Assembly (NCBI GenBank): GCA_003222675.1
Contig: QHWT01000048.1
Span: 62,001 to 126,000 of the forward strand
Reading direction: 5' to 3'
Source: Acidobacteriota bacterium
Lineage (GTDB): Bacteria; Acidobacteriota; Vicinamibacteria; Vicinamibacterales; 2-12-FULL-66-21
Length of the DNA stretch: 64,000 nucleotides
The notes under the pieces are model-generated. The model saw only the letters and a program-made list of their open reading frames with translations, was not told where the DNA came from and ran no database searches. Shown here piece after piece: positions 1-64,000 of the stretch. Position 1 is the first letter of the stretch. Every line of letters starts with the position of its first letter. The translations under genes were made by a program, and so were the position numbers.

Positions 1-897
1 GCCGATGATCTTCACGAGCGTGCCAGCCGTGACGCCTGACCCGACGGCGCCGTAGTGCGCGTCGAATCCACCCATCGCGATCGGCATCCCCCTCGTCAGC
101 CCGAACGTGGCGGCCCATTCGGCGGAAAGCTGCCCTGCAGGTCGACCGGGGGGCCAGGCTTTTTCGTACAGGCGATCGCGCAGATCCGCGAGCTTCGGAT
201 CGAGTCGGGCGAGAAACGACTTGGGCGGCAGTCCACTCCACGCCTCTGAGTACATCGCCTTGTGACCCGCGGCGCACACGCATCGGACGATAGTGCGCGG
301 GTCGCGTACGCCGGCCAGGACGGCCGGAATGAAATCGGCCAGCTCGACCCAGCTGGCCGCTGCGTCGAATACGTCCGGCGCGACCTTCAAGCAGTGCCAG
401 ATCTTCGACCACCACCACTCAGACGAGTACGTGCCGCCAATCGGGGCCAGCAATTCCGGCGCATATCGCCGCGCGGTCTGTGTGATCGCGGCAGCCTCCG
501 CGGCACCGGTGTGGTCTTTCCAGAGCCACGCGTGCGCGGCGAGATTGTTCGTGAATCTCGGATCGACCGCGAGCGGCTGCGCTTTCGTGTCGACTGGGAG
601 CGGCGTGGAGCCCGTGGTGTCGACGCCGATGCCGATCACGCGATCGCGCGCGAAGCCTGCGTGTCGATCCGCTTCGGCAAGCGCGCCACCGATCGACGCG
701 CCGAGCCCCGCGATGTAATCGGCAGGATTCTGACGCGCGAGGTGCGGCTGCTTGGGATCGAGCAGGACGCCACGGTCGCCGCTTGGATAGTCAAAGACGT
801 GCGTCCCGACGACACGCCCGTTCGTGCAGTCGACGACGACGGCGCGGACTGAGTTCGTTCCGTAATCGACGCCGATCGTGAATCCTGTGCGGGTCAT
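1..897 (-). CDS. araB: L-ribulokinase AraB, 3' end beyond window
   Basis: FGGY-family kinase that phosphorylates L-ribulose in the cytoplasm during L-arabinose breakdown. The 299 codons present start with the phosphate-binding loop DYGTNSVRA (residues 9-17). They continue with GIGVDTTGSTP, WKDHT, GGTYSSEWWW, SWVELADF, AGHKAMYSEAW and LVKIIG, which follow the order and spacing of the E. coli AraB sequence as I know it. The frame is open to the window edge, so the C-terminal half is missing only because the window ends. The ATG lies 26 bp from the ATG of the divergent GH127 gene, which would supply arabinose outside the cytoplasm. I am sure of the family and fairly sure of ribulokinase rather than another FGGY kinase. 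Confidence 0.9.
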   Translation of the reverse strand, partial: MTRTGFTIGVDYGTNSVRAVVVDCTNGRVVGTHVFDYPSGDRGVLLDPKQPHLARQNPADYIAGLGASIGGALAEADRHAGFARDRVIGIGVDTTGSTPLPVDTKAQPLAVDPRFTNNLAAHAWLWKDHTGAAEAAAITQTARRYAPELLAPIGGTYSSEWWWSKIWHCLKVAPDVFDAAASWVELADFIPAVLAGVRDPRTIVRCVCAAGHKAMYSEAWSGLPPKSFLARLDPKLADLRDRLYEKAWPPGRPAGQLSAEWAATFGLTRGMPIAMGGFDAHYGAVGSGVTAGTLVKIIG

Positions 898-923
898 GCG
901 CTATCACGGTATCATGCGCCGAA
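898..923. promoter_or_regulatory. 26-bp divergent spacer between araB and the GH127 gene
   Basis: This is all the non-coding DNA between two divergent start codons. On the plus strand TATCAT (910-915) ends 8 nt before the GH127 ATG. On the minus strand GATACC (908-913) ends 10 nt before the araB ATG. Neither gene has a Shine-Dalgarno sequence here. Both may be leaderless with -35 regions inside the opposite gene. This is inference from spacing. Confidence 0.4.
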
Positions 924-3368
924 ATGGCCAGATTCGTTATGCTTGCGCTCACCGCGGGGACCACGACGCTTGCCGCGCTTGCCGCGACCGCGCAGAAGCC
1001 CACGCACGACTATCCCGTTCAGCCTGTTTCCTTCACGGCCGTGCATCTCGAGGACGAGTTCTGGGCGCCGCGGATCGAGACGAGCCGGAGAGTGACGATT
1101 CGGGCGGCTTTCCAACAGTGCGAGTTGAGCGGGCGCGTGAACAATTTCGAGCGCGCGGCGCAGGCGCTCCGCGGCGAGGCACACGACATGAAGGCCCCGC
1201 CGTATCCGTTCGACGACACCGATCTCTACAAGGTCATAGAAGGGGCGGCTTACGTTCTGAGCGTGCAGCCGGATCCGAAGCTCGACGCCTACGTCGACGG
1301 ACTGATCGCCAAGATTGCCGCGGCTCAGGAGCCGGACGGGTACCTTTACACGACGCGGACGATTGATCCGAAGAATCCACACCGCTGGGCCGGGACCGAG
1401 CGCTGGGTGAACGAGCGCAACGACAGCCACGAGCTGTACGACCTCGGGCACCTGATCGAGGCCGCCGTGGCGCACTACCAGGCGACGGGCAAGAAGACGC
1501 TTCTCACCGTCGCGATCCGCGCCGCGGATCTCCTCACGAAGACCTTCGGGCCTGGCAAGCGATCGATCTGGCCCGGACACCAGATTACCGAGATGGCGCT
1601 CGTGAAGCTCTATCGCGTGACGGGCAACGAGGAGTACTTGAGTCTCGCCAGGTTCATGCTCGACGAGCGCGGGCCCGACAGGATTCCTGCCGGCGAGACC
1701 GTCAACCCGCGCGGCCTCGATTACAACCAGGCGCAGCTCAGAGTGATCGATCAGACAGAGCCGGTCGGCCACGCGGTACGCGCGATGTACATGTACTCGG
1801 GCATGGCCGACGTTGCCGCCCTCGAAGACGACGAGAAGATGCGCGAGGCGGGCGACAAGATCTGGGACAACCTCGTGCACACGAAACTGTACCTGACCGG
1901 CGGGATCGGCGCCGCAGGCGGACATGAAGGTTTCGGGCGCGAATACGAGCTGCCCAACATGACGGCGTACAACGAGACGTGCGCATCGGTCGGCATGGAC
2001 TACTGGAACCATCGGCAGTTCCTCCTGCACGGCGATGCGAAGTACGTCGACGTGATGGAGCGCACGCTGTACAACGGCCTTATTTCGGGTGTGTCGCTCA
2101 AAGGAGATACGTTCTTCTATCCAAACCCGCTCGAGTCGAACGGCCAGCACGCGCGACAGGAATGGTTCGGCGTCGCGTGCTGTCCCGGCAACATCACGCG
2201 TTTCATGGCGTCGGTGCCGGGCTATATCTACGCGAAGCGTGGAGACGAACTATTCGTGAACCTGTTCGCTGCCGGCGCGGCCGACATCGATCTCGCGGGC
2301 GCCAGGGTCAAGATCGCGCAGCAGACTCGGTATCCGTGGGACGGTGCGGTGCGCATCGTGCTGACGCCCGATCGCGCACGCGCATTCACCGTCAACGTGC
2401 GGGTTCCGGGTTGGGCGCGCGAAGAGCCGGTGCCCGGGAATCTGTACCGCTTTATGGACAAACGGTCAGCGCACCCGACGTTGAAAGTCAACGGAGGCGA
2501 CGTCCCGATGACGATCGCAAATGGCTACGTCGCGATCACGCGAACGTGGCAGCCAGCGGATCTGATCGAGCTGAACCTGCCCATGCCGGTGCGACGCATC
2601 GTCGCGGACGACCGCGTGGAGGCGGATCGCAATCGCGTCGCGCTGCAGCGCGGTCCGATCGTCTACGCCGCCGAGTGGCCTGACAATCCGAACGGGAAGG
2701 TGCGGAACATCGTCCTGCCGGATGCGAACACGTTGGCCACGGAGTTCCGGCCGGATCTCTTGAATGGTGTCGAGGTGATCACGGGACGCGCCGTCGGCCT
2801 CGCATTGGATGAGAAGGGCATGGTCGCGAAGACCGGGCAGCCGTTCATGGCCATTCCGTATGCCACGTGGGCGAACCGCGGCCGGGGACAGATGGCTGTG
2901 TGGCTCGCGCGGACCGATACTGCGGCAAAGCCGACGCCCTACCCCACCGTTGCGACGACGAGCACGCTGACGCATTCGCCCAGCCGCAAGAACATTCGCA
3001 GCATCATCGATGGCGAGGATCCCTCTTCGTCCGATGACCCGACGTCGTACTTCGACTGGTGGCCGACCAACGGGAGCGACCGCGAATGGATCGAGATGTC
3101 GTTCGCGAAACGGGCGACGGTCTCGGAGACACAGATCTACTGGTTCGATGACACGGGCCACGGCGGCGTGCGTGTGCCGAAAAGCTGGCGGTTGCTCTAC
3201 AAGGCTGCCGATGAATGGAAACCGGTCGAGGCGGACGGTGAGTACGGCGTCGCGAAAGATCGCTACAACACCGTCCATTTCAAACCGGTGACCACTTCCG
3301 CGTTGAGATTGGAGCTGACCATGCAGCCCCAGGTCTCAGCGGGTGTGCAGGAGTGGAAAGTGAAATAG
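924..3368 (+). CDS. Secreted GH127-family beta-L-arabinofuranosidase (DUF1680)
   Basis: An 814-residue exported glycoside hydrolase. Residues 1-22 form a signal peptide with an AAATAQ-type end. The catalytic (alpha/alpha)6 region follows, with NMTAYNETC near 345-353 and CCPGN at 419-423. E351, C353, C419 and C420 match the spacing of the Glu/Cys residues that bind zinc and supply the nucleophilic cysteine in GH127 enzymes. The last 130 residues look like a discoidin/F5-8 type beta-sandwich (SIIDGEDPSSS through SWRLLYK), probably carbohydrate binding. It should release L-arabinose from plant or microbial glycans, and the divergent araB supports this. The start is fixed by the signal peptide. 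Exact linkage specificity cannot be read from the sequence. Confidence 0.85.
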   Translation: MARFVMLALTAGTTTLAALAATAQKPTHDYPVQPVSFTAVHLEDEFWAPRIETSRRVTIRAAFQQCELSGRVNNFERAAQALRGEAHDMKAPPYPFDDTDLYKVIEGAAYVLSVQPDPKLDAYVDGLIAKIAAAQEPDGYLYTTRTIDPKNPHRWAGTERWVNERNDSHELYDLGHLIEAAVAHYQATGKKTLLTVAIRAADLLTKTFGPGKRSIWPGHQITEMALVKLYRVTGNEEYLSLARFMLDERGPDRIPAGETVNPRGLDYNQAQLRVIDQTEPVGHAVRAMYMYSGMADVAALEDDEKMREAGDKIWDNLVHTKLYLTGGIGAAGGHEGFGREYELPNMTAYNETCASVGMDYWNHRQFLLHGDAKYVDVMERTLYNGLISGVSLKGDTFFYPNPLESNGQHARQEWFGVACCPGNITRFMASVPGYIYAKRGDELFVNLFAAGAADIDLAGARVKIAQQTRYPWDGAVRIVLTPDRARAFTVNVRVPGWAREEPVPGNLYRFMDKRSAHPTLKVNGGDVPMTIANGYVAITRTWQPADLIELNLPMPVRRIVADDRVEADRNRVALQRGPIVYAAEWPDNPNGKVRNIVLPDANTLATEFRPDLLNGVEVITGRAVGLALDEKGMVAKTGQPFMAIPYATWANRGRGQMAVWLARTDTAAKPTPYPTVATTSTLTHSPSRKNIRSIIDGEDPSSSDDPTSYFDWWPTNGSDREWIEMSFAKRATVSETQIYWFDDTGHGGVRVPKSWRLLYKAADEWKPVEADGEYGVAKDRYNTVHFKPVTTSALRLELTMQPQVSAGVQEWKVK

Positions 3369-3369
3369 G

Positions 3370-3509
3370 TTCAGGGCTCAGGGCGCCGGGTCTAAAGACC
3401 CGGCCTACGATGCCGTGCACGTGTCGGGCGGACCTTCAGGTCCGCCGTGTGGCGATTCGGTCAGCCCTGAGCCAGCCTGAGTCCTGAGCCCTGAGCCGTG
3501 ATCCGTGAG
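3370..3509. repeat. Inverted short-period array with GGGTCT/AGACCC palindrome
   Basis: It lies between two convergent stop codons. The outer parts are degenerate 7-nt units: TTCAGGGCTCAGGG on the left, and an inverted run of CCTGAG/CCGTGA units at 3461-3509 on the right. Inside are two palindromes, GCCGGGTCTAAAGACCCGGC (about 3386-3405) and GGCGGACCTTCAGGTCCGCC (about 3430-3449). As RNA this would fold strongly on both strands and could end transcription of both genes. The downstream gene stop codon falls inside the last unit. Confidence 0.75.
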
Positions 3510-6422
3510 TCACCGCGGCAATGGAACGACTGCGAACGATTGCGGCTCGCCAATCGCGGTGAAGTTCTCCCCCGAAAGCTTGCCAATCGAGGCGCGATAA
3601 CGACCCGGCACGACGAGAGGCCCTGCTTGACGGCCGCGGCCGAAGAATTGCCCGGGCATCTGGTCGGCGCCGCGTTCCCCGCCCGCTTCGGTCCCGCCTC
3701 GTCCACCACCTTGTGGTGGAGGCGCTTCGCCACGGAGGTCCCAGGCGACGCGGTGCAAGCCGGCTTCGGACGGCAGAGTGACACGCCGGATCTGTTTCTC
3801 GATCTCGTCAGTGATGTTGAGTGCGAGTCTCGTATCGCCCTCGGGCGAGCGGCCGACGTTATAGGTGAAAACGGCGCCGTACGGCGGATTCGGTGTCGCG
3901 ATATCACCCCACGCCGCGCCGACCTGGGTCAGCTCGTTGAACTGATAAGGATCGCGGAGCGGGAACAGGTGCGCCTCTTCGCTGATCGCCTGCGCCGTTA
4001 CGTTGCGGAGCGCGCTGTAGTCATCAAGAATATAGATGCCTCTGCCGAAGGTGCCTACGACGAGATCGCCTTCGCGGCGCTGGATGGCGAGATCGCGCGC
4101 CTCGATCGTCGGAATACCGCCCTTGAGTGGAATCCAGTGGGCACCGCCATCCATCGTGACGAACACGCCGAATTCGAGACCTGCGAACAGCAGGTCCCCG
4201 TTCACCGTGTCCTGTACGATCGACCAGACGCCGGAACGCCGCGGCAGGTCGCCTGAAATCGACGTCCACGTGCGTCCGCGATCGCCGCTCTTCATCACGT
4301 ATGGCTTGTAGTCGCCGCGCTGCCAGTTGTTGAACGTCGCGAACACGACATTGGCGTCGCGCGCTGAAGGCTGGAGATCGGTGACGTAGCTGAACTCTGG
4401 CAGCCCCTGAATCGGGTCCACCTTCCGCCAGGTCTTTCCGCCGTCTTCCGTCACATGCACGAGCCCGTCGTCGGTTCCCGCATAGATGACGCCTTCAGCG
4501 AGCGGAGACTCGTCGAGCGCCGTGATCGTGCTGAGCCTGGTCGTCGCCTGATTGAGCGCGACGGACTCCGGCGGCCACACCTTGCCCATGATCGCAATCT
4601 TCCGAGGATCGAGATTACGCGTGAGATCGGGACTGATCACCGTCCAGCTGTCGCCCCGGTCGTCGCTGCGATAGACGCGGTTGGCGCCGAAGTATAGACG
4701 GCGGGACGAGTGCGGGCTGATGATCACCGGCGCGTCCCAGTGCCAGCGCCCAAGCATGCCGCTACGTCCGCCGGGGCCGCCGCCCCTAGGTCCCGCAGCC
4801 GCGTCCTGGGCGCTACCTTCCTCGCTCGCGGGCCCACGATTCACGCGTACTTCTGCTTCGATGTCCCCCTGACTCATGCCGAAGACATTGTTCGTGCGCG
4901 GACGGATGTTCACGCTCTGACCGGTGCGCAGATCAAGACGCGAGAGGTTTCCCTCCTGCGACTGCGCATAGACAATGTTGGAATCGTCGGGATCGACGCG
5001 TCCCTGGAAGCCGTCGCCGCCACCGACGCTATACCAGTCGCTCGTGCGGATGCCCGCGCGGTTGACGGTGCGCGAGGGTCCGCAGACCGAGCCGTTGTCC
5101 TGCGCGCCGCCGCAGACGTGATAGAAGGGGCGCGCGTTGTCGGTCGAGATCCGGTAGAACTGCGACAACGGCAGATTGGTGAAGTGCCTCCACGTCTTCA
5201 TGCCGTCATACGTTTCGTACAAGCCACCGTCGCTGCCCATGAGCACGTGGCGCGCGTCGCTTGGATCCCAGAGAATCTCGTGAAAGTCGACGTGCACACC
5301 GGGCATCGGAACGATCCGCCAGGTCTTGCCGCCGTCCTCGCTGCGCCAGACGTTTGTCTGCGGCGAATACACCGTCTCGGGGTTGTCCGGATCGACGATG
5401 ACCTCATTGTAGTAGCCGGGGTCGCCGCCGCGATACCAGTCTTGCGCACGGGCCTGCGTGTTGGCGCGTCCCTGCGCCGCGTCTTCAGCCGCGCCGGGTC
5501 CGCCGCGACCGCCGATCTGCTTTCCGATTCGCGTCCAGCTCGCACCGGCATCATCCGATCGGAAGAATCCGCCTTCACCTTTCTGCGCCGTCACGAGGGC
5601 GAATATCGTGTGCGGGTTCTTCGGATTGAGCGCCATGCCGACGCGTCCCATCTCGACCGACGGCAGTCCTTTCGTGAGCTTCGTCCACTTGGCGCCGCCA
5701 TTTGTCGTCTTGTAAATGCCGCTCTCGGGGCCGCCGCCGACCAGTTGCCCCACGGCGCGCCGGCGCTGCAGCGCCGCGGCATACAGCACGTCCGGCTTCT
5801 TCGGATTGATGAGGATTTCGGTGACGCCGGTGTCAGGGCTGACCGTGAGCACCGCTTTCCAGGTCGCGCCGCCATCGGTTGTCTTATAGACGCCGCGATC
5901 GCCGCCCGCTGACCAGAGCGGTCCGATCGCGCTCACATAGACGACGTTCGAGTTGCGCGGGTCGATGACGACGTTCTGGATGTGCTCGGAGTTCTCGAGT
6001 CCCATTCGCTTCCAGGTCCGGCCGGCATCGACGGACTTGTAGACGCCGTCGCCGAACCCGACGCTGCGCTGGTTGTTGTTCTCACCGGTCCCGAGCCACA
6101 CGATGTCGGAGTTCTTCGGATCGACGACGACGCAGCCGAGCGAGTATGATCCGTACTCGTCGAAGATGGGCGTGAACGTGTTGCCGCGATTCTCCGTCTT
6201 CCATAAACCTCCGGATGCGGACGCGACGTACCACACGTTGGGGTTCTTGGGATCGATGTCGACGTCGGAGACGCGCCCGGTCGTAACGCTCGGACCGAGG
6301 CTGCGGAACGCGATCGCTTTGAATAAGTCCGTGTTGATCCCGTCGGTGCCCGCCGGCGCCTGCGCGCCCAGTGCCGCGCAGCAGATGACCGCGATCACGC
6401 CGTATGAGAACGTTCTGTTCAT
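3510..6422 (-). CDS. Secreted VPS10/sortilin-type BNR propeller protein
   Basis: A 970-residue exported protein. Residues 1-22 are a signal peptide. The rest is a long series of beta-propeller blades carrying Asp-box/BNR motifs (SASGGLWKTENRG, GVYKSVDAGRTW, GIYKTTNGGAKW, DDRGDSWTVIS, SGDRGRTWTS), as in sortilin N-domain proteins annotated glycosyl hydrolase or WD40/YVTN/BNR in Acidobacteria. It ends with VGTFGRGIYILDDYS plus about 150 residues of beta-rich C-terminal domain. No glycosidase catalytic set is identifiable, so a binding or scaffold role outside the cell is as likely as catalysis. It is convergent with the GH127 gene. A Gly/Arg-rich stretch near residue 900 is low complexity. Confidence 0.8.
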   Translation of the reverse strand: MNRTFSYGVIAVICCAALGAQAPAGTDGINTDLFKAIAFRSLGPSVTTGRVSDVDIDPKNPNVWYVASASGGLWKTENRGNTFTPIFDEYGSYSLGCVVVDPKNSDIVWLGTGENNNQRSVGFGDGVYKSVDAGRTWKRMGLENSEHIQNVVIDPRNSNVVYVSAIGPLWSAGGDRGVYKTTDGGATWKAVLTVSPDTGVTEILINPKKPDVLYAAALQRRRAVGQLVGGGPESGIYKTTNGGAKWTKLTKGLPSVEMGRVGMALNPKNPHTIFALVTAQKGEGGFFRSDDAGASWTRIGKQIGGRGGPGAAEDAAQGRANTQARAQDWYRGGDPGYYNEVIVDPDNPETVYSPQTNVWRSEDGGKTWRIVPMPGVHVDFHEILWDPSDARHVLMGSDGGLYETYDGMKTWRHFTNLPLSQFYRISTDNARPFYHVCGGAQDNGSVCGPSRTVNRAGIRTSDWYSVGGGDGFQGRVDPDDSNIVYAQSQEGNLSRLDLRTGQSVNIRPRTNNVFGMSQGDIEAEVRVNRGPASEEGSAQDAAAGPRGGGPGGRSGMLGRWHWDAPVIISPHSSRRLYFGANRVYRSDDRGDSWTVISPDLTRNLDPRKIAIMGKVWPPESVALNQATTRLSTITALDESPLAEGVIYAGTDDGLVHVTEDGGKTWRKVDPIQGLPEFSYVTDLQPSARDANVVFATFNNWQRGDYKPYVMKSGDRGRTWTSISGDLPRRSGVWSIVQDTVNGDLLFAGLEFGVFVTMDGGAHWIPLKGGIPTIEARDLAIQRREGDLVVGTFGRGIYILDDYSALRNVTAQAISEEAHLFPLRDPYQFNELTQVGAAWGDIATPNPPYGAVFTYNVGRSPEGDTRLALNITDEIEKQIRRVTLPSEAGLHRVAWDLRGEAPPPQGGGRGGTEAGGERGADQMPGQFFGRGRQAGPLVVPGRYRASIGKLSGENFTAIGEPQSFAVVPLPR

Positions 6423-6488
6423 GTTGGGATTCTATTTCAATCGGTTCGAATCCCAGGTGTGATGGCGGAGTCGGTCGCTGCGTGCCGC

Positions 6489-6703
6489 GCGGACGATCTC
6501 ACGCAGAGTCCGATCCATGTCTTAAGGCGCAGAGTCCGCCGAGAAGGCCACCGCAAACGTGGCGTGAGCGGCCGCTTCGTCAATTGTCCGCGCAGTCGGT
6601 AGACCTGTATATTCCGCCGCTTTGTCCGTGGGTTCAGCCTGTTTCAGTGTTTTTGTGTGGCGCTCTGTGACTGCTCTGCGCCCTCGGCGCTCTCCGCGTG
6701 AAA
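6489..6703. repeat. Dispersed array of the CACGCAGAG / CTCTGCGCC type
   Basis: A gene-free stretch. The left part reads GACGATCTCACGCAGAG with GGCGCAGAG units. The right part reads CTCTGCGCCCTCGGCGCTC with CCGCGTGA, the rough inverse. Related arrays lie at 7250-7520, 12300-12590 and 47866-48108. This copy and the next bracket the two gene remnants at 6704-7213. Confidence 0.65.
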
Positions 6704-7027
6704 TCATACTGCTTCCAGTGTGGAATCGCGTGTCGCCATCAGCGACCACGACGCCGCCTCGATGATCTTGTAGACGTCGGTGTCGTTGTATCGCTGTCCC
6801 TGGTACGCTCCTGTCTTTCGCCGCGCCGCCTTGAGGAAGTTATCGATGCGGCCGGTGAGCTCGTTCTGCCGCAGGATGTGCGGAATCGTGACGGTGCGGT
6901 TCGTCTCGAGTCGCGGCGCCCAGAACCGGTCAGTGAGCCGCACCGCGGTGAGCGGCACGGCCGCGATCGGATAATCTTGCGCGAGTGACGGCGCCGTAAC
7001 TGCGGCGAGAATCGCGCAGATCGACAT
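6704..7027 (-). pseudogene. N-terminal fragment of a second GH127 gene
   Basis: Only about 107 codons remain: a signal peptide (MSICAILAAVTAPSLAQ) and the first catalytic-domain segment (LTDRFWAPRLETNRTVTIP, NDTDVYKIIEAASW). These align without gaps to residues 30-105 of the GH127 protein at 924-3368. It then stops, lacking the zinc/cysteine site, so it cannot be active. The break coincides with the start of the repeat array at 6703. It looks like the leftover of a deletion. Confidence 0.8.
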
Positions 7028-7063
7028 GGCAGCCGCATTGCCGGAGTGTAGCAGGCTCATCGT

Positions 7064-7213
7064 GTCACGGAGCCGTACGAGTTGATGGTGCTGCCCGATG
7101 ATGTGCACGAGACGCTGCTCTACAAGCGCTGGCTGCCGCTGTTCGACAGGATGGAAGACTTCCTGCAGCGGAACCTCTGGAAGCAGGAGAAGATCACGAC
7201 CGAGCAGAAGTGA
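7064..7213 (+). pseudogene. C-terminal fragment of an S9 prolyl-oligopeptidase-like peptidase
   Basis: Forty-nine codons before a stop read YELMVLPDDVHETLLYKRW and LFDRMEDFLQRNLWK. This is the usual C-terminus of secreted S9 family peptidases, and the DDVH histidine corresponds to the catalytic His. Nothing upstream in this frame continues the alpha/beta-hydrolase domain, because the sequence runs into the upstream side of the GH127 remnant. The two remnants abut at about 7030-7063, so this is a junction of two broken genes. Confidence 0.75.
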
Positions 7214-7249
7214 CGCGCGCGGGAGGTTCGCGAATGACACCGCTGGGAG

Positions 7250-7520
7250 AAGACGATCTCACGCTGAGGCGCAGAGGCGCAGAGGTTCAGAAGGCTGCCT
7301 GCTGCGCTCCGTCGAAGCCGGCCTACGGCTTCCTACGGCCGGCATCTCCAGCCCGCGCGAAGCGCGGGTTCGACGGAGCGCATTGCGCAGCCGCTTCTTC
7401 ACTTGTCTTCTCCGCGCGCGAGATGTGACGACAGGCCTCTGATCAGCGTGATCCGCATTTTCTCTGACGTGCATTTCCTCTGCGGGCTCGGCGCTCTCCG
7501 CGTGATTCGTACGTGACAAG
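7250..7520. repeat. Dispersed array with GGCGCAGAG units and a CCCGCGC-GAA-GCGCGGG hairpin
   Basis: A gene-free stretch. It has GATCTCACGCTGAGGCGCAG and GCGCAGAGGTTCAGAAGG on the left, then two hairpins (GCCGGCCTACGGC... and CCCGCGCGAAGCGCGGG), then CTCTGCGGGCTCGGCGCTC with CGCGTGATTCGTACG on the right. The CCCGCGCGAAGCGCGGGTTCG piece recurs at about 48003-48023. Confidence 0.65.
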
Positions 7521-7606
7521 TGGAAGGCGTGCGCATTGAGACGGATCGCTTACCATTGGAGTCACTGACCGACGCTCGCCCATCATCGATACGTCAGGAG
7601 GATCGG

Positions 7607-8146
7607 ATGCGCACGCGCACTCGCTCAATAGGAATTCGAACCGCTGCGTTCGTCTGGCCCGTGATCGTTCTGGGAATCGCGTCGGTCTCCGCCCAGGAGA
7701 CAAGCCAAACCGGAGAGACCGCGAAAGCCATCAAAGAGCTGACCGGAGAAGTTCGAAGCCTGCGTGCGGTCATCGAGCGCACCTCCGAAAGTCAGTTGCA
7801 GGGTCAGATTCTCGGCTTGTACCTGAACCTTCAACAGAACCGCGTGGTCCAGGCGAATTCGCGTCTGGACATCGTCAGGAGAGAGCTCGAGGGTCTCGGA
7901 AATCGCGCGCGTGAGATTACACAGCAAGCGGCGGGCATCGAGGCGGCGTTGCCGCAGGAGACCGATCCCGTCAAGCGCCGGCAGCTGGAGGACGAGCAGA
8001 AGGGCAACAAAATGGAGTCGGAACGAAACGCGGCTCAGGAGCAACAGGTCAGGAACCGCGAGGCAGAAGCATACCAGGCTGCCCAGACTGAGGAGGCACG
8101 CTGGACGGAACTGATCTCGCGTCTCGAGCAGCTACTGAAGAAATAG
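7607..8146 (+). CDS. Exported coiled-coil protein of unknown function
   Basis: A 179-residue protein I do not recognise. It has a signal peptide at about residues 1-30 (ending VSAQE). The rest is almost entirely predicted helix with heptad-like Leu/Ile and many Gln/Glu/Arg, ending LISRLEQLLKK, so it is probably an elongated periplasmic coiled coil. The start is chosen for its good Shine-Dalgarno sequence (AGGAGG, 5 nt upstream of the ATG at the correct spacing). It faces the next gene convergently with only 7 bp between stop codons. Confidence 0.7.
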   Translation: MRTRTRSIGIRTAAFVWPVIVLGIASVSAQETSQTGETAKAIKELTGEVRSLRAVIERTSESQLQGQILGLYLNLQQNRVVQANSRLDIVRRELEGLGNRAREITQQAAGIEAALPQETDPVKRRQLEDEQKGNKMESERNAAQEQQVRNREAEAYQAAQTEEARWTELISRLEQLLKK

Positions 8147-8153
8147 AGGGGCG

Positions 8154-9311
8154 CTACTTCGACAGCTCCACTACGTCGAGGTACCTCTGGATTCGCCCTT
8201 CGTTGACGGCGGTGAGCAGCACCATGATCGGGTTGAGCAGTGTGACGGAGCGCGGCGTCGGCGGAATCGCCGGCAAGGGCGCGAACTGGAAGCCTCCACG
8301 GCCGGCATTGTTGAAGTAGGCGCGGATGAACGTGCTGCGATCGCCGATCGGGAGCGCCGCCACGTTGCCGTAGAACCGCTGCCACTCGTCTCCCCTGAAC
8401 AGGTACTGCTCGACGTTCGACGTATAGAACGCCGTCACGCTGCCGCCGCGCTCGCGAAGGTACGCGCCGACGTCGCGCAGGGCCTTTGGTCCGGCGAAAT
8501 CCCCGACGACTGGAACGATCACGTTGCGGATCTCGAGATCGCGCAGCACCTGGTAGTTGTCCTCCGTCGCGAGGTAACTGCGGTGTCGGCCCTCCCCGTC
8601 ACTCTCGACCATCAGATCGCGATAGCTCGGGAACGGCGCCCACCCTGGGCCGCGGCCGAACGAATATCGGATATCGGGTCCCGCTGAATAGAACGATCGA
8701 TAGACATACTCGATCGCCCGGAGATCCCCGCTCGACAGGCCGAAGCGATGGTGACCCTGCAGCCATCCTTCGACGTCGTGCAGGTTGCGCTCGAAGGCCT
8801 GTTCGTCCCCCTGCGCGTGCTCGAACGCGGCGAACAGCGTCTCGGCTGATACCGACGGATCGAGCTCGGACGGCGGTTCCCGCGAGAAGAGCCGCGACAG
8901 GAACTCGTCGCGCGTCGGCGACATTTCGATGAGGGCCTTGTACATCAGATGCAGCAGCATGTTCTGCCGCCGGATGTCGACGATGAAGGCGATCTTCGGC
9001 TTGAGCGCGACGATGTAGGTGAAGTTCTGATCGGGCCCGACGCCGAGATAGGCGCTGGCGGAGCCGAGCTGCCGCTGCAGCACCGGTATCACGTGCTGGA
9101 ACGTCGTCTCGTTCGAGACCAGGTTGTCGGACCGGAAGAACCCGCCCGGTTCCGAGAAGGTCGACACCATCGACCAGAATTCGCGGTCGTCGAGCCGCGG
9201 CGGAAGGCCCTGCCCGACACGACGCGCCGTCGGCGTGAGGCACAGGAGCAGGGACGCCGCGGCAATCGCGAGCACGCCGATGCGGGAAAACGCGCGCCGG
9301 ACCTCGGGCAC
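8154..9311 (-). CDS. Membrane-anchored protein of unknown function (LIC_10091-like)
   Basis: A 385-residue protein with an N-terminal membrane or signal segment (GVLAIAAASLLLCL) and a soluble region. The soluble region holds FWSMVSTFSEPGGFFRSDN, VGPDQNFTYIVALKPKIAF and IVDIRRQNMLLHLMYKAL. This set recalls a conserved family sometimes named LIC_10091, whose function I do not know. GPDQNFTYI plus IVDIR has the look of a Rossmann-type methyltransferase start, but I see no clear SAM motif. The GTG at 9311 is preferred over a TTG at 9347 because TATCAT (9320-9325) ends exactly 8 nt upstream, as for several other genes here. Confidence 0.6.
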   Translation of the reverse strand: MPEVRRAFSRIGVLAIAAASLLLCLTPTARRVGQGLPPRLDDREFWSMVSTFSEPGGFFRSDNLVSNETTFQHVIPVLQRQLGSASAYLGVGPDQNFTYIVALKPKIAFIVDIRRQNMLLHLMYKALIEMSPTRDEFLSRLFSREPPSELDPSVSAETLFAAFEHAQGDEQAFERNLHDVEGWLQGHHRFGLSSGDLRAIEYVYRSFYSAGPDIRYSFGRGPGWAPFPSYRDLMVESDGEGRHRSYLATEDNYQVLRDLEIRNVIVPVVGDFAGPKALRDVGAYLRERGGSVTAFYTSNVEQYLFRGDEWQRFYGNVAALPIGDRSTFIRAYFNNAGRGGFQFAPLPAIPPTPRSVTLLNPIMVLLTAVNEGRIQRYLDVVELSK

Positions 9312-9373
9312 CGCGTCCGATGATAGTCCGAGGCCTCGTCGGAACAAAACGCGAGTGTTGAGTCGCGGTTTCT

Positions 9374-9868
9374 AATGGGACCTTCGTCATCGGCATTGTG
9401 ATCAGCACGAGGTCGCTGGTCAGTGTGCCGTGCGATATGGCGATGCGGCCCTCGCGCGAGACGACCCCATTGAAGACGATGTCCCCGATCGGCCTGCCGA
9501 TTTGCCGCGGTGCGCTGCCGGCGATCGGTTTGATCCACAGCGAGACTGGCCGTTTACTCGGGTCCGGGTAGATGAAGGATTTTCCGTCCGCGGCAAATCG
9601 TGCCGAGGTGGGCATGCCGGGCAGCAACTCCACCGCACCCCGGTGACCGGGAGCAGACCCACGTCATCCCGCCGATGCCGTCCCCGCGCCGTGTCCCGGC
9701 CGTCAGCCGCGTCCAGTCGCCACCCTGGAGCGACCCGACGTCGATCCCGGCAGTAATCTCCGTCTGCGCGGTCGCGATCGAGTGGCCGTCCGCGGAGACG
9801 CTGACGCCGTTGTACGAGTTCAGATCGTTGGTCACGCGGGCCCGCTCGCCCGATGGATTAAAGGGGTT
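9374..9868 (-). pseudogene. Broken WD40/TolB-type propeller remnant
   Basis: Two reading frames carry consecutive pieces of one protein. The first reads ARVTNDLNSYNGVSVSADG through GDWTRLTAGTRRGDGIG. The second reads ELLPGMPTSARFAADGKSF through IKPIAGSAPRQIGRPIGD and SREGRIAISHGTLTSD. This is the C-terminus of the WD40-like propeller found in Acidobacterial serine/threonine kinases and TolB-like proteins. At least one frameshift (near 9630) separates them. The 5' part is gone and is replaced by the tandem array starting at 9868. Confidence 0.65.
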
Positions 9869-10019
9869 CACGGTTCACGGTTCACGGTTCACGGTTCAAA
9901 GGGTTCACGGTTCAAAGGGTTCACGGTTCAAAGGGTTCACGGTTCAAAGGGTTCGGGTAGTGGGATCTGAACCCTGAACCTCGTGAACCGTGAACCGTGA
10001 ACCGTGAACCCGTGAACCC
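9868..10019. repeat. GTTCACG/GTTCAAAGG tandem array with inverted CGTGAAC half
   Basis: The left half has four GGTTCAC units, then alternating GGTTCAAAG and GGTTCAC units up to about 9952. The right half (about 9968-10017) has the inverted units CCTGAAC and CCGTGAAC. The two halves can pair to a long hairpin. It fills the space between a gene remnant and the stop codon of the peptidase gene at 10022, whose last codons border the array. Confidence 0.9.
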
Positions 10020-10021
10020 CG

Positions 10022-11080
10022 TCAGCGTCGCCAGGTGTGCTGGACGTCGGCGTCGGTGATGTTGAACAGCAGCAGCGCCTGCTCGAGCGACGTGCCGTTG
10101 CCGACGTATTGCAGGAAGACCGGAAAATTCGAGCCGAGGCGATGCGCCAGCATGCGCGCGGCCGTAAAGCCCTGCGCATATGCGAGCAGCGCGTCCGCGC
10201 CATCGAGGCGCCCGAAGCTCTGTTCCAGCTCGCTCATCGGGATGGTTGTCCTGGCCGTGCGCAGCCGCTGTTCGAGCCACGCGTGATCGACCGGCTCGAA
10301 ATACGTCGCGAGCCCTTCGTTCAGCCAGAACGGCAGTCCGCGCGGCGCGAGGCTTCGAAGTGCCGCGTGCACGTACTCGTGCGTGACGACGCGATCGAGC
10401 TCGCCGGGAGTGCGCAGCGAGCCGAGCACCGGAATCCGGATACGTCCGTCGTACGCCCCCGCGGCCCACGGCGGCGACTTGGTGACGTCGCGGAACTGCT
10501 CGCGCGAATACAGAATCGCGGTGATCGTTTCCGGCGGATAGACGCCAAGCGAGCTGCCAACGCGCGCATACGCCGCTTCGAGCGCATTCGACACGCGCGC
10601 GGCGATCACCTGCTGCTCGGGGCCCTCGAACAGGATGTTGAAGCGGACGCCGGGCCGGGTCGTGAACCCCGAGTGCAGCTCCGCTTCCTTCTTCCAGTCT
10701 TCGAGCTGTTTATAGGCGCTACGGTTGCCGGGCTGGATCTGCAGCGCGCGCTCGTACGATTTGATCGCGAGATCCAGATCGCCCTGCGCGTAGGCGAACT
10801 GTCCCAGCAGGTACGCGGCATACGCGAAGTCGGGCTCGATTTCGAGTGCACGCTTCAGCACAGAGATCGCCTGATCGTCCCGTCCGAGCAGGTGCGACGC
10901 CATCGCGGAGCCCGCCAGCGACCCGGCGTCGCGCGGATTGTCCGCGAGCGCCCGGCGAAAAGCGGCGGCCGCTTTCTCGCCGTCACCGCGTTCGATAGCC
11001 TCCCACCCGGTGCGTGCGGGCCCTTCCGTCATGCTTTGCGGGGCGCGCGCCAGGAGGAAGAGACAAAGCAGGAGCGTCAT
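10022..11080 (-). CDS. Exported TPR protein with gluzincin (peptidase MA-like) domain
   Basis: A 352-residue protein. It has a short signal peptide (TLLLCLFLLARA), then three TPR repeats at about residues 20-125 (FRRALADNPRDAGSLAGSAM, LKRALEIEPDFAYAAYLLGQ, YERALQIQPGNRSAYKQL). A zincin-like domain follows with HEYVHA near residue 236 and WLNEGLATYFE about 20 residues later. HExxH plus the downstream Glu is the gluzincin metal-site pattern of the peptidase-MA family. It should act in the periplasm on unknown substrates. The upstream ATG at 11146 is rejected because the extra residues are encoded by repeat DNA. Confidence 0.75.
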   Translation of the reverse strand: MTLLLCLFLLARAPQSMTEGPARTGWEAIERGDGEKAAAAFRRALADNPRDAGSLAGSAMASHLLGRDDQAISVLKRALEIEPDFAYAAYLLGQFAYAQGDLDLAIKSYERALQIQPGNRSAYKQLEDWKKEAELHSGFTTRPGVRFNILFEGPEQQVIAARVSNALEAAYARVGSSLGVYPPETITAILYSREQFRDVTKSPPWAAGAYDGRIRIPVLGSLRTPGELDRVVTHEYVHAALRSLAPRGLPFWLNEGLATYFEPVDHAWLEQRLRTARTTIPMSELEQSFGRLDGADALLAYAQGFTAARMLAHRLGSNFPVFLQYVGNGTSLEQALLLFNITDADVQHTWRR

Positions 11081-11286
11081 CGTAGCAGACTCGGGATCCG
11101 GGATCCGGGGCGCGGCGTGCGGAATCCGAATCACAGGCAGGAGCAAATGGAATGCCGTTACAGCTACAGCCGCTTCGGACCGAAACGGAGAGACGCCGAT
11201 ATGCGCGGATTACGATTGTGACAGCGCAATCACGAAATCGGGATGGATGAACTCACCAAATCACCAAATCACGCATTCATCAAATC
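11081..11286. repeat. Gene-free gap with GGGATCC and AAATCACC short repeats
   Basis: Near 11088-11128 are GACTCGGGATCC/GGGATCCGGGG units and a weak inverse. At about 11246-11286 are AACTCACC, AAATCACC, AAATCACG and CATTCATC units directly before the next stop codon. No open reading frame with support was seen. Confidence 0.6.
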
Positions 11287-12078
11287 CTAGTGTGTCATCC
11301 CATAGATCACGTAGTTCACACCGAGCTTGTACGCCTCGTTCGACAGATCGATAGGCGTGAAACCGGTGTCCGAGTACTCCCAGTACTCGGAGACATCGTT
11401 GTTGAAGTTGGCAATCAACTGCAGTGGCTTCGACGCGTCATTGTGCGGGAACATGCCGTAGAAGATTGGCGTGCCGCGATCGTAGTACTGCACGAAGTTC
11501 AGCGTCGGAATGTCGAAGAACGAATGGAAGATGGGATGGTCGAGCGTGAGCGCCACCGGCTGTTCCCCCGGCAGCACGCGCTGCATCGTCGCGCGGAAGT
11601 TCTCCCAGTCGTACGGCCCGCGGAAATCGTCGAAGATGATGAAGCCTCCCTTGAGCATGTAATCATGCAGCGCGAGCGCTTCGCGGTCGTCGAGCGACAT
11701 GAAGCCCGGCTCGGTGGCATACACAACGGGATAGCGGAAGAGGTCCGGTTCGCCGACATCGACGACCCGGGTGCCGTCGACGTGCGGGTTCATGTTCGTC
11801 ACGCTGTTGAGAATCTTGACGAGGCTCCGCTCCGATCGCCGGCCCTCGCCCCCGCCGTAATAGCCGTGGGCCCAGGCGGGCAGGCCACGGAAGTAGTAGC
11901 CGCCGGGCGCGGTCGTGAATCGCAGGCGCGCGAACACGAAGCGGCCGTCATCCGCGGGTGGCGGATCGACCGGCACGTCCACGCCGCCGGTCAACCAGCG
12001 CTGGCCAAAGGCGCGGACTGCCGGAACCAGGAGAATGCAGGCGAGAACCGGAATCAGCAGCACCTGGCGGCGAGGCAT
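11287..12078 (-). CDS. Exported DUF4159 protein
   Basis: A 263-residue protein with a signal peptide at 1-27 (LLIPVLACILLVPAVRAFG). A DUF4159 fold follows: FVFARLRFTTAPGGYYFRG, SERSLVKILNSVTN, PVVYATEPGFMSLDDREALA, LKGGFIIFDDFRGPYDW, and DLSNEAYKLGVNYVIYGMTH at the end. DUF4159 resembles a glutamine-amidotransferase-like alpha/beta fold and often sits beside MoxR/DUF58 membrane clusters, which are not present here. Its role is unknown. The start is chosen for the signal peptide, because upstream residues come from repeat DNA. Confidence 0.8.
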   Translation of the reverse strand: MPRRQVLLIPVLACILLVPAVRAFGQRWLTGGVDVPVDPPPADDGRFVFARLRFTTAPGGYYFRGLPAWAHGYYGGGEGRRSERSLVKILNSVTNMNPHVDGTRVVDVGEPDLFRYPVVYATEPGFMSLDDREALALHDYMLKGGFIIFDDFRGPYDWENFRATMQRVLPGEQPVALTLDHPIFHSFFDIPTLNFVQYYDRGTPIFYGMFPHNDASKPLQLIANFNNDVSEYWEYSDTGFTPIDLSNEAYKLGVNYVIYGMTH

Positions 12079-12144
12079 GGCAGCGCCCCCGCGCGCGCGG
12101 GGGGCCGGGGCGCGCGTTTCGTCCCAGTGTACCATCGCGCGCTC

Positions 12145-12590
12145 GTTGATCTGCTCCGCGTTCATCCGCGCCGTCCGCGGCCCGCGTTGATCTGCGCCAC
12201 ACTTCACACCCCACTTTCCACCACCGCCCGGACGCCGCGCGACCGGTGCGACGACATCGACTCAGTGGCCAGAAGTGAGCGCGTCTGTCTTGTTGATTGC
12301 AGCGTGCCGCGCGGACGATTCTCACGCAGAGCTGATTCTTGTCTCGAGGCGCGGAGCGCGCCGAGAGGCCGCTTCCGTGCACCTACCGCCGTGCCGCGCT
12401 TCGCGCCGGCCGGAGACCGGGCGACGGCGGACGTGCTGACGCGCGGCGCCTCCTCAATTTGTCCGCGCGGCACTCAGTAGCTGTTTTCGTTCGCCGTCGT
12501 TCAGTGCTGTTCCGTTTCCTTGTGTGGTTGCGCTGCGCCTCCGCGAGCTCTGCGCGAATCGTACGTGGACAAGTGGCTGTCGCCAAAGGC
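12145..12590. repeat. Gene-free stretch with two repeat families
   Basis: From 12145 to 12205 there are GTTGATCTGC/ATCCGCG units. From 12300 to 12590 there is a large array of the type seen at 6489: GCGCGGACGATTCTCACGC, GGCGCGGAGCGCGCC on the left and TGCGCCTCCGCGAGCTCTGC with CGAATCGTACGTGGACAAG on the right. The last piece also ends the 7250-7520 array. No gene is supported. Confidence 0.6.
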
Positions 12591-12656
12591 CATCTCCACT
12601 CGGCCGGCCTCGCGGATCGTGGTATCGTCAAAGAACCTGCCGACTTCGGAGGACCC

Positions 12657-13106
12657 ATGACATCCCGACTCCTTCTGGCCTGCCTCTTGGCCGCGACGCC
12701 GCTCGCGGCACAGCAGGAACAGGAACGCCCAAAGATCCCCAGCGACTCGCTCGAGGTCACGATCACCGGATGCCTGAACAAGCGCATGCTCGAGGCGTCC
12801 GACGTGCGGCAGACCGACGTGCAGAGCGGACCGGTGGTCCGCAATCACGCGTTCAGGCTTGCGGGCAAGAAGGATCTGATCGAGATCGTGAAGAAGAATA
12901 ACAAGCAGCGCGTCGAGGTCACGGGGTTGATCAAGAAGTCGGCCCTGATCGAACCGGGCTTGCGCTTCAAGGGCGGCCGCGTGATCGTCGGGGGCGGCAC
13001 CAACGGCACCGCCCCGGGTCCCAGCACGGCGCCGGATCCCGCGCAGAACGTCGTCGTGCTCGATATGTCGTCGATACAGGTCGTCGGCGGCAGTTGCCGG
13101 GAGTGA
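12657..13106 (+). CDS. Exported small protein of unknown function
   Basis: A 149-residue protein. A signal peptide covers residues 1-19 (ends ATPLAAQQ). The mature part starts with a conserved-looking SLEVTITGCLNKRMLEAS and has an OB-fold-like pattern (HAFRLAGKKDLIEIVKKNN, RVEVTGLIKKS, VVLDMSSIQVVGGSC). It resembles the small exported proteins in Acidobacteria that have an OB-like (tRNA_anti-like) region. The function is unknown. A Shine-Dalgarno sequence (GGAGGA) lies 5 nt before the ATG, and the gene is convergent with rho. Confidence 0.7.
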   Translation: MTSRLLLACLLAATPLAAQQEQERPKIPSDSLEVTITGCLNKRMLEASDVRQTDVQSGPVVRNHAFRLAGKKDLIEIVKKNNKQRVEVTGLIKKSALIEPGLRFKGGRVIVGGGTNGTAPGPSTAPDPAQNVVVLDMSSIQVVGGSCRE

Positions 13107-13117
13107 ATCCTGTCAAT

Positions 13118-13185
13118 GATCTGGTAGGCCGCGTCTTTAGATCCGGCCTCCGCAGACCGGCGGGTCTGAAGACCCGCCCTACGAT
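13118..13185. terminator. Pair of GGGTCT/AGACCC-type hairpins between convergent genes
   Basis: GGCCGCGTCTTTAGATCCGGCC (in pieces, about 13124-13145) and GCGGGTCTGAAGACCCGC (about 13153-13170), followed by CCTACGAT. They belong to the same family as the palindromes at 3386 and 16848 and lie between the stop codons of the exported protein gene and rho. A bidirectional terminator is likely but there is no U-tract. Confidence 0.55.
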
Positions 13186-13212
13186 CTTGAACGTTCGGGA
13201 ATTGCTGCGGCG

Positions 13213-14697
<1,485 letters not shown>

Positions 14698-14825
14698 GGT
14701 GACTGCTGGCGTTAGGTGGCTGTTACGATGTCTGAAACTTACGGGTTGATTCAACGGTCGCCGGCCGCGGCGTCTCGAGGTCGCGGGGGACCTCTGTCGT
14801 GAGGAAGTCTGTCTCGTTGATTCGG

Positions 14826-14854
14826 AGTATAGGACCGGCACCGGGCCCTGTCAA
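14826..14854 (-). promoter_or_regulatory. Sigma70-type promoter of rho
   Basis: Read on the minus strand: TTGACA (14854-14849), a 17-nt spacer, TATACT (14831-14826). Expected start near 14819, giving a leader of about 122 nt before the rho ATG at 14697. Rho leaders are often autoregulated by Rho itself. That is known for other species and only inferred here. Confidence 0.85.
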
Positions 14855-14909
14855 ATGGTGGGTCCATTGCGGATTGGCGACTCCAGTCTGGAATCCTAGT
14901 GACCGGCCA

Positions 14910-15278
14910 CTAGTAACGTCCTGGCGAATCGCCGATGCCGATGATGCTGCAGGCGATGATTGGCGTGATCCCGAGCGCGCGCGCCCGATCGACGACTTGC
15001 GGATCATCGGCGCCCGGATTGAGCCACACTTCGGCGATTCCCTTCTTCGCGAGATCATCCATCACACGCACGCCGACGTCGGGCGGCACGTACACGGTCG
15101 CCATGTCGATGGCCTCCGGCACGTCGAGTACCGACGCATACGTACGATGGCCTTCGACCTCCTGCTCGTTCGGATTGATCGCGATCACGCGAAATCCCTG
15201 ACGCTCGAACGCGCGCAACGCCTTGTTGCCGTACTTGCCGCGATTGGATGAGGCGCCGATCACTGCGACGGTTTTCAT
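14910..15278 (-). CDS. CoA-binding (YccU-like) domain protein
   Basis: A 122-residue single-domain Rossmann protein of the CoA_binding_2 family. The N-terminal glycine-rich turn VAVIGASSNRGKYGNKA (residues 4-20) binds the nucleotide part of CoA in this family. Conserved NPNEQEVEG, SVLDVPEAIDMATVYVPP, EVWLNPGADD and CSIIGIG follow. It may be a small-molecule CoA or NAD-type binding regulator, and its real job is unknown. CATAAT ends 6 nt before the ATG, so the mRNA may be leaderless. Confidence 0.85.
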   Translation of the reverse strand: MKTVAVIGASSNRGKYGNKALRAFERQGFRVIAINPNEQEVEGHRTYASVLDVPEAIDMATVYVPPDVGVRVMDDLAKKGIAEVWLNPGADDPQVVDRARALGITPIIACSIIGIGDSPGRY

Positions 15279-15284
15279 CGCTGC

Positions 15285-15313
15285 ATTATGCGGCTTCTCT
15301 CTTGCCCTGGCAC
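15285..15313 (-). promoter_or_regulatory. Possible leaderless promoter of the CoA-binding gene
   Basis: Minus strand: GTGCCA (15313-15308), a 17-nt spacer, CATAAT (15290-15285), then 6 nt to the ATG at 15278. No Shine-Dalgarno sequence fits. Confidence 0.5.
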
Positions 15314-15323
15314 CTGCGAGGAG

Positions 15324-15653
15324 GTGCGTGTGACAGACTGGACGAACTCGCGCGACTCCGTGCGACGGCTGGCGGCACCGGCGCCATCCATCCTCGTCGC
15401 CGGCCACGGTCAGCCGATGTCGGGTGAAGCGATGCGCGAGCGAGCGCTTGTACGTGCTTGCTTGCGGAGCATTTCGACAGGATCGAGGGTCCGCGCTTCG
15501 GCCGGTACGCGACGCAGCCGGCTATCAGGCGTGGTGCGGCTGCCGCCGGATCCGCTGCCGAAAATCCTGGCGGGCATCGGCGCGATCGCCGCGATGGCTG
15601 GGCTGGTCCGGGCTGCCAGGGCAACGGTGCGACGCCGGCAAGTGGCGGCGTAG
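15324..15653 (+). pseudogene. C-terminal remnant of an MBL-fold metallohydrolase
   Basis: One frame gives SVRRLAAPAPSILVAGHGQP and MSGEAMRERA. A second frame gives LAEHFDRIEGPRFGRYATQP. The first frame resumes with RLPPDPLPKILAGIGAIAAM. In intact MBL-fold hydrolases these three pieces are continuous (GHG-x-PM-x-GE, a phenylalanine/Asp helix, a GRYV-x-x-PA tail, a C-terminal helix). Two frameshifts and loss of the HxHxDH metal site show that the gene is dead. It ends 24 bp before amrS. Confidence 0.6.
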
Positions 15654-15677
15654 CGCTGGTCAATTTATAGTGACTGT

Positions 15678-16799
15678 ATGGCTTCGCTCGCGGAAGTGCT
15701 CGAGGTTCGGACCGCCGAGGCCGCCCCCGAGCTCGTCGAGAAGATCTCGAAGGATCGGATCCGCTGCTACGCCTGCGGCCACGAGTGCCCGATTCCCGAT
15801 GGCGCGGTCGGCGTGTGCAAGGTGCGCTTCAATCGCGGCGGGCGTCTGCACGTGCCGTTTGGCTACGTTGGCGGCGTGCAGTGCGATCCGATCGAGAAGA
15901 AGCCGTTCTTCCACGCGCACCCGGGTGCGCTCGCCTACAGCTTCGGCATGCTCGGCTGCGACCTTCACTGCTCGTACTGCCAGAACTGGGTCACTTCACA
16001 GGCGCTGCGCGATCCAACCGCGGTGTCGCCGCCGCTCGACGCGACGCCCGACGCGCTCGTCGCGGACGCAACGCGCCTGCGGGCGCGTGTCGTGGTGTCG
16101 ACCTACAACGAACCACTGATTACCAGCGAGTGGGCCGTGGCGATCTTTCGGAAGGCGCGCGCCGCGGGCCTCCTCACCGCGTACGTGTCGAACGGCAACG
16201 GCACGCCGCGCGTGCTGAATTACATCAGACCTTGGATCGATCTCTACAAGGTCGATCTCAAGAGCTTTGACGACCGGCACTACCGTCAACTCGGCGGCCG
16301 CATCGAGCCGATCCTGAACACGATCCGCGCCCTCCACGAGATGGGCATCTGGCTCGAGATCGTGACGCTCCTCATTCCGGGATTCAACGACGCGGAAGAT
16401 GAACTGCAGCGCCTCACCGCATTTCTGGCGTCGGTGTCTCCCTACATCCCGTGGCACGTGACGGCGTTTCATAAGGACTATCGCATGAACGATCCGGAGA
16501 ACACGACGCCGGAGATGCTGGTGCGCGCGGCGCAGATAGGAAAAGCCGCAGGCCTGCGGTACATCTACGCGGGCAACGTCCCGGGACAGGTGGGCGACCT
16601 CGAACACACGCGGTGTCACCAGTGTTCAGCGATGCTCATCGAGCGTTATGGGTATTACATCCGGAGTTACCGGATCACCACGCAGGGCGGCTGCCCCGAA
16701 TGCGGGACCGCAATTCCGGGCCGCTGGGGCGCCCGGTTCGAGGGGCAGGTCACGTCGACGCCGTTCCTCCCCGGCACGCGGCGCCTGCGCACCTTGTAG
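15678..16799 (+). CDS. amrS: AmmeMemoRadiSam system radical SAM enzyme
   Basis: A 373-residue radical SAM protein of the AmrS family. The N-terminal CYACGHECPIPDGAVGVC is the conserved cysteine module of this family (residues about 32-50). The [4Fe-4S] motif is LGCDLHCSYCQNW (C94, C98, C101), followed by the SAM-binding STYNEPLIT and a C-terminal region with CHQCSAMLIERYGYYIRSY and a further C-x-x-C. Family members occur with AmmA/MEMO-like partners. Neither partner is in this window, and the reaction in this organism is unknown. It is convergent with the next gene. Confidence 0.9.
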   Translation: MASLAEVLEVRTAEAAPELVEKISKDRIRCYACGHECPIPDGAVGVCKVRFNRGGRLHVPFGYVGGVQCDPIEKKPFFHAHPGALAYSFGMLGCDLHCSYCQNWVTSQALRDPTAVSPPLDATPDALVADATRLRARVVVSTYNEPLITSEWAVAIFRKARAAGLLTAYVSNGNGTPRVLNYIRPWIDLYKVDLKSFDDRHYRQLGGRIEPILNTIRALHEMGIWLEIVTLLIPGFNDAEDELQRLTAFLASVSPYIPWHVTAFHKDYRMNDPENTTPEMLVRAAQIGKAAGLRYIYAGNVPGQVGDLEHTRCHQCSAMLIERYGYYIRSYRITTQGGCPECGTAIPGRWGARFEGQVTSTPFLPGTRRLRTL

Positions 16800-16876
16800 G
16801 CCCGGTCGACCGCGGCGCCTCTGAAGAGACGCCCTACAAGCGACTGTAGGCCGGGTCTTCAGACCCGGCGTCTTTC
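16800..16876. terminator. GGGTCT/AGACCC-type hairpins between convergent stop codons
   Basis: An imperfect copy (GGCGCCTCTGAAGAGACGCC, about 16815-16834) and a clean palindrome GCCGGGTCTTCAGACCCGGC (about 16850-16869), each joined to a TGTAGG/CCTACA end. It occupies the whole gap between amrS and the minus-strand gene. Confidence 0.55.
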
Positions 16877-16877
16877 G

Positions 16878-17543
16878 TCAGCTCGCCTTCTTCAGATCGA
16901 ATCCCGCCACCTGCACTTCGAGATTGTGATTGATTCGGATCCCCGCGATGCCGTCGGCGGTCACCTGCGCGCGCGGAAGCTCGTGCACCTGCGTACCGCC
17001 AATCAAAAACGACACCTTGTCTCCTTCCACGTGAATCCCCAGCTCGTTGCTGGTCTTGAATCCCGCCTTCGCGACATTCGCGTCCTTCATCGGCGCTGCG
17101 GTGGTCCAGTCCACGATTGGCTTCGTCGTCGCGGCGTCGCGTGACTTGATCAGATACTTGCCGTCCTGGCGGATGAGGAAGTACGTGTAGCGCTGCGTGT
17201 CTTTGTCGAGATCGCTCCCGCCGATGAACAGGCCGTAGGCCTCCGGGTGCACGGAGGGTTTCATCTGGGAGAACGTGCCCTTCACGTCGTAGTTACCGCT
17301 GCCTTTCAGCGCAGGCTTGTAGTAGATCCCGGCGGGGCCCGTGGTGAACGTGAGCGTGTCCTTCTCTATCGTGACAATGACGGCGTTGAGCTTCGCCGAA
17401 GGGTCGTCAAGTCGCGCCTGCCAACCGTCCGGCATCTTGCCGGTGCCCTTTATCTGTTTGTCCGGATCGTGCTGCATGGGGCGCTGCTGCGCCGCCGCAG
17501 AAATTGTGACCGCCGCCAGCACGCCCAGGATGATCGAACGCAT
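16878..17543 (-). CDS. Exported DUF1080-like beta-sandwich protein
   Basis: A 221-residue protein with a signal peptide (residues 1-18, ending SAAAQ). The rest looks like the concanavalin-type fold of the 3-keto-disaccharide hydrolase/DUF1080 family: GIYYKPALKGSGNYDVKGTF, AYGLFIGGSDLDKDTQRYTY, LIRQDGKYLIKSR, SFLIGGTQVHELPRAQV and GIAGIRINHNLEVQVAGF. I see no proven catalytic residues. It lies 8 bp downstream of glcD on the same strand and is probably co-transcribed, which gives no clear functional link. Confidence 0.65.
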   Translation of the reverse strand: MRSIILGVLAAVTISAAAQQRPMQHDPDKQIKGTGKMPDGWQARLDDPSAKLNAVIVTIEKDTLTFTTGPAGIYYKPALKGSGNYDVKGTFSQMKPSVHPEAYGLFIGGSDLDKDTQRYTYFLIRQDGKYLIKSRDAATTKPIVDWTTAAPMKDANVAKAGFKTSNELGIHVEGDKVSFLIGGTQVHELPRAQVTADGIAGIRINHNLEVQVAGFDLKKAS

Positions 17544-17551
17544 GGATCCTC

Positions 17552-18937
17552 CTATTGAGGAAATATCTTTCCAGGATTCAGGATACCCTGCGGGTCGAAC
17601 GCCTGCTTCACCCGCTTCATCAACGCAATCTCATCCGCTGACAACTCGATCGTCAGAAACGTCGATTTTGCGAACCCTATCCCGTGTTCGCCGCTGATCG
17701 AGCCCTCGAGCGCGACGACACCTTCGAAGAGCACACGTTCCGCTTCGTGCGCGCGGCGGATCTCCTCCTCCACATCGTCCACCATGATGTTGACGTGGAT
17801 GTTGCCATCTCCTGCATGGCCGAAACACGGAATGCGGAGGCGGTAGTCCGCTTTGATGTGGTCGACGAGCTCGAACAGCTGCGGGATGCGTCCCTTGGGG
17901 ACGACGACGTCGTGATTGAACTTGATCGGGGTGATGGTCTTCAGTGACGGCGAGAGTTCGCGGCGCATGCGCCAGAGCTCCTCGCGCTCCGACTCGTCCC
18001 GTGCGCGCAGCACCTCGGTGGCGCCGGCGCGCCGGCAGGCACGCTCGACGCGGTCGGCTTCTTCCCGAACGGCCTCGGCAAGCCCGTCGACTTCGAGAAG
18101 GAGCAGCGCGCCCGTGCCGTCGGGCGCGAGCGATCGCACCCCAAGATGGCGCGCCACTGCGTCGAGCGAATCGCGGTCGATCAGCTCGATGGCGGCCGGG
18201 ACGACGCGTTCGCGGATGATTCCGGTGACGGCGTTCGCGGCCTCGCTGACGGTCCGGAACGTCGCGCGCAACGTGGATTGCACGGGTGGCTTCGGCACGA
18301 GCCGCAGGACGATCTTGGTGATGATCGCAAGCGTGCCTTCCGATCCGACCAGCACGTGCGTGAGATCGTAGCCGACGACATTCTTGACGACCTTCCCGCC
18401 GGTCTCGACGATCTCTCCGGTCGGCAGCACGGCTTCGAGGCCGAGCACATACTGCTTCGTCGTGCCGTACTTGAATGCACGCGGCCCGCCGGCGCATTCG
18501 GCGACGTTGCCGCCGATGGCGGACTGCTTCAGCGATGCGGGGTCAGGTGGATAGAAGAGACCGATGCGTTCCACGGCCGCTTGAAGATCGCCGGTGATCA
18601 CGTTCGGCTCGACGATCGCGACGAGGTTGTCTTCGTCGATCTCGAGGATGCGGTTCATCCGCTCGAGCGAGAGCACGACGCCACCATTGACCGGCACCGC
18701 GCCACCGGTGTAGCCCGTTCCGGCGCCGCGAGGCACGAGGGGAATCCTGTGCTGTGCGCAGAGCCGCACGACACCCGCAACCTGATCGGATCCATCCGGC
18801 AAGACGACGACATCCGCCGGGCGACCGCGCTTGCTGCCATCCGTGCCGTACATCTGAAGGCTGGCGGAATCGGTGCGAACGTGATCCGCGGACACGACGC
18901 GCTCGAGGCCACGGAGGAAATCAGGAGGGAGAGCCAC
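17552..18937 (-). CDS. glcD: FAD-linked 2-hydroxyacid oxidase, GlcD/D-lactate dehydrogenase type
   Basis: A 461-residue VAO/PCMH flavoprotein that oxidises a 2-hydroxyacid such as glycolate or D-lactate. The FAD-binding domain shows PRGAGTGYTGGAVPVNGG (residues 69-86), PDPASLKQSAIGGNVAECAG and GYDLTHVLVGSEGTLAIIT. The C-terminal domain shows FGHAGDGNIHVNIM (about 369-382) and EGSISGEHGIGFAK. GlcE/GlcF partners are absent nearby, so substrate is open. It starts at GTG. TATATT (18946-18951, minus strand) ends 8 nt before it, and the start codon lies within a CCACGGATC repeat unit. Confidence 0.85.
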   Translation of the reverse strand: MALPPDFLRGLERVVSADHVRTDSASLQMYGTDGSKRGRPADVVVLPDGSDQVAGVVRLCAQHRIPLVPRGAGTGYTGGAVPVNGGVVLSLERMNRILEIDEDNLVAIVEPNVITGDLQAAVERIGLFYPPDPASLKQSAIGGNVAECAGGPRAFKYGTTKQYVLGLEAVLPTGEIVETGGKVVKNVVGYDLTHVLVGSEGTLAIITKIVLRLVPKPPVQSTLRATFRTVSEAANAVTGIIRERVVPAAIELIDRDSLDAVARHLGVRSLAPDGTGALLLLEVDGLAEAVREEADRVERACRRAGATEVLRARDESEREELWRMRRELSPSLKTITPIKFNHDVVVPKGRIPQLFELVDHIKADYRLRIPCFGHAGDGNIHVNIMVDDVEEEIRRAHEAERVLFEGVVALEGSISGEHGIGFAKSTFLTIELSADEIALMKRVKQAFDPQGILNPGKIFPQ

Positions 18938-19085
18938 GGATCAGAAATATATCAGCCACGGATCACTCGGATCACACGGATCGACACGCCATGAGTCCTC
19001 AGAGTCGCGCAATCCCGGCGACGTTGCCCTATTACTCCGTGAAATCCGCGTGATCCGTGGCTGCCTTCTTACTGCGTGAGATCTG
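18926..19085. repeat. CCACGGATCA / TGATCCGTGG inverted array
   Basis: Units CCACGGATCA, CCACGGATCACTCGGATC and ACACGGATCGACACG on the left (18934-18995). The rough inverse GTGAAATCCGCGTGATCC, GTGGCTGCC and GTGAGATCTGTGGCC is on the right (about 19040-19083). It spans the glcD start and the end of the aminotransferase gene. No gene lies inside. Confidence 0.75.
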
Positions 19086-19089
19086 TGGC

Positions 19090-20292
19090 CTAGGTTTGCG
19101 CGGCGCGCGGCTCGGCGACCTTGTTGAGGAACTCGAAAATACGGTCGGTGCCGCGGCGGAGCTCCTGCAATGATGTCGCGTACGACAGGCGCAGGAATCC
19201 GGGCGCGTCGAACGCCTCGCCCGGCGTGACGGCGACGCGTGCGTCGTTCAAGAGCGCGGTCGCAAGCTCCGCGGACGTGCGGATGCCGTCCGGCGAGAGG
19301 AACTCGGAGACGTTCGGGAACATGTAGAACGCGCCGGCTGGCTTGGTGAGACGGATGCGCGGATCCGCGGTAAGCCAGTCGTAGAGCTGATCGCGGCGGG
19401 CGCGGTACTCGTCCAGCATCTCGGTGACGCAGGACTGCGGGCCCCGCAGCGCCGCTTCAGCCGCCTTCTGACTGATCGAGCAAACGTTCGATGTCGAGTG
19501 GCTCTGGAGCGCGTTCGACGCGCTGACGATCGCGGCGGGAGCGATGGTCCAGCCGCACCGCCAACCGGTCATCGCATAAGCCTTCGAGGCGGACCCGCAC
19601 AGGATCGAGTGCTCGCGGTTGTATTTCACGAGCACGCCCACCAGATTGTGCGGCACGGGGTCGTAGATCAGCTTTTCGTAACAGAGGTCCAGCAGGATCC
19701 AGATGTCGCGGCGCGCCGCCTCCTGCGCAATCGCGGCGAGATCCGCTTCCGAGATGAGCGCCCCGGTCGGATTCGCCGGCGAATTGATGATGATGCCGCG
19801 CGTGCGCGGCGTAACGGCGGAAAGGAACGCGTCGGCGTGGAGGCAGAACCCATCCTCCGCGTGCGACCGCACGATCACCGGCGTCGCATCCGCCATCTTA
19901 ATCTGCTCGACGAGCGTCGGCCAGCCCGGCGCGTGCGTAATCACCTCATCGCCCGTGTCGAAGACCGACATCGCGGCATTGAAGAGCGCCTGCTTGCCGC
20001 CGGCCGTGACGATCACTTCGGCGGGCGCGTACTCGACGCCGTAATCGGCGCGATAGCGGTCGACGATCGCGCGTTTGAGATCGTCGGTGCCGGAATTCGT
20101 CGTGTACTTCGTGAAATGAGCATCGATCGCCTTGTGCGCCGCGGCCGAGATGTGCGGCGGCGTCGGAAAGTCCGGTTCGCCGGCGCCGAAGTCGACGATG
20201 TCGACCCCTTGCGCCTTGAGGCGCAGCGCGTCCGCCGTCACCTTCATCGTCGGCGACATCGCGATGCGCCGCGTCCGTGCTGAGAGTTCCAT
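19090..20292 (-). CDS. Class I aminotransferase, aspartate/prephenate type
   Basis: A 400-residue PLP enzyme of fold type I, subgroup I-gamma, close to thermophile aspartate aminotransferases that may also act on prephenate or aromatic substrates. Seen: VDFGAGEPDFPTPPH, VTAGGKQALFNAAM, NSPANPTGALIS, and SASKAYAMTGWRCGW with the PLP lysine K237. FLRLSYATS carries the carboxylate-binding arginine. The ATG at 20292 overlaps the region of the coaD stop codon, so the genes are coupled. The aromatic operon elsewhere lacks an aminotransferase, so this gene could serve tyrosine/phenylalanine synthesis (inference). Confidence 0.85.
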   Translation of the reverse strand: MELSARTRRIAMSPTMKVTADALRLKAQGVDIVDFGAGEPDFPTPPHISAAAHKAIDAHFTKYTTNSGTDDLKRAIVDRYRADYGVEYAPAEVIVTAGGKQALFNAAMSVFDTGDEVITHAPGWPTLVEQIKMADATPVIVRSHAEDGFCLHADAFLSAVTPRTRGIIINSPANPTGALISEADLAAIAQEAARRDIWILLDLCYEKLIYDPVPHNLVGVLVKYNREHSILCGSASKAYAMTGWRCGWTIAPAAIVSASNALQSHSTSNVCSISQKAAEAALRGPQSCVTEMLDEYRARRDQLYDWLTADPRIRLTKPAGAFYMFPNVSEFLSPDGIRTSAELATALLNDARVAVTPGEAFDAPGFLRLSYATSLQELRRGTDRIFEFLNKVAEPRAAQT

Positions 20293-20294
20293 GT

Positions 20295-20764
20295 TCACGC
20301 CCTCAAGGTTTGCCGCGCGAGCTTCTTCTCGCGCAATCGATCTTCGACGACCGTGGGCACGATGCCGGTGACGGAGCCGCCGAGCGCGACGACCTCCTTC
20401 ACCAGATGAACACGGTTTCGACGTCGGGATTCAGACGGCGGTTCATGAGCGCCATCTGCATCTCGTACTCGAAGTCGGACACCGCGCGCAGCCCTTTCAC
20501 GATGACGCTCGCCTGCCGGCTCCGAGCGTAATCGACGAGGAGACCGTCGAAGGTGTCCACTTCGACGTTGGCATAGTCCGCGAACACCTTCCGCGCGACA
20601 TCGACGCGCTCCGGCACGGTGAACAGCGGCGACTTCTCGAGGTTCACCAGGATCGCGATGACGATCTTGTCGAAGAGTCCCGAGCCGCGCTGGATGATGT
20701 CGACATGACCGTTGGTGAGCGGATCGAATGACCCGGGGTAAATGGCAATGACCTCAGCCCTCAT
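20295..20764 (-). pseudogene. coaD: Phosphopantetheine adenylyltransferase, frameshifted by a 37-nt deletion
   Basis: CoaD makes dephospho-CoA from phosphopantetheine and ATP. Residues 1-119 look normal: YPGSFDPLTNGH (nucleotidyltransferase motif), FTVPERVDVARK, KGLRAVSDFEYEMQMALMNR, DVETVF. The frame then stops at 20399. The normal C-terminus continues in another frame as LVKEVVALGGSVTG to a TGA at 20295. Compared with the family, the segment between VF and LVKEV (usually 13 residues including the ISSS ATP-site motif) is reduced to 2 nt. That is 37 nt missing, and restoring them gives 168 residues. It is either a real lesion in a usually essential gene or an assembly error. Confidence 0.8.
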
Positions 20765-21311
20765 CAGCGGCCCCAAAGAAAGACAGCGCACTGTCGCCGG
20801 AGACGATCGTGCGCAGCAACCGCAGTCCGGCATGCTCGGGCGGCGAGTATCGTTTCGCGTGTTCGATCACGAGTCGCGTCGCGGGGCCGGTGATGCGCGC
20901 TGCGGCGTCGAGCGCATCCTTGACGGCCTCTTCCGAGTACGGCGGGTCGAGCACGACAATCTCGAAACCGCCCGACGTCCGCCGCGCGGCGTCGGCAAAT
21001 CCCGCGCGGATAATAGCATAGCGCTCCCGGGCCGCCGGTGTCCCGGAAACCACGCGCGCGAGGTTCTCTTCGATCAAGCGTACGGCGCGGGGGTCGCGCT
21101 CGACGAACGTCACGTGCGCCGCGCCGCGGCTCAGCGCTTCGATCCCGATCGCGCCGGTCCCTGCGTAGCCATCGAGCACGCGCGCGCCGCGCACCGATGC
21201 GCCGAGCACGTTGAACAGCGTCTCGCGCAGGCGATCGGATGTCGGCCGCAGCCCTTCCCATGTAGGGGCCTTCAGCTGACGGCCCTTGAACTCTCCAGCG
21301 ACAATACGCAA
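20754..21311 (-). CDS. rsmD: 16S rRNA m2G966 methyltransferase RsmD
   Basis: A SAM-dependent methyltransferase acting on guanine 966 of 16S rRNA during small-subunit assembly. The start is probably the TTG giving LRIVAGEFKGRQLKAP, the normal N-terminus, for about 185 residues. Motifs: RPTSDRLRETLFNVL, VLDGYAGTGAIGIEALSRGA (SAM site) and VVLDPPYSEE (the catalytic DPPY). An ATG 42 nt further upstream is in frame but encodes repeat-derived residues. The stop overlaps coaD by 11 nt, the usual rsmD-coaD pairing. Confidence 0.9.
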   Translation of the reverse strand: MRIVAGEFKGRQLKAPTWEGLRPTSDRLRETLFNVLGASVRGARVLDGYAGTGAIGIEALSRGAAHVTFVERDPRAVRLIEENLARVVSGTPAARERYAIIRAGFADAARRTSGGFEIVVLDPPYSEEAVKDALDAAARITGPATRLVIEHAKRYSPPEHAGLRLLRTIVSGDSALSFFGAADEG

Positions 21312-21550
21312 TCGCGAATCCCTGATTCCTGATCCAGTATCCCTGATCCTCAATCCTGAATCGCTATCCCTGATCGCTATCCTGAATCTCCGATCGTCAG
21401 TCGCGAACCGTCGATGCTAAGGCCCCGCCGAACGCTTGCGGATTCGGGGTTGCGATTCGGGATTCGGATTCACGATAAGGATAAGGATCCGCGATACGCG
21501 ATTGAGGATCAGGGATCCCGGATCAGGGATCAGGGATCGACGATTCGAGG
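21312..21550. repeat. Long inverted array of ATCCCTGA / TCAGGGAT units
   Basis: Left half (21317-21412): AATCCCTGATTCCTGATCC and further CCTGATC/CCTGAATC units. Right half (about 21438-21545): GGATTCGGGG, GATTCGGGATTCGG, GGATCAGGGATCCC and GATCAGGGATCAGGGATC. The halves are roughly inverse. It separates recG from rsmD on the same strand, so it must be read through unless a promoter lies inside. It extends the open frame into rsmD. Confidence 0.85.
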
Positions 21551-21553
21551 GCG

Positions 21554-23689
21554 TCACCCAATTCCAACGAGCCCGAAGCGTTGTTCCCAGCTGGTATTCA
21601 CGAGCGACGTGAGCGCCGGCGCCTGCGACGGATCGTCGAGCGCGGCAACCGCTTCGCGCCGCGCTTCCTCCATCAATGCGTGATCGCGCAGCAGGTCGCC
21701 GACGCGAAGCGTCGGCATGCCCGACTGCCGCGTGCCGAAGAAATCTCCGGGTCCGCGCAGCTTCAGATCGCGCTCGGCGATCTCGAATCCGTCCGTCGTC
21801 TCGGCGAGTGCGCGAAGACGTTGCTTTCCTTCGTCCGTAATCGGGTATTGGTACAAGAGGACGCAGTGCGATTTGTGCGCGCCGCGGCCGACGCGGCCGC
21901 GCAGCTGATGAAGCTGCGACAGACCGAAACGTTCGGCATGCTCGACGACCATCACGGTCGCGTTCGGCACGTCCACCCCCACTTCGACCACCGTGGTCGA
22001 CACCAGGATCTGGAACTCGTTGCGTGCGAATGCGCCCATCACGCGGTCCTTGGCATCCTGTTTCATGCGCCCGTGGAGCAGCGCGACGCGATACTCGGGA
22101 AACACGTCCTGCGACAGGTGATCGGCCATCTCGGTTGCCGCTTTCAGATCGACCTTCGCCGATTCTTCCACGAGGGGATAAATGATATAGGCCTGCCGCC
22201 CCGCTTCGACCTGCTGACGGACGAACTGATAGATCTCGCCGCGCCGCGACTCCGGCCGCACCGTCGTCGCGATCGGCTGCCGGCCCGGCGGCATCTCCCG
22301 CATCGTCGACACATCGAGGTCGCCGTAGGTCGTCAGCGCCAGCGTGCGCGGTATCGGCGTCGCCGTCATCACGAGCACGTCGGGGTGCAATCCTTTGGCG
22401 CGCAGCGTCGCGCGCTGCAGGACACCGAAGCGGTGCTGCTCGTCGATGATCGTGAGGCCGAGCTCGCGGAACGCGACGTCCTCCTGGACCAGCGCGTGCG
22501 TGCCGATCACCATGTGCAGCGAGCCTCCCGCGAGCTCCGCGAGGATCTCGCGGCGCTTGCGCGCCGGCGTGCCGCCGGTCAGCAGCGTCAACCGGAAGCG
22601 CGACTCCTCGAGCAGGCGGCGGATGTTGAAGAAATGCTGCTCGGCAAGAATCTCGGTCGGCGCCATGAACGCGACCTGCAGGCCGTTTTCCATCGCCACG
22701 AGCGCCGCCATCAACGCGATAATCGTCTTGCCGCACCCGACTTCTCCCTGCAGCAGCCTGTTCATCGGCTGCGGGCGTTTCATGTCGGTCACGATCTCGC
22801 GAATGACGGTCTTCTGATCATTCGTGAGCCTGAATGGCAGCACCTTCCGGATGTTCTCGCGCATCTCGTCGGTTACGACGACGGCGCGTCCCTTGCGCTC
22901 TGAGTCCGCGCGGCGCCGGCGCTGAACGATGCCGAGCTGGAAGAGAAAGAACTCTTCAAAGATGAGCCGACGGTGCGCGGTCGATCGAAACCGATTGAGC
23001 TCATCGATTGATGCGTCGGCGGGTGGAAAATGCACCGCGTCGAGCGCGGGCCGCCGCTCGATCAGGTGTTGACGCCGGCGAACGTCGACAGGAAGAGGAT
23101 CCGGGAGCTCAGGCGGCAGTTGCTGCAGCGCCTGATGCACGAGCGTGCGCTGCATTTTCGCGGTGAGTTGCCCGGTCTTCTCGTAGATGGGTACGATACG
23201 CCCGGTGTGTACCGTCGAGGGATCCCGCTCGGCCTCGTCGATTCCTTCGATTCCTTCGAGTCCTTCGTCCGCTTCGACTCCTTCGACAAGTTCGTACTGC
23301 GGACCCTGCATCTGCAGGCCGTGCGACGTCAGCTCGAGCTTCCCGAACAGGATGACGCGCTGGTGCGCGCGGAAGACGTCGTTCAGGAATGGTTGATTGA
23401 ACCAGATCGCGCGCAGGCTCCCCGTGCGATCCCGCACGAGCATCTCGAAGATCTTGAACCTCGGCCGGCGCGTCGGACGCACGCCGCAGCTCAGGACCTC
23501 GCCCGTGATCGAGGCCGCTACGCCGGGCTTCAACGACGCGATGGTCTGGAAATGTCCCCGGTCTTCATAGCGTGTGGGAAACCGATACAGCAGATCCTCG
23601 ATCGTCGACAGACCGACTCGCTGCAGATCCGCCGCGCGTCGCGGACCTACACCCTTGAGATATTGCAGTGAACCTTGCAGGGGATCCAT
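21554..23689 (-). CDS. recG: ATP-dependent DNA helicase RecG
   Basis: A branch-migration helicase that regresses stalled forks and processes Holliday junctions. The 711 residues comprise an N-terminal wedge/OB domain (LQYLKGVGPRRAADLQ, FPTRYEDR, GPQYELVEG), then SF2 motor motifs GEVGCGKTIIALMAAL (I), APTEILAEQH (Ia), IIDEQHRFGV (II), VMTATPIPRTLAL (III), VSTTVVEVGVDVPNA (V) and QLRGRVGRG (VI). The C-terminus FFGTRQSGMPTLRVGDLL is normal. An unusual acidic insert of about 20 residues (about 132-152) is encoded by a 9-nt tandem repeat. The ATG at 23689 is preferred, because a TTG 12 nt upstream lies in repeat DNA. Confidence 0.95.
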   Translation of the reverse strand: MDPLQGSLQYLKGVGPRRAADLQRVGLSTIEDLLYRFPTRYEDRGHFQTIASLKPGVAASITGEVLSCGVRPTRRPRFKIFEMLVRDRTGSLRAIWFNQPFLNDVFRAHQRVILFGKLELTSHGLQMQGPQYELVEGVEADEGLEGIEGIDEAERDPSTVHTGRIVPIYEKTGQLTAKMQRTLVHQALQQLPPELPDPLPVDVRRRQHLIERRPALDAVHFPPADASIDELNRFRSTAHRRLIFEEFFLFQLGIVQRRRRADSERKGRAVVVTDEMRENIRKVLPFRLTNDQKTVIREIVTDMKRPQPMNRLLQGEVGCGKTIIALMAALVAMENGLQVAFMAPTEILAEQHFFNIRRLLEESRFRLTLLTGGTPARKRREILAELAGGSLHMVIGTHALVQEDVAFRELGLTIIDEQHRFGVLQRATLRAKGLHPDVLVMTATPIPRTLALTTYGDLDVSTMREMPPGRQPIATTVRPESRRGEIYQFVRQQVEAGRQAYIIYPLVEESAKVDLKAATEMADHLSQDVFPEYRVALLHGRMKQDAKDRVMGAFARNEFQILVSTTVVEVGVDVPNATVMVVEHAERFGLSQLHQLRGRVGRGAHKSHCVLLYQYPITDEGKQRLRALAETTDGFEIAERDLKLRGPGDFFGTRQSGMPTLRVGDLLRDHALMEEARREAVAALDDPSQAPALTSLVNTSWEQRFGLVGIG
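23237..23293 (+). repeat. In-frame TTCGATTCC tandem repeat inside recG
   Basis: On the plus strand about six 9-nt units: TTCGATTCC (twice), TTCGAGTCC, TTCGTCCGC, TTCGACTCC, TTCGACAAG. Being a multiple of three, it reads through in recG (antisense to the unit) as repeated Glu-Gly-Ile/Val. The same unit in the opposite reading sense occurs in ftsK at 33427-33462. Confidence 0.85.
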
Positions 23690-23775
23690 GTCAATGCTCA
23701 ATGCCGAATGCTCAACGGCTGGATGTTCAAGATCTCATTCCGGCGTTCAGCATTGAACCTTGGACATTGGACCGT
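23690..23775. repeat. ATGCTCA/ATGCCGA short repeats with rough inverse
   Basis: Upstream of recG: ATGCTCAATGCCGAATGCTC, then TTCAGCATTGAACC, TTGGACATTGGACC. Related units occur at 39447-39465 and 59187-59212. No promoter was recognised for recG. Confidence 0.65.
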
Positions 23776-23780
23776 CGCTG

Positions 23781-24389
23781 TCACTGCACTATCGTGGCGC
23801 TTCCTTGGCCGACTTTGATTTCGCGAATGCGGGCGGGCAGCACGAAGGGATCGTCCATGTTGATCCCCGCGGGGTTCTGCGCGGTCTTCGAGTAGTAGCT
23901 GAGGAGCTCCTGCAGCAGCGCCTTCGGGATCGTCACGCCGGAAATCCCGGCGCTTTCAAGCTGAAACTTCCCAAGCCCGTTCTGTGTCGTCAACGTACCC
24001 GCCGCGGTGATCGGCAACCGTCCCGTCAAATAGGCGAGCGGGTCACTCCAGCCGCGTTTCTTCTGCTTGCGGACTGCGTCGAGATCGACGATCGCGCGGC
24101 CGCCGACGCGTCCATTTCCGAGCGCGGAGAGCGCGGGGTCGACGATCCCGACAGGGACCTGGTCGCCGGCTGAGTACTTCAGGTACGCGTTGACCTCTGC
24201 ATCGGTGACCTGCGTCGTACGCGAGGCGCGCGGCGAACGCGTAGTGTTGCCCAGCTGCACAATTTGCGCGAGCTTCGTCTGGAAGCGTGCCGCATCCTCT
24301 TTCGTGACCCGCATCTGCGCGGCGAGCGACACGGAGAGCGCGGCGGCGACCGCAAGACCGCGAAGCAAGTTAGGAGCGTGCACGTACAT
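23781..24389 (-). CDS. Exported protein of unknown function
   Basis: A 202-residue protein I do not recognise. It has a signal peptide at 1-25 (LLRGLAVAAALSVSLAAQ). The mature part has VTDAEVNAYLKYSAGDQVPV, VGGRAIVDLDAVRKQK, a LAYLTGRLPITAAGTLTTQN turn, SAGISGVTIPKALLQELL and ends LPARIREIKVGQGSATIVQ. The pattern of repeated beta strands and an extended amphipathic helix suggests a lipid- or membrane-associated periplasmic protein, but that is a guess. The start is taken at the ATG before the signal peptide. Confidence 0.65.
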   Translation of the reverse strand: MYVHAPNLLRGLAVAAALSVSLAAQMRVTKEDAARFQTKLAQIVQLGNTTRSPRASRTTQVTDAEVNAYLKYSAGDQVPVGIVDPALSALGNGRVGGRAIVDLDAVRKQKKRGWSDPLAYLTGRLPITAAGTLTTQNGLGKFQLESAGISGVTIPKALLQELLSYYSKTAQNPAGINMDDPFVLPARIREIKVGQGSATIVQ

Positions 24390-24424
24390 GAGCGTCGAGA
24401 AACCCGGGCGGGCACTGGCAGGAT

Positions 24425-24575
24425 CGATTGTAGCAGGCTCAGGGTCGGGCCTTATGACGGCTGGCTTAACACGCTGTTGAAAAAGCCCGGTCAATCAGGC
24501 TGCCGTTCTTCAGCAGCCTGTTCAGGCTCTGCGCCCTGAGCCGCATGAGCCTTGAATCATCAGCCATGAGCAAGG
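24425..24575. repeat. Gene-free stretch with CTGAGCC/GGCTCAGG units
   Basis: GCAGGCTCAGGGTCGGG at 24430, GGCTGCCGTTCTTCAGCAGCC (hairpin, about 24500-24520), then GTTCAGGCTCTGCGCCCTG and GAGCCGCATGAGCC. It probably lies between two minus-strand transcription units. No gene was seen. Confidence 0.5.
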
Positions 24576-24576
24576 C

Positions 24577-25122
24577 TTAGCTTCCTCCACGACGTCCCCG
24601 GACGTTCTGGCGCGCGCGCATGAGCAGGTCGAGCCGCTTGCGATCCATCTGCTCTTCGAAGAGCCGGAACTGCGCCTGCTGACGCACGTCGAGCAGCTCG
24701 TCGACCGCGTCGTAGGCCTTGCGGATCTCGGCCGCGCCGCGTTCGTCCTCGTCCCGCAGCACCTTCAGGCGATCGCGCATTTCCGCTTCGTCGCCCGCGG
24801 GTGTCTGCGAGTTCGTGAGCCGCCGGAGGTCCCGGAGGATACGGTTGCGCGCCACGACGTGGCGTCTCCGTATCTCCTGGAGCGTCTTCAGACGCGCGAC
24901 GAAGCGCACGTAATGTTCATCGGTGAGCTGCAGCGCGTCCTGCGCCTGCACCAACGCGTACGCATCGTAGAGCCGCTGGATTTCGCCGGCGGAGACCCCT
25001 GGAGCGTCCAACGGCGCGGCAGCCGGTCCCGCCGTCGCGGGAACCTGCCGCGCCTCGGCCACGGCTCGCGCGCCTCCGCCAGCGGCCATAAATGCAATGA
25101 CGACGATCATGGCTCGCAGCAT
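24577..25122 (-). CDS. Exported helical protein, Spy/CpxP-like stress sensor candidate
   Basis: A 181-residue protein with a signal peptide (residues 1-25). An all-helical mature region has EIQRLYDAYALVQAQDALQL, DEHYVRFVARLKTLQEIRR, RNRILRDLRRLT and QAQFRLFEEQMDRKRLDLL. The helical hairpins, many Arg/Glu and absence of cysteines recall periplasmic chaperone/adaptor proteins of the LTXXQ/CpxP group, which I cannot prove. It is the third gene of the sigma/anti-sigma operon (10 bp after the anti-sigma stop) and may be a regulated effector. A Shine-Dalgarno GAGGA precedes the ATG. Confidence 0.65.
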   Translation of the reverse strand: MLRAMIVVIAFMAAGGGARAVAEARQVPATAGPAAAPLDAPGVSAGEIQRLYDAYALVQAQDALQLTDEHYVRFVARLKTLQEIRRRHVVARNRILRDLRRLTNSQTPAGDEAEMRDRLKVLRDEDERGAAEIRKAYDAVDELLDVRQQAQFRLFEEQMDRKRLDLLMRARQNVRGRRGGS

Positions 25123-25132
25123 TCGCAATTCC

Positions 25133-25711
25133 TCAAGCGCCCGCGTGTTTGAGCGCGTCCTGCAGCAGCCGTCCAAACTCGTTGCGTTCGGCAGGGGTCA
25201 ACTGCAGCACCGCGTTCTCGGCCTCGCCCGGGCGGAGCGTGATGCCCGCGGCATGCGCATCCTCAATAGCCATATCGCTCGCGACGTCGCGCAATACCAT
25301 CCACGCGGGATCCTCGCCAGGATCGGTCGCAGGCGGGGCCGCGGGCACCATCGCCACGTCCGCCGGTGGCGTCAATGGGGCGTCGTGCGCGCGACGAGGA
25401 TATAGCGCGGCAGACGCAATAGCGATGGAAACGATCATGACACTGGCAAATGCCGGCATCGGTCGAAGCACGAACCAGGATCGCCGAGGCGACGGCTCCG
25501 TGGCGATCGCGCGTTGCACCCCCTGCTGAAAATGATCCCAGAAGAGCGGCGACGGCTCCGGCGGAGCGTCCGTACCCGCGTCCCGCATCATCATCCGCAA
25601 GGCATGCGCCTGCGCGCGACACGCGTCGCACCGCTCGAGATGCGCGGCGCGCGCGGCGTCGAGCGCGCCGTCGGCGAGATCCACGAATTCCGAAGGCGAC
25701 AGATGCCTCAT
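25133..25711 (-). CDS. Membrane anti-sigma factor with zinc-finger domain
   Basis: A 192-residue protein. The N-terminal ASD/zf-HC2 type domain shows LSPSEFVDLADGALDAA and HLERCDACRAQ (H-x3-C-x2-C at about residues 24-31). One membrane segment follows (FASVMIVSIAIASAALY, about 88-105), then a C-terminal periplasmic part ending LTPAERNEFGRLLQDALKH. It should hold the ECF sigma factor encoded just upstream (4-bp overlap) until an envelope signal arrives. The signal is unknown. Confidence 0.85.
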   Translation of the reverse strand: MRHLSPSEFVDLADGALDAARAAHLERCDACRAQAHALRMMMRDAGTDAPPEPSPLFWDHFQQGVQRAIATEPSPRRSWFVLRPMPAFASVMIVSIAIASAALYPRRAHDAPLTPPADVAMVPAAPPATDPGEDPAWMVLRDVASDMAIEDAHAAGITLRPGEAENAVLQLTPAERNEFGRLLQDALKHAGA

Positions 25712-26296
25712 ACGGTGCCCAGCAGTTTCTTCAGGTTGTTCAATGCGTGAAAGAAGTTGGCTTTCACGGCGCCCACGGAGCTACCGAGGATACTCGCAAT
25801 CTGGTCGTGCGAGAGCTCGTGGTACATGCGGAGAATCAACGTCGCGCGCTGCTTTCTGGGCAGCCGCGCGATTGCGGCGCGCACCTGCTCGGTGCGCTCT
25901 TCGCGCAGCACGAGATCGGACGGACTCTCCGCGCGGCTGACGAGACGCTGCTCTGCAATCGATCTGGTGACCAGCCGTCGCGCGGTGACCTTGTTCAAGC
26001 AGACGTTCACGCCGATCCGATACAGCCACGTGCCGAGCGAGGCGTCCCCCTTGAAGCGATGCAGCCCTCGATACGCCCGGATGAACACATCCTGCGCGAG
26101 ATCGCTGGCGTCCTCATGATTGCCGACGAAACGGAAACAGAGCTGATAGACCTGTCGGCGGTGGACGCTCGACGATGGTGTCGAACGGCTCTCGGCGACC
26201 GGAGAGACACGCCTCGACGAGCTCGGCGTCAGTCGGATTGGTCAGCACGACCTTGCCGGGGCTGCCGGCGATCCGCGGCCATATCTGGGTCAGCAT
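25708..26296 (-). pseudogene. ECF RNA polymerase sigma factor, one-base frameshift
   Basis: The first frame (from the ATG at 26296) gives NPTDAELVEACLSGRREPFD and TIVERP. The next frame gives RRQVYQLCFRFVGNHEDASD and LAQDVFIRAYRGLHRFKGD (region 2), then LPRKQRATLILRMYHELSHD with the region-4 helix-turn-helix. The join needs removal of one base in GAGCGTCCACCG near 26163, giving 195 residues, a normal ECF length. Downstream anti-sigma and exported genes are intact, and an ECF-type promoter is present. So the operon looks functional, and the extra C may be a sequencing error. Confidence 0.8.
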
Positions 26297-26305
26297 GCCT
26301 CACTG

Positions 26306-26332
26306 TTAGACCGGAGCGCCGGGGCGAAGGTT
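26306..26332 (-). promoter_or_regulatory. ECF-type promoter (AACC-17-GTCTAA) before the sigma gene
   Basis: Minus strand: TTTAACCTT with AACC at 26332-26329, a 17-nt spacer, GTCTAA (26311-26306), then 9 nt to the ATG at 26296. AACC plus GTCTAA is the pattern used by RpoE-like ECF sigma factors, so autoregulation is likely. Confidence 0.7.
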
Positions 26333-26347
26333 AAACGGAAGGGGTGG

Positions 26348-26376
26348 TTGACTTTCGCTTTTTGTTTGCGTATAGT
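26348..26376 (+). promoter_or_regulatory. Consensus-like lexA promoter, probably leaderless
   Basis: TTGACT (26348-26353), a 17-nt spacer, TATAGT (26371-26376), then GCGCGC and the lexA ATG at 26383. The expected transcript starts at or next to the ATG. No convincing LexA operator is visible to me. Confidence 0.85.
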
Positions 26377-26382
26377 GCGCGC

Positions 26383-26988
26383 ATGCTGCCACTGACGAAA
26401 CGCCAGCGGGAGATCCTCGACTACCTGAACGATTTCATTCAGCAGCATGGCTATGCGCCGAGCCTGGAGGAAATCGGCCGTCGCTTCGGGCTGTCATCGC
26501 TTGCGACCGTCCACAAGCACCTGACGAACCTGCAGGAGAAGGGCTTCATCAAGCGCGCCTGGAACCGGAGCCGATCGGTCGAGCTCGTGCCCTCGCGCCT
26601 TGGGGGCCGCGCCGTCGAGCTGCCGCTGCTCGGCTATGTCGCGGCGGGTGTGCCGATCGAAGCGGTCGTCGGCAGCGAAACGATCGCGGTGCCGGAAGAT
26701 CTCGTCGGCAAACGCGACACGTATGTGCTGCGCGTCAAAGGGGACTCGATGATCGACGAGCAGATCCGGGATGGCGACTACGTCATTGTCGAAGATCGCC
26801 GGGCGGCCGACAACGGCGAAATGGTCATTGCGCTGCTCAATGGCGCCGATGTCACGTTGAAGAAGTTGTATCGCGAGCAGGGTCAGATCCGCCTGCAGCC
26901 GGCGAATCCGGCCATGCAGCCTCTCATCGTGCAGCCGGACCAAGTCCAGATCCAGGGGGTCGTGATCGGAGTCATGCGACGGTATTGA
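26383..26988 (+). CDS. lexA: SOS repressor LexA
   Basis: A 201-residue repressor and self-cleaving S24 peptidase. The N-terminal winged helix has LTKRQREILDYLNDFIQQHG, YAPSLEEIGRRFGLSS and ATVHKHLTNLQEKG. The cleavage site is A88-G89 in GYVAAGVP. The catalytic Ser is S122 in KGDSMIDE and the Lys is K160 in VTLKKLYRE. RecA filaments on damaged DNA would trigger cleavage. The ATG at 26383 is chosen because it fits the family N-terminus and the promoter. A GTG at 26344 would overlap the -35 box. A Y-family polymerase lies two genes downstream. Confidence 0.97.
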   Translation: MLPLTKRQREILDYLNDFIQQHGYAPSLEEIGRRFGLSSLATVHKHLTNLQEKGFIKRAWNRSRSVELVPSRLGGRAVELPLLGYVAAGVPIEAVVGSETIAVPEDLVGKRDTYVLRVKGDSMIDEQIRDGDYVIVEDRRAADNGEMVIALLNGADVTLKKLYREQGQIRLQPANPAMQPLIVQPDQVQIQGVVIGVMRRY

Positions 26989-27005
26989 TGGCACATACTG
27001 AGGGC

Positions 27006-27323
27006 ATGAGCGAACGCAAGCAAATCAACTTCACCATCGTCCCGGAGGAAACGGGCGACTCGCCGCGGACGTACGCGAATTTCTGCGCGATCTCGCACAC
27101 GCCGTTCGATTTCACGCTGTCGTTCTGCGAAGTGCAGCCGCTCTCGCAAAAAGATATCGAGGCCGCCGAGCAGGAGCACACCATCAAGGCCCCGGTCCGC
27201 GTGCGCATCGTATTGCCGCTGCAGGTCGTGCCGAATCTGATTGCGGCGCTGCAGGAACACGTGCGCGTGTTCACCGAATCCACCGGCACGCCACCCGGAT
27301 GGGACAAGGGGCCGGTTCACTGA
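27006..27323 (+). CDS. DUF3467 protein
   Basis: A 105-residue protein of a small conserved family seen in many phyla. QINFTIVPEETGDSPRTYAN, FCAISHTPFDFTLSFCEVQP and RVRIVLPLQVVPNLIAALQE match the DUF3467 layout (two beta-alpha units). The function is unknown. The gene starts 17 bp after lexA with a TGAGGG ribosome site and is probably read with it, but no SOS role is known. Confidence 0.8.
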   Translation: MSERKQINFTIVPEETGDSPRTYANFCAISHTPFDFTLSFCEVQPLSQKDIEAAEQEHTIKAPVRVRIVLPLQVVPNLIAALQEHVRVFTESTGTPPGWDKGPVH

Positions 27324-27367
27324 AGACGGAACAAGCGCCTGCGGCCCGCGCGAGGCGACGGAGTGAA

Positions 27368-27384
27368 GCGGCGCGAAGCGCCGC
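27368..27384 (+). terminator. GCGGCGC-GAA-GCGCCGC hairpin after DUF3467
   Basis: A perfect 7-bp GC stem with GAA loop, about 45 bp after the stop codon, without a U-tract. Its exact reverse complement recurs at 38896-38912, so it is also a dispersed repeat. Confidence 0.45.
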
Positions 27385-27487
27385 CGCCGAGCGCGCGCGA
27401 GCCGGGGGTGGGGCCCCGGCGAGCATTGAAAAAAGCTGACGGCGATTCCGACAGCTGGCGCCTGTCCGAAACCGTTCCACCTGCATC

Positions 27488-28576
27488 ATGATTGCGCACG
27501 TCGATCTCGGCTCGTTCTTCATTGCGGTTGAACGTGCGCGCAAGCCGGAGTTGATCGGCCGGGCCGTCGTCATTGGCGGGCGCCCTGAGAGCGGCGGTGT
27601 CGTGGCGGCCGCGTCCCGCGAAGCCCGGCGTACGGGTGTCCGCCCCGGCATGCTGCTCGCTCAGGCATCGGTGCGGTGTCCCGACGCGGTGTTTCTCGGC
27701 GGCGCGGTGGACGCGTACCTGGCGGCGTCGGCGCGCGTCGACGAAGTGCTCAGGCGCGAGAGCGCCGACATCGAGTGGGTGTCGATCGACGAAGCTTACA
27801 TCGGCATCCCGCAGGCCATTCGACCAGGCTCAGGGCACGCCTCAGGGCAGGCCACGCCCCCGAATGCGGCCGGCGAGATCGCGGCGATCGAGCGCATTCA
27901 GACCGCGCTGCATGGAATGGGACTCGACGCGGCGTGCGGGCTCGCCCGATCGAAAGTGGTGGCGAGAGTCGCGTCACAGCTCGCGCGGCCGCGCGGGGTC
28001 GTCCACGTCCTCGAGGGCTACGAGGCGCGGTTTCTCGCGCCGCTCAAGATCGAGCTGCTGCCCGCAGTCGATCCCGCGCTCGGCCGGAAGCTTCGCGCCG
28101 CTGGCATTCGTCGTCTCGGGCAGCTCGCGAAATTGTCCGATGCCGAGCTGTCGCTCCTGGCCGGGCGCTCCGGCGCCGTCCTCGCGCGCCATGCCGCGGG
28201 CATCGACGTCACGCGCGTTCGGCGCACCCGACTCCCCCACGCACCGCTCGATGATTACGAGCTGCCCGCGCCCACAGCGGATCCCGACGAGTTGCGCGCG
28301 CTCGTACGCGCGCGCGCGGAACATCTCGGGTGCCAGCTTCGCGCGCACGGCGCATTTGCGCGATCGATCACGCTGCGCATCCGTCACGCTGACGGCCGCG
28401 TCGACTCCCGCACCACCACGCTCGAACAGCCCTCGGCGCTGGACGAGGCGCTGAGCGCCGTCGCGTGCGACCTGCTGGCAAGGATGTGCCGTCCCGAACG
28501 CCTCGTCCGCGCCGTCAACGTCACGTGTCCGGGACTGCTGTCCGCAGCCGGCGACCCTCCCTTGTTTCCTGTCTAA
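27488..28576 (+). CDS. Y-family DNA polymerase (Pol IV/DinB-like)
   Basis: A 362-residue translesion polymerase. The catalytic acidic residues are D6 (HVDLGSFF) and D101/E102 (VSIDEAYI). RARKPELIGRAVVIGG, VVAAASREARRTGVRPGM, GLARSKVVARVASQLARPRG and the HhH/thumb region GIRRLGQLAKLSDAEL are normal. The second Asp of the usual VDMD motif is Gly. The C-terminal DPPLFPV may be a sliding-clamp tail. Residues about 111-124 (GSGHASGQATP) are an extra piece encoded by a dispersed GGCTCAGGGC-type repeat. The sequence from this insert (27819-27853) replaces what is normally a short turn after the active-site strand. Confidence 0.85.
   Translation: MIAHVDLGSFFIAVERARKPELIGRAVVIGGRPESGGVVAAASREARRTGVRPGMLLAQASVRCPDAVFLGGAVDAYLAASARVDEVLRRESADIEWVSIDEAYIGIPQAIRPGSGHASGQATPPNAAGEIAAIERIQTALHGMGLDAACGLARSKVVARVASQLARPRGVVHVLEGYEARFLAPLKIELLPAVDPALGRKLRAAGIRRLGQLAKLSDAELSLLAGRSGAVLARHAAGIDVTRVRRTRLPHAPLDDYELPAPTADPDELRALVRARAEHLGCQLRAHGAFARSITLRIRHADGRVDSRTTTLEQPSALDEALSAVACDLLARMCRPERLVRAVNVTCPGLLSAAGDPPLFPV
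27819..27853 (+). repeat. TTCGACCAGGCTCAGGGC-type element inside the Y-family polymerase
   Basis: The piece reads CATTCGACCAGGCTCAGGGC followed by ACGCCTCAGGGCAGG. It is the same class as TTCGACCGAGCTCAGGCC at 35517 (amidase) and its inverse in tyrA at 49035-49057. It is read in frame. Confidence 0.65.
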
Positions 28577-28737
28577 TCAATCGAAGTCTCGAAGGAAGAA
28601 CGAAGGGGTCGAAGGAACTCAAATAATTTTGGAAAGATCGTTCGAAGTGTCGTCATTCTTCGATTGAAAGTTTTGAATGATCCTTCGACGCTTCGGTCTT
28701 CCTTCGATTCTTCGATTGCAAGGATCCCCTACAATAC
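28577..28737. repeat. TCGAAGG / CCTTCGA inverted array
   Basis: Left: AATCGAAGTCTCGAAGGAAG, AACGAAGGGGTCGAAGGAAC. Right: GATCCTTCGACGCTTCGG, TTCCTTCGATTCTTCGATTG. The middle (28618-28665) is AT-rich. It lies between two plus-strand genes, and its unit is the one that has entered recG and ftsK. Confidence 0.8.
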
Positions 28738-28742
28738 CCATC

Positions 28743-29483
28743 ATGAAATCGCCGGCCGAGACGCGCGCGATCATCAAGAAACTCGGCAAGCAGCACCCGA
28801 ATGCGGACACGGAGCTCCACTACTCGAACGCGTACGAGTTGCTCGTGGCCACGATTCTCTCGGCGCAGTGCACCGACGAGCGCGTGAACCAGGTGACGCC
28901 GGCGCTATTCAAGCGCTATCCCGACCCGCGCGCCCTCGCGAACGCGACGACCGATGAACTCGAACCGCAGATCCAGTCGACCGGGTTCTTCCGAATGAAG
29001 TCCAAGGCGCTCGTCGGCATGGCCAATGCCGTGCTCGAGCGACACAAGGGAGAGATCCCTCCGCGGATGGACGATCTCACCGAGCTTCCGGGCGTTGGCC
29101 GCAAGACGGCGAACGTGGTCCTCGGTCACGCGCTCGGCGTGCCCGGGCTCCCCGTGGATCGTCACGTGCTCCGGGTGTCGAACCGCATCGGCATTGCGGA
29201 ATCCGGTGATCCGAAGGTCGTCGAACAGCAGCTCTGTTCCGCGATCCCCGCGAAGCAGTGGACGCTGACATCCGACACGCTCATTCTGCACGGCCGGCGG
29301 ATTTGCAAGCCGAAGCCGCTCTGCGATCAATGCGCGGTGCGTGACGACTGCGATTACTACCGCAGCTTGCTCGGCGTGGTTGCCCGTTCGCGCAAGGCCG
29401 TGGGACGATCTACCTCCCGCGTGAAGCCGGTAGCCCGAGGCCTGAAGCCCCTGAAGCCCCTGAAGCCAAGGAGAGCGCGGTGA
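28743..29483 (+). CDS. nth: Endonuclease III
   Basis: A bifunctional DNA glycosylase/AP lyase that removes oxidised pyrimidines. It has 246 residues, against about 211 in E. coli. The HhH motif is LPGVGRKTANVVLG with catalytic lysine K121, the catalytic aspartate is D139 (PVDRHVLRV), and the [4Fe-4S] cluster cysteines are CKPKPLCDQCAVRDDC. The extra C-terminal tail (about 30 residues, LKPLKPLKPRRAR) is encoded partly by a 9-nt CTGAAGCCC triplicate. The stop overlaps the GTG of the next gene by 4 bp. Confidence 0.95.
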   Translation: MKSPAETRAIIKKLGKQHPNADTELHYSNAYELLVATILSAQCTDERVNQVTPALFKRYPDPRALANATTDELEPQIQSTGFFRMKSKALVGMANAVLERHKGEIPPRMDDLTELPGVGRKTANVVLGHALGVPGLPVDRHVLRVSNRIGIAESGDPKVVEQQLCSAIPAKQWTLTSDTLILHGRRICKPKPLCDQCAVRDDCDYYRSLLGVVARSRKAVGRSTSRVKPVARGLKPLKPLKPRRAR

Positions 29484-29878
29484 CCCGGGAGGCCTTCACC
29501 GCACTCGTCGAGGAGGCGCTTCGCGAGATTCCGCGGCGGTTTCGCAAGGCGATGCGCAACGTGGCGGTCGTCGTCGAAGAGGAACCCTCCCGGGACATCC
29601 TCGACGAGATGGAGATCGACGAGGGGGACACCTTGTTCGGTCTCTACCAGGGCACGCCGCTCACACAGCGCGCGTGGGGATACGGCAACAGTCTGCCGGA
29701 TCGCATCTCCATCTACCAGAAGCCCATCGAAGAGGCGTGCGGCGACGAAGAGGAGATCCGCGACTGCATCGCGGAAACCGTCATCCACGAGTTCGGCCAT
29801 TACTTCGGGATGAGCGAGGAAGAGATCGAAGAGATCGAGGAGAAGTTCTGGCGCGGCGAGTCGATCGAACAGGCGTAA
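29480..29878 (+). CDS. Small zincin-like metallopeptidase (DUF1025 type)
   Basis: A 132-residue protein of the minimal-zincin family first seen in Thermus. It carries VIHEFGHYFGMSEEEIEEIE near the C-terminus, where HExxH plus a third ligand at the following Gly-His/Glu region binds zinc. The N-terminal part FTALVEEALREIPRRFRKAM and NVAVVVEEEPSRDILDEM is typical. Its substrate is unknown. It starts with GTG overlapping nth and is followed closely by rsmA, so the three genes form one unit. Confidence 0.8.
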   Translation: MTREAFTALVEEALREIPRRFRKAMRNVAVVVEEEPSRDILDEMEIDEGDTLFGLYQGTPLTQRAWGYGNSLPDRISIYQKPIEEACGDEEEIRDCIAETVIHEFGHYFGMSEEEIEEIEEKFWRGESIEQA

Positions 29879-29893
29879 CCCGCCTTGCCGGCG

Positions 29894-30757
29894 ATGTCGT
29901 TCCGCGAGGCAATTGAGCGCGAAATGGCGAAGCAACGCCGAATGCAGTTGGCAACGGACGAGGGGCGATGGCGGGCGAGGAAGCGCTTCGGGCAGCACTT
30001 TCTCGAACCGGCATGGGCCGACAAGGTCGTGGACGCGATTGCACCACTCCCCGACGATCGCTTTCTCGAGATCGGCCCGGGTCCGGGCATTCTCACGACG
30101 AGACTGGCGTCGCGCGTGCGCGAGCTGACGGCGATTGAAATCGACCGTGATCTCGCCGCTCGCCTGACCCCCTCCCTGCCGCCCAACGCCCGAATGCTCG
30201 TCGCTGACGTGCTCTCCGTCGACCTCGCGCCGATGACCAGTGATGGTCCATTACGCGTCGCAGGCAACCTCCCTTACTACGTCTCGTCACCGATCATCTT
30301 CAAGTTGATCGAGAGCGCACGGCGTACGCGGGCGATTCCGGACGCTACCGTCATGCTGCAGCTGGAGGTTGCGGAACGGCTGATCGCGACGGTCGGGACG
30401 GCCGATTATGGCGTGCTCGCGATCCTGACCCAGCTGCACGCCGATGTCACACGCGTGCTGACCCTTCCGCCGGGCGCCTTCCGCCCGATGCCGAAGGTCC
30501 GCTCCGCGGTCGTGCGCCTCGCATTCCGGCCGCCGGCGGTCGACATCGGCGATCAGACGACGTTCGAGCGGCTGGTACGCACGATCTTCACGCAGCGGCG
30601 GAAGACGATCCTGAACGCGCTCCGCCCTTTCGCGGAGCCGCTTGGCCGCGACCCGGCTTCTGCCCTCGCACGTGCCGGGATAGACTCCCGACGGCGACCC
30701 GAGACGCTGGATCTGCGCGAGTTGGCAGCGCTGGCGCAAAGACTTCACGAAGCCTGA
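29894..30757 (+). CDS. rsmA: 16S rRNA dimethyladenosine transferase RsmA/KsgA
   Basis: Methylates two adenines near the 3' end of 16S rRNA and acts as a late 30S assembly checkpoint. The 287 residues include an N-terminal KRFGQHFLEPAWADKVVDAI, the SAM site LEIGPGPGILTTRLA, the catalytic NLPYYVSSPIIF and the C-terminal LRPMPKVRSAVVRL-type segment (FRPMPKVRSAVVRLAF). About 30 residues (EREMAKQRRMQLATDEGRWR) precede the usual start. I take the ATG at 29894; a TTG at 29885 is also possible. It ends just before the CCCGAAG array. Confidence 0.95.
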   Translation: MSFREAIEREMAKQRRMQLATDEGRWRARKRFGQHFLEPAWADKVVDAIAPLPDDRFLEIGPGPGILTTRLASRVRELTAIEIDRDLAARLTPSLPPNARMLVADVLSVDLAPMTSDGPLRVAGNLPYYVSSPIIFKLIESARRTRAIPDATVMLQLEVAERLIATVGTADYGVLAILTQLHADVTRVLTLPPGAFRPMPKVRSAVVRLAFRPPAVDIGDQTTFERLVRTIFTQRRKTILNALRPFAEPLGRDPASALARAGIDSRRRPETLDLRELAALAQRLHEA

Positions 30758-30770
30758 GCGCCGAAGCCTG

Positions 30771-30838
30771 AGGCCCGACGCCCGAAGCCCGAAGCCCGAA
30801 GCCCGAAGCCCGAAGCCCGAAGCCCGAAGCCCGAAGCC
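30771..30838. repeat. CCCGAAG heptamer tandem array
   Basis: About eight perfect 7-nt CCCGAAG units from 30781, preceded by degenerate ones (GCCTGAGGCCCGACG). The array ends directly at the rnj promoter, so the last unit lies at the -35 position of the TATAGT at 30855. Unit number is likely to vary between strains (inference from perfect tandem units). Confidence 0.95.
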
Positions 30839-30854
30839 TTCTTCCCACCTGTGC

Positions 30855-30860
30855 TATAGT
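30855..30860 (+). promoter_or_regulatory. Extended -10 promoter of the rnj-ftsK unit
   Basis: TGCTATAGT (TATAGT at 30855-30860) with an extended-10 TGn. There is no good -35; the expected place is occupied by CGAAGC from the heptamer array. Transcripts would have a leader of about 115 nt, rich in GC hairpins, before the TTG at 30982. Confidence 0.55.
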
Positions 30861-30981
30861 TTCTGCGGTTTTAGCCCCGATCCATCGTCCCAGCGCTGGT
30901 CGGGTGGACACGCTCGCCTAGCGGCGCCCGCCGCAGCGTGTTCGTCGATGCTCAGTTCCTCTTGATTGGGACTTCGTTCAT

Positions 30982-32664
30982 TTGCCTAACGGTCCGGAAT
31001 CGACAGGTGTTCCCGAGACGCCGCCGCTCGAGCTGATCCCGCTCGGCGGCCTTGGTGAGTTCGGCATGAACATGATGGTGGTCGCCTGCGGGGACACCGC
31101 CATCCTGGTCGACGCGGGTGTCATGTTTCCCGAGCCGGATCTCCTCGGGGTGGACCTGATCATCCCCGACTTGCGCCAGCTGCAGCAGTACCGGATCCAG
31201 GCGCTAGTGCTGACGCACGGGCACGAGGACCATATCGGCGCGGTGGCGCACGTCCTGCCACACGTCGATGGTCCGATTTACGGAACGCCGCTGACGCTCG
31301 CGCTCGTCGACCCGAAGCTGGCGGAAAAAGAAGACGATGCGCGCCTGCGCCTGTGTGCCGTGCGGCCGCGCGATCGCGTGAAGGTCGGGAGCTTCTCGAT
31401 CGAGTTCCTGCGCGTCACGCACAGCATGCCCGACTGCGTTGCGCTCGCGATTACGACGCCGGCGGGTGTCGTGCTGCACACGGGGGATTTCAAGATTGAT
31501 CAGACGCCGCTCGATGGCGAGCACGTGGACTTCCATCGTCTCGCGCAACTGGGCGCCGAGGGTGTGCTGGTGCTGCTCGGCGACAGCACGAACATCGAGC
31601 GCAAGGGGGTGAGCGGCTCCGAACGCGACGTCATCGATGGCTTCGAGGAGATCTTCACGAGCGCGCAGGGACGCATCGTGGTGGCGATGTTTGCGTCGAG
31701 CATCTATAGGATGCAGATCGTGCTGGACCTCGCGTTCCAGTTCGATCGGCGGGTCGCGTTCGTCGGTCGCGGGGTCATCGAGAACTCCCAGATCGCGGAG
31801 CGGCTCGGCTACCTGCGGATTCCGGCCGGCGTGCAGATCCGGGACAGCGACATCCGCAACTATCCGTCCCAGGATGTCGTCTGTGTCTGCACCGGCTCGC
31901 AAGGTGAGCCGCAGGCGGCGCTTCCGCGGATCGCGATCGACGACCATCGTCACGTAAAGCTCGAGCGTGACGATATCGTGGTGTTTTCGGCCCGGGAGAT
32001 CCCGGGCAACGAGAAAGCTATCGGGCGGGTGATGAATCACATCGCGCGGCGTGGGGCGGACGTCGTCCACGAGGGCATCAAGCACGTCCACGTGTCAGGA
32101 CACGGCTCCGAGGAAGAGCTCAAGCTCATGCTGTCGCTGGTACGCCCGAAGTATTTCGTGCCGATACATGGGGAGTATCGCCAGCTCGCGCGGCACGCCC
32201 GCGTGGCCGCGCGGGTGTCCCCCGGCACGCGCGTGGTGCTCGCGGAAAACGGCGACGTGATCCGCGTTGATCGGGAAGGCGCGCGCGTCGCGGACAAGGT
32301 GCCGGCGGGCCGGATTCTGATCGACGGCACACGGAGCGGCGAAGTCGGCGACGAAGTGCTGCGCGACCGCCGTCACCTCGCCGGCGACGGACTCGTCGTG
32401 CCGGTCGTCGCGATCAGCCGGCAGTCGGGCCTGCTCGAAGAAACGCCGGACGTGATTACGCGCGGGTTCGTGCTCGATGCACGGACCGAGACGCTGCTGA
32501 AGGAAGTGCCGGGACTGGTGGCGGCGGCAATCGAGGCCGCCAGCGTCGAAGAACGGACCGATCCAGGGTTGATCAAGGAGAAGATTCGAGTGGACCTCCA
32601 GCGGTTCTTCCGCAAACGTTCGGGTCTCCGGCCGCTCGTGCTGCCGGTCGTGATGGAGATCTGA
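30982..32664 (+). CDS. rnj: Ribonuclease J
   Basis: A metallo-beta-lactamase/beta-CASP nuclease with endo- and 5'-exonuclease activity in mRNA turnover and rRNA maturation. The 560 residues include the metal motif LTHGHEDHIGA (H79, H81, D83, H84), a later GDFKIDQTP motif, beta-CASP residues FASSIYRMQ, GSQGEPQAALPRI and HVSGHGSEEELKLM, and a C-terminal oligomerisation domain ending LRPLVLPVVMEI. It begins at TTG (LPNGPESTG). ftsK follows 1 bp after the stop codon, a common order in Acidobacteria. Confidence 0.95.
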   Translation: MPNGPESTGVPETPPLELIPLGGLGEFGMNMMVVACGDTAILVDAGVMFPEPDLLGVDLIIPDLRQLQQYRIQALVLTHGHEDHIGAVAHVLPHVDGPIYGTPLTLALVDPKLAEKEDDARLRLCAVRPRDRVKVGSFSIEFLRVTHSMPDCVALAITTPAGVVLHTGDFKIDQTPLDGEHVDFHRLAQLGAEGVLVLLGDSTNIERKGVSGSERDVIDGFEEIFTSAQGRIVVAMFASSIYRMQIVLDLAFQFDRRVAFVGRGVIENSQIAERLGYLRIPAGVQIRDSDIRNYPSQDVVCVCTGSQGEPQAALPRIAIDDHRHVKLERDDIVVFSAREIPGNEKAIGRVMNHIARRGADVVHEGIKHVHVSGHGSEEELKLMLSLVRPKYFVPIHGEYRQLARHARVAARVSPGTRVVLAENGDVIRVDREGARVADKVPAGRILIDGTRSGEVGDEVLRDRRHLAGDGLVVPVVAISRQSGLLEETPDVITRGFVLDARTETLLKEVPGLVAAAIEAASVEERTDPGLIKEKIRVDLQRFFRKRSGLRPLVLPVVMEI

Positions 32665-32665
32665 G

Positions 32666-35080
<2,415 letters not shown>

Positions 35081-35083
35081 GCC

Positions 35084-36952
35084 ATGCTCATGACACAGCG
35101 ACTGCTCCCCTCGCTCCTGGCCGTGTTCATGTTCCTGCCGTCCGTCGCGCGCGCGTCGGACGCGCCGCGCACGGCGTATACCCGCGCCCTCGGGCAGGAG
35201 CGTGCGGTGCGTGACGCGAACGACCACGCGAGCGCCGCGTCTATCCGCCGCGTGATTGCCTCCTACGAGAAGATCGTCCGGCGATATCCCGCGAGCGGCT
35301 ACGCCGACAACGCGCTCTGGCAGGCGGCGAACCTCGCGCTGCTCGCCTTCGATCGTTCCGGCGACCAGTCGGATCGCAAAGACGCGATCCGTCTCCTGAA
35401 CATGCTGACGAGGGGCTATTCCTCGAGCAGCCTGGTGCCGGAGGCACAAGCGACGCTGCAGGACATTGCGAACAGCAGCGCGGCGGGCACGTCCTTCCGC
35501 CTGCCTTCGACAGCGCCTTCGACCGAGCTCAGGCCAGGAAAGGCGGAAGCCACGAGAGTGGAGCGATCGGAAGCCACAAGAATGGAGAGGGTGGAACCCA
35601 CCAGGCGAGTCGCGGAACCCACCAGGGTGGGGGCGGAATCCACACGATCGGAGAAGCCGGAAGCGATGCGGCCGGAGAAGGCGGACGCGTCCGCGACCAC
35701 CGAGCCGGTGATGCTGAAGGACATCCGGCGATCGCTGCTGCCCGACGGCGTGCGCGTGACGATCAATCTCGACGCCGAGGTTTCGTTTCATCAGGAGGAG
35801 CTCGAGCGGCCCAAGCGCGTCTTCTTCGATCTCAAGGGCGTGCGCGCCATCGCCGCGTTGCAGGACGTCACGCTGAAGTTCGACGATGACGTGGTGCGCG
35901 AGATTCGTCTGGGAAGGCACCCGCAGACCACGACACGCGTCGTCCTCGACCTGACGGGCGTGGATGCATACAGCGTGTATTCGCTGTACAACCCGTACCG
36001 ACTCATCATCGATTTCCGCAGGACCGCGGGGATCAAACCGATCGTCGCCACTCCACCTCCGCTCGTCGCATCGCTGCCGGCGGCGCCGCCTGCGCCAGCC
36101 AGATTCGAAATCGGCACGCCGGAGCCGACTGGCGACCTCGACAAGGCGCCGTTGCCGTCGACGGAGCGGACGCCGCCGTCACTGCCACCGGCCGCGCCGG
36201 CCGCGAACTCGAATGGAAAGTTCTCCATCTCGCGGCAGTTGGGCCTGAGCGTCTCGCGCATCGTGATTGACGCCGGCCACGGCGGCCATGATCCCGGGGC
36301 GCAGGGCCAGGGGATCAACGAAGCGGAAGTGACGCTCGACGTGGCGCTGCGTCTGCAGAAGCTGCTGCTGAAGCAGCCCGGCATGGAAGTCGTGATGACG
36401 CGCGACACCGACATCTTCATCGCGCTCCAGGAACGCACCGCGATTGCCAACCGCGAAGGGGCGGACCTGTTTCTCTCCATCCACGCGAACGCGAGCCGCA
36501 ATCCAAAGGCGCGTGGCATCGAGAGCTACTTCCTCAACTTCGCGACGAACCCGGAAGCGGAGGCGGTCGCGGCACGCGAGAACTCCGGTTCGGGTCAGAC
36601 GATGCATAGGCTGCCGGATATCGTGAAGGCGATTGCGCTGAACAACAAGATCAACGAGTCGCGCGACTTCGCCGACATCGTGCAGAAGGCGATGATTACG
36701 CGGCTCCAGACGCGCAACAAGCAGCTCCACGATCTCGGCGTGAAGCAGGCGCCGTTCGTGGTCCTCATTGGCGCCGGCATGCCAAGCGTCCTGGCGGAAA
36801 TCTCGTTCGTGACGAACAAGCAGGAAGGGGCGCTGCTGAAGACCGGGGCCTATCGTCAGCAGATTGCGCAGGCGCTGTTCGATGCCGTTGTGAATTACCA
36901 GCAGGGCCTCAAGCGGATGCGCGTCATCGCCAAGAAGGCCACAGAACAGTAG
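35084..36952 (+). CDS. amiC: AMIN-domain N-acetylmuramoyl-L-alanine amidase
   Basis: A periplasmic cell-wall amidase that splits daughter cells. Its 622 residues are long for the family. In order: signal peptide (1-25), a TPR-like helical region (about 30-135, ASIRRVIASYEKIVRRYP), an E-x-T-R repeat linker (about 145-205), an AMIN domain (about 208-310, VRVTINLDAEVSFHQEEL), a Pro-rich linker, and an Amidase_3 domain. The amidase domain has IDAGHGGHDPGAQG (zinc His), NEAEVTLDVA (zinc Glu), FLSIHANAS (zinc His) and LAEISFVTN (catalytic Glu). It lies next to ftsK, consistent with division. An alternative ATG is at 35090. Confidence 0.92.
   Translation: MLMTQRLLPSLLAVFMFLPSVARASDAPRTAYTRALGQERAVRDANDHASAASIRRVIASYEKIVRRYPASGYADNALWQAANLALLAFDRSGDQSDRKDAIRLLNMLTRGYSSSSLVPEAQATLQDIANSSAAGTSFRLPSTAPSTELRPGKAEATRVERSEATRMERVEPTRRVAEPTRVGAESTRSEKPEAMRPEKADASATTEPVMLKDIRRSLLPDGVRVTINLDAEVSFHQEELERPKRVFFDLKGVRAIAALQDVTLKFDDDVVREIRLGRHPQTTTRVVLDLTGVDAYSVYSLYNPYRLIIDFRRTAGIKPIVATPPPLVASLPAAPPAPARFEIGTPEPTGDLDKAPLPSTERTPPSLPPAAPAANSNGKFSISRQLGLSVSRIVIDAGHGGHDPGAQGQGINEAEVTLDVALRLQKLLLKQPGMEVVMTRDTDIFIALQERTAIANREGADLFLSIHANASRNPKARGIESYFLNFATNPEAEAVAARENSGSGQTMHRLPDIVKAIALNNKINESRDFADIVQKAMITRLQTRNKQLHDLGVKQAPFVVLIGAGMPSVLAEISFVTNKQEGALLKTGAYRQQIAQALFDAVVNYQQGLKRMRVIAKKATEQ
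35499..35556 (+). repeat. 58-bp element, coding copy inside the amidase gene
   Basis: The sequence from GCCTGCCTTCGACAGC to AGGCGGAAGCCACGAG matches, in inverse, 36967-37024 with two differences in 58 bases. It is read in frame as part of the linker before the AMIN domain. Confidence 0.9.
35545..35694 (+). repeat. 24/21-nt tandem repeat encoding E-x-T-R units
   Basis: Six units beginning GGAAGCCAC, GGAAGCCAC, GGAACCCAC, GGAACCCAC, GGAATCCAC and GGAAGCGAT, with lengths 24, 24, 21, 21, 24 and 24 nt. They encode EATRVERS, EATRMERV, EPTRRVA, EPTRVGA, ESTRSEKP and EAMRPEKA. The first unit is the end of the 58-bp dispersed element. Confidence 0.85.
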
Positions 36953-36966
36953 ACAATCGTGCCGTT

Positions 36967-37024
36967 CTCGTGGCTTCCGCCTTTTCTGGCCTGAGCTCAG
37001 TCGAAGGCGCTGTCGAAGGCAGGC
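36967..37024 (-). repeat. 58-bp element, non-coding inverted copy after the amidase stop
   Basis: It begins 14 bp after the stop codon of the amidase gene. It reads CTCGTGGCTTCCGCC to GCTGTCGAAGGCAGGC and is the inverse of 35499-35556. The CTCGTGGCTTCCGCCTT half recurs at about 50690-50706. Confidence 0.9.
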
Positions 37025-37059
37025 GCGAAGAGCGGGCCGCGAGGCGTTAGAATAGAACC

Positions 37060-37305
37060 ATGGTGCTCTTTCAGCCCGAGCCGATCATCGTTCGCGTGGT
37101 CGAGCAGCCGGTGCACGACACGTCGATGGCCGACGTGATCATCGGCGCGATCGGGCTCACGGGCTTTCTCCTGGTGACCGCTGCCCTGCTCGGTGTCGCG
37201 CTCGGCGGCATCCTGATTGGCGTGAAGAAGCTGCGCGCGCGGTACGAGCTCGATGCGCAGGCGGATCCAAACGAGCTCCGCGTCACACCCCACTGGTTAT
37301 CGTAG
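37060..37305 (+). CDS. Small single-span membrane protein
   Basis: An 81-residue protein with one strong membrane segment (GLTGFLLVTAALLGVALGGI, about 32-52). A basic stop-transfer follows (VKKLRARYELDAQADPNE). I do not recognise it. It is conserved-looking in composition but has no known motif. The ATG at 37060 has no clear Shine-Dalgarno sequence. It is convergent with pepA. Confidence 0.55.
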   Translation: MVLFQPEPIIVRVVEQPVHDTSMADVIIGAIGLTGFLLVTAALLGVALGGILIGVKKLRARYELDAQADPNELRVTPHWLS

Positions 37306-37325
37306 CGCTCCTGCTGTCGAGCGCG

Positions 37326-38840
37326 TTACGGCTTCAGCGCGAACGCAAGCTCCGCGAGCGCGCGCACGGCAACTCCTGTTGCCCCTTTCGGCTGATACGG
37401 TTTCGTTTCGTCGGCCCACGCCACGCCGGCGATGTCGAAATGCGCCCACGGCAGACCGCCGGTGAATTCCTTCAGGAACATCGCCGCGGTGCAGGCGCCG
37501 GCCGGACGGCCGCCTGAGTTCACCATGTCGGCGATCTCGCTGCGGAGTTGATCGGCGTACTCCTCGAACAGCGGCATCGGCCAGCAGCGATCGCCGGAGC
37601 GATCGGCGGTCTCCCGCACGAACTGGACCCAGTCCTCAGGCGCGCCGAACAGGCCCGATGCCGCGCGTCCAAGCGCGACGGCGCACGCGCCGGTCAGGGT
37701 CGCGACGTCGATGAGATGGGTCGCGCCGAGCTGCTGCGCGTACCAGAGCCCGTCGCCCAGCACGAGACGCCCTTCGGCGTCGGTGTTGATCACCTCGACC
37801 GTCTTGCCGCTCGCCCCCTTCAATACGTCGCCCGGCTTCACGGCCTTGCCGCCCGGCATGTTCTCCGTGGCCGGCACGACGCCGACGACCTTTATCGGCG
37901 CGCGCAGCAGTGCGATCGCACGCATCGCGCAGATGACGGCGGCGCCGCCGGCCATGTCGTCCTTCATGCGCTCCATGCCGTCAGCCGGCTTGATTGAGAT
38001 GCCGCCGGTGTCGAACGTGATGCCTTTCCCGACGAGCCCGAGCACCGGCGAAGACGGAGCGCCTGACGGCTCGTGCCTGAGCACGATGACGCGCGGCGGC
38101 TCAGCGCTGCCGCGTGCGACGCCAAGCAGCAGGCCCATGTCGAGCCGCGCGATCTGATGCTCATCGAGAATGTCGACGGCGAGGCCGGCGTCGCGCCCGA
38201 TGCGCGCTGCGCGGTCGGCAAACTCTCGGGGCGTGAGCACGTTGGATGGCTCGTTGGAGAGCGCTTTGGCGATATTGCACGACTCTGCGAGGACGCACCC
38301 GCGTTCGACGGCATCTCCAAGCTCGCGAATCGACGTGCCCCGCTCGGCCGGCACGACGACGGTGAACTCCGCGGGCGGCGGACCAAGCCGTTCGCCACTC
38401 TTGTACTGGTCGGCGCTGAATGCCGAAAGCGTCAGCCCGTCGGCGATCGCCTGCACAGCCCCGGGACCGTCGAGTCCGCCGCGCTCGAGGAACGCGACTC
38501 GATCGATGCACTTCTGCCGCGCCTGCATGGCCGCTGCCGCGGCGAGCTTGCGCAATCGGTCCAGGGTCAACTCGCTTGCTCTTCCGGCCCCGACCAGCGC
38601 GATCCGCCGGGCCTTCCATTCCGACGTCACGGGCGTAAAAAAGAAGTCGTAGGGGCGTCCTTTGAGCTCGCCCGACGTCACCGCGCGGCTGGCTTCTCCT
38701 GATGTCGCGGAGTCGAGGCCGTTCAAGCTTTCAGCGATCGGCTCACCCTCGAAGAGCGGCACGACCAGTAGATCCACGTCTACTTGCGCCGGCGGCGCCG
38801 CGATGAGGCGCACGGCTGAAGATTGCAGAGTACGAGACAT
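37326..38840 (-). CDS. pepA: Leucyl aminopeptidase PepA (M17)
   Basis: A cytosolic two-metal aminopeptidase that removes N-terminal residues from peptides. The 504 residues include LVGKGITFDTGGISIKPADG (metal/active-site Lys and Asp), MKDDMAGGAAVI, and the family signature NTDAEGRLVLGDGL. The C-terminal catalytic domain is complete (WAHFDIAGVAW). The N-terminal alpha/beta domain is present but diverged. TATAAT ends 8 nt before the ATG, so it may be leaderless. In some bacteria PepA also binds DNA; there is no evidence for that here. Confidence 0.93.
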   Translation of the reverse strand: MSRTLQSSAVRLIAAPPAQVDVDLLVVPLFEGEPIAESLNGLDSATSGEASRAVTSGELKGRPYDFFFTPVTSEWKARRIALVGAGRASELTLDRLRKLAAAAAMQARQKCIDRVAFLERGGLDGPGAVQAIADGLTLSAFSADQYKSGERLGPPPAEFTVVVPAERGTSIRELGDAVERGCVLAESCNIAKALSNEPSNVLTPREFADRAARIGRDAGLAVDILDEHQIARLDMGLLLGVARGSAEPPRVIVLRHEPSGAPSSPVLGLVGKGITFDTGGISIKPADGMERMKDDMAGGAAVICAMRAIALLRAPIKVVGVVPATENMPGGKAVKPGDVLKGASGKTVEVINTDAEGRLVLGDGLWYAQQLGATHLIDVATLTGACAVALGRAASGLFGAPEDWVQFVRETADRSGDRCWPMPLFEEYADQLRSEIADMVNSGGRPAGACTAAMFLKEFTGGLPWAHFDIAGVAWADETKPYQPKGATGVAVRALAELAFALKP

Positions 38841-38848
38841 GGGGCGGA

Positions 38849-38854
38849 ATTATA
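38849..38854 (-). promoter_or_regulatory. -10 box of pepA
   Basis: Minus-strand TATAAT, 8 nt upstream of the pepA ATG. The -35 position falls within the hairpin at 38861-38892 and is poor. Confidence 0.6.
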
Positions 38855-38860
38855 GTCTGT

Positions 38861-38950
38861 TGAACGACTGCCGCTGAAGCGGCAGTCGTTCATAGGCGGC
38901 GCTTCGCGCCGCTAGTCCGACGTGCCTCTGGAGTACAATGGCACGTCGGA
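38861..38950. repeat. Three consecutive hairpins between pepA and the next gene
   Basis: Stem 1 is TGAACGACTGCCGCT paired with its inverse (38861-38875 with 38878-38892, perfect 15 bp). Stem 2 is GCGGCGC-TTC-GCGCCGC (38896-38912), identical in inverse to 27368-27384. Stem 3 is TCCGACGTGCC with GGCACGTCGGA (38916-38926, 38940-38950). The genes here are divergent, so they are not ordinary terminators. Confidence 0.85.
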
Positions 38951-38974
38951 CTTGCGCCCTTGCGGAGGTACTTC

Positions 38975-39391
38975 ATGAGGGGATTTTCACTATTGCCGGC
39001 GATTGCACTGCTGCTGCCGGTCGCCGCGGGCGCTGCCGACAAGGGGAAACCGAGCATCTCCATCAAAGCGTCGCCGGTTATCGCGTTCTCCCCCGCTCGC
39101 GTCATCGTCACCGCCGATCTGAAGGGCGGCGCGAACGATTACGAGGATTTCTACTGCCCATCGATTGAGTGGGAATGGGGAGATGGCACCACCTCGGAAC
39201 AGACTGTCGACTGCGATCCGTACGAGGCGGGCAAGAGCGAGATCAAGCGGCACTTCACCGCGTCGAAGGTGTTCCAGACCTCCGGCGACTATCGCGTGCA
39301 GTTCCGGATCAAGAAGAAAGACAAGACGATGGCCGTCGCGGGCACCGACGTCAAGATTCGCCCGGGTGCGCGCGAAAGCGGCGGCTCGTAG
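38975..39391 (+). CDS. Exported PKD-like protein
   Basis: A 138-residue protein with a signal peptide at 1-22 (ends GAADKGK). A single PKD/Ig-like domain follows: ISIKASPVIAFSPARVIVTA, then EDFYCPSIEWEWGDGTTSEQ, which is the WxWGDG turn of PKD domains, and FQTSGDYRVQFRIKKKD. Two cysteines may form a disulfide. The role is unknown, perhaps adhesion or protein contacts in the envelope. GGAGG lies 7 nt before the ATG. Confidence 0.7.
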   Translation: MRGFSLLPAIALLLPVAAGAADKGKPSISIKASPVIAFSPARVIVTADLKGGANDYEDFYCPSIEWEWGDGTTSEQTVDCDPYEAGKSEIKRHFTASKVFQTSGDYRVQFRIKKKDKTMAVAGTDVKIRPGARESGGS

Positions 39392-39477
39392 ACGCAGACA
39401 AATCGTCGATGCCAATGTGCAACGCCAAAGGCCAAACGCCTTTGTTTTCGGCATTCAGCATTGACATGTGCAGCGGC

Positions 39478-39647
39478 CCGGTAGCGAAGCTTCGCCTCAA
39501 ACCGCCGAGTCATCGCCCGGCGGCAGCGGCGAACCTTCCCTGCTAATGCGCGGCCGCTGAGCGGCCGCGCCTAAGACAGCTTCTAAGGCTCACCGACAAG
39601 AAACGTGCTTCACCTTTCACGACTTTGGCCTTAGCAAGATGTCTAGG
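39478..39647 (+). repeat. 170-bp repeated element, copy 1
   Basis: It runs from CCGGTAGCGAAGCTTCGCC to GATGTCTAGG and is nearly identical to 42640-42809 (a few substitutions and two 1-bp indels). It contains a perfect hairpin GCGCGGCCGC-TGA-GCGGCCGCGC. The right 77 nt are bounded by inverse ends (CCTAAGACAGCTTCTAAGGC and GCCTTAG...TGTCTAGG). Its last bases contain the stop codon of the DUF4390 gene. Confidence 0.93.
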
Positions 39648-40278
39648 GCCGTACTCCCGCTTTGACATCCCTGCCCGCGAGCGTGCGCGTGCGCGATTCG
39701 GCGGAGATGCTCTGCAGGTAATCGTTGACCTGCAGCACCGCGTGAAAAAGCATACGGCCCATCGATCCCAGACTCACCGAACCATCGTCGCCGCCGAACA
39801 CCGCTTCCCCTGCTTGCGTTGCTTCCTTTTCTGCAATCGTGCCCAGCGTCGCGAGCGTGCGCAGGTAGTACTTGTTTCGCTCATCTACTGATTCCGCCCG
39901 GCCGATATCGAGGCGTACCGTCAGTGGCTCCTGCCACGCCGGCTGACGGCTGATCTCTCCATACCGATCCGAGACGCTGACCTGTCGCGTCGACGGATCC
40001 AGGATGATCCGAAACACGGTGACGAGCGCCGGCTGCGCGAGGTGGTCCCAAATCGCGCGGTCCTCCCACAACTCGAGCTGCAGCCGCAGGTGCAGCGCGC
40101 CGCCTTGCGTGAGGATCGACTGAAATTTCGCCGGGAACATGTCGCGGATCTCCAGTGCCGCCCGCAGGGTTCCGCCTGCCAGGCGTACTTCCATCACGCG
40201 GGCGTCGAGGGCCGCGGCCGGCGCTGCTACGCCCAGGAGCGCCAGCACGATGAGCAGCAGCGCGGACCTGCAACGCAT
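39643..40278 (-). CDS. Exported DUF4390 protein
   Basis: A 211-residue protein. Signal peptide at 1-23 (LLLIVLALLGVAAPAAA). DUF4390 body: VRLAGGTLRAALEIRDMFPA, LHLRLQLELWEDRAIWDHL, VFRIILDPSTRQVSVSD, VRLDIGRAESVDERNKYYL. DUF4390 proteins are predicted periplasmic and often sit next to two-component or Omp85 genes. Here the gene overlaps the Omp85-like gene by 1 nt (ATGA). The function is unknown. The stop codon lies in the 170-bp repeat. Confidence 0.8.
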   Translation of the reverse strand: MRCRSALLLIVLALLGVAAPAAALDARVMEVRLAGGTLRAALEIRDMFPAKFQSILTQGGALHLRLQLELWEDRAIWDHLAQPALVTVFRIILDPSTRQVSVSDRYGEISRQPAWQEPLTVRLDIGRAESVDERNKYYLRTLATLGTIAEKEATQAGEAVFGGDDGSVSLGSMGRMLFHAVLQVNDYLQSISAESRTRTLAGRDVKAGVRP

Positions 40279-41945
40279 CAGAATGTCGGTGCGAGCCGGA
40301 CGAGGATCTGTCGCGAGTGTGGAATGTCGTTCGCGCGGAATCCGAACTCGACGCGCACCGATGACAGCGAGACGCCGAAGCCGATACCCTGGAGCCAGTC
40401 GCTGCGCGATCCGTTGAACGGCCCGGTGATCTTGCCGAGATCGTAGAACCCGTGCACCGACAGCAGCGCCTCGCCGCCGCGTTGGGGCGTTGTCAGATCG
40501 ACGCGATACTCCGTGTTGAAGAGCGCCATGCCGTCGCCGCTGGCTTCCTTGAACTGGTAGCCATGGACGCTGCCGATCCCCCCGAGCGCGAAGCGACGTT
40601 CGATCGGCAGGGTGCCGTTGGAGAAGCCGAGAATGCCTCGCGCCGACCATAGCTGGCGCGGCGAGAACGAGAGGTAACCGCGCGTGTTCACGATTTGGCG
40701 GGCGAAGGCTGCGTCGCCTCCGAGTTCGTGACCGGCAATTTCCGACGTCCACTCGAGGCGCAGGCCCGGTCGCTGGCGCCGCCCGAACCCGAAGAGATCG
40801 TCCGCGAGATGCCGCTCGTACGTGATGGCCTGGCCCGGCCCGCTGATCCCGCGCGTCTCGAGCGTGTAACCCAGAATCAACGCGTGCACGCGCTGATTGT
40901 GGACGGGCGGGTTTGGGCGGAACTCCTGGTCGTCGCGGAAGAAGCTGAAGTCGGTGCCATTCGCGAGCGGCGCGTGACGGTCCCACCGGAGCATCGCGCT
41001 GACCGCGTTGTGCGGTCCCATCTGAAACACCGAGAACGTTTGCACGCCCCGGCGACGGTAGTAGTCGCGAAACGTATTCTTGAACCCGAGCGCGACGAGG
41101 CTCTGCTCCACGGGCGAAATCCGCCAGTCATCGTCGGTCGCCGTGATGTCGTGGATTTCGGCGCCGACAAACAGGCGCGGACCCTTGAACAACGGCCGCT
41201 CGACGCCGAGCGAATATCCCGGAGCATCGCGGCCGAACTTGTACGAGACAGACGCGTCGATGAACGTATGGTTGAAATCGCGGTGATCGAAGATCGTCGA
41301 CGTGAACCCGATGGCCGGTGCCAACGCGTCGACGGGCGAATAGAGGTCCTCACGTCGTCCGGTCCCTGATGTAATTGAGGTGCGCGTTCGATGCCACCGC
41401 AGGGGGACTATGAGCACGTTGCGGCCCGAGCGATGCTCGAGCACAACGTGCCCGCGAGTGCCGAGCGCCCCTCCGTTGCGGTCAACAATCCGATCGACGG
41501 CCTGACCGACGGTTCGTTTGTTGTACACGTCGCCCGCTCGGATGCCGAGGTCGCCCCGCAGCTGCGCGGCGACCTTCTCGGCCAGGCCGGTGATCTCCAC
41601 CTCGTCAATGCGCCCTTCGTCGACACGAAGCGTCAGCACACCGTTCCGGTACTCCGCCGTCACCTGCGCTTCGGTGTAGCCGTCGCGCGCGTATCGCTCC
41701 TTCAGGAATTCGGCGACCTCGCCCGGCGGCGAGGGTAGCGGAGCGCCTTCGCGAAGATGCAACAACCAGAGGACGTCGTCGCGCGAGTAAACCGAGGCGC
41801 CTTCAAGAGTCAGGGTCGAGAGCGGCGGACCCTGCGTCACGCGGGTCGTCACCGATGGTGGCTGAGCGGCTGTCAGGGAGGGCAGGTCGAGGAGGGCAAG
41901 AAGCGGCAGGATCAGCACACGACGGCCGTAACGGTGCCGCTCCAT
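40278..41945 (-). CDS. Omp85/BamA-like outer-membrane barrel with POTRA region
   Basis: A 555-residue protein. Signal peptide at 1-27 (LILPLLALLDLPSLTAAQ). About two POTRA-like units follow (TLTLEGASVYSRDDVLWLLH, then VAEFLKERYARDGYTEAQVT, VDEGRIDEVEITGLAEKVAA). The C-terminal surface-antigen barrel has strands FTSTIFDHRDFNHTFIDASV, RFALGGIGSVHGYQFKEASG with the conserved GG-x-xSVRG-type turn, ending ILVRLAPTF with a terminal Phe as in barrels. BamA proper usually has five POTRA domains, so this is a smaller relative, possibly for secretion of a partner. Confidence 0.8.
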   Translation of the reverse strand: MERHRYGRRVLILPLLALLDLPSLTAAQPPSVTTRVTQGPPLSTLTLEGASVYSRDDVLWLLHLREGAPLPSPPGEVAEFLKERYARDGYTEAQVTAEYRNGVLTLRVDEGRIDEVEITGLAEKVAAQLRGDLGIRAGDVYNKRTVGQAVDRIVDRNGGALGTRGHVVLEHRSGRNVLIVPLRWHRTRTSITSGTGRREDLYSPVDALAPAIGFTSTIFDHRDFNHTFIDASVSYKFGRDAPGYSLGVERPLFKGPRLFVGAEIHDITATDDDWRISPVEQSLVALGFKNTFRDYYRRRGVQTFSVFQMGPHNAVSAMLRWDRHAPLANGTDFSFFRDDQEFRPNPPVHNQRVHALILGYTLETRGISGPGQAITYERHLADDLFGFGRRQRPGLRLEWTSEIAGHELGGDAAFARQIVNTRGYLSFSPRQLWSARGILGFSNGTLPIERRFALGGIGSVHGYQFKEASGDGMALFNTEYRVDLTTPQRGGEALLSVHGFYDLGKITGPFNGSRSDWLQGIGFGVSLSSVRVEFGFRANDIPHSRQILVRLAPTF

Positions 41946-42349
41946 CAAGGCTCTGGGACGAGATCGACCGCGACGAAGTTCCCGCGCGCCCACTCGAAAA
42001 GGCTGATGCGCGGTTCGGCGTCCTGCAGCGACACGATCAGGTGCAGGAGCGTCGGATCAGTCATCGCCGCCGCGTCCGTTTCGGATGGCGCTGAGGGGCC
42101 GCGCGGATGAGAATGATACGCGCCGCGGACAGAGCGTCCGGACGCCCGCGCGTGACGAATCGCATCGAAGTGATCCGCGGGATCGATCAAAAATCGCGTG
42201 GCGCTCGCGGACACATTGCGGGCCGGGTACGCTTCGTCGATGTCGTCGCTGAATCCGAGCAGCAGGCCGCAGCATTCGTTCGGGATTTCGCGCTTCGCAT
42301 GCGCGATCACCTCGACGATTACCTCCTGCCGCATCCGCACCTGCCTCAC
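41945..42349 (-). CDS. M67/JAB-type metallopeptidase
   Basis: A 134-residue JAMM-domain protein. The JAMM zinc motif is [15 protein letters not shown] (HxH-x7-SxxD), and the upstream catalytic Glu is in [13 protein letters not shown]. Bacterial members cut C-terminal tails from ubiquitin-like sulfur carriers or release cysteine. It starts with GTG overlapping the thiolase stop by 4 bp and ends overlapping the Omp85-like gene, so it was transcribed with both. No sulfur carrier gene lies nearby. Confidence 0.85.
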
Positions 42350-42609
42350 GTTGTGACGCTTTCCACGATCATGGCCTTGCCCATGCCGCCGCCGATGCAG
42401 AGCGATGCGGAGTCACGCCCGCCGCCGCGCGCCTGGAGGGCGTGCACGAGCGCCGTGAGCACGCGCGTGCCGCTTGCGCCGATCGGATGTCCGAGCGCGA
42501 AGGCGCCGCCGTGGACGTTCACTTTCTTCGGGTCGAGCCTCGGTTCGCGTACCACGGCCAGCGACTGCGCGGCGAAGGCCTCGTTCAGCTCGATAACGTC
42601 GAGATCCAT
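42346..42609 (-). pseudogene. C-terminal fragment of acetyl-CoA acetyltransferase (thiolase)
   Basis: Eighty-seven codons cover only the end of a thiolase: [33 protein letters not shown] (active-site His) and [13 protein letters not shown] with the active-site Cys. The first about 300 residues, including the nucleophilic Cys, are missing. Homology stops about 30 bp before the 170-bp element, which suggests the element or recombination at it removed the 5' part. It is not an active enzyme alone. Confidence 0.85.
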
Positions 42610-42639
42610 GCATCCTCGATGAATGTGTTATTGATCTGT

Positions 42640-42809
42640 CCGGTAGCGAAGCTTCGCCTCAAACCGCCGAGTCATCGCCCGGCGGCAGCGGCGAACCTTC
42701 CCTACTAATTGCGCGGCCGCTGAGCGGCCGCGCCTAAGACAGCTTCTAAGGCTCACCGACAAGAAACGTGCTTCACCTTTCACGGCGTTGGCCTTAGAAG
42801 ATGTCTAGG
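42640..42809 (+). repeat. 170-bp repeated element, copy 2
   Basis: Same orientation as the copy at 39478-39647, 3.16 kb away. Its right end TCTAGG runs into GAGG to make the AGGAGG ribosome site (42807-42812) of the M16 peptidase gene, 4 nt before its ATG. Confidence 0.93.
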
Positions 42810-42816
42810 AGGCCTC

Positions 42817-45630
42817 ATGCGAAGAACGATCCCGCGGCTGTCGGCTCTCGGCGTCGTCGCGGTTGCGCTGGCGGTGGCGGTGTCGGGCCAGACGGCCAGC
42901 CCCATTCCGCCCATCGAGTTCGAAAAATACACGTTGCCGAACGGGCTTGAGGTCATTCTGTCAGAAGATCACCGGCTGCCGCTCACCGCCGTGAACCTCT
43001 GGTATCACGTCGGCCCGGCGAACGAGGCGGCGGGGCGCACGGGGTTTGCGCATCTCTTCGAACACATGATGTTCCAGGGTTCGAAGCACGTGGCGTCCGA
43101 CACGCACTTCCGGATTCTCGAGGGTGCGGGCGCCAGCCTGATCAACGGCACGACGGATTTCGATCGCACGAATTACTTCGAGACAGTGCCCTCGAATCAG
43201 CTCGAGCTCGCATTGTGGATTGAATCGGATCGGATGGGTTATCTGCTCGACAAAGTGGACGTGGCCGCGCTTGCAAATCAGCAGGATGTCGTCCGCAACG
43301 AACGACGGCAAGGCGTCGAGAATCAGCCGTACGGTCTGGCGGAAGAAGCGATGTTTCATCAGCTCTTTCCGCCAACACATCCCTACTACGCATCCGTGAT
43401 CGGATCGCACGCGGACATCCAGGCCGCTCAACTCAATGATGTCAAGGGCTTCTTCAAGCAGTATTACGCGCCGAACAACGCGAGCGTTGCGATTGTGGGC
43501 GACATCGACAAGACGCACACGAAGCAGCTGGTCGAGAAGTATTTCGGTCCGCTGAAGCGCGGGCCCGACGTCCCGCCGATCACCGTGAGCACGCCCGCTA
43601 TCACCGCCGAACGCCGGCAGACCGTCAAGGATCACATCGAGCTGCCGAGGGTCTATATCGCATGGATTACGTCACCGATCTTCGCGCCGGGTGACGCCGA
43701 TGCCGACATCGCGGCGACCATTCTTGGCGACGGGAAGTCGTCTCGCCTCTATAAGCGGCTCGTCTACGACAAGCAGATTGCACAGCGCGTCGTCGCGCAG
43801 CAGTACTCGCTGATGCTCGGGTCGGTGTTCGACATCGAGGTGACCGCACGTCCAGGGCATTCGGTCGATGAGATGGAGGCGGCGATCGACGCCGAGCTCG
43901 AAGGCTTCCGCCGCGACGGCCCGGACGACACCGAAGTCGAGCGTGCCCGCAACACGATCGAGACGCGCATGGTGCGCGGGCTGGAGACGCTTGGAGGATT
44001 CGGCGGCGTGGCGGATCGGCTGAACATGTACAACCATTTCCTCAAAGACCCCGGGTATCTCCCGAAGGATGCGGCGCGCTACCGGGCCGTCACTCGCGAT
44101 TCGGTGCGCCAATTCGCGCAGGCACAGCTCACGCGAAAGGCTCGCGCCGTCATTTATGCCATCGCCGGGGAACAGGAATTGGGGACGCCGGTCCCGACGC
44201 CGCCGCCGAGCACCGCCAAGGCCGGCGAAGGGGCCGAGTCGATCAACATCGATGCGCCGTGGCGAACCGAGATGCCAAAGTCCGCCGCGTCGCGTCCGCT
44301 TCAGCTCCCGGTGCCGCAGACATTCCGGCTGCCAAACGGGTTGACGGTTCTCTACACCGAGCGTCCGGGTCTACCGATTGTGTCGGCGAACCTGATGATT
44401 CGAAGCGGCAGCGAGTTGAATCCCCCCGACCGCCCCGGACTCGCGGGGTTCACCGCCGCGATGCTGACGAATGGCACGGCGGCGCGAACGGCGCTGCAGA
44501 TCGCCGACGAAGCCGCGCAGCTCGGAGCGTCGCTCTCGACGACCTCGTCGATGGACGCGTCGGCTGTGACGATCAGCGCTCTCAAGCAGAACTTCGCGAA
44601 AGCCGTCGCGCTGATGGCAGACGTCGTGCTGCATCCCTCATTCCCCGGCGAGGAAGCGGAACGTGAGCGCAAGAGTCGCCTCGCCTCCATCGCGGATCAG
44701 CGGTCGAACCCCGCGATCGTCGCGTCGAACGTCACGAACGCGGCGCTCTTCGGTCCCCGGCATCCCTATGGATTCTCCGAGCTCGGGACCGAGGCGTCGG
44801 TGCAGAAAATCTCGCGCGACGAACTGACTGCGTTCTGGAAGAAAAACTACGTGCCTAACAACGCGGCGCTGATCGTCGCAGGCAACGTCACGGGAGCGGA
44901 ATTGAAGGCGCTCGTGGAAACGTCCTTCGGCGCGTGGCCGCGCGGCACGCCGGCGGTTCCGGCTGAAACGATGCCGGCAGGAACCTCGGCGAAGCTGATC
45001 GTCGTCGACATGGGGTCGGCGCAGCAGTCACAGGTGCGTGCCGCGACGATCGCTGCCGCGCGCTCCACGCCTGACTACCCGCGCATGCAAGTGCTCAACG
45101 AGATCGTCGGCGGCCTGTTCTCGAGCCGAATCAATATGAACCTCCGCGAGGAGCACGGCTACACCTACGGCGCGTTCTCGCGGTTCGTGTATCGGCGCCG
45201 GCCTGGTCCCTTCTTCATCGGCAGCGGCATCCGCACGGACGTGACGGCACCCGCGGTCTCAGAGATCATCAAGGAGCTCAAGCGCCTCAGCGTCGATCCA
45301 ATCACAGACGAGGAATTGGCGCTCGGTCGCGATTCGATCGTGCGGTCCCTTCCTGCGGATTTCGAAACGAGTGGCACCGCCGCCGCGGCCCTGTCGAATA
45401 TCTACGTCTACGACCTCGGCACGCGGTACTACTCGGAATTGCCACAACGCATCTCCGCCGTCAACACCGAATCGGTGCTCGGAGCCGCACGCAAGTACCT
45501 TGCACCGGCGAAGATGGTCGTCGTCATCGTGGGAGATCGCGCGAAGATCGAGCCCGAGCTGAGAAAGCTCGACCTCGGCGCGATCGAATTCCGCGACGCC
45601 GATGGGAATGTGCTGAAGAAACAGCCTTAG
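42817..45630 (+). CDS. Secreted M16 (pitrilysin-type) metallopeptidase
   Basis: A 937-residue zinc peptidase made of two fused M16 halves. Signal peptide at 1-26 (VALAVAVSGQTAS). The N-terminal half is active: HLFEH (H79, E82, H83) plus the downstream zinc Glu in QDVVRNERRQGVENQPYG. The C-terminal half (from about 500, FRLPNGLTVLYTERPGLPIV) lacks HxxEH and has YTYGAFSRFVYRR, the substrate-binding R/Y motif. It should degrade peptides in the periplasm. The ribosome site is partly formed by the 170-bp repeat. Confidence 0.92.
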   Translation: MRRTIPRLSALGVVAVALAVAVSGQTASPIPPIEFEKYTLPNGLEVILSEDHRLPLTAVNLWYHVGPANEAAGRTGFAHLFEHMMFQGSKHVASDTHFRILEGAGASLINGTTDFDRTNYFETVPSNQLELALWIESDRMGYLLDKVDVAALANQQDVVRNERRQGVENQPYGLAEEAMFHQLFPPTHPYYASVIGSHADIQAAQLNDVKGFFKQYYAPNNASVAIVGDIDKTHTKQLVEKYFGPLKRGPDVPPITVSTPAITAERRQTVKDHIELPRVYIAWITSPIFAPGDADADIAATILGDGKSSRLYKRLVYDKQIAQRVVAQQYSLMLGSVFDIEVTARPGHSVDEMEAAIDAELEGFRRDGPDDTEVERARNTIETRMVRGLETLGGFGGVADRLNMYNHFLKDPGYLPKDAARYRAVTRDSVRQFAQAQLTRKARAVIYAIAGEQELGTPVPTPPPSTAKAGEGAESINIDAPWRTEMPKSAASRPLQLPVPQTFRLPNGLTVLYTERPGLPIVSANLMIRSGSELNPPDRPGLAGFTAAMLTNGTAARTALQIADEAAQLGASLSTTSSMDASAVTISALKQNFAKAVALMADVVLHPSFPGEEAERERKSRLASIADQRSNPAIVASNVTNAALFGPRHPYGFSELGTEASVQKISRDELTAFWKKNYVPNNAALIVAGNVTGAELKALVETSFGAWPRGTPAVPAETMPAGTSAKLIVVDMGSAQQSQVRAATIAAARSTPDYPRMQVLNEIVGGLFSSRINMNLREEHGYTYGAFSRFVYRRRPGPFFIGSGIRTDVTAPAVSEIIKELKRLSVDPITDEELALGRDSIVRSLPADFETSGTAAAALSNIYVYDLGTRYYSELPQRISAVNTESVLGAARKYLAPAKMVVVIVGDRAKIEPELRKLDLGAIEFRDADGNVLKKQP

Positions 45631-45649
45631 AGCGCGTTGAAAACTGCCG

Positions 45650-45730
45650 TAGCGCAGCGCTTCAGGGCCGCCCGGCGGCGGTCAAGCAGGCCTGAAGGCC
45701 CGCCTGCGCTCCGCGAGGCCGCCGTCATGT
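45650..45730. terminator. Hairpin-rich gap between convergent M16 and acetoacetyl-CoA synthetase genes
   Basis: It contains GCAGGCCTGAAGGCCCGCC, which can fold, and GGCCGCCCGGCGGCGG. A bidirectional terminator role is likely by position. No gene lies here. Confidence 0.4.
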
Positions 45731-45739
45731 CGAAATCTC

Positions 45740-47680
45740 TCAGGGGCTGGAGAGCTCCGGACGATTGCGAAACTGCTCCAGCGCCTCGGGATTGGCCAGC
45801 GCCTCTCGATTCTTGACGGCGCGCCCGTGCACGACGTCGCGGACCGCGAGCTCGACGATCTTGCCGCTCTTCGTGCGCGGGATCTCGGTCACCTGCACGA
45901 TGCGCGCCGGCACATGACGCGGCGTGGTGTTCTCGCGGATGTGCCGCCGGATCCGGTCCATCAATGCATCATCGAGGTGCACGCCGTCACGCAGTCTGAG
46001 GAACAGCACGATGCGTTCGTCGCCGTTCCATTGCTGGCCGATCACGAGACTCTCGAGCACCTCCGGCAACTGCTCCACCTGGCGGTAAATCTCCGCCGTG
46101 CCGATTCGCACGCCGCCCGGATTCAGGACGGCATCGGATCGGCCGTAAATGATCACGCCGTTGTGCTCCGTGAGCTCGACGTAATCGCCGTGCGTCCACA
46201 CCCCAGGAAAGCGTTCGAAGTACGCGGCGTGGTACTTCCGCCCGTCCGGATCGTTCCAGAAGCCGACCGGCATCGACGGAAACGGCATCGCGCAGACGAG
46301 CTCTCCCTTCTGTCGGCGGACGGCGTGTCCTTGCTCGTCGAATACGAGAACCTTCATCCCCAGCGAGCGAGCCTGGATCTCTCCGCGCCAGACAGGACCG
46401 ATCGGGTTGCCGCCGACGAAGCAGCTGATGATGTCGGTGCCGCCGGAAATCGATGCGAGGTGAATGTCGTGCTTGATGTTCTCGTATACGAAGTCGAAGC
46501 CTTCAGGTGCGAGCGGCGATCCCGTTGACGTCATGGTTCGCACCGATTCCAGGCGGTGCGTTTCGCGAGGACGGAGACCGGCCTTGGCGACCGCGTCGAT
46601 ATACTTCGCGGACGTGCCGAAGAGCGTCATGCCCGCTTCGGCGGCAAAGTCGAACAGCGCGTTCCCGTCAGGATGAAACGGCGATCCGTCGTACAACAAC
46701 AGTGTCGCTTCGGATGCAAGCGCCGAGACGAGCCAGTTCCACATCATCCAGCCGCATGTCGTGAAATAGAAGACGCGATCGCCCGGATGGATGTCGCAGT
46801 GGAGTTTATGTTCCTTGAGATGCTGGATGAGCGTGCCGCCCGCGCCATGGACAATGCACTTCGGCACGCCGGTGGTGCCGGACGAGTAAAGAATGTAGAG
46901 CGGGTGGTCGAACGGGAGCTGCTCGAAGCGCAGCACTTCGTCACGGTGCGGACCGACGAAATCGTCCCATTGCGTTCCGCCTCCCGCGTATAAAAACACG
47001 ATCGTCCGCTCGACTGTCGGCAGGCGCGCGACGACCTCTTTCAGTTTTGCGGTGCAGTCGAAGCGTTTCCCGCCGTAAAAGTAGCCGTCAGCGGCGACGA
47101 GCACGCGCGGCTCGATCTGGCCGAATCGATCGAGCACCCCTTGCACGCCGAAGTCCGGCGAACACGAGGACCAGACGGCGCCGACCGCCGCGGCGCCGAG
47201 CGCCGCAATGATGGCTTCCGGCATATTCGGTACAAATCCCGCGACACGATCGCCGGGACGAATGCCCATCGCGCGGAGCGCTCCGGCGAAGCCGGTCACC
47301 TCCGTGCGCAGCGTGTCCCATGACAGCGTGCGCGTCGCGCCTGTTTCCGACTTGAAAATGATCGCGGGCGCCTGCCCGGAGCCGCGGAACATCAGGTTCT
47401 CCGCAAAGTTCAGCCTGACGTTTGGAAAGAACCGCGCGCCCGGCATCCGATCCAGATCGACAACCACGGGACCGCCGCGAAGTGACGCGCGAATGCCGCC
47501 GAAGTCCCACATCGACTGCCAGAACTCCGCCGGCTCGGCGATCGACCACTCATACAGCTGCGCGTAGTCGATGTTCATACGTTCGCAGCTACGCCATCGA
47601 CCCTGTGCCTGATGGACGAATTGAACGAGGTTCGCGCGGCGAATCCCTTCCGGCGACGGTTTCCACAATGGTTCGGACAT
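45740..47680 (-). CDS. Acetoacetyl-CoA synthetase
   Basis: A 646-residue ANL-superfamily ligase that activates acetoacetate to acetoacetyl-CoA. Motifs: [20 protein letters not shown] (A3), [20 protein letters not shown] (characteristic of acetoacetate-CoA ligases), [44 protein letters not shown] and the C-terminal TKSGKIVE catalytic Lys. The N-terminus has the usual [20 protein letters not shown]. The start at 47680 has a good ribosome site (AGAGGAG). A thiolase fragment nearby would be its natural partner. It may serve use of acetoacetate or polyhydroxybutyrate. Confidence 0.93.
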
Positions 47681-47689
47681 GCTCCTCTG

Positions 47690-47695
47690 ATTATA
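47690..47695 (-). promoter_or_regulatory. Overlapping divergent -10 boxes
   Basis: Minus-strand TATAAT (47695-47690) lies 9 nt before the synthetase ATG. TATAAT on the plus strand (47692-47697) overlaps it and could serve the small open frame at 47731. The -35 boxes are weak on both sides. Confidence 0.5.
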
Positions 47696-47730
47696 ATTTT
47701 CGTTCCCCAGTTCCCCGGAGAATCTCCAGG

Positions 47731-47994
47731 ATGCACCTGCAGATCCGCCGTTCGTCGTGTGCCGCCATCGCCTGCCTGCTGCTCGCCGGCCGTGGCGACG
47801 CCCAGTATCGACGTCAGCCGGCCGTTGACGACGTGCCCGTCGACCACGGAGACAGCGACACGCTGAGTCGCTGCGCCACACCCTTGTCACGTACGGCTCA
47901 CGCACAGGCGCGGAGGCGCAGAGACAAATTCACGCGGACCGCACAGATCGGATCATGTCACGCTGTGAGGGCGCGCGCGGAACAAGACCATTAA
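47731..47994 (+). pseudogene. Probable remnant of an exported-protein gene
   Basis: The first 30 codons read as a signal peptide ([17 protein letters not shown]). After about 47865 the frame runs into repeat DNA and loses protein-like character. A short ribosome site (CCAGG) and a plus-strand TATAAT precede it. I think a real exported protein gene was truncated by the repeat, but a small intact gene cannot be excluded. Confidence 0.35.
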
Positions 47995-48108
47995 GGAAGC
48001 AGCCCGCGCGAAGCGCGGGTTCGGCGGAACGCGTACGGCAACCTTCTCGGCGCCCTTTGCGCCTCCGCCTCGGCGTGAGATCGTCTTCTCGGCGGGTACG
48101 ACGGCGTC
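47866..48108. repeat. Array of the GGCGCAGAG/CTCCGCC type with CCCGCGC hairpin
   Basis: GCGCAGGCGCGGAGGCGCAG, then CCCGCGCGAAGCGCGGG (also at 7350-7370), then CTTTGCGCCTCCGCCTCGG and CGTGAGATCGTCTTC, the inverse of GACGATCTCACG. No gene is supported inside. Confidence 0.65.
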
Positions 48109-48612
48109 CTATGGCACGTCGTACGTCTCGGTCTTGAAGATCCTGAATCCTCGCGCGAGGTAGTTCGACAGCGCGGAGCGGTGATCGAGCGAAGACGTGT
48201 GCAGCCACACGCGCGAGGCGCCCGAGGCCCACGCTTGCTCTACCGCGACGCTGAGCAGGTGCTTGCCCAGGCCGCGGCCGATGAAGTCCGGCAGGATACC
48301 GAAGTACGCGATCTCCACGGATCCGTCGTCCACCGTGCGCAGCTCGAAGTAGCCCGCGGGCGCACCCGCCGACGCCATCACCCACAGCTGGATCGCGGGA
48401 TCACTCAGATAGCGCAGGATGTCCTCGTCCGTCCACGGCAGCCGATCGACCCAGTGATATGCCCGTCCGACTTCGGTGTAGAGATAGCGCCAGAACGATG
48501 GCGCCCGGGCAGTGACGCGCTCGATGCGGACGCCATCGAACGGCGGACCCGCGGCGCGCAAATCGCGCCGGCTGTGCATCTCGAGGTAAGTGCGCCTTGC
48601 GATCGCGCTCAC
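48109..48612 (-). CDS. GNAT family N-acetyltransferase
   Basis: A 167-residue acetyltransferase. The acetyl-CoA loop is GILPDFIGRGLGKHLLSVAV (R-x-x-G-x-G/A form), preceded by the strand VEIAYFG and followed by WLHTSSLDHRSALSNYLARG. The acceptor is unknown. It is the last gene of the aromatic operon, 5 nt after the tyrA stop with a GTG start, so it is read with it, but a role in aromatic metabolism is not known. Confidence 0.8.
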   Translation of the reverse strand: MSAIARRTYLEMHSRRDLRAAGPPFDGVRIERVTARAPSFWRYLYTEVGRAYHWVDRLPWTDEDILRYLSDPAIQLWVMASAGAPAGYFELRTVDDGSVEIAYFGILPDFIGRGLGKHLLSVAVEQAWASGASRVWLHTSSLDHRSALSNYLARGFRIFKTETYDVP

Positions 48613-48617
48613 GAGTG

Positions 48618-49535
48618 CTACTGCTCTCCCCGCGCACGCACCAGGGCCTCGCGCCAGCGCGACGCGCTGGTAAAGACCGATTCGATCTTCTCGCCGTCAC
48701 CCAGCGATGCCCGCAGCTCGGTCATCGTCTTGATCAGCGCGTCGAGCGCGTCACGCAGGACATCCTCGTTCGACGCCGCGATATCGCGCCAGATCTCCGG
48801 TGGGCTCGATGCGAGGCGTGTCGTGTCCAGCAGCCCCGGACCGGCCAGCTCGAGACCGGCGTCCCCTGCGAGCGTGCCCACCACGTGCATCAGGGCACTG
48901 GCGGTGATCTGAGGGAGATGGCTGACGGCACCCACGAGGCGATCGTGCAGATCAGCCGTCATGATGCGTGGCACGGCGCCGACGCCTGTAATGAACGCTT
49001 CGAGCTTTTCGAGCGCAGCGGGAACGACAGCGGGCGCCTGCCCGGAGCTCGGTCGAGGGGTGAGAATCCACGGACGGCCGTCGAACATGTCGGGACGCGC
49101 AGCGGCAAATCCGCCGCTCGCGGCGCCCGACATCGGGTGTCCGCCAATGAAGGTCAGCGAGGCGTTCGCGTCGGCCGCGGCGACGATGAGCCGCTTCGTG
49201 CTGCCGACGTCGGTCACGACGGCGCCTGTCGGCAGGTACTCCGGGAGCTGATCGAGCAGCGCGATGTTCTGCAGGACGGGTGCTGCGAGGATCACGAGGT
49301 CGGCGTCGCCTGCCATGACGAGCGTGTCGCCGCCCACGTCCGCCGCGTGCACGCGCATCGCCGCCTCGAGGACGTGCTTCTGATCGATGGCGATCACGAG
49401 GCTGGACGGCCACCGGCGCTTGATCGCGAGGCCGATGGAACCGCCGATCAGGCCGAACCCGGTGATCGCGATGCGTGCAAACGGACCCGGTTCAGTCGCG
49501 GCGTGCGCTTCCCGCACTTCGATGCGGCGGGTCAT
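48618..49535 (-). CDS. tyrA: Prephenate/arogenate dehydrogenase TyrA
   Basis: An NAD(P)-dependent dehydrogenase that converts prephenate toward tyrosine. The 305 residues include the Rossmann motif ITGFGLIGGSIGLAIKRRWP (22-41), DLVILAAPV, VVTDVGSTKR, the catalytic His in GGHPMSGAASGGF, and RLVGAVSHLPQITASALMHV. No ACT domain is visible. Around residues 160-167 the sequence SSGQAP is encoded by the inverse of the dispersed GAGCTC-type repeat (49035-49057). It starts directly at the aroF stop (TGAATG). Confidence 0.92.
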   Translation of the reverse strand: MTRRIEVREAHAATEPGPFARIAITGFGLIGGSIGLAIKRRWPSSLVIAIDQKHVLEAAMRVHAADVGGDTLVMAGDADLVILAAPVLQNIALLDQLPEYLPTGAVVTDVGSTKRLIVAAADANASLTFIGGHPMSGAASGGFAAARPDMFDGRPWILTPRPSSGQAPAVVPAALEKLEAFITGVGAVPRIMTADLHDRLVGAVSHLPQITASALMHVVGTLAGDAGLELAGPGLLDTTRLASSPPEIWRDIAASNEDVLRDALDALIKTMTELRASLGDGEKIESVFTSASRWREALVRARGEQ

Positions 49536-50594
49536 TCACCGCGATCCGCCCCAGCCGCGTTTCGACACCGGTTCGAGGCAGATGCTGCGGCCGATGGCCG
49601 GCGCGATGATCCGCAGCTCCGCCATGAGGCGGTCGAACTGCGAGGGGAACAACGACTGCGCGCCGTCGCTCAGCGCGTGATCCGGATCGTGATGCACCTC
49701 GATCAGCAGGCCGTCGCAGCCCGCGGCGACCGCCGCGCGCGCCATCGGCGCAACTTTGTCGCGCTTGCCCGTGCCGTGGCTCGGATCCGCGAGCACCGGC
49801 AGGTGACTCAGCTTCTGGACCACGGGGATCGCCGAGATGTCGAGCGTGTTGCGGGTATAGCTCTCGAACGTGCGGATGCCGCGCTCGCACAGCATCACGT
49901 TCATGTTGCCGCCGGCGAGGATGTACTCGGCGGAGAGCAGCCACTCTTCGATCGTCGCGGAGATGCCGCGCTTCAGCATGATCGGCTTCTTCGACCGCCC
50001 GAGCTCGCGCAGCAGCGTGAAGTTCTGCATGTTGCGCGCGCCGACCTGCAGGATGTCGGCGTAGCGCTCGATCAGCTCGAGCTGACTGATGTCCATCACT
50101 TCCGAGACCAGCTTCAGGTTGTGACGGTCGGCGGCCGCTTTCAGCAGGCGCAGGCCTTCTTCGCCGAGCCCCTGGAAGCTGTACGGGCTGCTGCGCGGCT
50201 TGAACGCGCCGCCGCGCAGGACCTTCGCGCCGGCGCGTTTCACGGCGGCCGCGCTCGTTTCAACCTGCTCCTCTGTCTCCGCGGAGCACGGGCCGGCCAT
50301 CACGATGACCTCGTCGCCGCCTATCCGCACGTCACCAATCGTGATGACGGTGTTGTCCGGCTTGAAGGTGCGGCTCGCCAGCTTGTAGGGCTCGGTGATG
50401 CGCAGCACTTCCTGCACGCCGTCGAGGACCTCGATCAGCGCGGTGTCGTAGTTGCGCGAGGATCCGCCGACGGCGCCGAGCACCGTGCGCAGCGCGCCCG
50501 TCGATCGGTGCACGTCGAATCCCATCTCCACGAGCTTGGCGATGACCTTCTGGACCTGCTCGTCGCTCGCCCGTTCCTGCATCACTACAACCAT
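49536..50594 (-). CDS. aroF: DAHP synthase with ferredoxin-like N-terminal domain (type I-beta)
   Basis: First enzyme of the shikimate pathway, joining phosphoenolpyruvate and erythrose 4-phosphate. Its 352 residues have an N-terminal ferredoxin-like regulatory domain (about 1-70, [20 protein letters not shown]) then the TIM barrel: [59 protein letters not shown]. This matches Thermotoga-type enzymes, where the N-domain senses tyrosine; that inhibition is known for those enzymes and is inferred here. It follows aroQ after an 86-bp gap with hairpin repeats. Confidence 0.95.
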
Positions 50595-50624
50595 GACTAA
50601 TCCTCTATTCTAGGTGTCGTGTCT

Positions 50625-50712
50625 TCTTCCGCCTCAAGGCGGAAGCCACAGGATTCTTCGTAAGGAAGCTCGCCACTCCTCTAGTCGTTCTCGTGGCTTC
50701 CGCCTTTAGGCG
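50625..50712. repeat. TTCCGCC..GGCGGAAGCCAC hairpin repeats
   Basis: Two copies: TTCCGCCTCAAGGCGGAAG CCAC at 50628-50650, and CGTTCTCGTGGCTTCCGCC TTTAGGCGGAAG at about 50686-50716. The second overlaps the 3' end of the chorismate mutase gene and shares CTCGTGGCTTCCGCC with the 58-bp element at 36967. Confidence 0.8.
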
Positions 50713-51016
50713 GAAGAGACCCGGCCGCTTCCGACTCCCGGTATTCCTCTTCGGCCACCCGCTCCAGGTGCCGCGCTTCGTCGATGATCCGTTCGAACAG
50801 CCGCTGAATTGCCTGCGGACCCAGCGGGCCCGTGTTGAGCCGGTTGACGTTCGCGAGCACTTCCGCTTCCCGCGTGGGCTGATAGATGTCCATGCGCTCT
50901 TCCCGTTTGATGCGTCCGATCTCGAGCGCGCACGCGGCGCGCGCGTTGAGCAGGCGGACCAGATGCTCGTCGAGCATGTCGATCCGGCGGCGCAGATCGT
51001 CCAGGTCTCCCCTCAC
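50681..51016 (-). CDS. aroQ: Chorismate mutase, AroQ type
   Basis: Converts chorismate to prephenate at the branch to phenylalanine/tyrosine. An all-helical domain of about 90 residues: LDDLRRRIDMLDEHLVRLLN (R and catalytic region), RAACALEIGRIKRE, REAEVLANVN and IQRLFERIIDEARHLE. The start is the GTG at 51016, overlapping the trpA stop (GTGA). The last about 13 residues (SLPPKGGSHEND) are encoded by the TTCCGCC hairpin repeat and are not part of the family domain. Confidence 0.9.
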   Translation of the reverse strand: MRGDLDDLRRRIDMLDEHLVRLLNARAACALEIGRIKREERMDIYQPTREAEVLANVNRLNTGPLGPQAIQRLFERIIDEARHLERVAEEEYRESEAAGSLPPKGGSHEND

Positions 51017-51804
51017 GACAGTCCTTTCAGCCACCGCGTGTAGGCGCCCACGCGGTCGATGAGGTCAGATGACGCCCCGTGCTCGGCGATGACGTTGACG
51101 AGCGCGCTGCCGACTACCGCGGCGTCAGCCCACCGGCCGATCTCGACGACGTGCTCCGGCCGCGAGATGCCGAAGCCAAGCGCGAGCGGCAGGTCCGAAT
51201 GCGCGCGAATGCGGCGCACGAGCGGCTCGGCATCGGCTGCGACGCGGTCGCGCGCGCCGGTCACGCCGAGCCGCGAGATCACATACAGGAACCCGCGGCC
51301 GAGTTCCGCCGACTGTCGTATCCGTTCGTCGGTCGTCGTCGGGCTCAACAGGAAGATCGGATCCATATCGGCATCGACGAGCCTCTGACGGAAGGATCCT
51401 GCTTCTTCCACCGGCAAATCGAGCACGAGCACGCCGTCGATACCCGCGTCCGCGGCCGCGCACGCGAACGCCGCCTCGCCCATCCGCACGATCGGGTTCG
51501 CATACGTGAAGAGCACAATCGGCGCGGCGATCTGCGGCCGGCGCCGGCGAATCATCTCCAGGGTCTTTCTCAGCGTCGTCCCGCTTTTCAGGGCGCGCTC
51601 GGACGCACGCTGGATCACCGGCCCGTCGGCGAGCGGATCGGAGAACGGCACGCCGACTTCGAGGACGTCCGCTCCGTTCGCGCCGAGGGTCATCAGGATT
51701 TCCGCCGACCGATCCAGGTTCGGATCCCCCGCCGTCACATATGCGACGAGCCCCGGCCGGCCGCTGGCCTGCACGGCGGCAAACGCATCGGCGATCCGCG
51801 CCAT
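51013..51804 (-). CDS. trpA: Tryptophan synthase alpha subunit
   Basis: Cleaves indole-3-glycerol phosphate and passes indole to TrpB. 263-residue TIM barrel. LEVGVPFSDPLADGPVIQRA holds the catalytic Glu and the substrate Asp. VLVLDLPVEEA, FLLSPTTTDER, FLYVISRLGVTGAR and GFGISRPEHV are normal. It overlaps trpB (ATGA) and aroQ (GTGA), so the three are translationally coupled. Confidence 0.97.
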   Translation of the reverse strand: MARIADAFAAVQASGRPGLVAYVTAGDPNLDRSAEILMTLGANGADVLEVGVPFSDPLADGPVIQRASERALKSGTTLRKTLEMIRRRRPQIAAPIVLFTYANPIVRMGEAAFACAAADAGIDGVLVLDLPVEEAGSFRQRLVDADMDPIFLLSPTTTDERIRQSAELGRGFLYVISRLGVTGARDRVAADAEPLVRRIRAHSDLPLALGFGISRPEHVVEIGRWADAAVVGSALVNVIAEHGASSDLIDRVGAYTRWLKGLS

Positions 51805-53012
51805 CAGCGGAGCGCCTCCTGGATGCTCAACACGTCTTTGTCTCCGCGTCCGGAGAGATTGATGAGGAGCAGCGATTCGCGGGGCATCGACGGCGCGAGC
51901 CGGCACGCGTGCGCAACGGCGTGCGACGACTCGAGCGCCGGCAGGATGCCTTCTTCGCGAGCGAGACGCTGGAATCCCGCCAACGCATCCTTGTCGTCGA
52001 TCCACGTGTACTCGGCGCGACCGATGTCGCGCAGCCATGCGTGCTCGGGTCCCACCGCCGCATAGTCGAGGCCTGCGGAAATCGAGTGCGTCAGCTCGAC
52101 GTTTCCGTCGTCGTCCTGGAGGATGTAGCTGCGCGTGCCCTGCAGCACTCCGGCGCTTCCGCCGGCAAACCGCGCGGCGTGATCCCCCGAACGAATGCCG
52201 CGTCCGCCGGCCTCGACGCCGACGAGGCGCGTGCCGGTGTCGGCGACGAACGCGTCGAAGATTCCCATGGCGTTGCTCCCGCCGCCCACGCACGCGACGA
52301 TGGCGTCAGGGAGCCGGCCGAATTGCGCCAGGCACTGCGCGCGCGCCTCGTTGCCGATCACCGACTGGAACTCGCGCACCATCAGCGGGTAGGGGTGCGG
52401 GCCGAGCACGGATCCCAGCAGGTAATACGTGGTGGTCACGTTCGTGACCCAGTCGCGCATCGCCTCGTTGATCGCATCCTTCAGCGTGCGCGCGCCCGCG
52501 TTCACCTCGATCACCTCAGCGCCCAGCAGCCGCATGCGGAACACGTTCAGCGACTGCCGCGTCATGTCCTCGGCGCCCATGTAGACGTGGCAGTCGAGGC
52601 CGAGCAGCGCGCATGCCGTTGCGGTCGCCACGCCGTGCTGCCCCGCCCCCGTCTCCGCGACGATCCGTCGCTTTCCCATGCGCGCGGCGAGCAGCGCCTG
52701 GCCGAGCGCGTTATTGATCTTGTGTGCGCCGGTGTGCGCAAGATCCTCGCGCTTGAGAAGGATGCGCGCGCCGCCGAGCGACGCGGACAAGCGGCGCGCT
52801 TCGTACAGCGGTGTCGGCCGTCCCACGTAATCGCGCAACAGTCCCATCAGCTCCCGGCGGAACGCCTCGTCCTCGCGGGCGCGGAAGTACGCGGCGGTCA
52901 GCTCTTCCACCGGAGCGACGAGCGTCTCCGGGACGAACCGTCCGCCATACGGACCGTAATAGCCGCGCGCATCAGGATCGCGCGCGCCGAACACCGGAGC
53001 GAACTCAGTCAT
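51804..53012 (-). CDS. trpB: Tryptophan synthase beta subunit
   Basis: PLP enzyme that joins indole and serine to tryptophan. 402 residues. [31 protein letters not shown] (PLP lysine), [38 protein letters not shown] and [12 protein letters not shown]. It is of the main TrpB1 type. It overlaps trpF and trpA by 4 and 1 nt. Confidence 0.98.
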
Positions 53013-53623
53013 GACTCGCGAAGCGCGGCAAACAGCGCGCGCAGCTTCGCCGGATCCTTTCTGCCGGGCGAGACTTCGATGCCCGACGATGCGTCGACGC
53101 CATACGGATGGACCGCGGCTATCGCGTCCACCACGTTGCCGGCATGCAGGCCGCCGGACAGAATCACGGGCCGGTGCCGCGCGACGGCCGACGCGACAGA
53201 CCAGTCGACCGCGCGCCCTGTTCCACCGCGCCGGACCGGATCGTACGCGTCCAGCAACACCATCGCGTTCGACGGCACAGCGCCCGCCGCGCCGCCGTCT
53301 TGTGCATTACGCAGCGGCAGCGCCTTGATGACACGCGTCGGGAGCGTCGCGTATTCCTCCGCCGTCTCATCGCCGTGCAACTGCACCGCGCCCAGGCGCG
53401 CGAAGCGCGCAATCGCGAGCACGGTGGGGATCGGCTGGTTCACGAACACGCCCACAGGCGTGATGAACGGCGGCAGCCGCGCCACGATCGCGCGCGCGGC
53501 GATCGGCTCGATGTAGCGTGGGCTGTGAGGCCAGAAGACGAATCCAAGCGCCGATGCCCCGAGCTCCGCGGCGAGCAGCGCGTCTTCTGCCGTCGTGATG
53601 CCGCAGATCTTGACGTGCGTCAT
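53009..53623 (-). CDS. trpF: Phosphoribosylanthranilate isomerase
   Basis: Isomerises phosphoribosylanthranilate in tryptophan synthesis. A 204-residue TIM barrel with the N-terminal [20 protein letters not shown] (catalytic Cys), the [16 protein letters not shown] loop, [16 protein letters not shown], the catalytic Asp in LLDAYD and [15 protein letters not shown]. It overlaps trpC and trpB by 4 bp each. Confidence 0.95.
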
Positions 53624-54471
53624 GCGTCCCCCCTCGACTTCGCTCGCGGCAGGCCGCTCGACATCGAGGAGGCCGCAGCCTCGCGAAGCTGCCGCAGCGC
53701 GGCGCCGGGACTCACATGCGTGATCAGCCGTTCACCGACCAGGAACGCGTGGTAGCCGGCCGCCTCGAGACGATAGAGATCCGCCGCGCTGCCGAGGCCG
53801 CTCTCTGCAACCGCGATCGCCTCTCGAGGCATCACCGCGATGAGATCGTCGTGGACCTGCGGATCGACGCTCAACGTTCGCAGATTGCGGCTGTTGACCC
53901 CAATCACGTGCGCCCCCGCGTCAACCGCGCGCGCGAGCTCGGCGCGATCGTGCACCTCGACGAGCGCCGCGAGGCCGAGTTGGGCGGCGTCGCGGAGCAG
54001 CTCCACGAGCGCGGGTTGATCGAGGGCCCCGACGATCAGCAGGACCGCGTCCGCACCCGCAGCGGCTGCCTCGAGGACCTGGTACCGCGTCACGATGAAA
54101 TCCTTGCGCAGGAGCGGCAGCGACACGGCGGCCCGGACCCGTTGCAGATCGTCGAGCGATCCGTCGAAGAACGTTGGCTCGGTCAGCACGGAAATGGCGG
54201 CAGCCCCCGAGCTCTCAAACGACAAGGCCAGCGCCGCGGCGTCATAGTCCCCGCGGAGGATGCCTCGTGACGGCGAACGTCGCTTGCACTCGGCAATCAC
54301 GCGCGGCGACGGCGAGTCGAGGAGCGCCGACACGAACCGCGCGCCGTCCGCGTGGCGTGCCGCGGCCGCACGTTCGAGCGCCGCCTCCGGCATCTGGCTG
54401 CGGCGTACGTCTGAGATGCGACGTGCACCGGCCACGATTGCGGCCAGCAAATCCGGTGTGGTCGCGCTCAT
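53620..54471 (-). CDS. trpC: Indole-3-glycerol phosphate synthase
   Basis: Closes the indole ring from CdRP. 283 residues. VIAECKRRSPSRGILRGDYD, ISVLTEPTFFDGSLDDL, LPLLRKDFIVTRYQVLEA, IGVNSRNLRTLSVDP, AVAESGLGSAADLYRL and FLVGERLITH follow the family order, with the catalytic Lys and Glu present. The last about 20 residues ([13 protein letters not shown]) are atypical and are encoded by repeat-like DNA (CTCGACTTCGCTCGCGGCAG). It overlaps trpD and trpF. Confidence 0.96.
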   Translation of the reverse strand: MSATTPDLLAAIVAGARRISDVRRSQMPEAALERAAAARHADGARFVSALLDSPSPRVIAECKRRSPSRGILRGDYDAAALALSFESSGAAAISVLTEPTFFDGSLDDLQRVRAAVSLPLLRKDFIVTRYQVLEAAAAGADAVLLIVGALDQPALVELLRDAAQLGLAALVEVHDRAELARAVDAGAHVIGVNSRNLRTLSVDPQVHDDLIAVMPREAIAVAESGLGSAADLYRLEAAGYHAFLVGERLITHVSPGAALRQLREAAASSMSSGLPRAKSRGDA

Positions 54472-55490
54472 GCTGCCGCTCCGTTGTTCGACAGCGCCAC
54501 GAGCGTCTCGAGGACGGCCGCCGCGCGGCCGCTGTCGAGCGCGTCAGCCGCCATCGCGATCCCATCCGGCACGGTTCGCACGATGTCGGCGATCAGCAGC
54601 GACGCGCCCGCATTCAAGAGCACGATATCGCGCGCGCCGCCGTGTTCACCGCCGAGGATGCGCCGCGCGATGGCAGCGTTCGCCGCCGCGTCGCCGCCGC
54701 GCAGCGCTTCGGGCGTTGCCTTCGCCAGACCCACATCCGCCGGGTGTAAATAGAACGTATTCACCGCGCCGTCGCGACACTCCGAGACCTTCGTATACCC
54801 CGTCGTCGAGATCTCATCGAGTCCGTCCGCTCCGTGCACGACCCACGCGCGTTCGGCGCCGAGCTGCGCGAGCGACCTGGCGACGAGCTCGGTCAGCTCC
54901 GGACGTGGCACGCCCACGAGCTGCCGCGTCGCCCCAGCAGGGTTCGTCAATGGACCGAGCAGGTTGAAGGCTGTCCGGACGCCGAGCTCACGGCGCGTCT
55001 GAGCCGCGTGGCGCATCGATGGGTGAAACGTGGGCGCAAACAGAAACGCGATGCCCGCCCGATCGAGGCAGCGTTCCGCGACGTCGGGTGTCGCCGCGAC
55101 GTTGACGCCAAGCGCCTCGAACAGATCGGCGCTGCCGCAACGGCTCGAAACACTGCGGTTGCCGTGCTTGGCAACGCGCACGCCGCAGGCCGCGAGCACC
55201 AGCGCGGCCACCGTGGACACGTTGAACGTGTGGGCGCGATCGCCGCCGGTGCCGCAGGTGTCGAATACGGGCGCGAACGATCGGCTCAATTTCGTCGCCT
55301 TCGCCCTCATCGTTCTCGCCAGTCCGACGATCTCGCCGGGGCGCTCTCCTTTCATCGCGAGCCCGATCAGGAAGCCCGCGATCTGCGACGGCTGCGCCTC
55401 GCCGTCCATGATCGCTTCCATCGCCGACGCCGCTTCCTCCACGGTCAAGTCGATGCGATGCTGCAACTTCTCGATCAGACCTGCGAACAT
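54468..55490 (-). CDS. trpD: Anthranilate phosphoribosyltransferase
   Basis: Joins anthranilate and PRPP. 340 residues. MKGERPGEIVGLARTMR, FDTCGTGGDRAHTFNVSTVA (PRPP loop), VAKHGNRSVSSRCGSADLFE, LFAPTFHPSMRHA and FNLLGPLTNPAGATRQLVGV are typical. It begins 16 nt inside the trpG 3' end. An upstream ATG-less extension is not needed. Confidence 0.96.
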   Translation of the reverse strand: MFAGLIEKLQHRIDLTVEEAASAMEAIMDGEAQPSQIAGFLIGLAMKGERPGEIVGLARTMRAKATKLSRSFAPVFDTCGTGGDRAHTFNVSTVAALVLAACGVRVAKHGNRSVSSRCGSADLFEALGVNVAATPDVAERCLDRAGIAFLFAPTFHPSMRHAAQTRRELGVRTAFNLLGPLTNPAGATRQLVGVPRPELTELVARSLAQLGAERAWVVHGADGLDEISTTGYTKVSECRDGAVNTFYLHPADVGLAKATPEALRGGDAAANAAIARRILGGEHGGARDIVLLNAGASLLIADIVRTVPDGIAMAADALDSGRAAAVLETLVALSNNGAAA

Positions 55491-56050
55491 GTCAGCTCCA
55501 CGAAGTTGCGGAGAATCTTGCGTCCCTCGCCCGTCAGCACCGACTCGGGATGAAATTGCACGCCGTGCAGCGGCCACTCGCGGTGGCGCAGTCCCATGAT
55601 GATGCCGTCTTCGGTGCGCGCGGCGATCTCGAGCGGGCCGGGCGCGGGCGCCGCGACGATCAGCGAGTGATAGCGCCCCGCGACGAACGGTTGTGACACG
55701 CCGCTGAACACGCCGCGACCGTCGTGCTGCACGGAAGATGTCTTGCCGTGCATGAGTACGGGTGCGCGTACTACGTCGCCGCCGAACGCGTATCCAATGG
55801 CCTGATGGCCAAGACAGACCCCGAGCACCGGCACCTTCGAGCCCATCTTGCGGATCACCTCCACGCTGATGCCCGCATCTTCAGGACGTCCTGGCCCGGG
55901 GGAAATGACAATGCGGGACGGATGCATCGCCTCCACTTCGCCGAGCGTTATCCCGTCGTTGCGCCGGACGGCGGGCGCGTGGCCCAGCTCGCCCAGGTAC
56001 TGCGCGAGGTTGAACGTGAACGAGTCGTAGTTGTCGATGAGGAGAATCAC
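55475..56050 (-). CDS. trpG: Anthranilate synthase glutamine amidotransferase subunit
   Basis: Supplies ammonia to TrpE from glutamine. 191-residue class I amidotransferase: LLIDNYDSFTFNLAQYLGEL, ISPGPGRPEDAGIS, the nucleophile in PVLGVCLGHQAIGYAFGG, VAGRYHSLIV and the catalytic His/Glu in GVQFHPESVLT. It may also serve p-aminobenzoate synthesis, because no pabA is seen. It starts at GTG overlapping the trpE stop. Confidence 0.96.
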   Translation of the reverse strand: MILLIDNYDSFTFNLAQYLGELGHAPAVRRNDGITLGEVEAMHPSRIVISPGPGRPEDAGISVEVIRKMGSKVPVLGVCLGHQAIGYAFGGDVVRAPVLMHGKTSSVQHDGRGVFSGVSQPFVAGRYHSLIVAAPAPGPLEIAARTEDGIIMGLRHREWPLHGVQFHPESVLTGEGRKILRNFVELTCSQV

Positions 56051-57537
56051 AGTTCGGTTTCCGCCATCTCAATCGCCTGGAGAAGCGCGCGCGCCTTGTC
56101 ACGCGTCTCCTCGTATTCAGCCGCCGGGTTCGAGTCCGCGACGATGCCGGCGCCGGCCTGGACGCGCGCGATCCCGTCGCGAATCGTGATCGTGCGGATC
56201 GCGATACAGAAATCCAGGTTCGCCGCGAAGTCGATGTAGCCCACCGCGCCGGCGTACAACTCGCGCCGCGTCGGCTCCAGCTCGGACAGGATCTGCATCG
56301 CGCGGATCTTCGGCGCGCCGGAGACGGTGCCCGCGGGAAAGCATGCAACGAGCGCGTCGAGATGGTCGTGCTCCTCCGCGAGACGCCCCTCGACCGTGGA
56401 CACCAGGTGCATGACGTGCGAGTAGCGCTCGAGTGCCATGTACTGGGGCACCCGGACGCTGCCGTACTCACAGACGCGCCCGACATCGTTGCGCCCGAGG
56501 TCGACGAGCATCACGTGCTCGGCGCGCTCCTTCTCGTTCCGCTTCAACTCCTCAGCGAGGCGCAGATCCTCTTCGTCGTTGCGGCCGCGTGGCCGCGTGC
56601 CCGCGATCGGATGCGTCTCGACGCGCCTTCCTTCGACGCGCACGAGCATCTCCGGCGACGACCCGACGATAGCGAGACCGCCCATGCGGATGTAATACAT
56701 GTAAGGCGAGGGGTTCACGTGGCGCAGCGCGCGGTACACGGTGAACGGCTCCGCCTCGACTCTCGTCTCGAAGCGCTGCGACAGCACCGCCTGGTAGATG
56801 TCTCCAGCGGCGATGTGTTCCTTGATCGTGCGCACGCCTGATTCGAACGTCTCGCGCGTGACGTTCGACCCCACCGTCGGCGACGGCCCGCGCCGCGGCG
56901 GCGTGTGCGAGAGGCCGCGCTCCAGCTCGCGCTCCAGAAACTGGATCTTCGCGCACGCGAACTGGTACAACGCACTGAGATCTTCGTCCGCGGTGACCCG
57001 CGCGTTGGCGATCACGAGAATGCGATGCTTCACGTGATCGAATGCCAGCACCGTATCGAACAGCATGAAGCCGGATTCGTCCTCGACGCCCGCCGTCTTC
57101 GCCCAGGCAGCGTTCGCCCACGCCGTGTCGAGCGCCGGCTCGAAGCCCACTGACGCGTCGTAGCCGATGAAGCCCACGGCACCGCCAGTGAACCGCGGCA
57201 GGTCGGGCACGAACGGCGCGCGGAACTCCGTCATGAGCCGCCGCAGGACCGGCACGAACGGCTCCTTCGTGTCGCTCGTGACGCCCGATCGATCGATGGC
57301 CGTCTTGCCGTCTTTCGCCCGAAGCACCAGGAACGGATCCTTCCCGAGGAACGAATACCGCGCGACCTGCTCCCCGCCTTCCACGCTTTCGAAGAGGAAC
57401 GCGTAGTCGGAGTGCTCCGCGATTTTCAGAAAGGCGGACACCGGGGTGAGAAGGTCCGCCATGATCTCCTTCACCACGGGGACGAACGTGCCGCGCCTTG
57501 CCAGCTCCACGAAATCTTCAAAGGATGTCTGCTTCAT
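56047..57537 (-). CDS. trpE: Anthranilate synthase component I
   Basis: Makes anthranilate from chorismate. 496 residues. The N-terminal region carries the tryptophan-binding LLESxE-type site as LFESVEGGEQVARYSFLG, so feedback inhibition by Trp is likely. The catalytic part has GDIYQAVLSQRFE, PSPYMYYIRMGGLAIVGSSP, PIAGTRPRG, VDLGRNDVGRVCEYGSV, FPAGTVSGAPKIRAMQ and VQAGAGIVADSNP. Its ATG overlaps the aroDE stop by one base (TGATG). Confidence 0.97.
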   Translation of the reverse strand: MKQTSFEDFVELARRGTFVPVVKEIMADLLTPVSAFLKIAEHSDYAFLFESVEGGEQVARYSFLGKDPFLVLRAKDGKTAIDRSGVTSDTKEPFVPVLRRLMTEFRAPFVPDLPRFTGGAVGFIGYDASVGFEPALDTAWANAAWAKTAGVEDESGFMLFDTVLAFDHVKHRILVIANARVTADEDLSALYQFACAKIQFLERELERGLSHTPPRRGPSPTVGSNVTRETFESGVRTIKEHIAAGDIYQAVLSQRFETRVEAEPFTVYRALRHVNPSPYMYYIRMGGLAIVGSSPEMLVRVEGRRVETHPIAGTRPRGRNDEEDLRLAEELKRNEKERAEHVMLVDLGRNDVGRVCEYGSVRVPQYMALERYSHVMHLVSTVEGRLAEEHDHLDALVACFPAGTVSGAPKIRAMQILSELEPTRRELYAGAVGYIDFAANLDFCIAIRTITIRDGIARVQAGAGIVADSNPAAEYEETRDKARALLQAIEMAETEL

Positions 57538-59003
57538 CACTCGACCATCTTCAATTGAGCCGGCTCGAATCGGCCCCGCAGCGTCTGCTCCGCCGCATCC
57601 TGGAAAAGCCCGGCGGGCGGACGCTGTCCCGTCCAGATTTCGAATTGACGTTCGGCCTGCGCGACGAGCATTTCGAGGCCGCCGATGACGGTGCAGCCGC
57701 GCGCCTGCGCGGCCTTCAGCAGCGGCGTGAGCGGCGGATCGTAGATGAGGTCGTACACGATCCGGCCGTCGAGCGCGACATCAACCGGCATTCCCGGCAC
57801 CATGCGGCTGCCGACGCTCGTCGCGTTGACGAGCAGATCCCACGAACCCGGCACCGGAGGCCAGGCCGTTGTGGTTGCGCCAATCGCCGCGGCGGCTTCG
57901 CGCGCCGAATCTGGTCGCCGCGCCGAAATCGCGACTGCCGCGCCCGCGCGGATCAGGCCGAGGGCAACCCCGCGTGCGGCCCCGCCTGCGCCGAGAATCG
58001 TGGCGCGCAGGCCGGCGGTCTTCGTCCGCCGCCGTAGCGGCTCGAGAAAACCGTCGACATCCGTATTCGTTCCGATCCACCGGCCGCCCGTGACGGTGAT
58101 CGTGTTCACTGCTCCGGCGTCGCTCGCGATCGGTGTCACCTCGTCGAGCAGCGGCACCACGTCCATCTTGAGCGGCGTCGTCACGCTTGCGCCGCGCAGG
58201 CCGATGGCATCGGCGAACCGGCGGAAGTCGGTTGCGTCGTTTGTCTCGAGCGGCACGTAAGCGGCGTTCAGGCCGCGCGCGGCGAAGCCCGCGTTGTGCA
58301 TGGCCGCGCTCAGCGAGTGCATCACGGGACGGCCGACGACGCCATAAACGCGCGTATCGTGGCGAATCCGGCGAAACCGGAATTCGTGGAGCATCCGCCT
58401 GACGGGCAGCTGCCCCGGCGCGATGGCATCGCCGGCATACGTCCAGCGGCTCCTGAACCGCGCCGCCAGGATGCGCGACACGACGCCTGACGCGCCCATC
58501 CCGATCAGAATCGTCGGCTGGTCTGACGTTCCCACCTTCAATAGCGGAATCAGATCCGACAGCGTCTCGGTCGTGGTCGCGAGCTTCACGATCTCCGCAC
58601 CGGTGCGGCGCATGGCGGCGAGCAGGCCGGGAAGATCCGTGGGCGTGCCGGTGAAGTCGTGCGTCGAGACGATGACGCCGCGGCCTTGCCGTTCCGCGAT
58701 GATCGGCTCGCACAGCGCGTCGAAATCGACGTCAATGTATTCGGCGCCGAGCGCGTGCGCCTCCCGGAGAATGCGCAGGCGCTCCTCGTCGCTTCCTTCG
58801 AACCGCCCGCCTGCGCGAACCGGACGGCACGTCACGATCACGGGCGTGCGACGCCCCGCGAGCGCGCCGGCGGCGTCCGGGCGTTCCAACATGTCGAGGC
58901 GAAGCTCGACGAGATCGGCCTCGGCTTCGGCCGCTTCGCGTGCGCGCACGATCGCTTGCACCGTGCGGCCGGTGGCTACCACGCAAAGCTGGGGATCGGG
59001 CAT
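57537..59003 (-). CDS. aroDE: Bifunctional 3-dehydroquinate dehydratase/shikimate dehydrogenase
   Basis: A fusion of shikimate steps 3 and 4, 488 residues. The N-terminal type I dehydratase (1-215) has ADLVELRLDML, VIVTCRP, IVSTHDF and the Schiff-base Lys in EIVKLATT. The C-terminal dehydrogenase (about 222-480) has VVGRPVMHSLSAAMHNAGF, VTTPLKMDVVPLLDEV with the catalytic Lys, GAVNTI, NTDVDGF, the NADP loop ILGAGGAARGVALGL and GLEMLVAQAERQF. Such fusions are common in plants and some bacteria. The ATG at 59003 lies 9 nt after the attenuator stem, so an upstream GTG at 59108 is rejected. Confidence 0.95.
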   Translation of the reverse strand: MPDPQLCVVATGRTVQAIVRAREAAEAEADLVELRLDMLERPDAAGALAGRRTPVIVTCRPVRAGGRFEGSDEERLRILREAHALGAEYIDVDFDALCEPIIAERQGRGVIVSTHDFTGTPTDLPGLLAAMRRTGAEIVKLATTTETLSDLIPLLKVGTSDQPTILIGMGASGVVSRILAARFRSRWTYAGDAIAPGQLPVRRMLHEFRFRRIRHDTRVYGVVGRPVMHSLSAAMHNAGFAARGLNAAYVPLETNDATDFRRFADAIGLRGASVTTPLKMDVVPLLDEVTPIASDAGAVNTITVTGGRWIGTNTDVDGFLEPLRRRTKTAGLRATILGAGGAARGVALGLIRAGAAVAISARRPDSAREAAAAIGATTTAWPPVPGSWDLLVNATSVGSRMVPGMPVDVALDGRIVYDLIYDPPLTPLLKAAQARGCTVIGGLEMLVAQAERQFEIWTGQRPPAGLFQDAAEQTLRGRFEPAQLKMVE

Positions 59004-59042
59004 AAATAAAAAAGCCCCCTCAACCGCGGGATTGAGGGGGCT
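59004..59042 (-). terminator. Attenuator terminator before aroDE
   Basis: On the minus strand AGCCCCCTCAA (59042-59032), an 8-nt loop, TTGAGGGGGCT (59023-59013), then TTTTTTATTT. It is a perfect 11-bp stem with U-tract ending right at the aroDE ATG. Its 5' arm can pair instead with the G7 tract of the leader (59086-59080). Confidence 0.93.
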
Positions 59043-59068
59043 CTCGAAAATTGCGTGTCGCGACGTGC

Positions 59069-59158
59069 CTAGGCGATCGCCCCCCCTGTAGACGCAGACC
59101 ACCACCAATACGACGCGGGGGTCGCGATAAGGGCCAGGAGCGTAAATCGGTTAGACAC
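59069..59158 (-). CDS. trpL: trp leader peptide with three consecutive Trp codons
   Basis: A 29-codon open frame starting at GTG: SNRFTLLALIATPASY, then WWW (codons at 59107-59099), then SASTGGAIA and stop (59071-59069). Three TGG codons in a row by chance are very unlikely, and their position before a terminator and the trp genes fits attenuation. The G7 tract begins 12 nt after the last Trp codon. A ribosome stalled at Trp would leave G7 free to pair with the terminator 5' arm. One that goes on to the stop codon would cover it. The start codon is the weakest part; TATCGT lies 10 nt before it. Confidence 0.85.
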   Translation of the reverse strand: MSNRFTLLALIATPASYWWWSASTGGAIA

Positions 59159-59168
59159 GAGAACCGAG

Positions 59169-59197
59169 ACGATAACACAGGAAGGTCCAATGCTCAA
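59169..59197 (-). promoter_or_regulatory. Probable promoter of the aromatic supra-operon
   Basis: Minus strand: TTGAGC (59197-59192), a 17-nt spacer, TATCGT (59174-59169), start expected near 59162 just before the leader peptide. The -35 box lies inside an ATGCTCA/ATGTCGA repeat (59187-59212). Confidence 0.5.
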
Positions 59198-59289
59198 TGT
59201 CGAATGCTCACCACGGTTTCCAGGCTCCTCAACCGGCACTGCATCCCCGGCGTCGAAAGTGCAGGGGTGTGGGCGATGGGGGAAGGGTG

Positions 59290-59340
59290 GGGGTCAGATC
59301 TCGATTTTTCGATGCTGTCGAAAAATCGAGATCTGACCCC
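59290..59340. repeat. Perfect 23-bp inverted repeat, REP/RAYT-like palindrome
   Basis: GGGGTCAGATCTCGATTTTT CGA (59290-59312), a 5-base loop TGCTG, and the exact inverse (59318-59340). It lies between divergent promoters. The GGGGTCAG end recalls REP elements mobilised by Y1 (RAYT) transposases. No such transposase is in the window. Confidence 0.85.
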
Positions 59341-59389
59341 AACAGCACGCCAACAGCTCCCCACGGCGGCGCCCGGGAGCTGGTTCGCC

Positions 59390-59418
59390 TTGACCGAACG
59401 CCCTAGACGGTCTATAAA
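59390..59418 (+). promoter_or_regulatory. Promoter of the S55 protein gene
   Basis: TTGACC (59390-59395), a 17-nt spacer, TATAAA (59413-59418), then 12 nt to the ATG at 59431. The leader would be about 6 nt, without Shine-Dalgarno. Confidence 0.75.
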
Positions 59419-59430
59419 GGTTTAAAGTAC

Positions 59431-61278
59431 ATGAAGATAAGGGTTGTTCTGCTTTCCGTGGCACTGGCCGCCTTCGGCTGGGTCCGTGTCCCTGCGACCA
59501 CTGCGCTCATGCCGCTCGATGAAATCAAGCCAGGCATGACTGGCATCGGCCAGACGGTGTTCGAGGGCACCGAGCTGCAGGACTTCAAGGTCCACATTCT
59601 CGGCGTCTTGAAGAACGTGCAGGGGCCGCAGCGCAGCCTCATTCTGGCGAAGCTCGAGGGAGGCCCGCTGGCGCAGACCGGCGTCATCGCCGGGATGAGC
59701 GGCAGTCCGGTCTATATCGACGGCCGCCTCATTGGGGCGGTTTCGTACGCCATCGGATCGTTTCCAAAAGAACCGATCGCGGGCATCACGCCAATCCGCG
59801 AAATGATCGACGCGACGGCGGACTCGCCGCGCCGCGCCGCGGCTCCCGCGCAGGCACGTATCGACCTGCCGATCACGCGCGAGGGGCTTGCCGCTGCGGT
59901 CCGCGCGACGTACGCGCGCATCGCAATCTTCGCCGATCGCGCGTCCGACGTGCAGAGCATCGGCCTTCCCGCGGCGACCGGCGGTCAACTCGGTGCGCTG
60001 CTGCGCCCGATCGCCACGCCGCTGGTGATGAGCGGTGTGAACGCGCAGACGGCCGATCTCCTCTCGTCGATTTTCAAGGACGGCGGCTTCGAGCCTATGC
60101 TCTCTGGAGGCGCGAGCGCCGAGGCGCCGAAATCGACGGGGCCCCTGCGGCCGGGCGATCCCGTGGGCGTGTCGCTCTTGTCGGGCGATGCGGACTTCGG
60201 CGCAACCGGCACGGTGACGCACATCGATGGGGACCGCGTCTACGCCTTCGGACATCCCTTCTTTAACTTCGGTCCGGCGACGTTTGCGATGACGCGCGCG
60301 TACGTCTACACGTCGCTGCCAAGCCTGATGTCGTCCTTCAAGATCGCAACGCTCGGCGACGTGATCGGCACAGTACAGCAGGATCGCGCGACTGCGATCG
60401 CGGGCACGCTGGGTAAGGGCCCGGCCCTCATCCCGCTCAACATCACGCTCGAGTCCGAACACGCGCCGCGGCGGTCGTTCCATTACGCCGTGGTCAACGA
60501 CCAGATGTTCACGCCACTGCTCACCTACGTGGCGATCTTCAACACGCTCGGCAATTTCGAGCGCCAGGTCGGATCGGCCACGTTCACCGTGAAGGGTAAG
60601 GCGCGCTTCGAGCAGCACTCGGACCTCGACTACGACGACATCTTCACCGGCGACAACCCGATCACGGGCGCCTCGGCATACGTCGCAGGTCCGATCACGA
60701 TGCTGCTGTCGAACGACATCGAGCCGGTGAACGTGAAGAGCGTGGATCTCTCGATTCAGACTTCAGAGGATTCGCGCACGTCGAACATCGAGCGCGTGTG
60801 GCTCGACGAGGTACGTCCGCGCGCGGGACGCACCGTCCCGCTGAAAGTGCTGACGCGCAGCTACCGGGGCGCGGAGAAGATCTCGACCATCCCGATCGAA
60901 ATCCCGGCGAACGCCGCCGGTCAGCTCACCGTGATGGTGACCGACGGCCATCAATTGAATCAGATCGAGCAGCGGGAGCTGCGCCGCACGCTGCAGCCGC
61001 AGAGCGTCGCGCAAATCATTCGGGCGCTTAATGAGACGCGCCGCAACAATCGACTCTACGTCCGGCTCCTCACCGGCACGCCCGGCGCGGTCGTCAACGG
61101 CGAAGCGCTGACGTCGCTGCCGCCGTCCGTGCTCGCCGTGCTCGAGGGGGATCGGAGCGGCGGGGACTTTACGCCGATTCGAAGCGCCACCCTCGGGCAA
61201 TGGGAACTGCCCATGGACTCGGCCGTCAGCGGCACCCGCGCGCTGACGATCGATCTCGATACCCATCCAGGCCGATAG
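59431..61278 (+). CDS. Exported SpoIVB peptidase S55-domain protein
   Basis: A 615-residue protein. Signal peptide at 1-26. The S55-type domain begins at MPLDEIKPGMTGIGQTVFEG and contains the serine in VIAGMSGSPVYIDGRLIGAV, with YAFGHPFFNFGPATFAMTRA as a further conserved stretch. The C-terminal half is beta-rich (LPIPIEIPANAAGQLTV-like region, VMVTDGHQLNQ). SpoIVB itself is a sporulation signalling protease, but such proteins are common in non-sporulating Acidobacteria with unknown targets. Four bp separate it from the next gene. Confidence 0.85.
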   Translation: MKIRVVLLSVALAAFGWVRVPATTALMPLDEIKPGMTGIGQTVFEGTELQDFKVHILGVLKNVQGPQRSLILAKLEGGPLAQTGVIAGMSGSPVYIDGRLIGAVSYAIGSFPKEPIAGITPIREMIDATADSPRRAAAPAQARIDLPITREGLAAAVRATYARIAIFADRASDVQSIGLPAATGGQLGALLRPIATPLVMSGVNAQTADLLSSIFKDGGFEPMLSGGASAEAPKSTGPLRPGDPVGVSLLSGDADFGATGTVTHIDGDRVYAFGHPFFNFGPATFAMTRAYVYTSLPSLMSSFKIATLGDVIGTVQQDRATAIAGTLGKGPALIPLNITLESEHAPRRSFHYAVVNDQMFTPLLTYVAIFNTLGNFERQVGSATFTVKGKARFEQHSDLDYDDIFTGDNPITGASAYVAGPITMLLSNDIEPVNVKSVDLSIQTSEDSRTSNIERVWLDEVRPRAGRTVPLKVLTRSYRGAEKISTIPIEIPANAAGQLTVMVTDGHQLNQIEQRELRRTLQPQSVAQIIRALNETRRNNRLYVRLLTGTPGAVVNGEALTSLPPSVLAVLEGDRSGGDFTPIRSATLGQWELPMDSAVSGTRALTIDLDTHPGR

Positions 61279-61282
61279 ACGC

Positions 61283-63538
61283 ATGCTGAACAGATTTCGT
61301 GCGGCCGCGCTGGCAGGCGTGTGCCTCGCCGCGACCGGCGCGCTCTTCGCCGCGACTCCCACATTCTGGACGGTTTCCACGCAGGCAGACTTCCTCAAGG
61401 GGGACGTGGAGGATTTGTCGATCGACAGCGACGGCCGGGTGTTTCTCGGACCAACTGCGGCCCGCCTCGCCGAAACCGCCGCCCCGTTCTTGTGGACGCT
61501 GTTGTCGGGTCCGGACGGTTCGTTGTTCGCCGGGACCGGCAACGAGGGACAGGTGCTGCGCATCGCACGCGACGGCAAGATCTCGACGTTCTTCGATGCC
61601 GTCGAGCTCGAGGTTCACGCGCTGGCGCCGGCGCCAAACGGCGGCCTCTACGTCGCAACCTCCCCCGACGGCAAGATCTATCAGGTCGCAGCCGACGGGA
61701 AAGCGAAGACCTTTTTCGATCCGGAAGACAAATACATCTGGGCGCTTGCGAGCGGTCGCGATGGCGCGCTCTACGCGGCCACGGGAGAGAAAGGGACGAT
61801 CTATCGCATCACGCCGGACGGCAACGGGACGGTCTTCTACAAGACGAACACCACCAACGTGGTATCGCTCGCGATCGATCGCGACGGAAACCTGATCGCC
61901 GGCACCGAGTCGCCCGGACGGATCTTCCGAATTGATTCGCAAGGCAAGGCGTTCGTACTCATCGATTCGCCATTCAAGGAGATTCACGCGATCCGGATGG
62001 CGGACGACGGAACCATCTATGCGGCGGCGTTCAGCGGAACACCGGGCGGAGAGGATCGCGAGGCGCCGATCGTCACGACGCCCGAGCCGGCGAAGCCGCC
62101 GGTGCCCACGGTGTCGGCCGAAATCACTTCCATCACGGTCATCGGCGACACGAGCAGCGGGGTGACGGCGCCGGCGGGAGGCGGGCGCGAACCGCGCGGC
62201 ACCCGAAATGCGAAGGGCGCAATCTATCGTATCCGGCCCGACGGCTTGTGGGACACGGCGTGGGAGGCAATGGACGACTGGCCGTTCGATCTCTTGATCG
62301 AGAAGGACGGCGCGCTCATCGTCGGCACAGGCAAGGAAGGCAAGCTGTTTCGGATTACCGGCGATCCGGCGCGCGCGACGCTCCTCGCGCGGGCATCCGC
62401 GCGGCAGGTCACGGCGCTCCTCCGCGACGCCGCCGGACGCATCGTCGGGGCGACCAGCAATCCCGGCAAGGTGTTCACGCTCTCGTCGGAGCGCGCGATG
62501 AGAGGCACGTACGATTCCGATGTTCGCGATGCGGGCACGGTGGCGACCTGGGGCGCGATCCGCTGGCGCGCGTCGGCCAAACCGGGCGAGGTCGAGCTCC
62601 ACACGCGCTCGGGCAACACCGCGATGCCAGATGAAACGTGGAGCGCATGGTCCAAGCCCTACACGTCTGCCGAAGGCGATTCAATCGCGAGTCCGAATGC
62701 GCGTTACCTGCAGTGGCGCGCCGTGTTGAAATCGGACACGCCAGCCGGCGCGGGCCCTGTCCTTACATCGGTGACGGCCGCGTTTCTCCCCCGGAACCTC
62801 CGACCCACCGTCACGAGTATCACGGTGCATCCTGCCGGAACGGCGTTCCAGCGGCCGTTCTCGACGGGCGAACTGGAGATCGCCGGCTTCGAAGAGAACA
62901 CGTCGGACGGGCGCTCGCCCACGCAACAACCGTCGACGAGCATCGGCTCCTCTGTCACCCCGCCCCCCTCTCCCGCGCTCGGGCGCCGCATGTATCAGAA
63001 GGGGCTGCAGACCTTCGTCTGGAAGGCAGACGATGAGAATGACGATCGATTGCAGTACGACATCTCGTACCGGCGTGAAGGGGAGACGACGTGGAAGCCG
63101 CTGAAACGCGGACTCTGGGATCCGATCTTCGTGTGGGATACGACGTCGGTTCCTGATGGTACCTATTACGTGAAGGTCAGCGCGACCGATGCGCCATCGA
63201 ACTCACCCGCTACGGCGCTGGTCGGCGAGATGGAAAGCGTCAGCTTCGATGTCGACAACACTGCTCCGCACGTCGAGATCCAGTCGGCGCTCCGGTCCGG
63301 TTCGCGCGCAACCATCAAGTTCATTGTCCACGACGATCAGTCGGCCGTGCAGCGCGTCGAGTATTCACTCGATGCCAGCCGGTGGCGCGTGGCGTACCCC
63401 GTCGACGGCATCGCGGACTCGCGGCGCGAGCAATTCGAGGTGACGCTGGATGAAGGGGACGTCTCGCGCAGCGTGATCATCCGCGCGATGGACACGATGA
63501 ACAACGTGGCTACCGCAGTCGCTGAAATCAGGAAGTAG
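61283..63538 (+). CDS. Exported beta-propeller protein of unknown function
   Basis: A 751-residue protein with a signal peptide at 1-24. The first about 400 residues are propeller blades of NHL/SMP-30 style (GSLFAGTGNEGQVLRIARDG, GLYVATSPDGKIYQVAADG, GALYAATGEKGTIYRITPDG, IAGTESPGRIFRIDSQG). An Ala/Pro-rich insert at about 255-305 follows, then fibronectin/Ig-like regions (TFVWKADDENDDRLQYDISY, VWDTTSVPDGTYYVKVSATD). It is probably surface-exposed. It is in an operon with the S55 protein, which may process it (inference). Confidence 0.75.
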   Translation: MLNRFRAAALAGVCLAATGALFAATPTFWTVSTQADFLKGDVEDLSIDSDGRVFLGPTAARLAETAAPFLWTLLSGPDGSLFAGTGNEGQVLRIARDGKISTFFDAVELEVHALAPAPNGGLYVATSPDGKIYQVAADGKAKTFFDPEDKYIWALASGRDGALYAATGEKGTIYRITPDGNGTVFYKTNTTNVVSLAIDRDGNLIAGTESPGRIFRIDSQGKAFVLIDSPFKEIHAIRMADDGTIYAAAFSGTPGGEDREAPIVTTPEPAKPPVPTVSAEITSITVIGDTSSGVTAPAGGGREPRGTRNAKGAIYRIRPDGLWDTAWEAMDDWPFDLLIEKDGALIVGTGKEGKLFRITGDPARATLLARASARQVTALLRDAAGRIVGATSNPGKVFTLSSERAMRGTYDSDVRDAGTVATWGAIRWRASAKPGEVELHTRSGNTAMPDETWSAWSKPYTSAEGDSIASPNARYLQWRAVLKSDTPAGAGPVLTSVTAAFLPRNLRPTVTSITVHPAGTAFQRPFSTGELEIAGFEENTSDGRSPTQQPSTSIGSSVTPPPSPALGRRMYQKGLQTFVWKADDENDDRLQYDISYRREGETTWKPLKRGLWDPIFVWDTTSVPDGTYYVKVSATDAPSNSPATALVGEMESVSFDVDNTAPHVEIQSALRSGSRATIKFIVHDDQSAVQRVEYSLDASRWRVAYPVDGIADSRREQFEVTLDEGDVSRSVIIRAMDTMNNVATAVAEIRK

Positions 63539-63541
63539 AAC

Positions 63542-64000
63542 CTAGGAGCGAAGCTTTCCTCTTACGGTCATGTGCTCGACGAGCCAGACGAGGTTTACAG
63601 CGATCGGATCCGTGCCGTAACGTGCGGGTTCGAGGCGGCTGCGCGAGATCGCATCGAGCAGTCGCGCGATGTGGCGTCGATCGCGATCGTTCGCCAGCAC
63701 CGACAGCTCCGACACGCGTCCTTCGCGGCTGACCACGGCGGAGAGTGCGAGCATCAACTCCCCTTGCGATCCCGACTGCTCGAGCGTTGCCCTGACCAGG
63801 CCATCCTGTGGAACTGTCGGCGCCTGGATCAATCCATCGAGGCTCGCCGGATTCAGGTCCGATCCCCACGGAGCCGCGACGACCGCGATCATCGCGCGCA
63901 GCGAGTCGTCGCGTTCGGGCGAGGCGAAGTGCAGCATGCCGAGCACGATGGCGCCGCACAGGAACGTCGCGACCGTCGAGGCGAGGCCAATCCACACCAG
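63542..64000 (-). CDS. Membrane-anchored TonB-C-like protein, 5' end beyond window
   Basis: 153 codons are visible with the frame open to the window end, so the true start is outside. A membrane segment lies at the N-side (LASTVATFLCGAIVLGMLHF). The C-terminal part has LVRATLEQSGSQGELMLALS, VVSREGRVSELSVLANDRDR and RSRLEPARYGTDPIAVNLVW, the pattern of the TonB C-terminal/energy-transducer family. Many Acidobacterial anti-sigma factors have this build, with a zinc finger before the membrane segment; that part would lie outside. It is convergent with the propeller gene, 3 bp apart. Confidence 0.6.
   Translation of the reverse strand: MVWIGLASTVATFLCGAIVLGMLHFASPERDDSLRAMIAVVAAPWGSDLNPASLDGLIQAPTVPQDGLVRATLEQSGSQGELMLALSAVVSREGRVSELSVLANDRDRRHIARLLDAISRSRLEPARYGTDPIAVNLVWLVEHMTVRGKLRS

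Follow-up and report, generated by a model that had tools for sequence, protein, structure and literature searches.

Upstream of an eleven-gene aroDE-trp-tyrA cluster in the window (the whole 64,000-nt stretch of the Vicinamibacterales genome that was analysed) lies an element that we read, with a probability of roughly 0.93, as a ribosome-mediated transcription attenuator. A short leader ORF with tandem Trp codons is followed by an intrinsic terminator ahead of the first structural gene, and a strand near the end of the ORF (element 2) can pair with the 5' arm of that terminator (element 3) in place of the 3' arm (element 4). These elements and their conservation, two mutually exclusive helices that covary, and a constrained geometry of promoter and start codon can all be seen in the related loci, and judged by them the putative switch is conserved across the order Vicinamibacterales.

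Leader, promoter and gene cluster

All features of the switch and its operon lie on the minus strand. The leader ORF (59069..59158) encodes a peptide of 29 aa (VSNRFTLLALIATPASYWWWSASTGGAIA, the GTG read as Met; C-terminal part ...SYWWWSASTGGAIA) and extends from a GTG start codon at 59158-59156 to a TAG stop codon at 59071-59069. Codons for the operon's own amino acid are clustered in it, three of the 29 being the tandem TGG codons at 59107-59099 that are kept in relatives and would serve as control codons. Beside this run stands a TAT Tyr codon (59110-59108), proposed as a second control codon, so that the window's leader has one Tyr codon versus three Trp codons. An earlier reading of the sequence alone (the sequence-only reading) had reported a short ORF with three tandem TGG codons and had placed the attenuator at 59001-59158, coordinates that proved correct to the base.

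The predicted promoter consists of a -35 box TTGAGC (59192..59197), which deviates from consensus at two positions and is TTGACA or TTGACG at the same place in relatives, and, after a 17-nt spacer, a -10 box TATCGT (59169..59174) that equals the consensus used and is exact in many relatives. A TTGACA-N17/18-TATCGT-like promoter is predicted in 90/100 related loci, with a score of at least 13 in 63/100 loci compared to 0.1% of shuffles. The in-frame leader start of the window follows the predicted -10 box by 10 nt, and in 46 of 90 loci a start codon lies 9-12 nt past this box in the frame of the leader, as opposed to 0 and 1 loci for the two remaining frames; counting ATG only, the numbers are 26 in frame versus 0 and 0. 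Given that transcription usually starts 6-7 nt past the -10 box, a start codon at 9-12 nt would leave only a few nt of 5' UTR, and the leader peptide of such loci would be nearly leaderless. The sequence-only reading depended on transcripts not starting downstream of the leader, and the predicted promoter indeed sits upstream of it. Farther upstream of the promoter, at 59290-59340, there is a perfect 23-bp inverted repeat with a 5-nt loop (GGGGTCAGATCTCGATTTTTCGA), REP/RAYT-like, that was not found at any of the fetched loci of relatives.

Family models identify 11 genes after the leader, in the order aroDE-trpEGDCFBA-chorismate mutase-DAHP synthase-tyrA. The first, aroDE (57537..59003; PF01487, PF08501, PF18317), encodes a type I 3-dehydroquinate dehydratase together with a shikimate dehydrogenase and overlaps trpE (56047..57540; TIGR00564 above cut-off) by 4 nt. 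It is followed by trpG (55475..56050; TIGR00566 above cut-off), trpD (54468..55490, start inferred at an internal ATG; TIGR01245 above cut-off), trpC (53620..54471; PF00218, NF001377), trpF (53009..53623; PF00697, NF002298), trpB (51804..53012; TIGR00263 above cut-off), trpA (51013..51810, start inferred; PF00290), an AroQ-type chorismate mutase gene (50681..51034; PF01817), a DAHP synthase gene (49536..50594; PF00793, TIGR01361) and tyrA (48618..49535). The latter encodes a prephenate/arogenate dehydrogenase whose best NCBIfam matches, to prephenate dehydrogenases, fall below the curated cut-offs, and its position is the same in the clusters of relatives. The family models thus bear out the aro, trp, chorismate mutase and tyrA identities assigned from the sequence alone, with tyrA at a sub-cut-off level. 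As neighbouring genes share a few bases from aroDE through chorismate mutase and the DAHP synthase gene abuts tyrA, it is very likely that aroDE to tyrA form one transcript. A scan of both strands of 48000-59450 picked out no terminator-like site besides the attenuator hairpin, against a chance expectation of 5.3. The proposal that the attenuator controls the entire aro-trp-tyr cluster fits both the overlapping genes and the lack of another terminator. The operon includes tyrA and lacks pheA, which the genome carries on another contig.

Competing helices and their conservation

Element 2 (GGGGGGGC, 59079..59086) is located within the leader ORF, with its G7 run (59080-59086) near the ORF's end, and is complementary to element 3 (GCCCCCTC, 59034..59041), the strand common to antiterminator and terminator. 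The terminator hairpin AGCCCCCTCAA-TCCCGCGG-TTGAGGGGGCT (59013..59042) has 11 perfect pairs and an 8-nt loop; its minimum free energy (MFE) fold comprises 16 pairs at -27 kcal/mol. The U-rich tail (59004..59012), whose first T residues the terminator scan assigns to the stem, reaches the ATG of aroDE (59003-59001). The succession of G7 tract, perfect 11-bp hairpin and U-tract ending at the aroDE ATG that the sequence-only reading had described was therefore located in full. While the 3' arm of the terminator is still unmade, element 2 (59086-59079) is predicted to pair with element 3 (59041-59034).

Comparison with related loci argues that both helices are real. Helix covariation was scored in an alignment (A2) of 40 sequences against 500 shuffles and against partners slid along the alignment. 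Pairing reaches 96.6% in the antiterminator helix 2:3, where both sides have changed in 20 cells, and 98.9% in the terminator helix 3:4, with 22 such cells; in neither case did any of the 500 shuffles score as high, and pairing fell to 35-62% with slid partners (45-62% for helix 2:3). Because element 3 is common to both helices, U-to-C changes in it (e.g. at column 110, in 9 sequences) are accompanied by compensating A-to-G changes in elements 2 and 4. The typical triple across loci is GAAGAGGC / GCCTCTTC / GAAGAGGC, and that of the window's family is GAGGGGGC / GCCCCCTC / GAGGGGGC, the window itself having GGGGGGGC as element 2. When terminators were swapped among loci, the fit of element 2 dropped from 23.6 for its own terminator to 21.2 ± 0.34 (maximum of 5000 swaps, 22.3). 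Both the covariation and the swap test point to a mutually exclusive antiterminator that uses the terminator 5' arm, and the idea that the G7 tract is the antiterminator partner of this arm, raised from the window alone, is upheld by the pairing and covariation of helix 2:3.

We also asked how a ribosome would bear on these folds in 84 loci in which element 2 had been placed automatically by complementarity to the terminator 5' arm. When the first Trp codon was occupied by a ribosome, the 2:3 fold was obtained in 84/84 loci, a result that is partly built in by the choice of element 2 and is weaker than the covariation. MFE folds still give 2:3 in 56/84 loci without a ribosome, and element 2 is paired with upstream sequence in only 21/84 folds. 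A general 1:2 protector hairpin was considered and is unsupported by these folds. As 2:3 often forms without a ribosome, a strong protector like that of Escherichia coli is probably not general, and the basal state would have to rest on the speed or position of the ribosome. Element 2 falls within the leader ORF in 78/84 loci; its median distance is 19 nt measured from the first Trp codon and 12 nt measured from the last, and in the window it begins 12 nt past the last TGG. Twelve nt is about the edge of the footprint of a stalled ribosome, so element 2 should remain free while a ribosome is halted at the control codons. The stop codon of many relatives comes 12-13 nt after the end of element 2, and a ribosome paused there would shield no more than the final few bases of the element.

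From this arrangement we infer the following sequence of stalling, read-through and termination. Transcription would begin a few nt ahead of the 29-codon ORF. Under a shortage of charged tRNA-Trp, the leading ribosome would stall on the TGG run and leave element 2 free to pair with newly made element 3, which would block the 3:4 terminator and allow RNA polymerase to continue into aroDE-trpEGDCFBA, the chorismate mutase and DAHP synthase genes and tyrA. When Trp is ample, the ribosome would pass over element 2, within the ORF and just before its stop codon, permitting the terminator to form and to end transcription at the ATG of aroDE. A lack of charged tRNA-Tyr would probably lead to the same read-through. 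Points that weigh against this scheme are the 2:3 folds obtained without a ribosome, the distance from element 2 to the stop codon in many relatives, the GTG start and deviant -35 box of the window, and four related loci with a single Trp codon.

At the level of the order, 162 Vicinamibacterales genomes were searched, aroDE was found in 148 of them and 100 loci were taken. trpE directly follows aroDE in 97/100; of the other three, two end at the edge of a contig or stretch and one (L049) has aroDE beside a tyrA-like gene. Wherever the contig suffices, the cluster nearly always runs trpEGDCFBA and usually continues with chorismate mutase, DAHP synthase and tyrA. An upstream short ORF with WW or WxW occurs in 90/100 loci versus 11.5 ± 3.3 in dinucleotide shuffles, and at least three Trp codons within 7 codons occur in 71/100 versus 1.1 in the shuffles. 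Five further loci show W..W or W...W, as read from the output, raising the number with at least two clustered Trp codons to 95/100. Automatic detection missed some true cases with bulged terminators or a single Trp codon, which were inspected by eye. The only locus of the 100 in which no leader was found is L049, with aroDE beside tyrA. Taken together, Trp codons, reading frame, antiterminator element and hairpin are kept in relatives and both helices carry compensatory changes, the pattern expected by the sequence-only reading. A covariance model (R1) built with the window sequence included has a single match in the 7.16-Mb genome, at this locus (E 2e-14), and in most relatives likewise one match per genome at the same locus.

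Four of the 100 loci (L083, L090, L100 and L106) hold a single Trp codon, their element 2 and terminator hairpin being the same as elsewhere, and in most of them Tyr or Phe codons are nearby; these leaders have possibly lost sensitivity to Trp or shifted towards other aromatic signals.

Tyrosine codons and alternative readings

In 89/90 leaders, from 14 families, a Tyr codon stands no more than 3 codons away from the Trp cluster. Tyr makes up 18.9% of the other residues near the cluster versus 1.4% in the remainder of the leader (Fisher p about 1e-57, with the qualification that the sequences are related and not independent), which marks codons of a second amino acid as enriched in the control region. 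On the basis that Tyr codons are interleaved throughout the lineage and that the operon ends with tyrA, we propose that the attenuator senses Tyr as well as Trp, a proposal towards which the leader sequences tip the balance slightly.

It could also be that the attenuator responds to Trp alone and that the Tyr codons go unsensed, serving as an unstructured A/U-rich region, for spacing or to tune the nascent chain; we put this at somewhat under even odds. Leaders of the E. coli type function with Trp codons alone, and the window has only one Tyr codon next to its three Trp codons. Against a pure Trp attenuator stand the presence of Tyr in nearly every leader, at shifting positions and with both codons in use (TAT/TAC = 73/43), and the behaviour of Phe, which is equally A/T-rich and yet shows no enrichment beside the Trp cluster in the 90 leaders (5.4% versus 5.4%). 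As an internal control, the His leaders of the same lineage (see below) have Tyr in only 1/15 cases, and the operon itself encodes tyrA.

Whether the alternative structures instead, or additionally, govern translation of aroDE is a second question. The 3' arm of the hairpin (GAGGGGG) is the only Shine-Dalgarno-like stretch of aroDE in the window, and the hairpin ends 9 nt ahead of the aroDE ATG. Yet nearly every relative has a U-rich tail after the hairpin, and in many of them the aroDE match begins 20-180 nt farther down and thus off the hairpin; the common factor among relatives is the intrinsic terminator, and we consider a mainly translational switch improbable.

That a Trp-binding protein or direct tRNA binding exerts the control might be expected from the best-known similar cluster, the aro supra-operon of Bacillus subtilis, in which the trp genes are embedded with aro genes and tyrA in one transcription unit under TRAP/anti-TRAP control. 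In the window's cluster the trp genes likewise sit with aro genes and tyrA, but the gene order differs and TRAP is absent: TRAP (PF02081) and T-boxes (RF00230) were found in 0/12 genomes, and no match to TrpR models was found in the window's genome or 11 relatives, whereas the control genomes (B. subtilis in the case of TRAP) scored positive in each search. This renders such control highly unlikely. Finally, although a hairpin with a U-tract cannot by itself discriminate, an ordinary terminator of an upstream transcript beside a chance Trp-rich ORF is refuted by the comparison, given the excess of Trp codons (71 observed versus 1.1 expected), the covariation of element 2, the fixed distance between promoter and in-frame start and, in the window, a neighbouring gene (59431, plus strand) that runs away from the leader.

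Related leaders and known systems

Outside the order, a Trp-rich ORF with a terminator precedes trpE or aroDE-trpE in several families (L234-L236, L265, L266, L269, L271, L274, L275, L276 and L317), with terminator sequences that are unrelated in most. Covariance-model matches outside the order are mostly weak terminator matches; an aroDE-trpE leader was found in only one genome among them (G197) and in another (G187) by ORF scan. In another family of the phylum, f37, outside the class, aroDE-trpE is preceded by a very short leader and terminator, with MRATSNWWWYC (L317:2752-2835) or ...LWWWPSSE (L269) as the peptide, and these leaders may reflect shared ancestry or transfer. Upstream of trpE in three genomes outside the order (L261, L262 and L264), aromatic-rich short ORFs with one Trp codon, read by eye as MAIFSFLRYGWRF, MMDHFFWRRAT and MMADGFFWRSDFKM, precede a GCCGTGG...CCACGGC-type terminator and are possible Phe plus Trp leaders.

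In one relative, a Phe-rich leader (MRRPAFPFACSFAGFIAGREAV) with a terminator lies before a chorismate mutase-prephenate dehydratase gene at L314:448-560 (G085:C27:145047-145159). No conserved leader was found upstream of pheA in the window's genome and near relatives, though some have a hairpin, and a Phe counterpart is therefore not general. His leaders were seen upstream of hisG at 15/16 loci scanned, those of the window's genome and 14 relatives. The window's genome has a His-rich leader (MKQLRSNLQMFSLTHHHCRHHHSCPGGPVDLRH) and terminator hairpin before its his genes (L324, on G000:C9, upstream of hisG at 43945-44439); His leaders also precede his genes in G054 and in G326, the latter outside the class, where a leader starting MTVIRHHHHH and a terminator stand before hisG and hisC (L316:453-553; G326:C6:160952-161052).

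The mechanism is classical attenuation, and Rfam does not recognise the family. In neither the window nor 20 relatives did any Rfam family reach its gathering score; a relaxed search returned a sub-threshold match of the window to RF00513 (Trp_leader; 17.3 bits versus a gathering score of 41, E 0.87) and otherwise mostly chance-level matches and a nearby palindrome. The trp leader of E. coli and other gammaproteobacteria follows the same logic, likewise with a tandem-Trp leader ORF and an antiterminator competing with an intrinsic terminator. Element 2 follows the leader ORF in E. coli, whereas here it lies within it, and the nearly leaderless start, the interleaved Tyr codons, the absence of TrpR and an operon with aroDE first and tyrA last are further differences.

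The trpL leader of Sinorhizobium meliloti has Trp codons, is not known to share the Tyr pattern and governs trpE(G) only, compared to the whole cluster proposed here. It resembles our element in the lack of transcriptional repression and in its start, being leaderless with the 5' end of the transcript at the ATG of the leader ORF (PMC7298713). The trp attenuators of the actinobacteria Corynebacterium and Streptomyces carry two or three UGG codons and, as here, a complementary triple common to antiterminator and terminator, but theirs is gGCC-rGCy-GGCC and concerns trp genes only, versus GAAGAGGC-GCCTCTTC-GAAGAGGC here; ahead of operons for tyrosine or histidine, the same survey reported finding no RNA structures (PMC1262725). 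Supra-operons are discussed in PMC1173090, whose Table 7 lists a Desulfovibrio vulgaris aroA'-aroB'-aroQ-pheA-aroF-tyrA-trp cluster with a putative attenuator; as far as that table goes, this is a database prediction only, and gene order and lineage differ from those here.

Almost no attenuator with a named function had been described in Acidobacteriota (PMC2965389), and we found no acidobacterial trp leader in the open-access literature, although subscription papers may mention one. What appears new is the family as such, along with the covarying layout that it keeps across the order with element 2 in the ORF, the joint Trp/Tyr run and its occurrence in this phylum. Comparison thus supports the Trp attenuation proposed in the sequence-only reading, which had missed the Tyr codons, the nearly leaderless start and the spread through order and phylum.

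A whole order of an abundant soil phylum carries a well-defined, covarying Trp attenuator, which would put shikimate genes and the synthesis of Trp and Tyr behind one switch. Because the Tyr codons are conserved, the sensing of two signals can be tested directly, and the element would add a new RNA family as well as functional names for short ORFs that annotation often skips. Related Trp, His and Phe leaders occur in the same or other families of the phylum. We give even odds to the broader scheme suggested by these leaders, in which one attenuator would read Trp and Tyr, and not Phe, through interleaved codons and set a single shikimate/Trp/Tyr transcript, Phe and His being served by leaders of their own; if it is true, leader-peptide attenuation would be a main amino-acid control system of Acidobacteriota.
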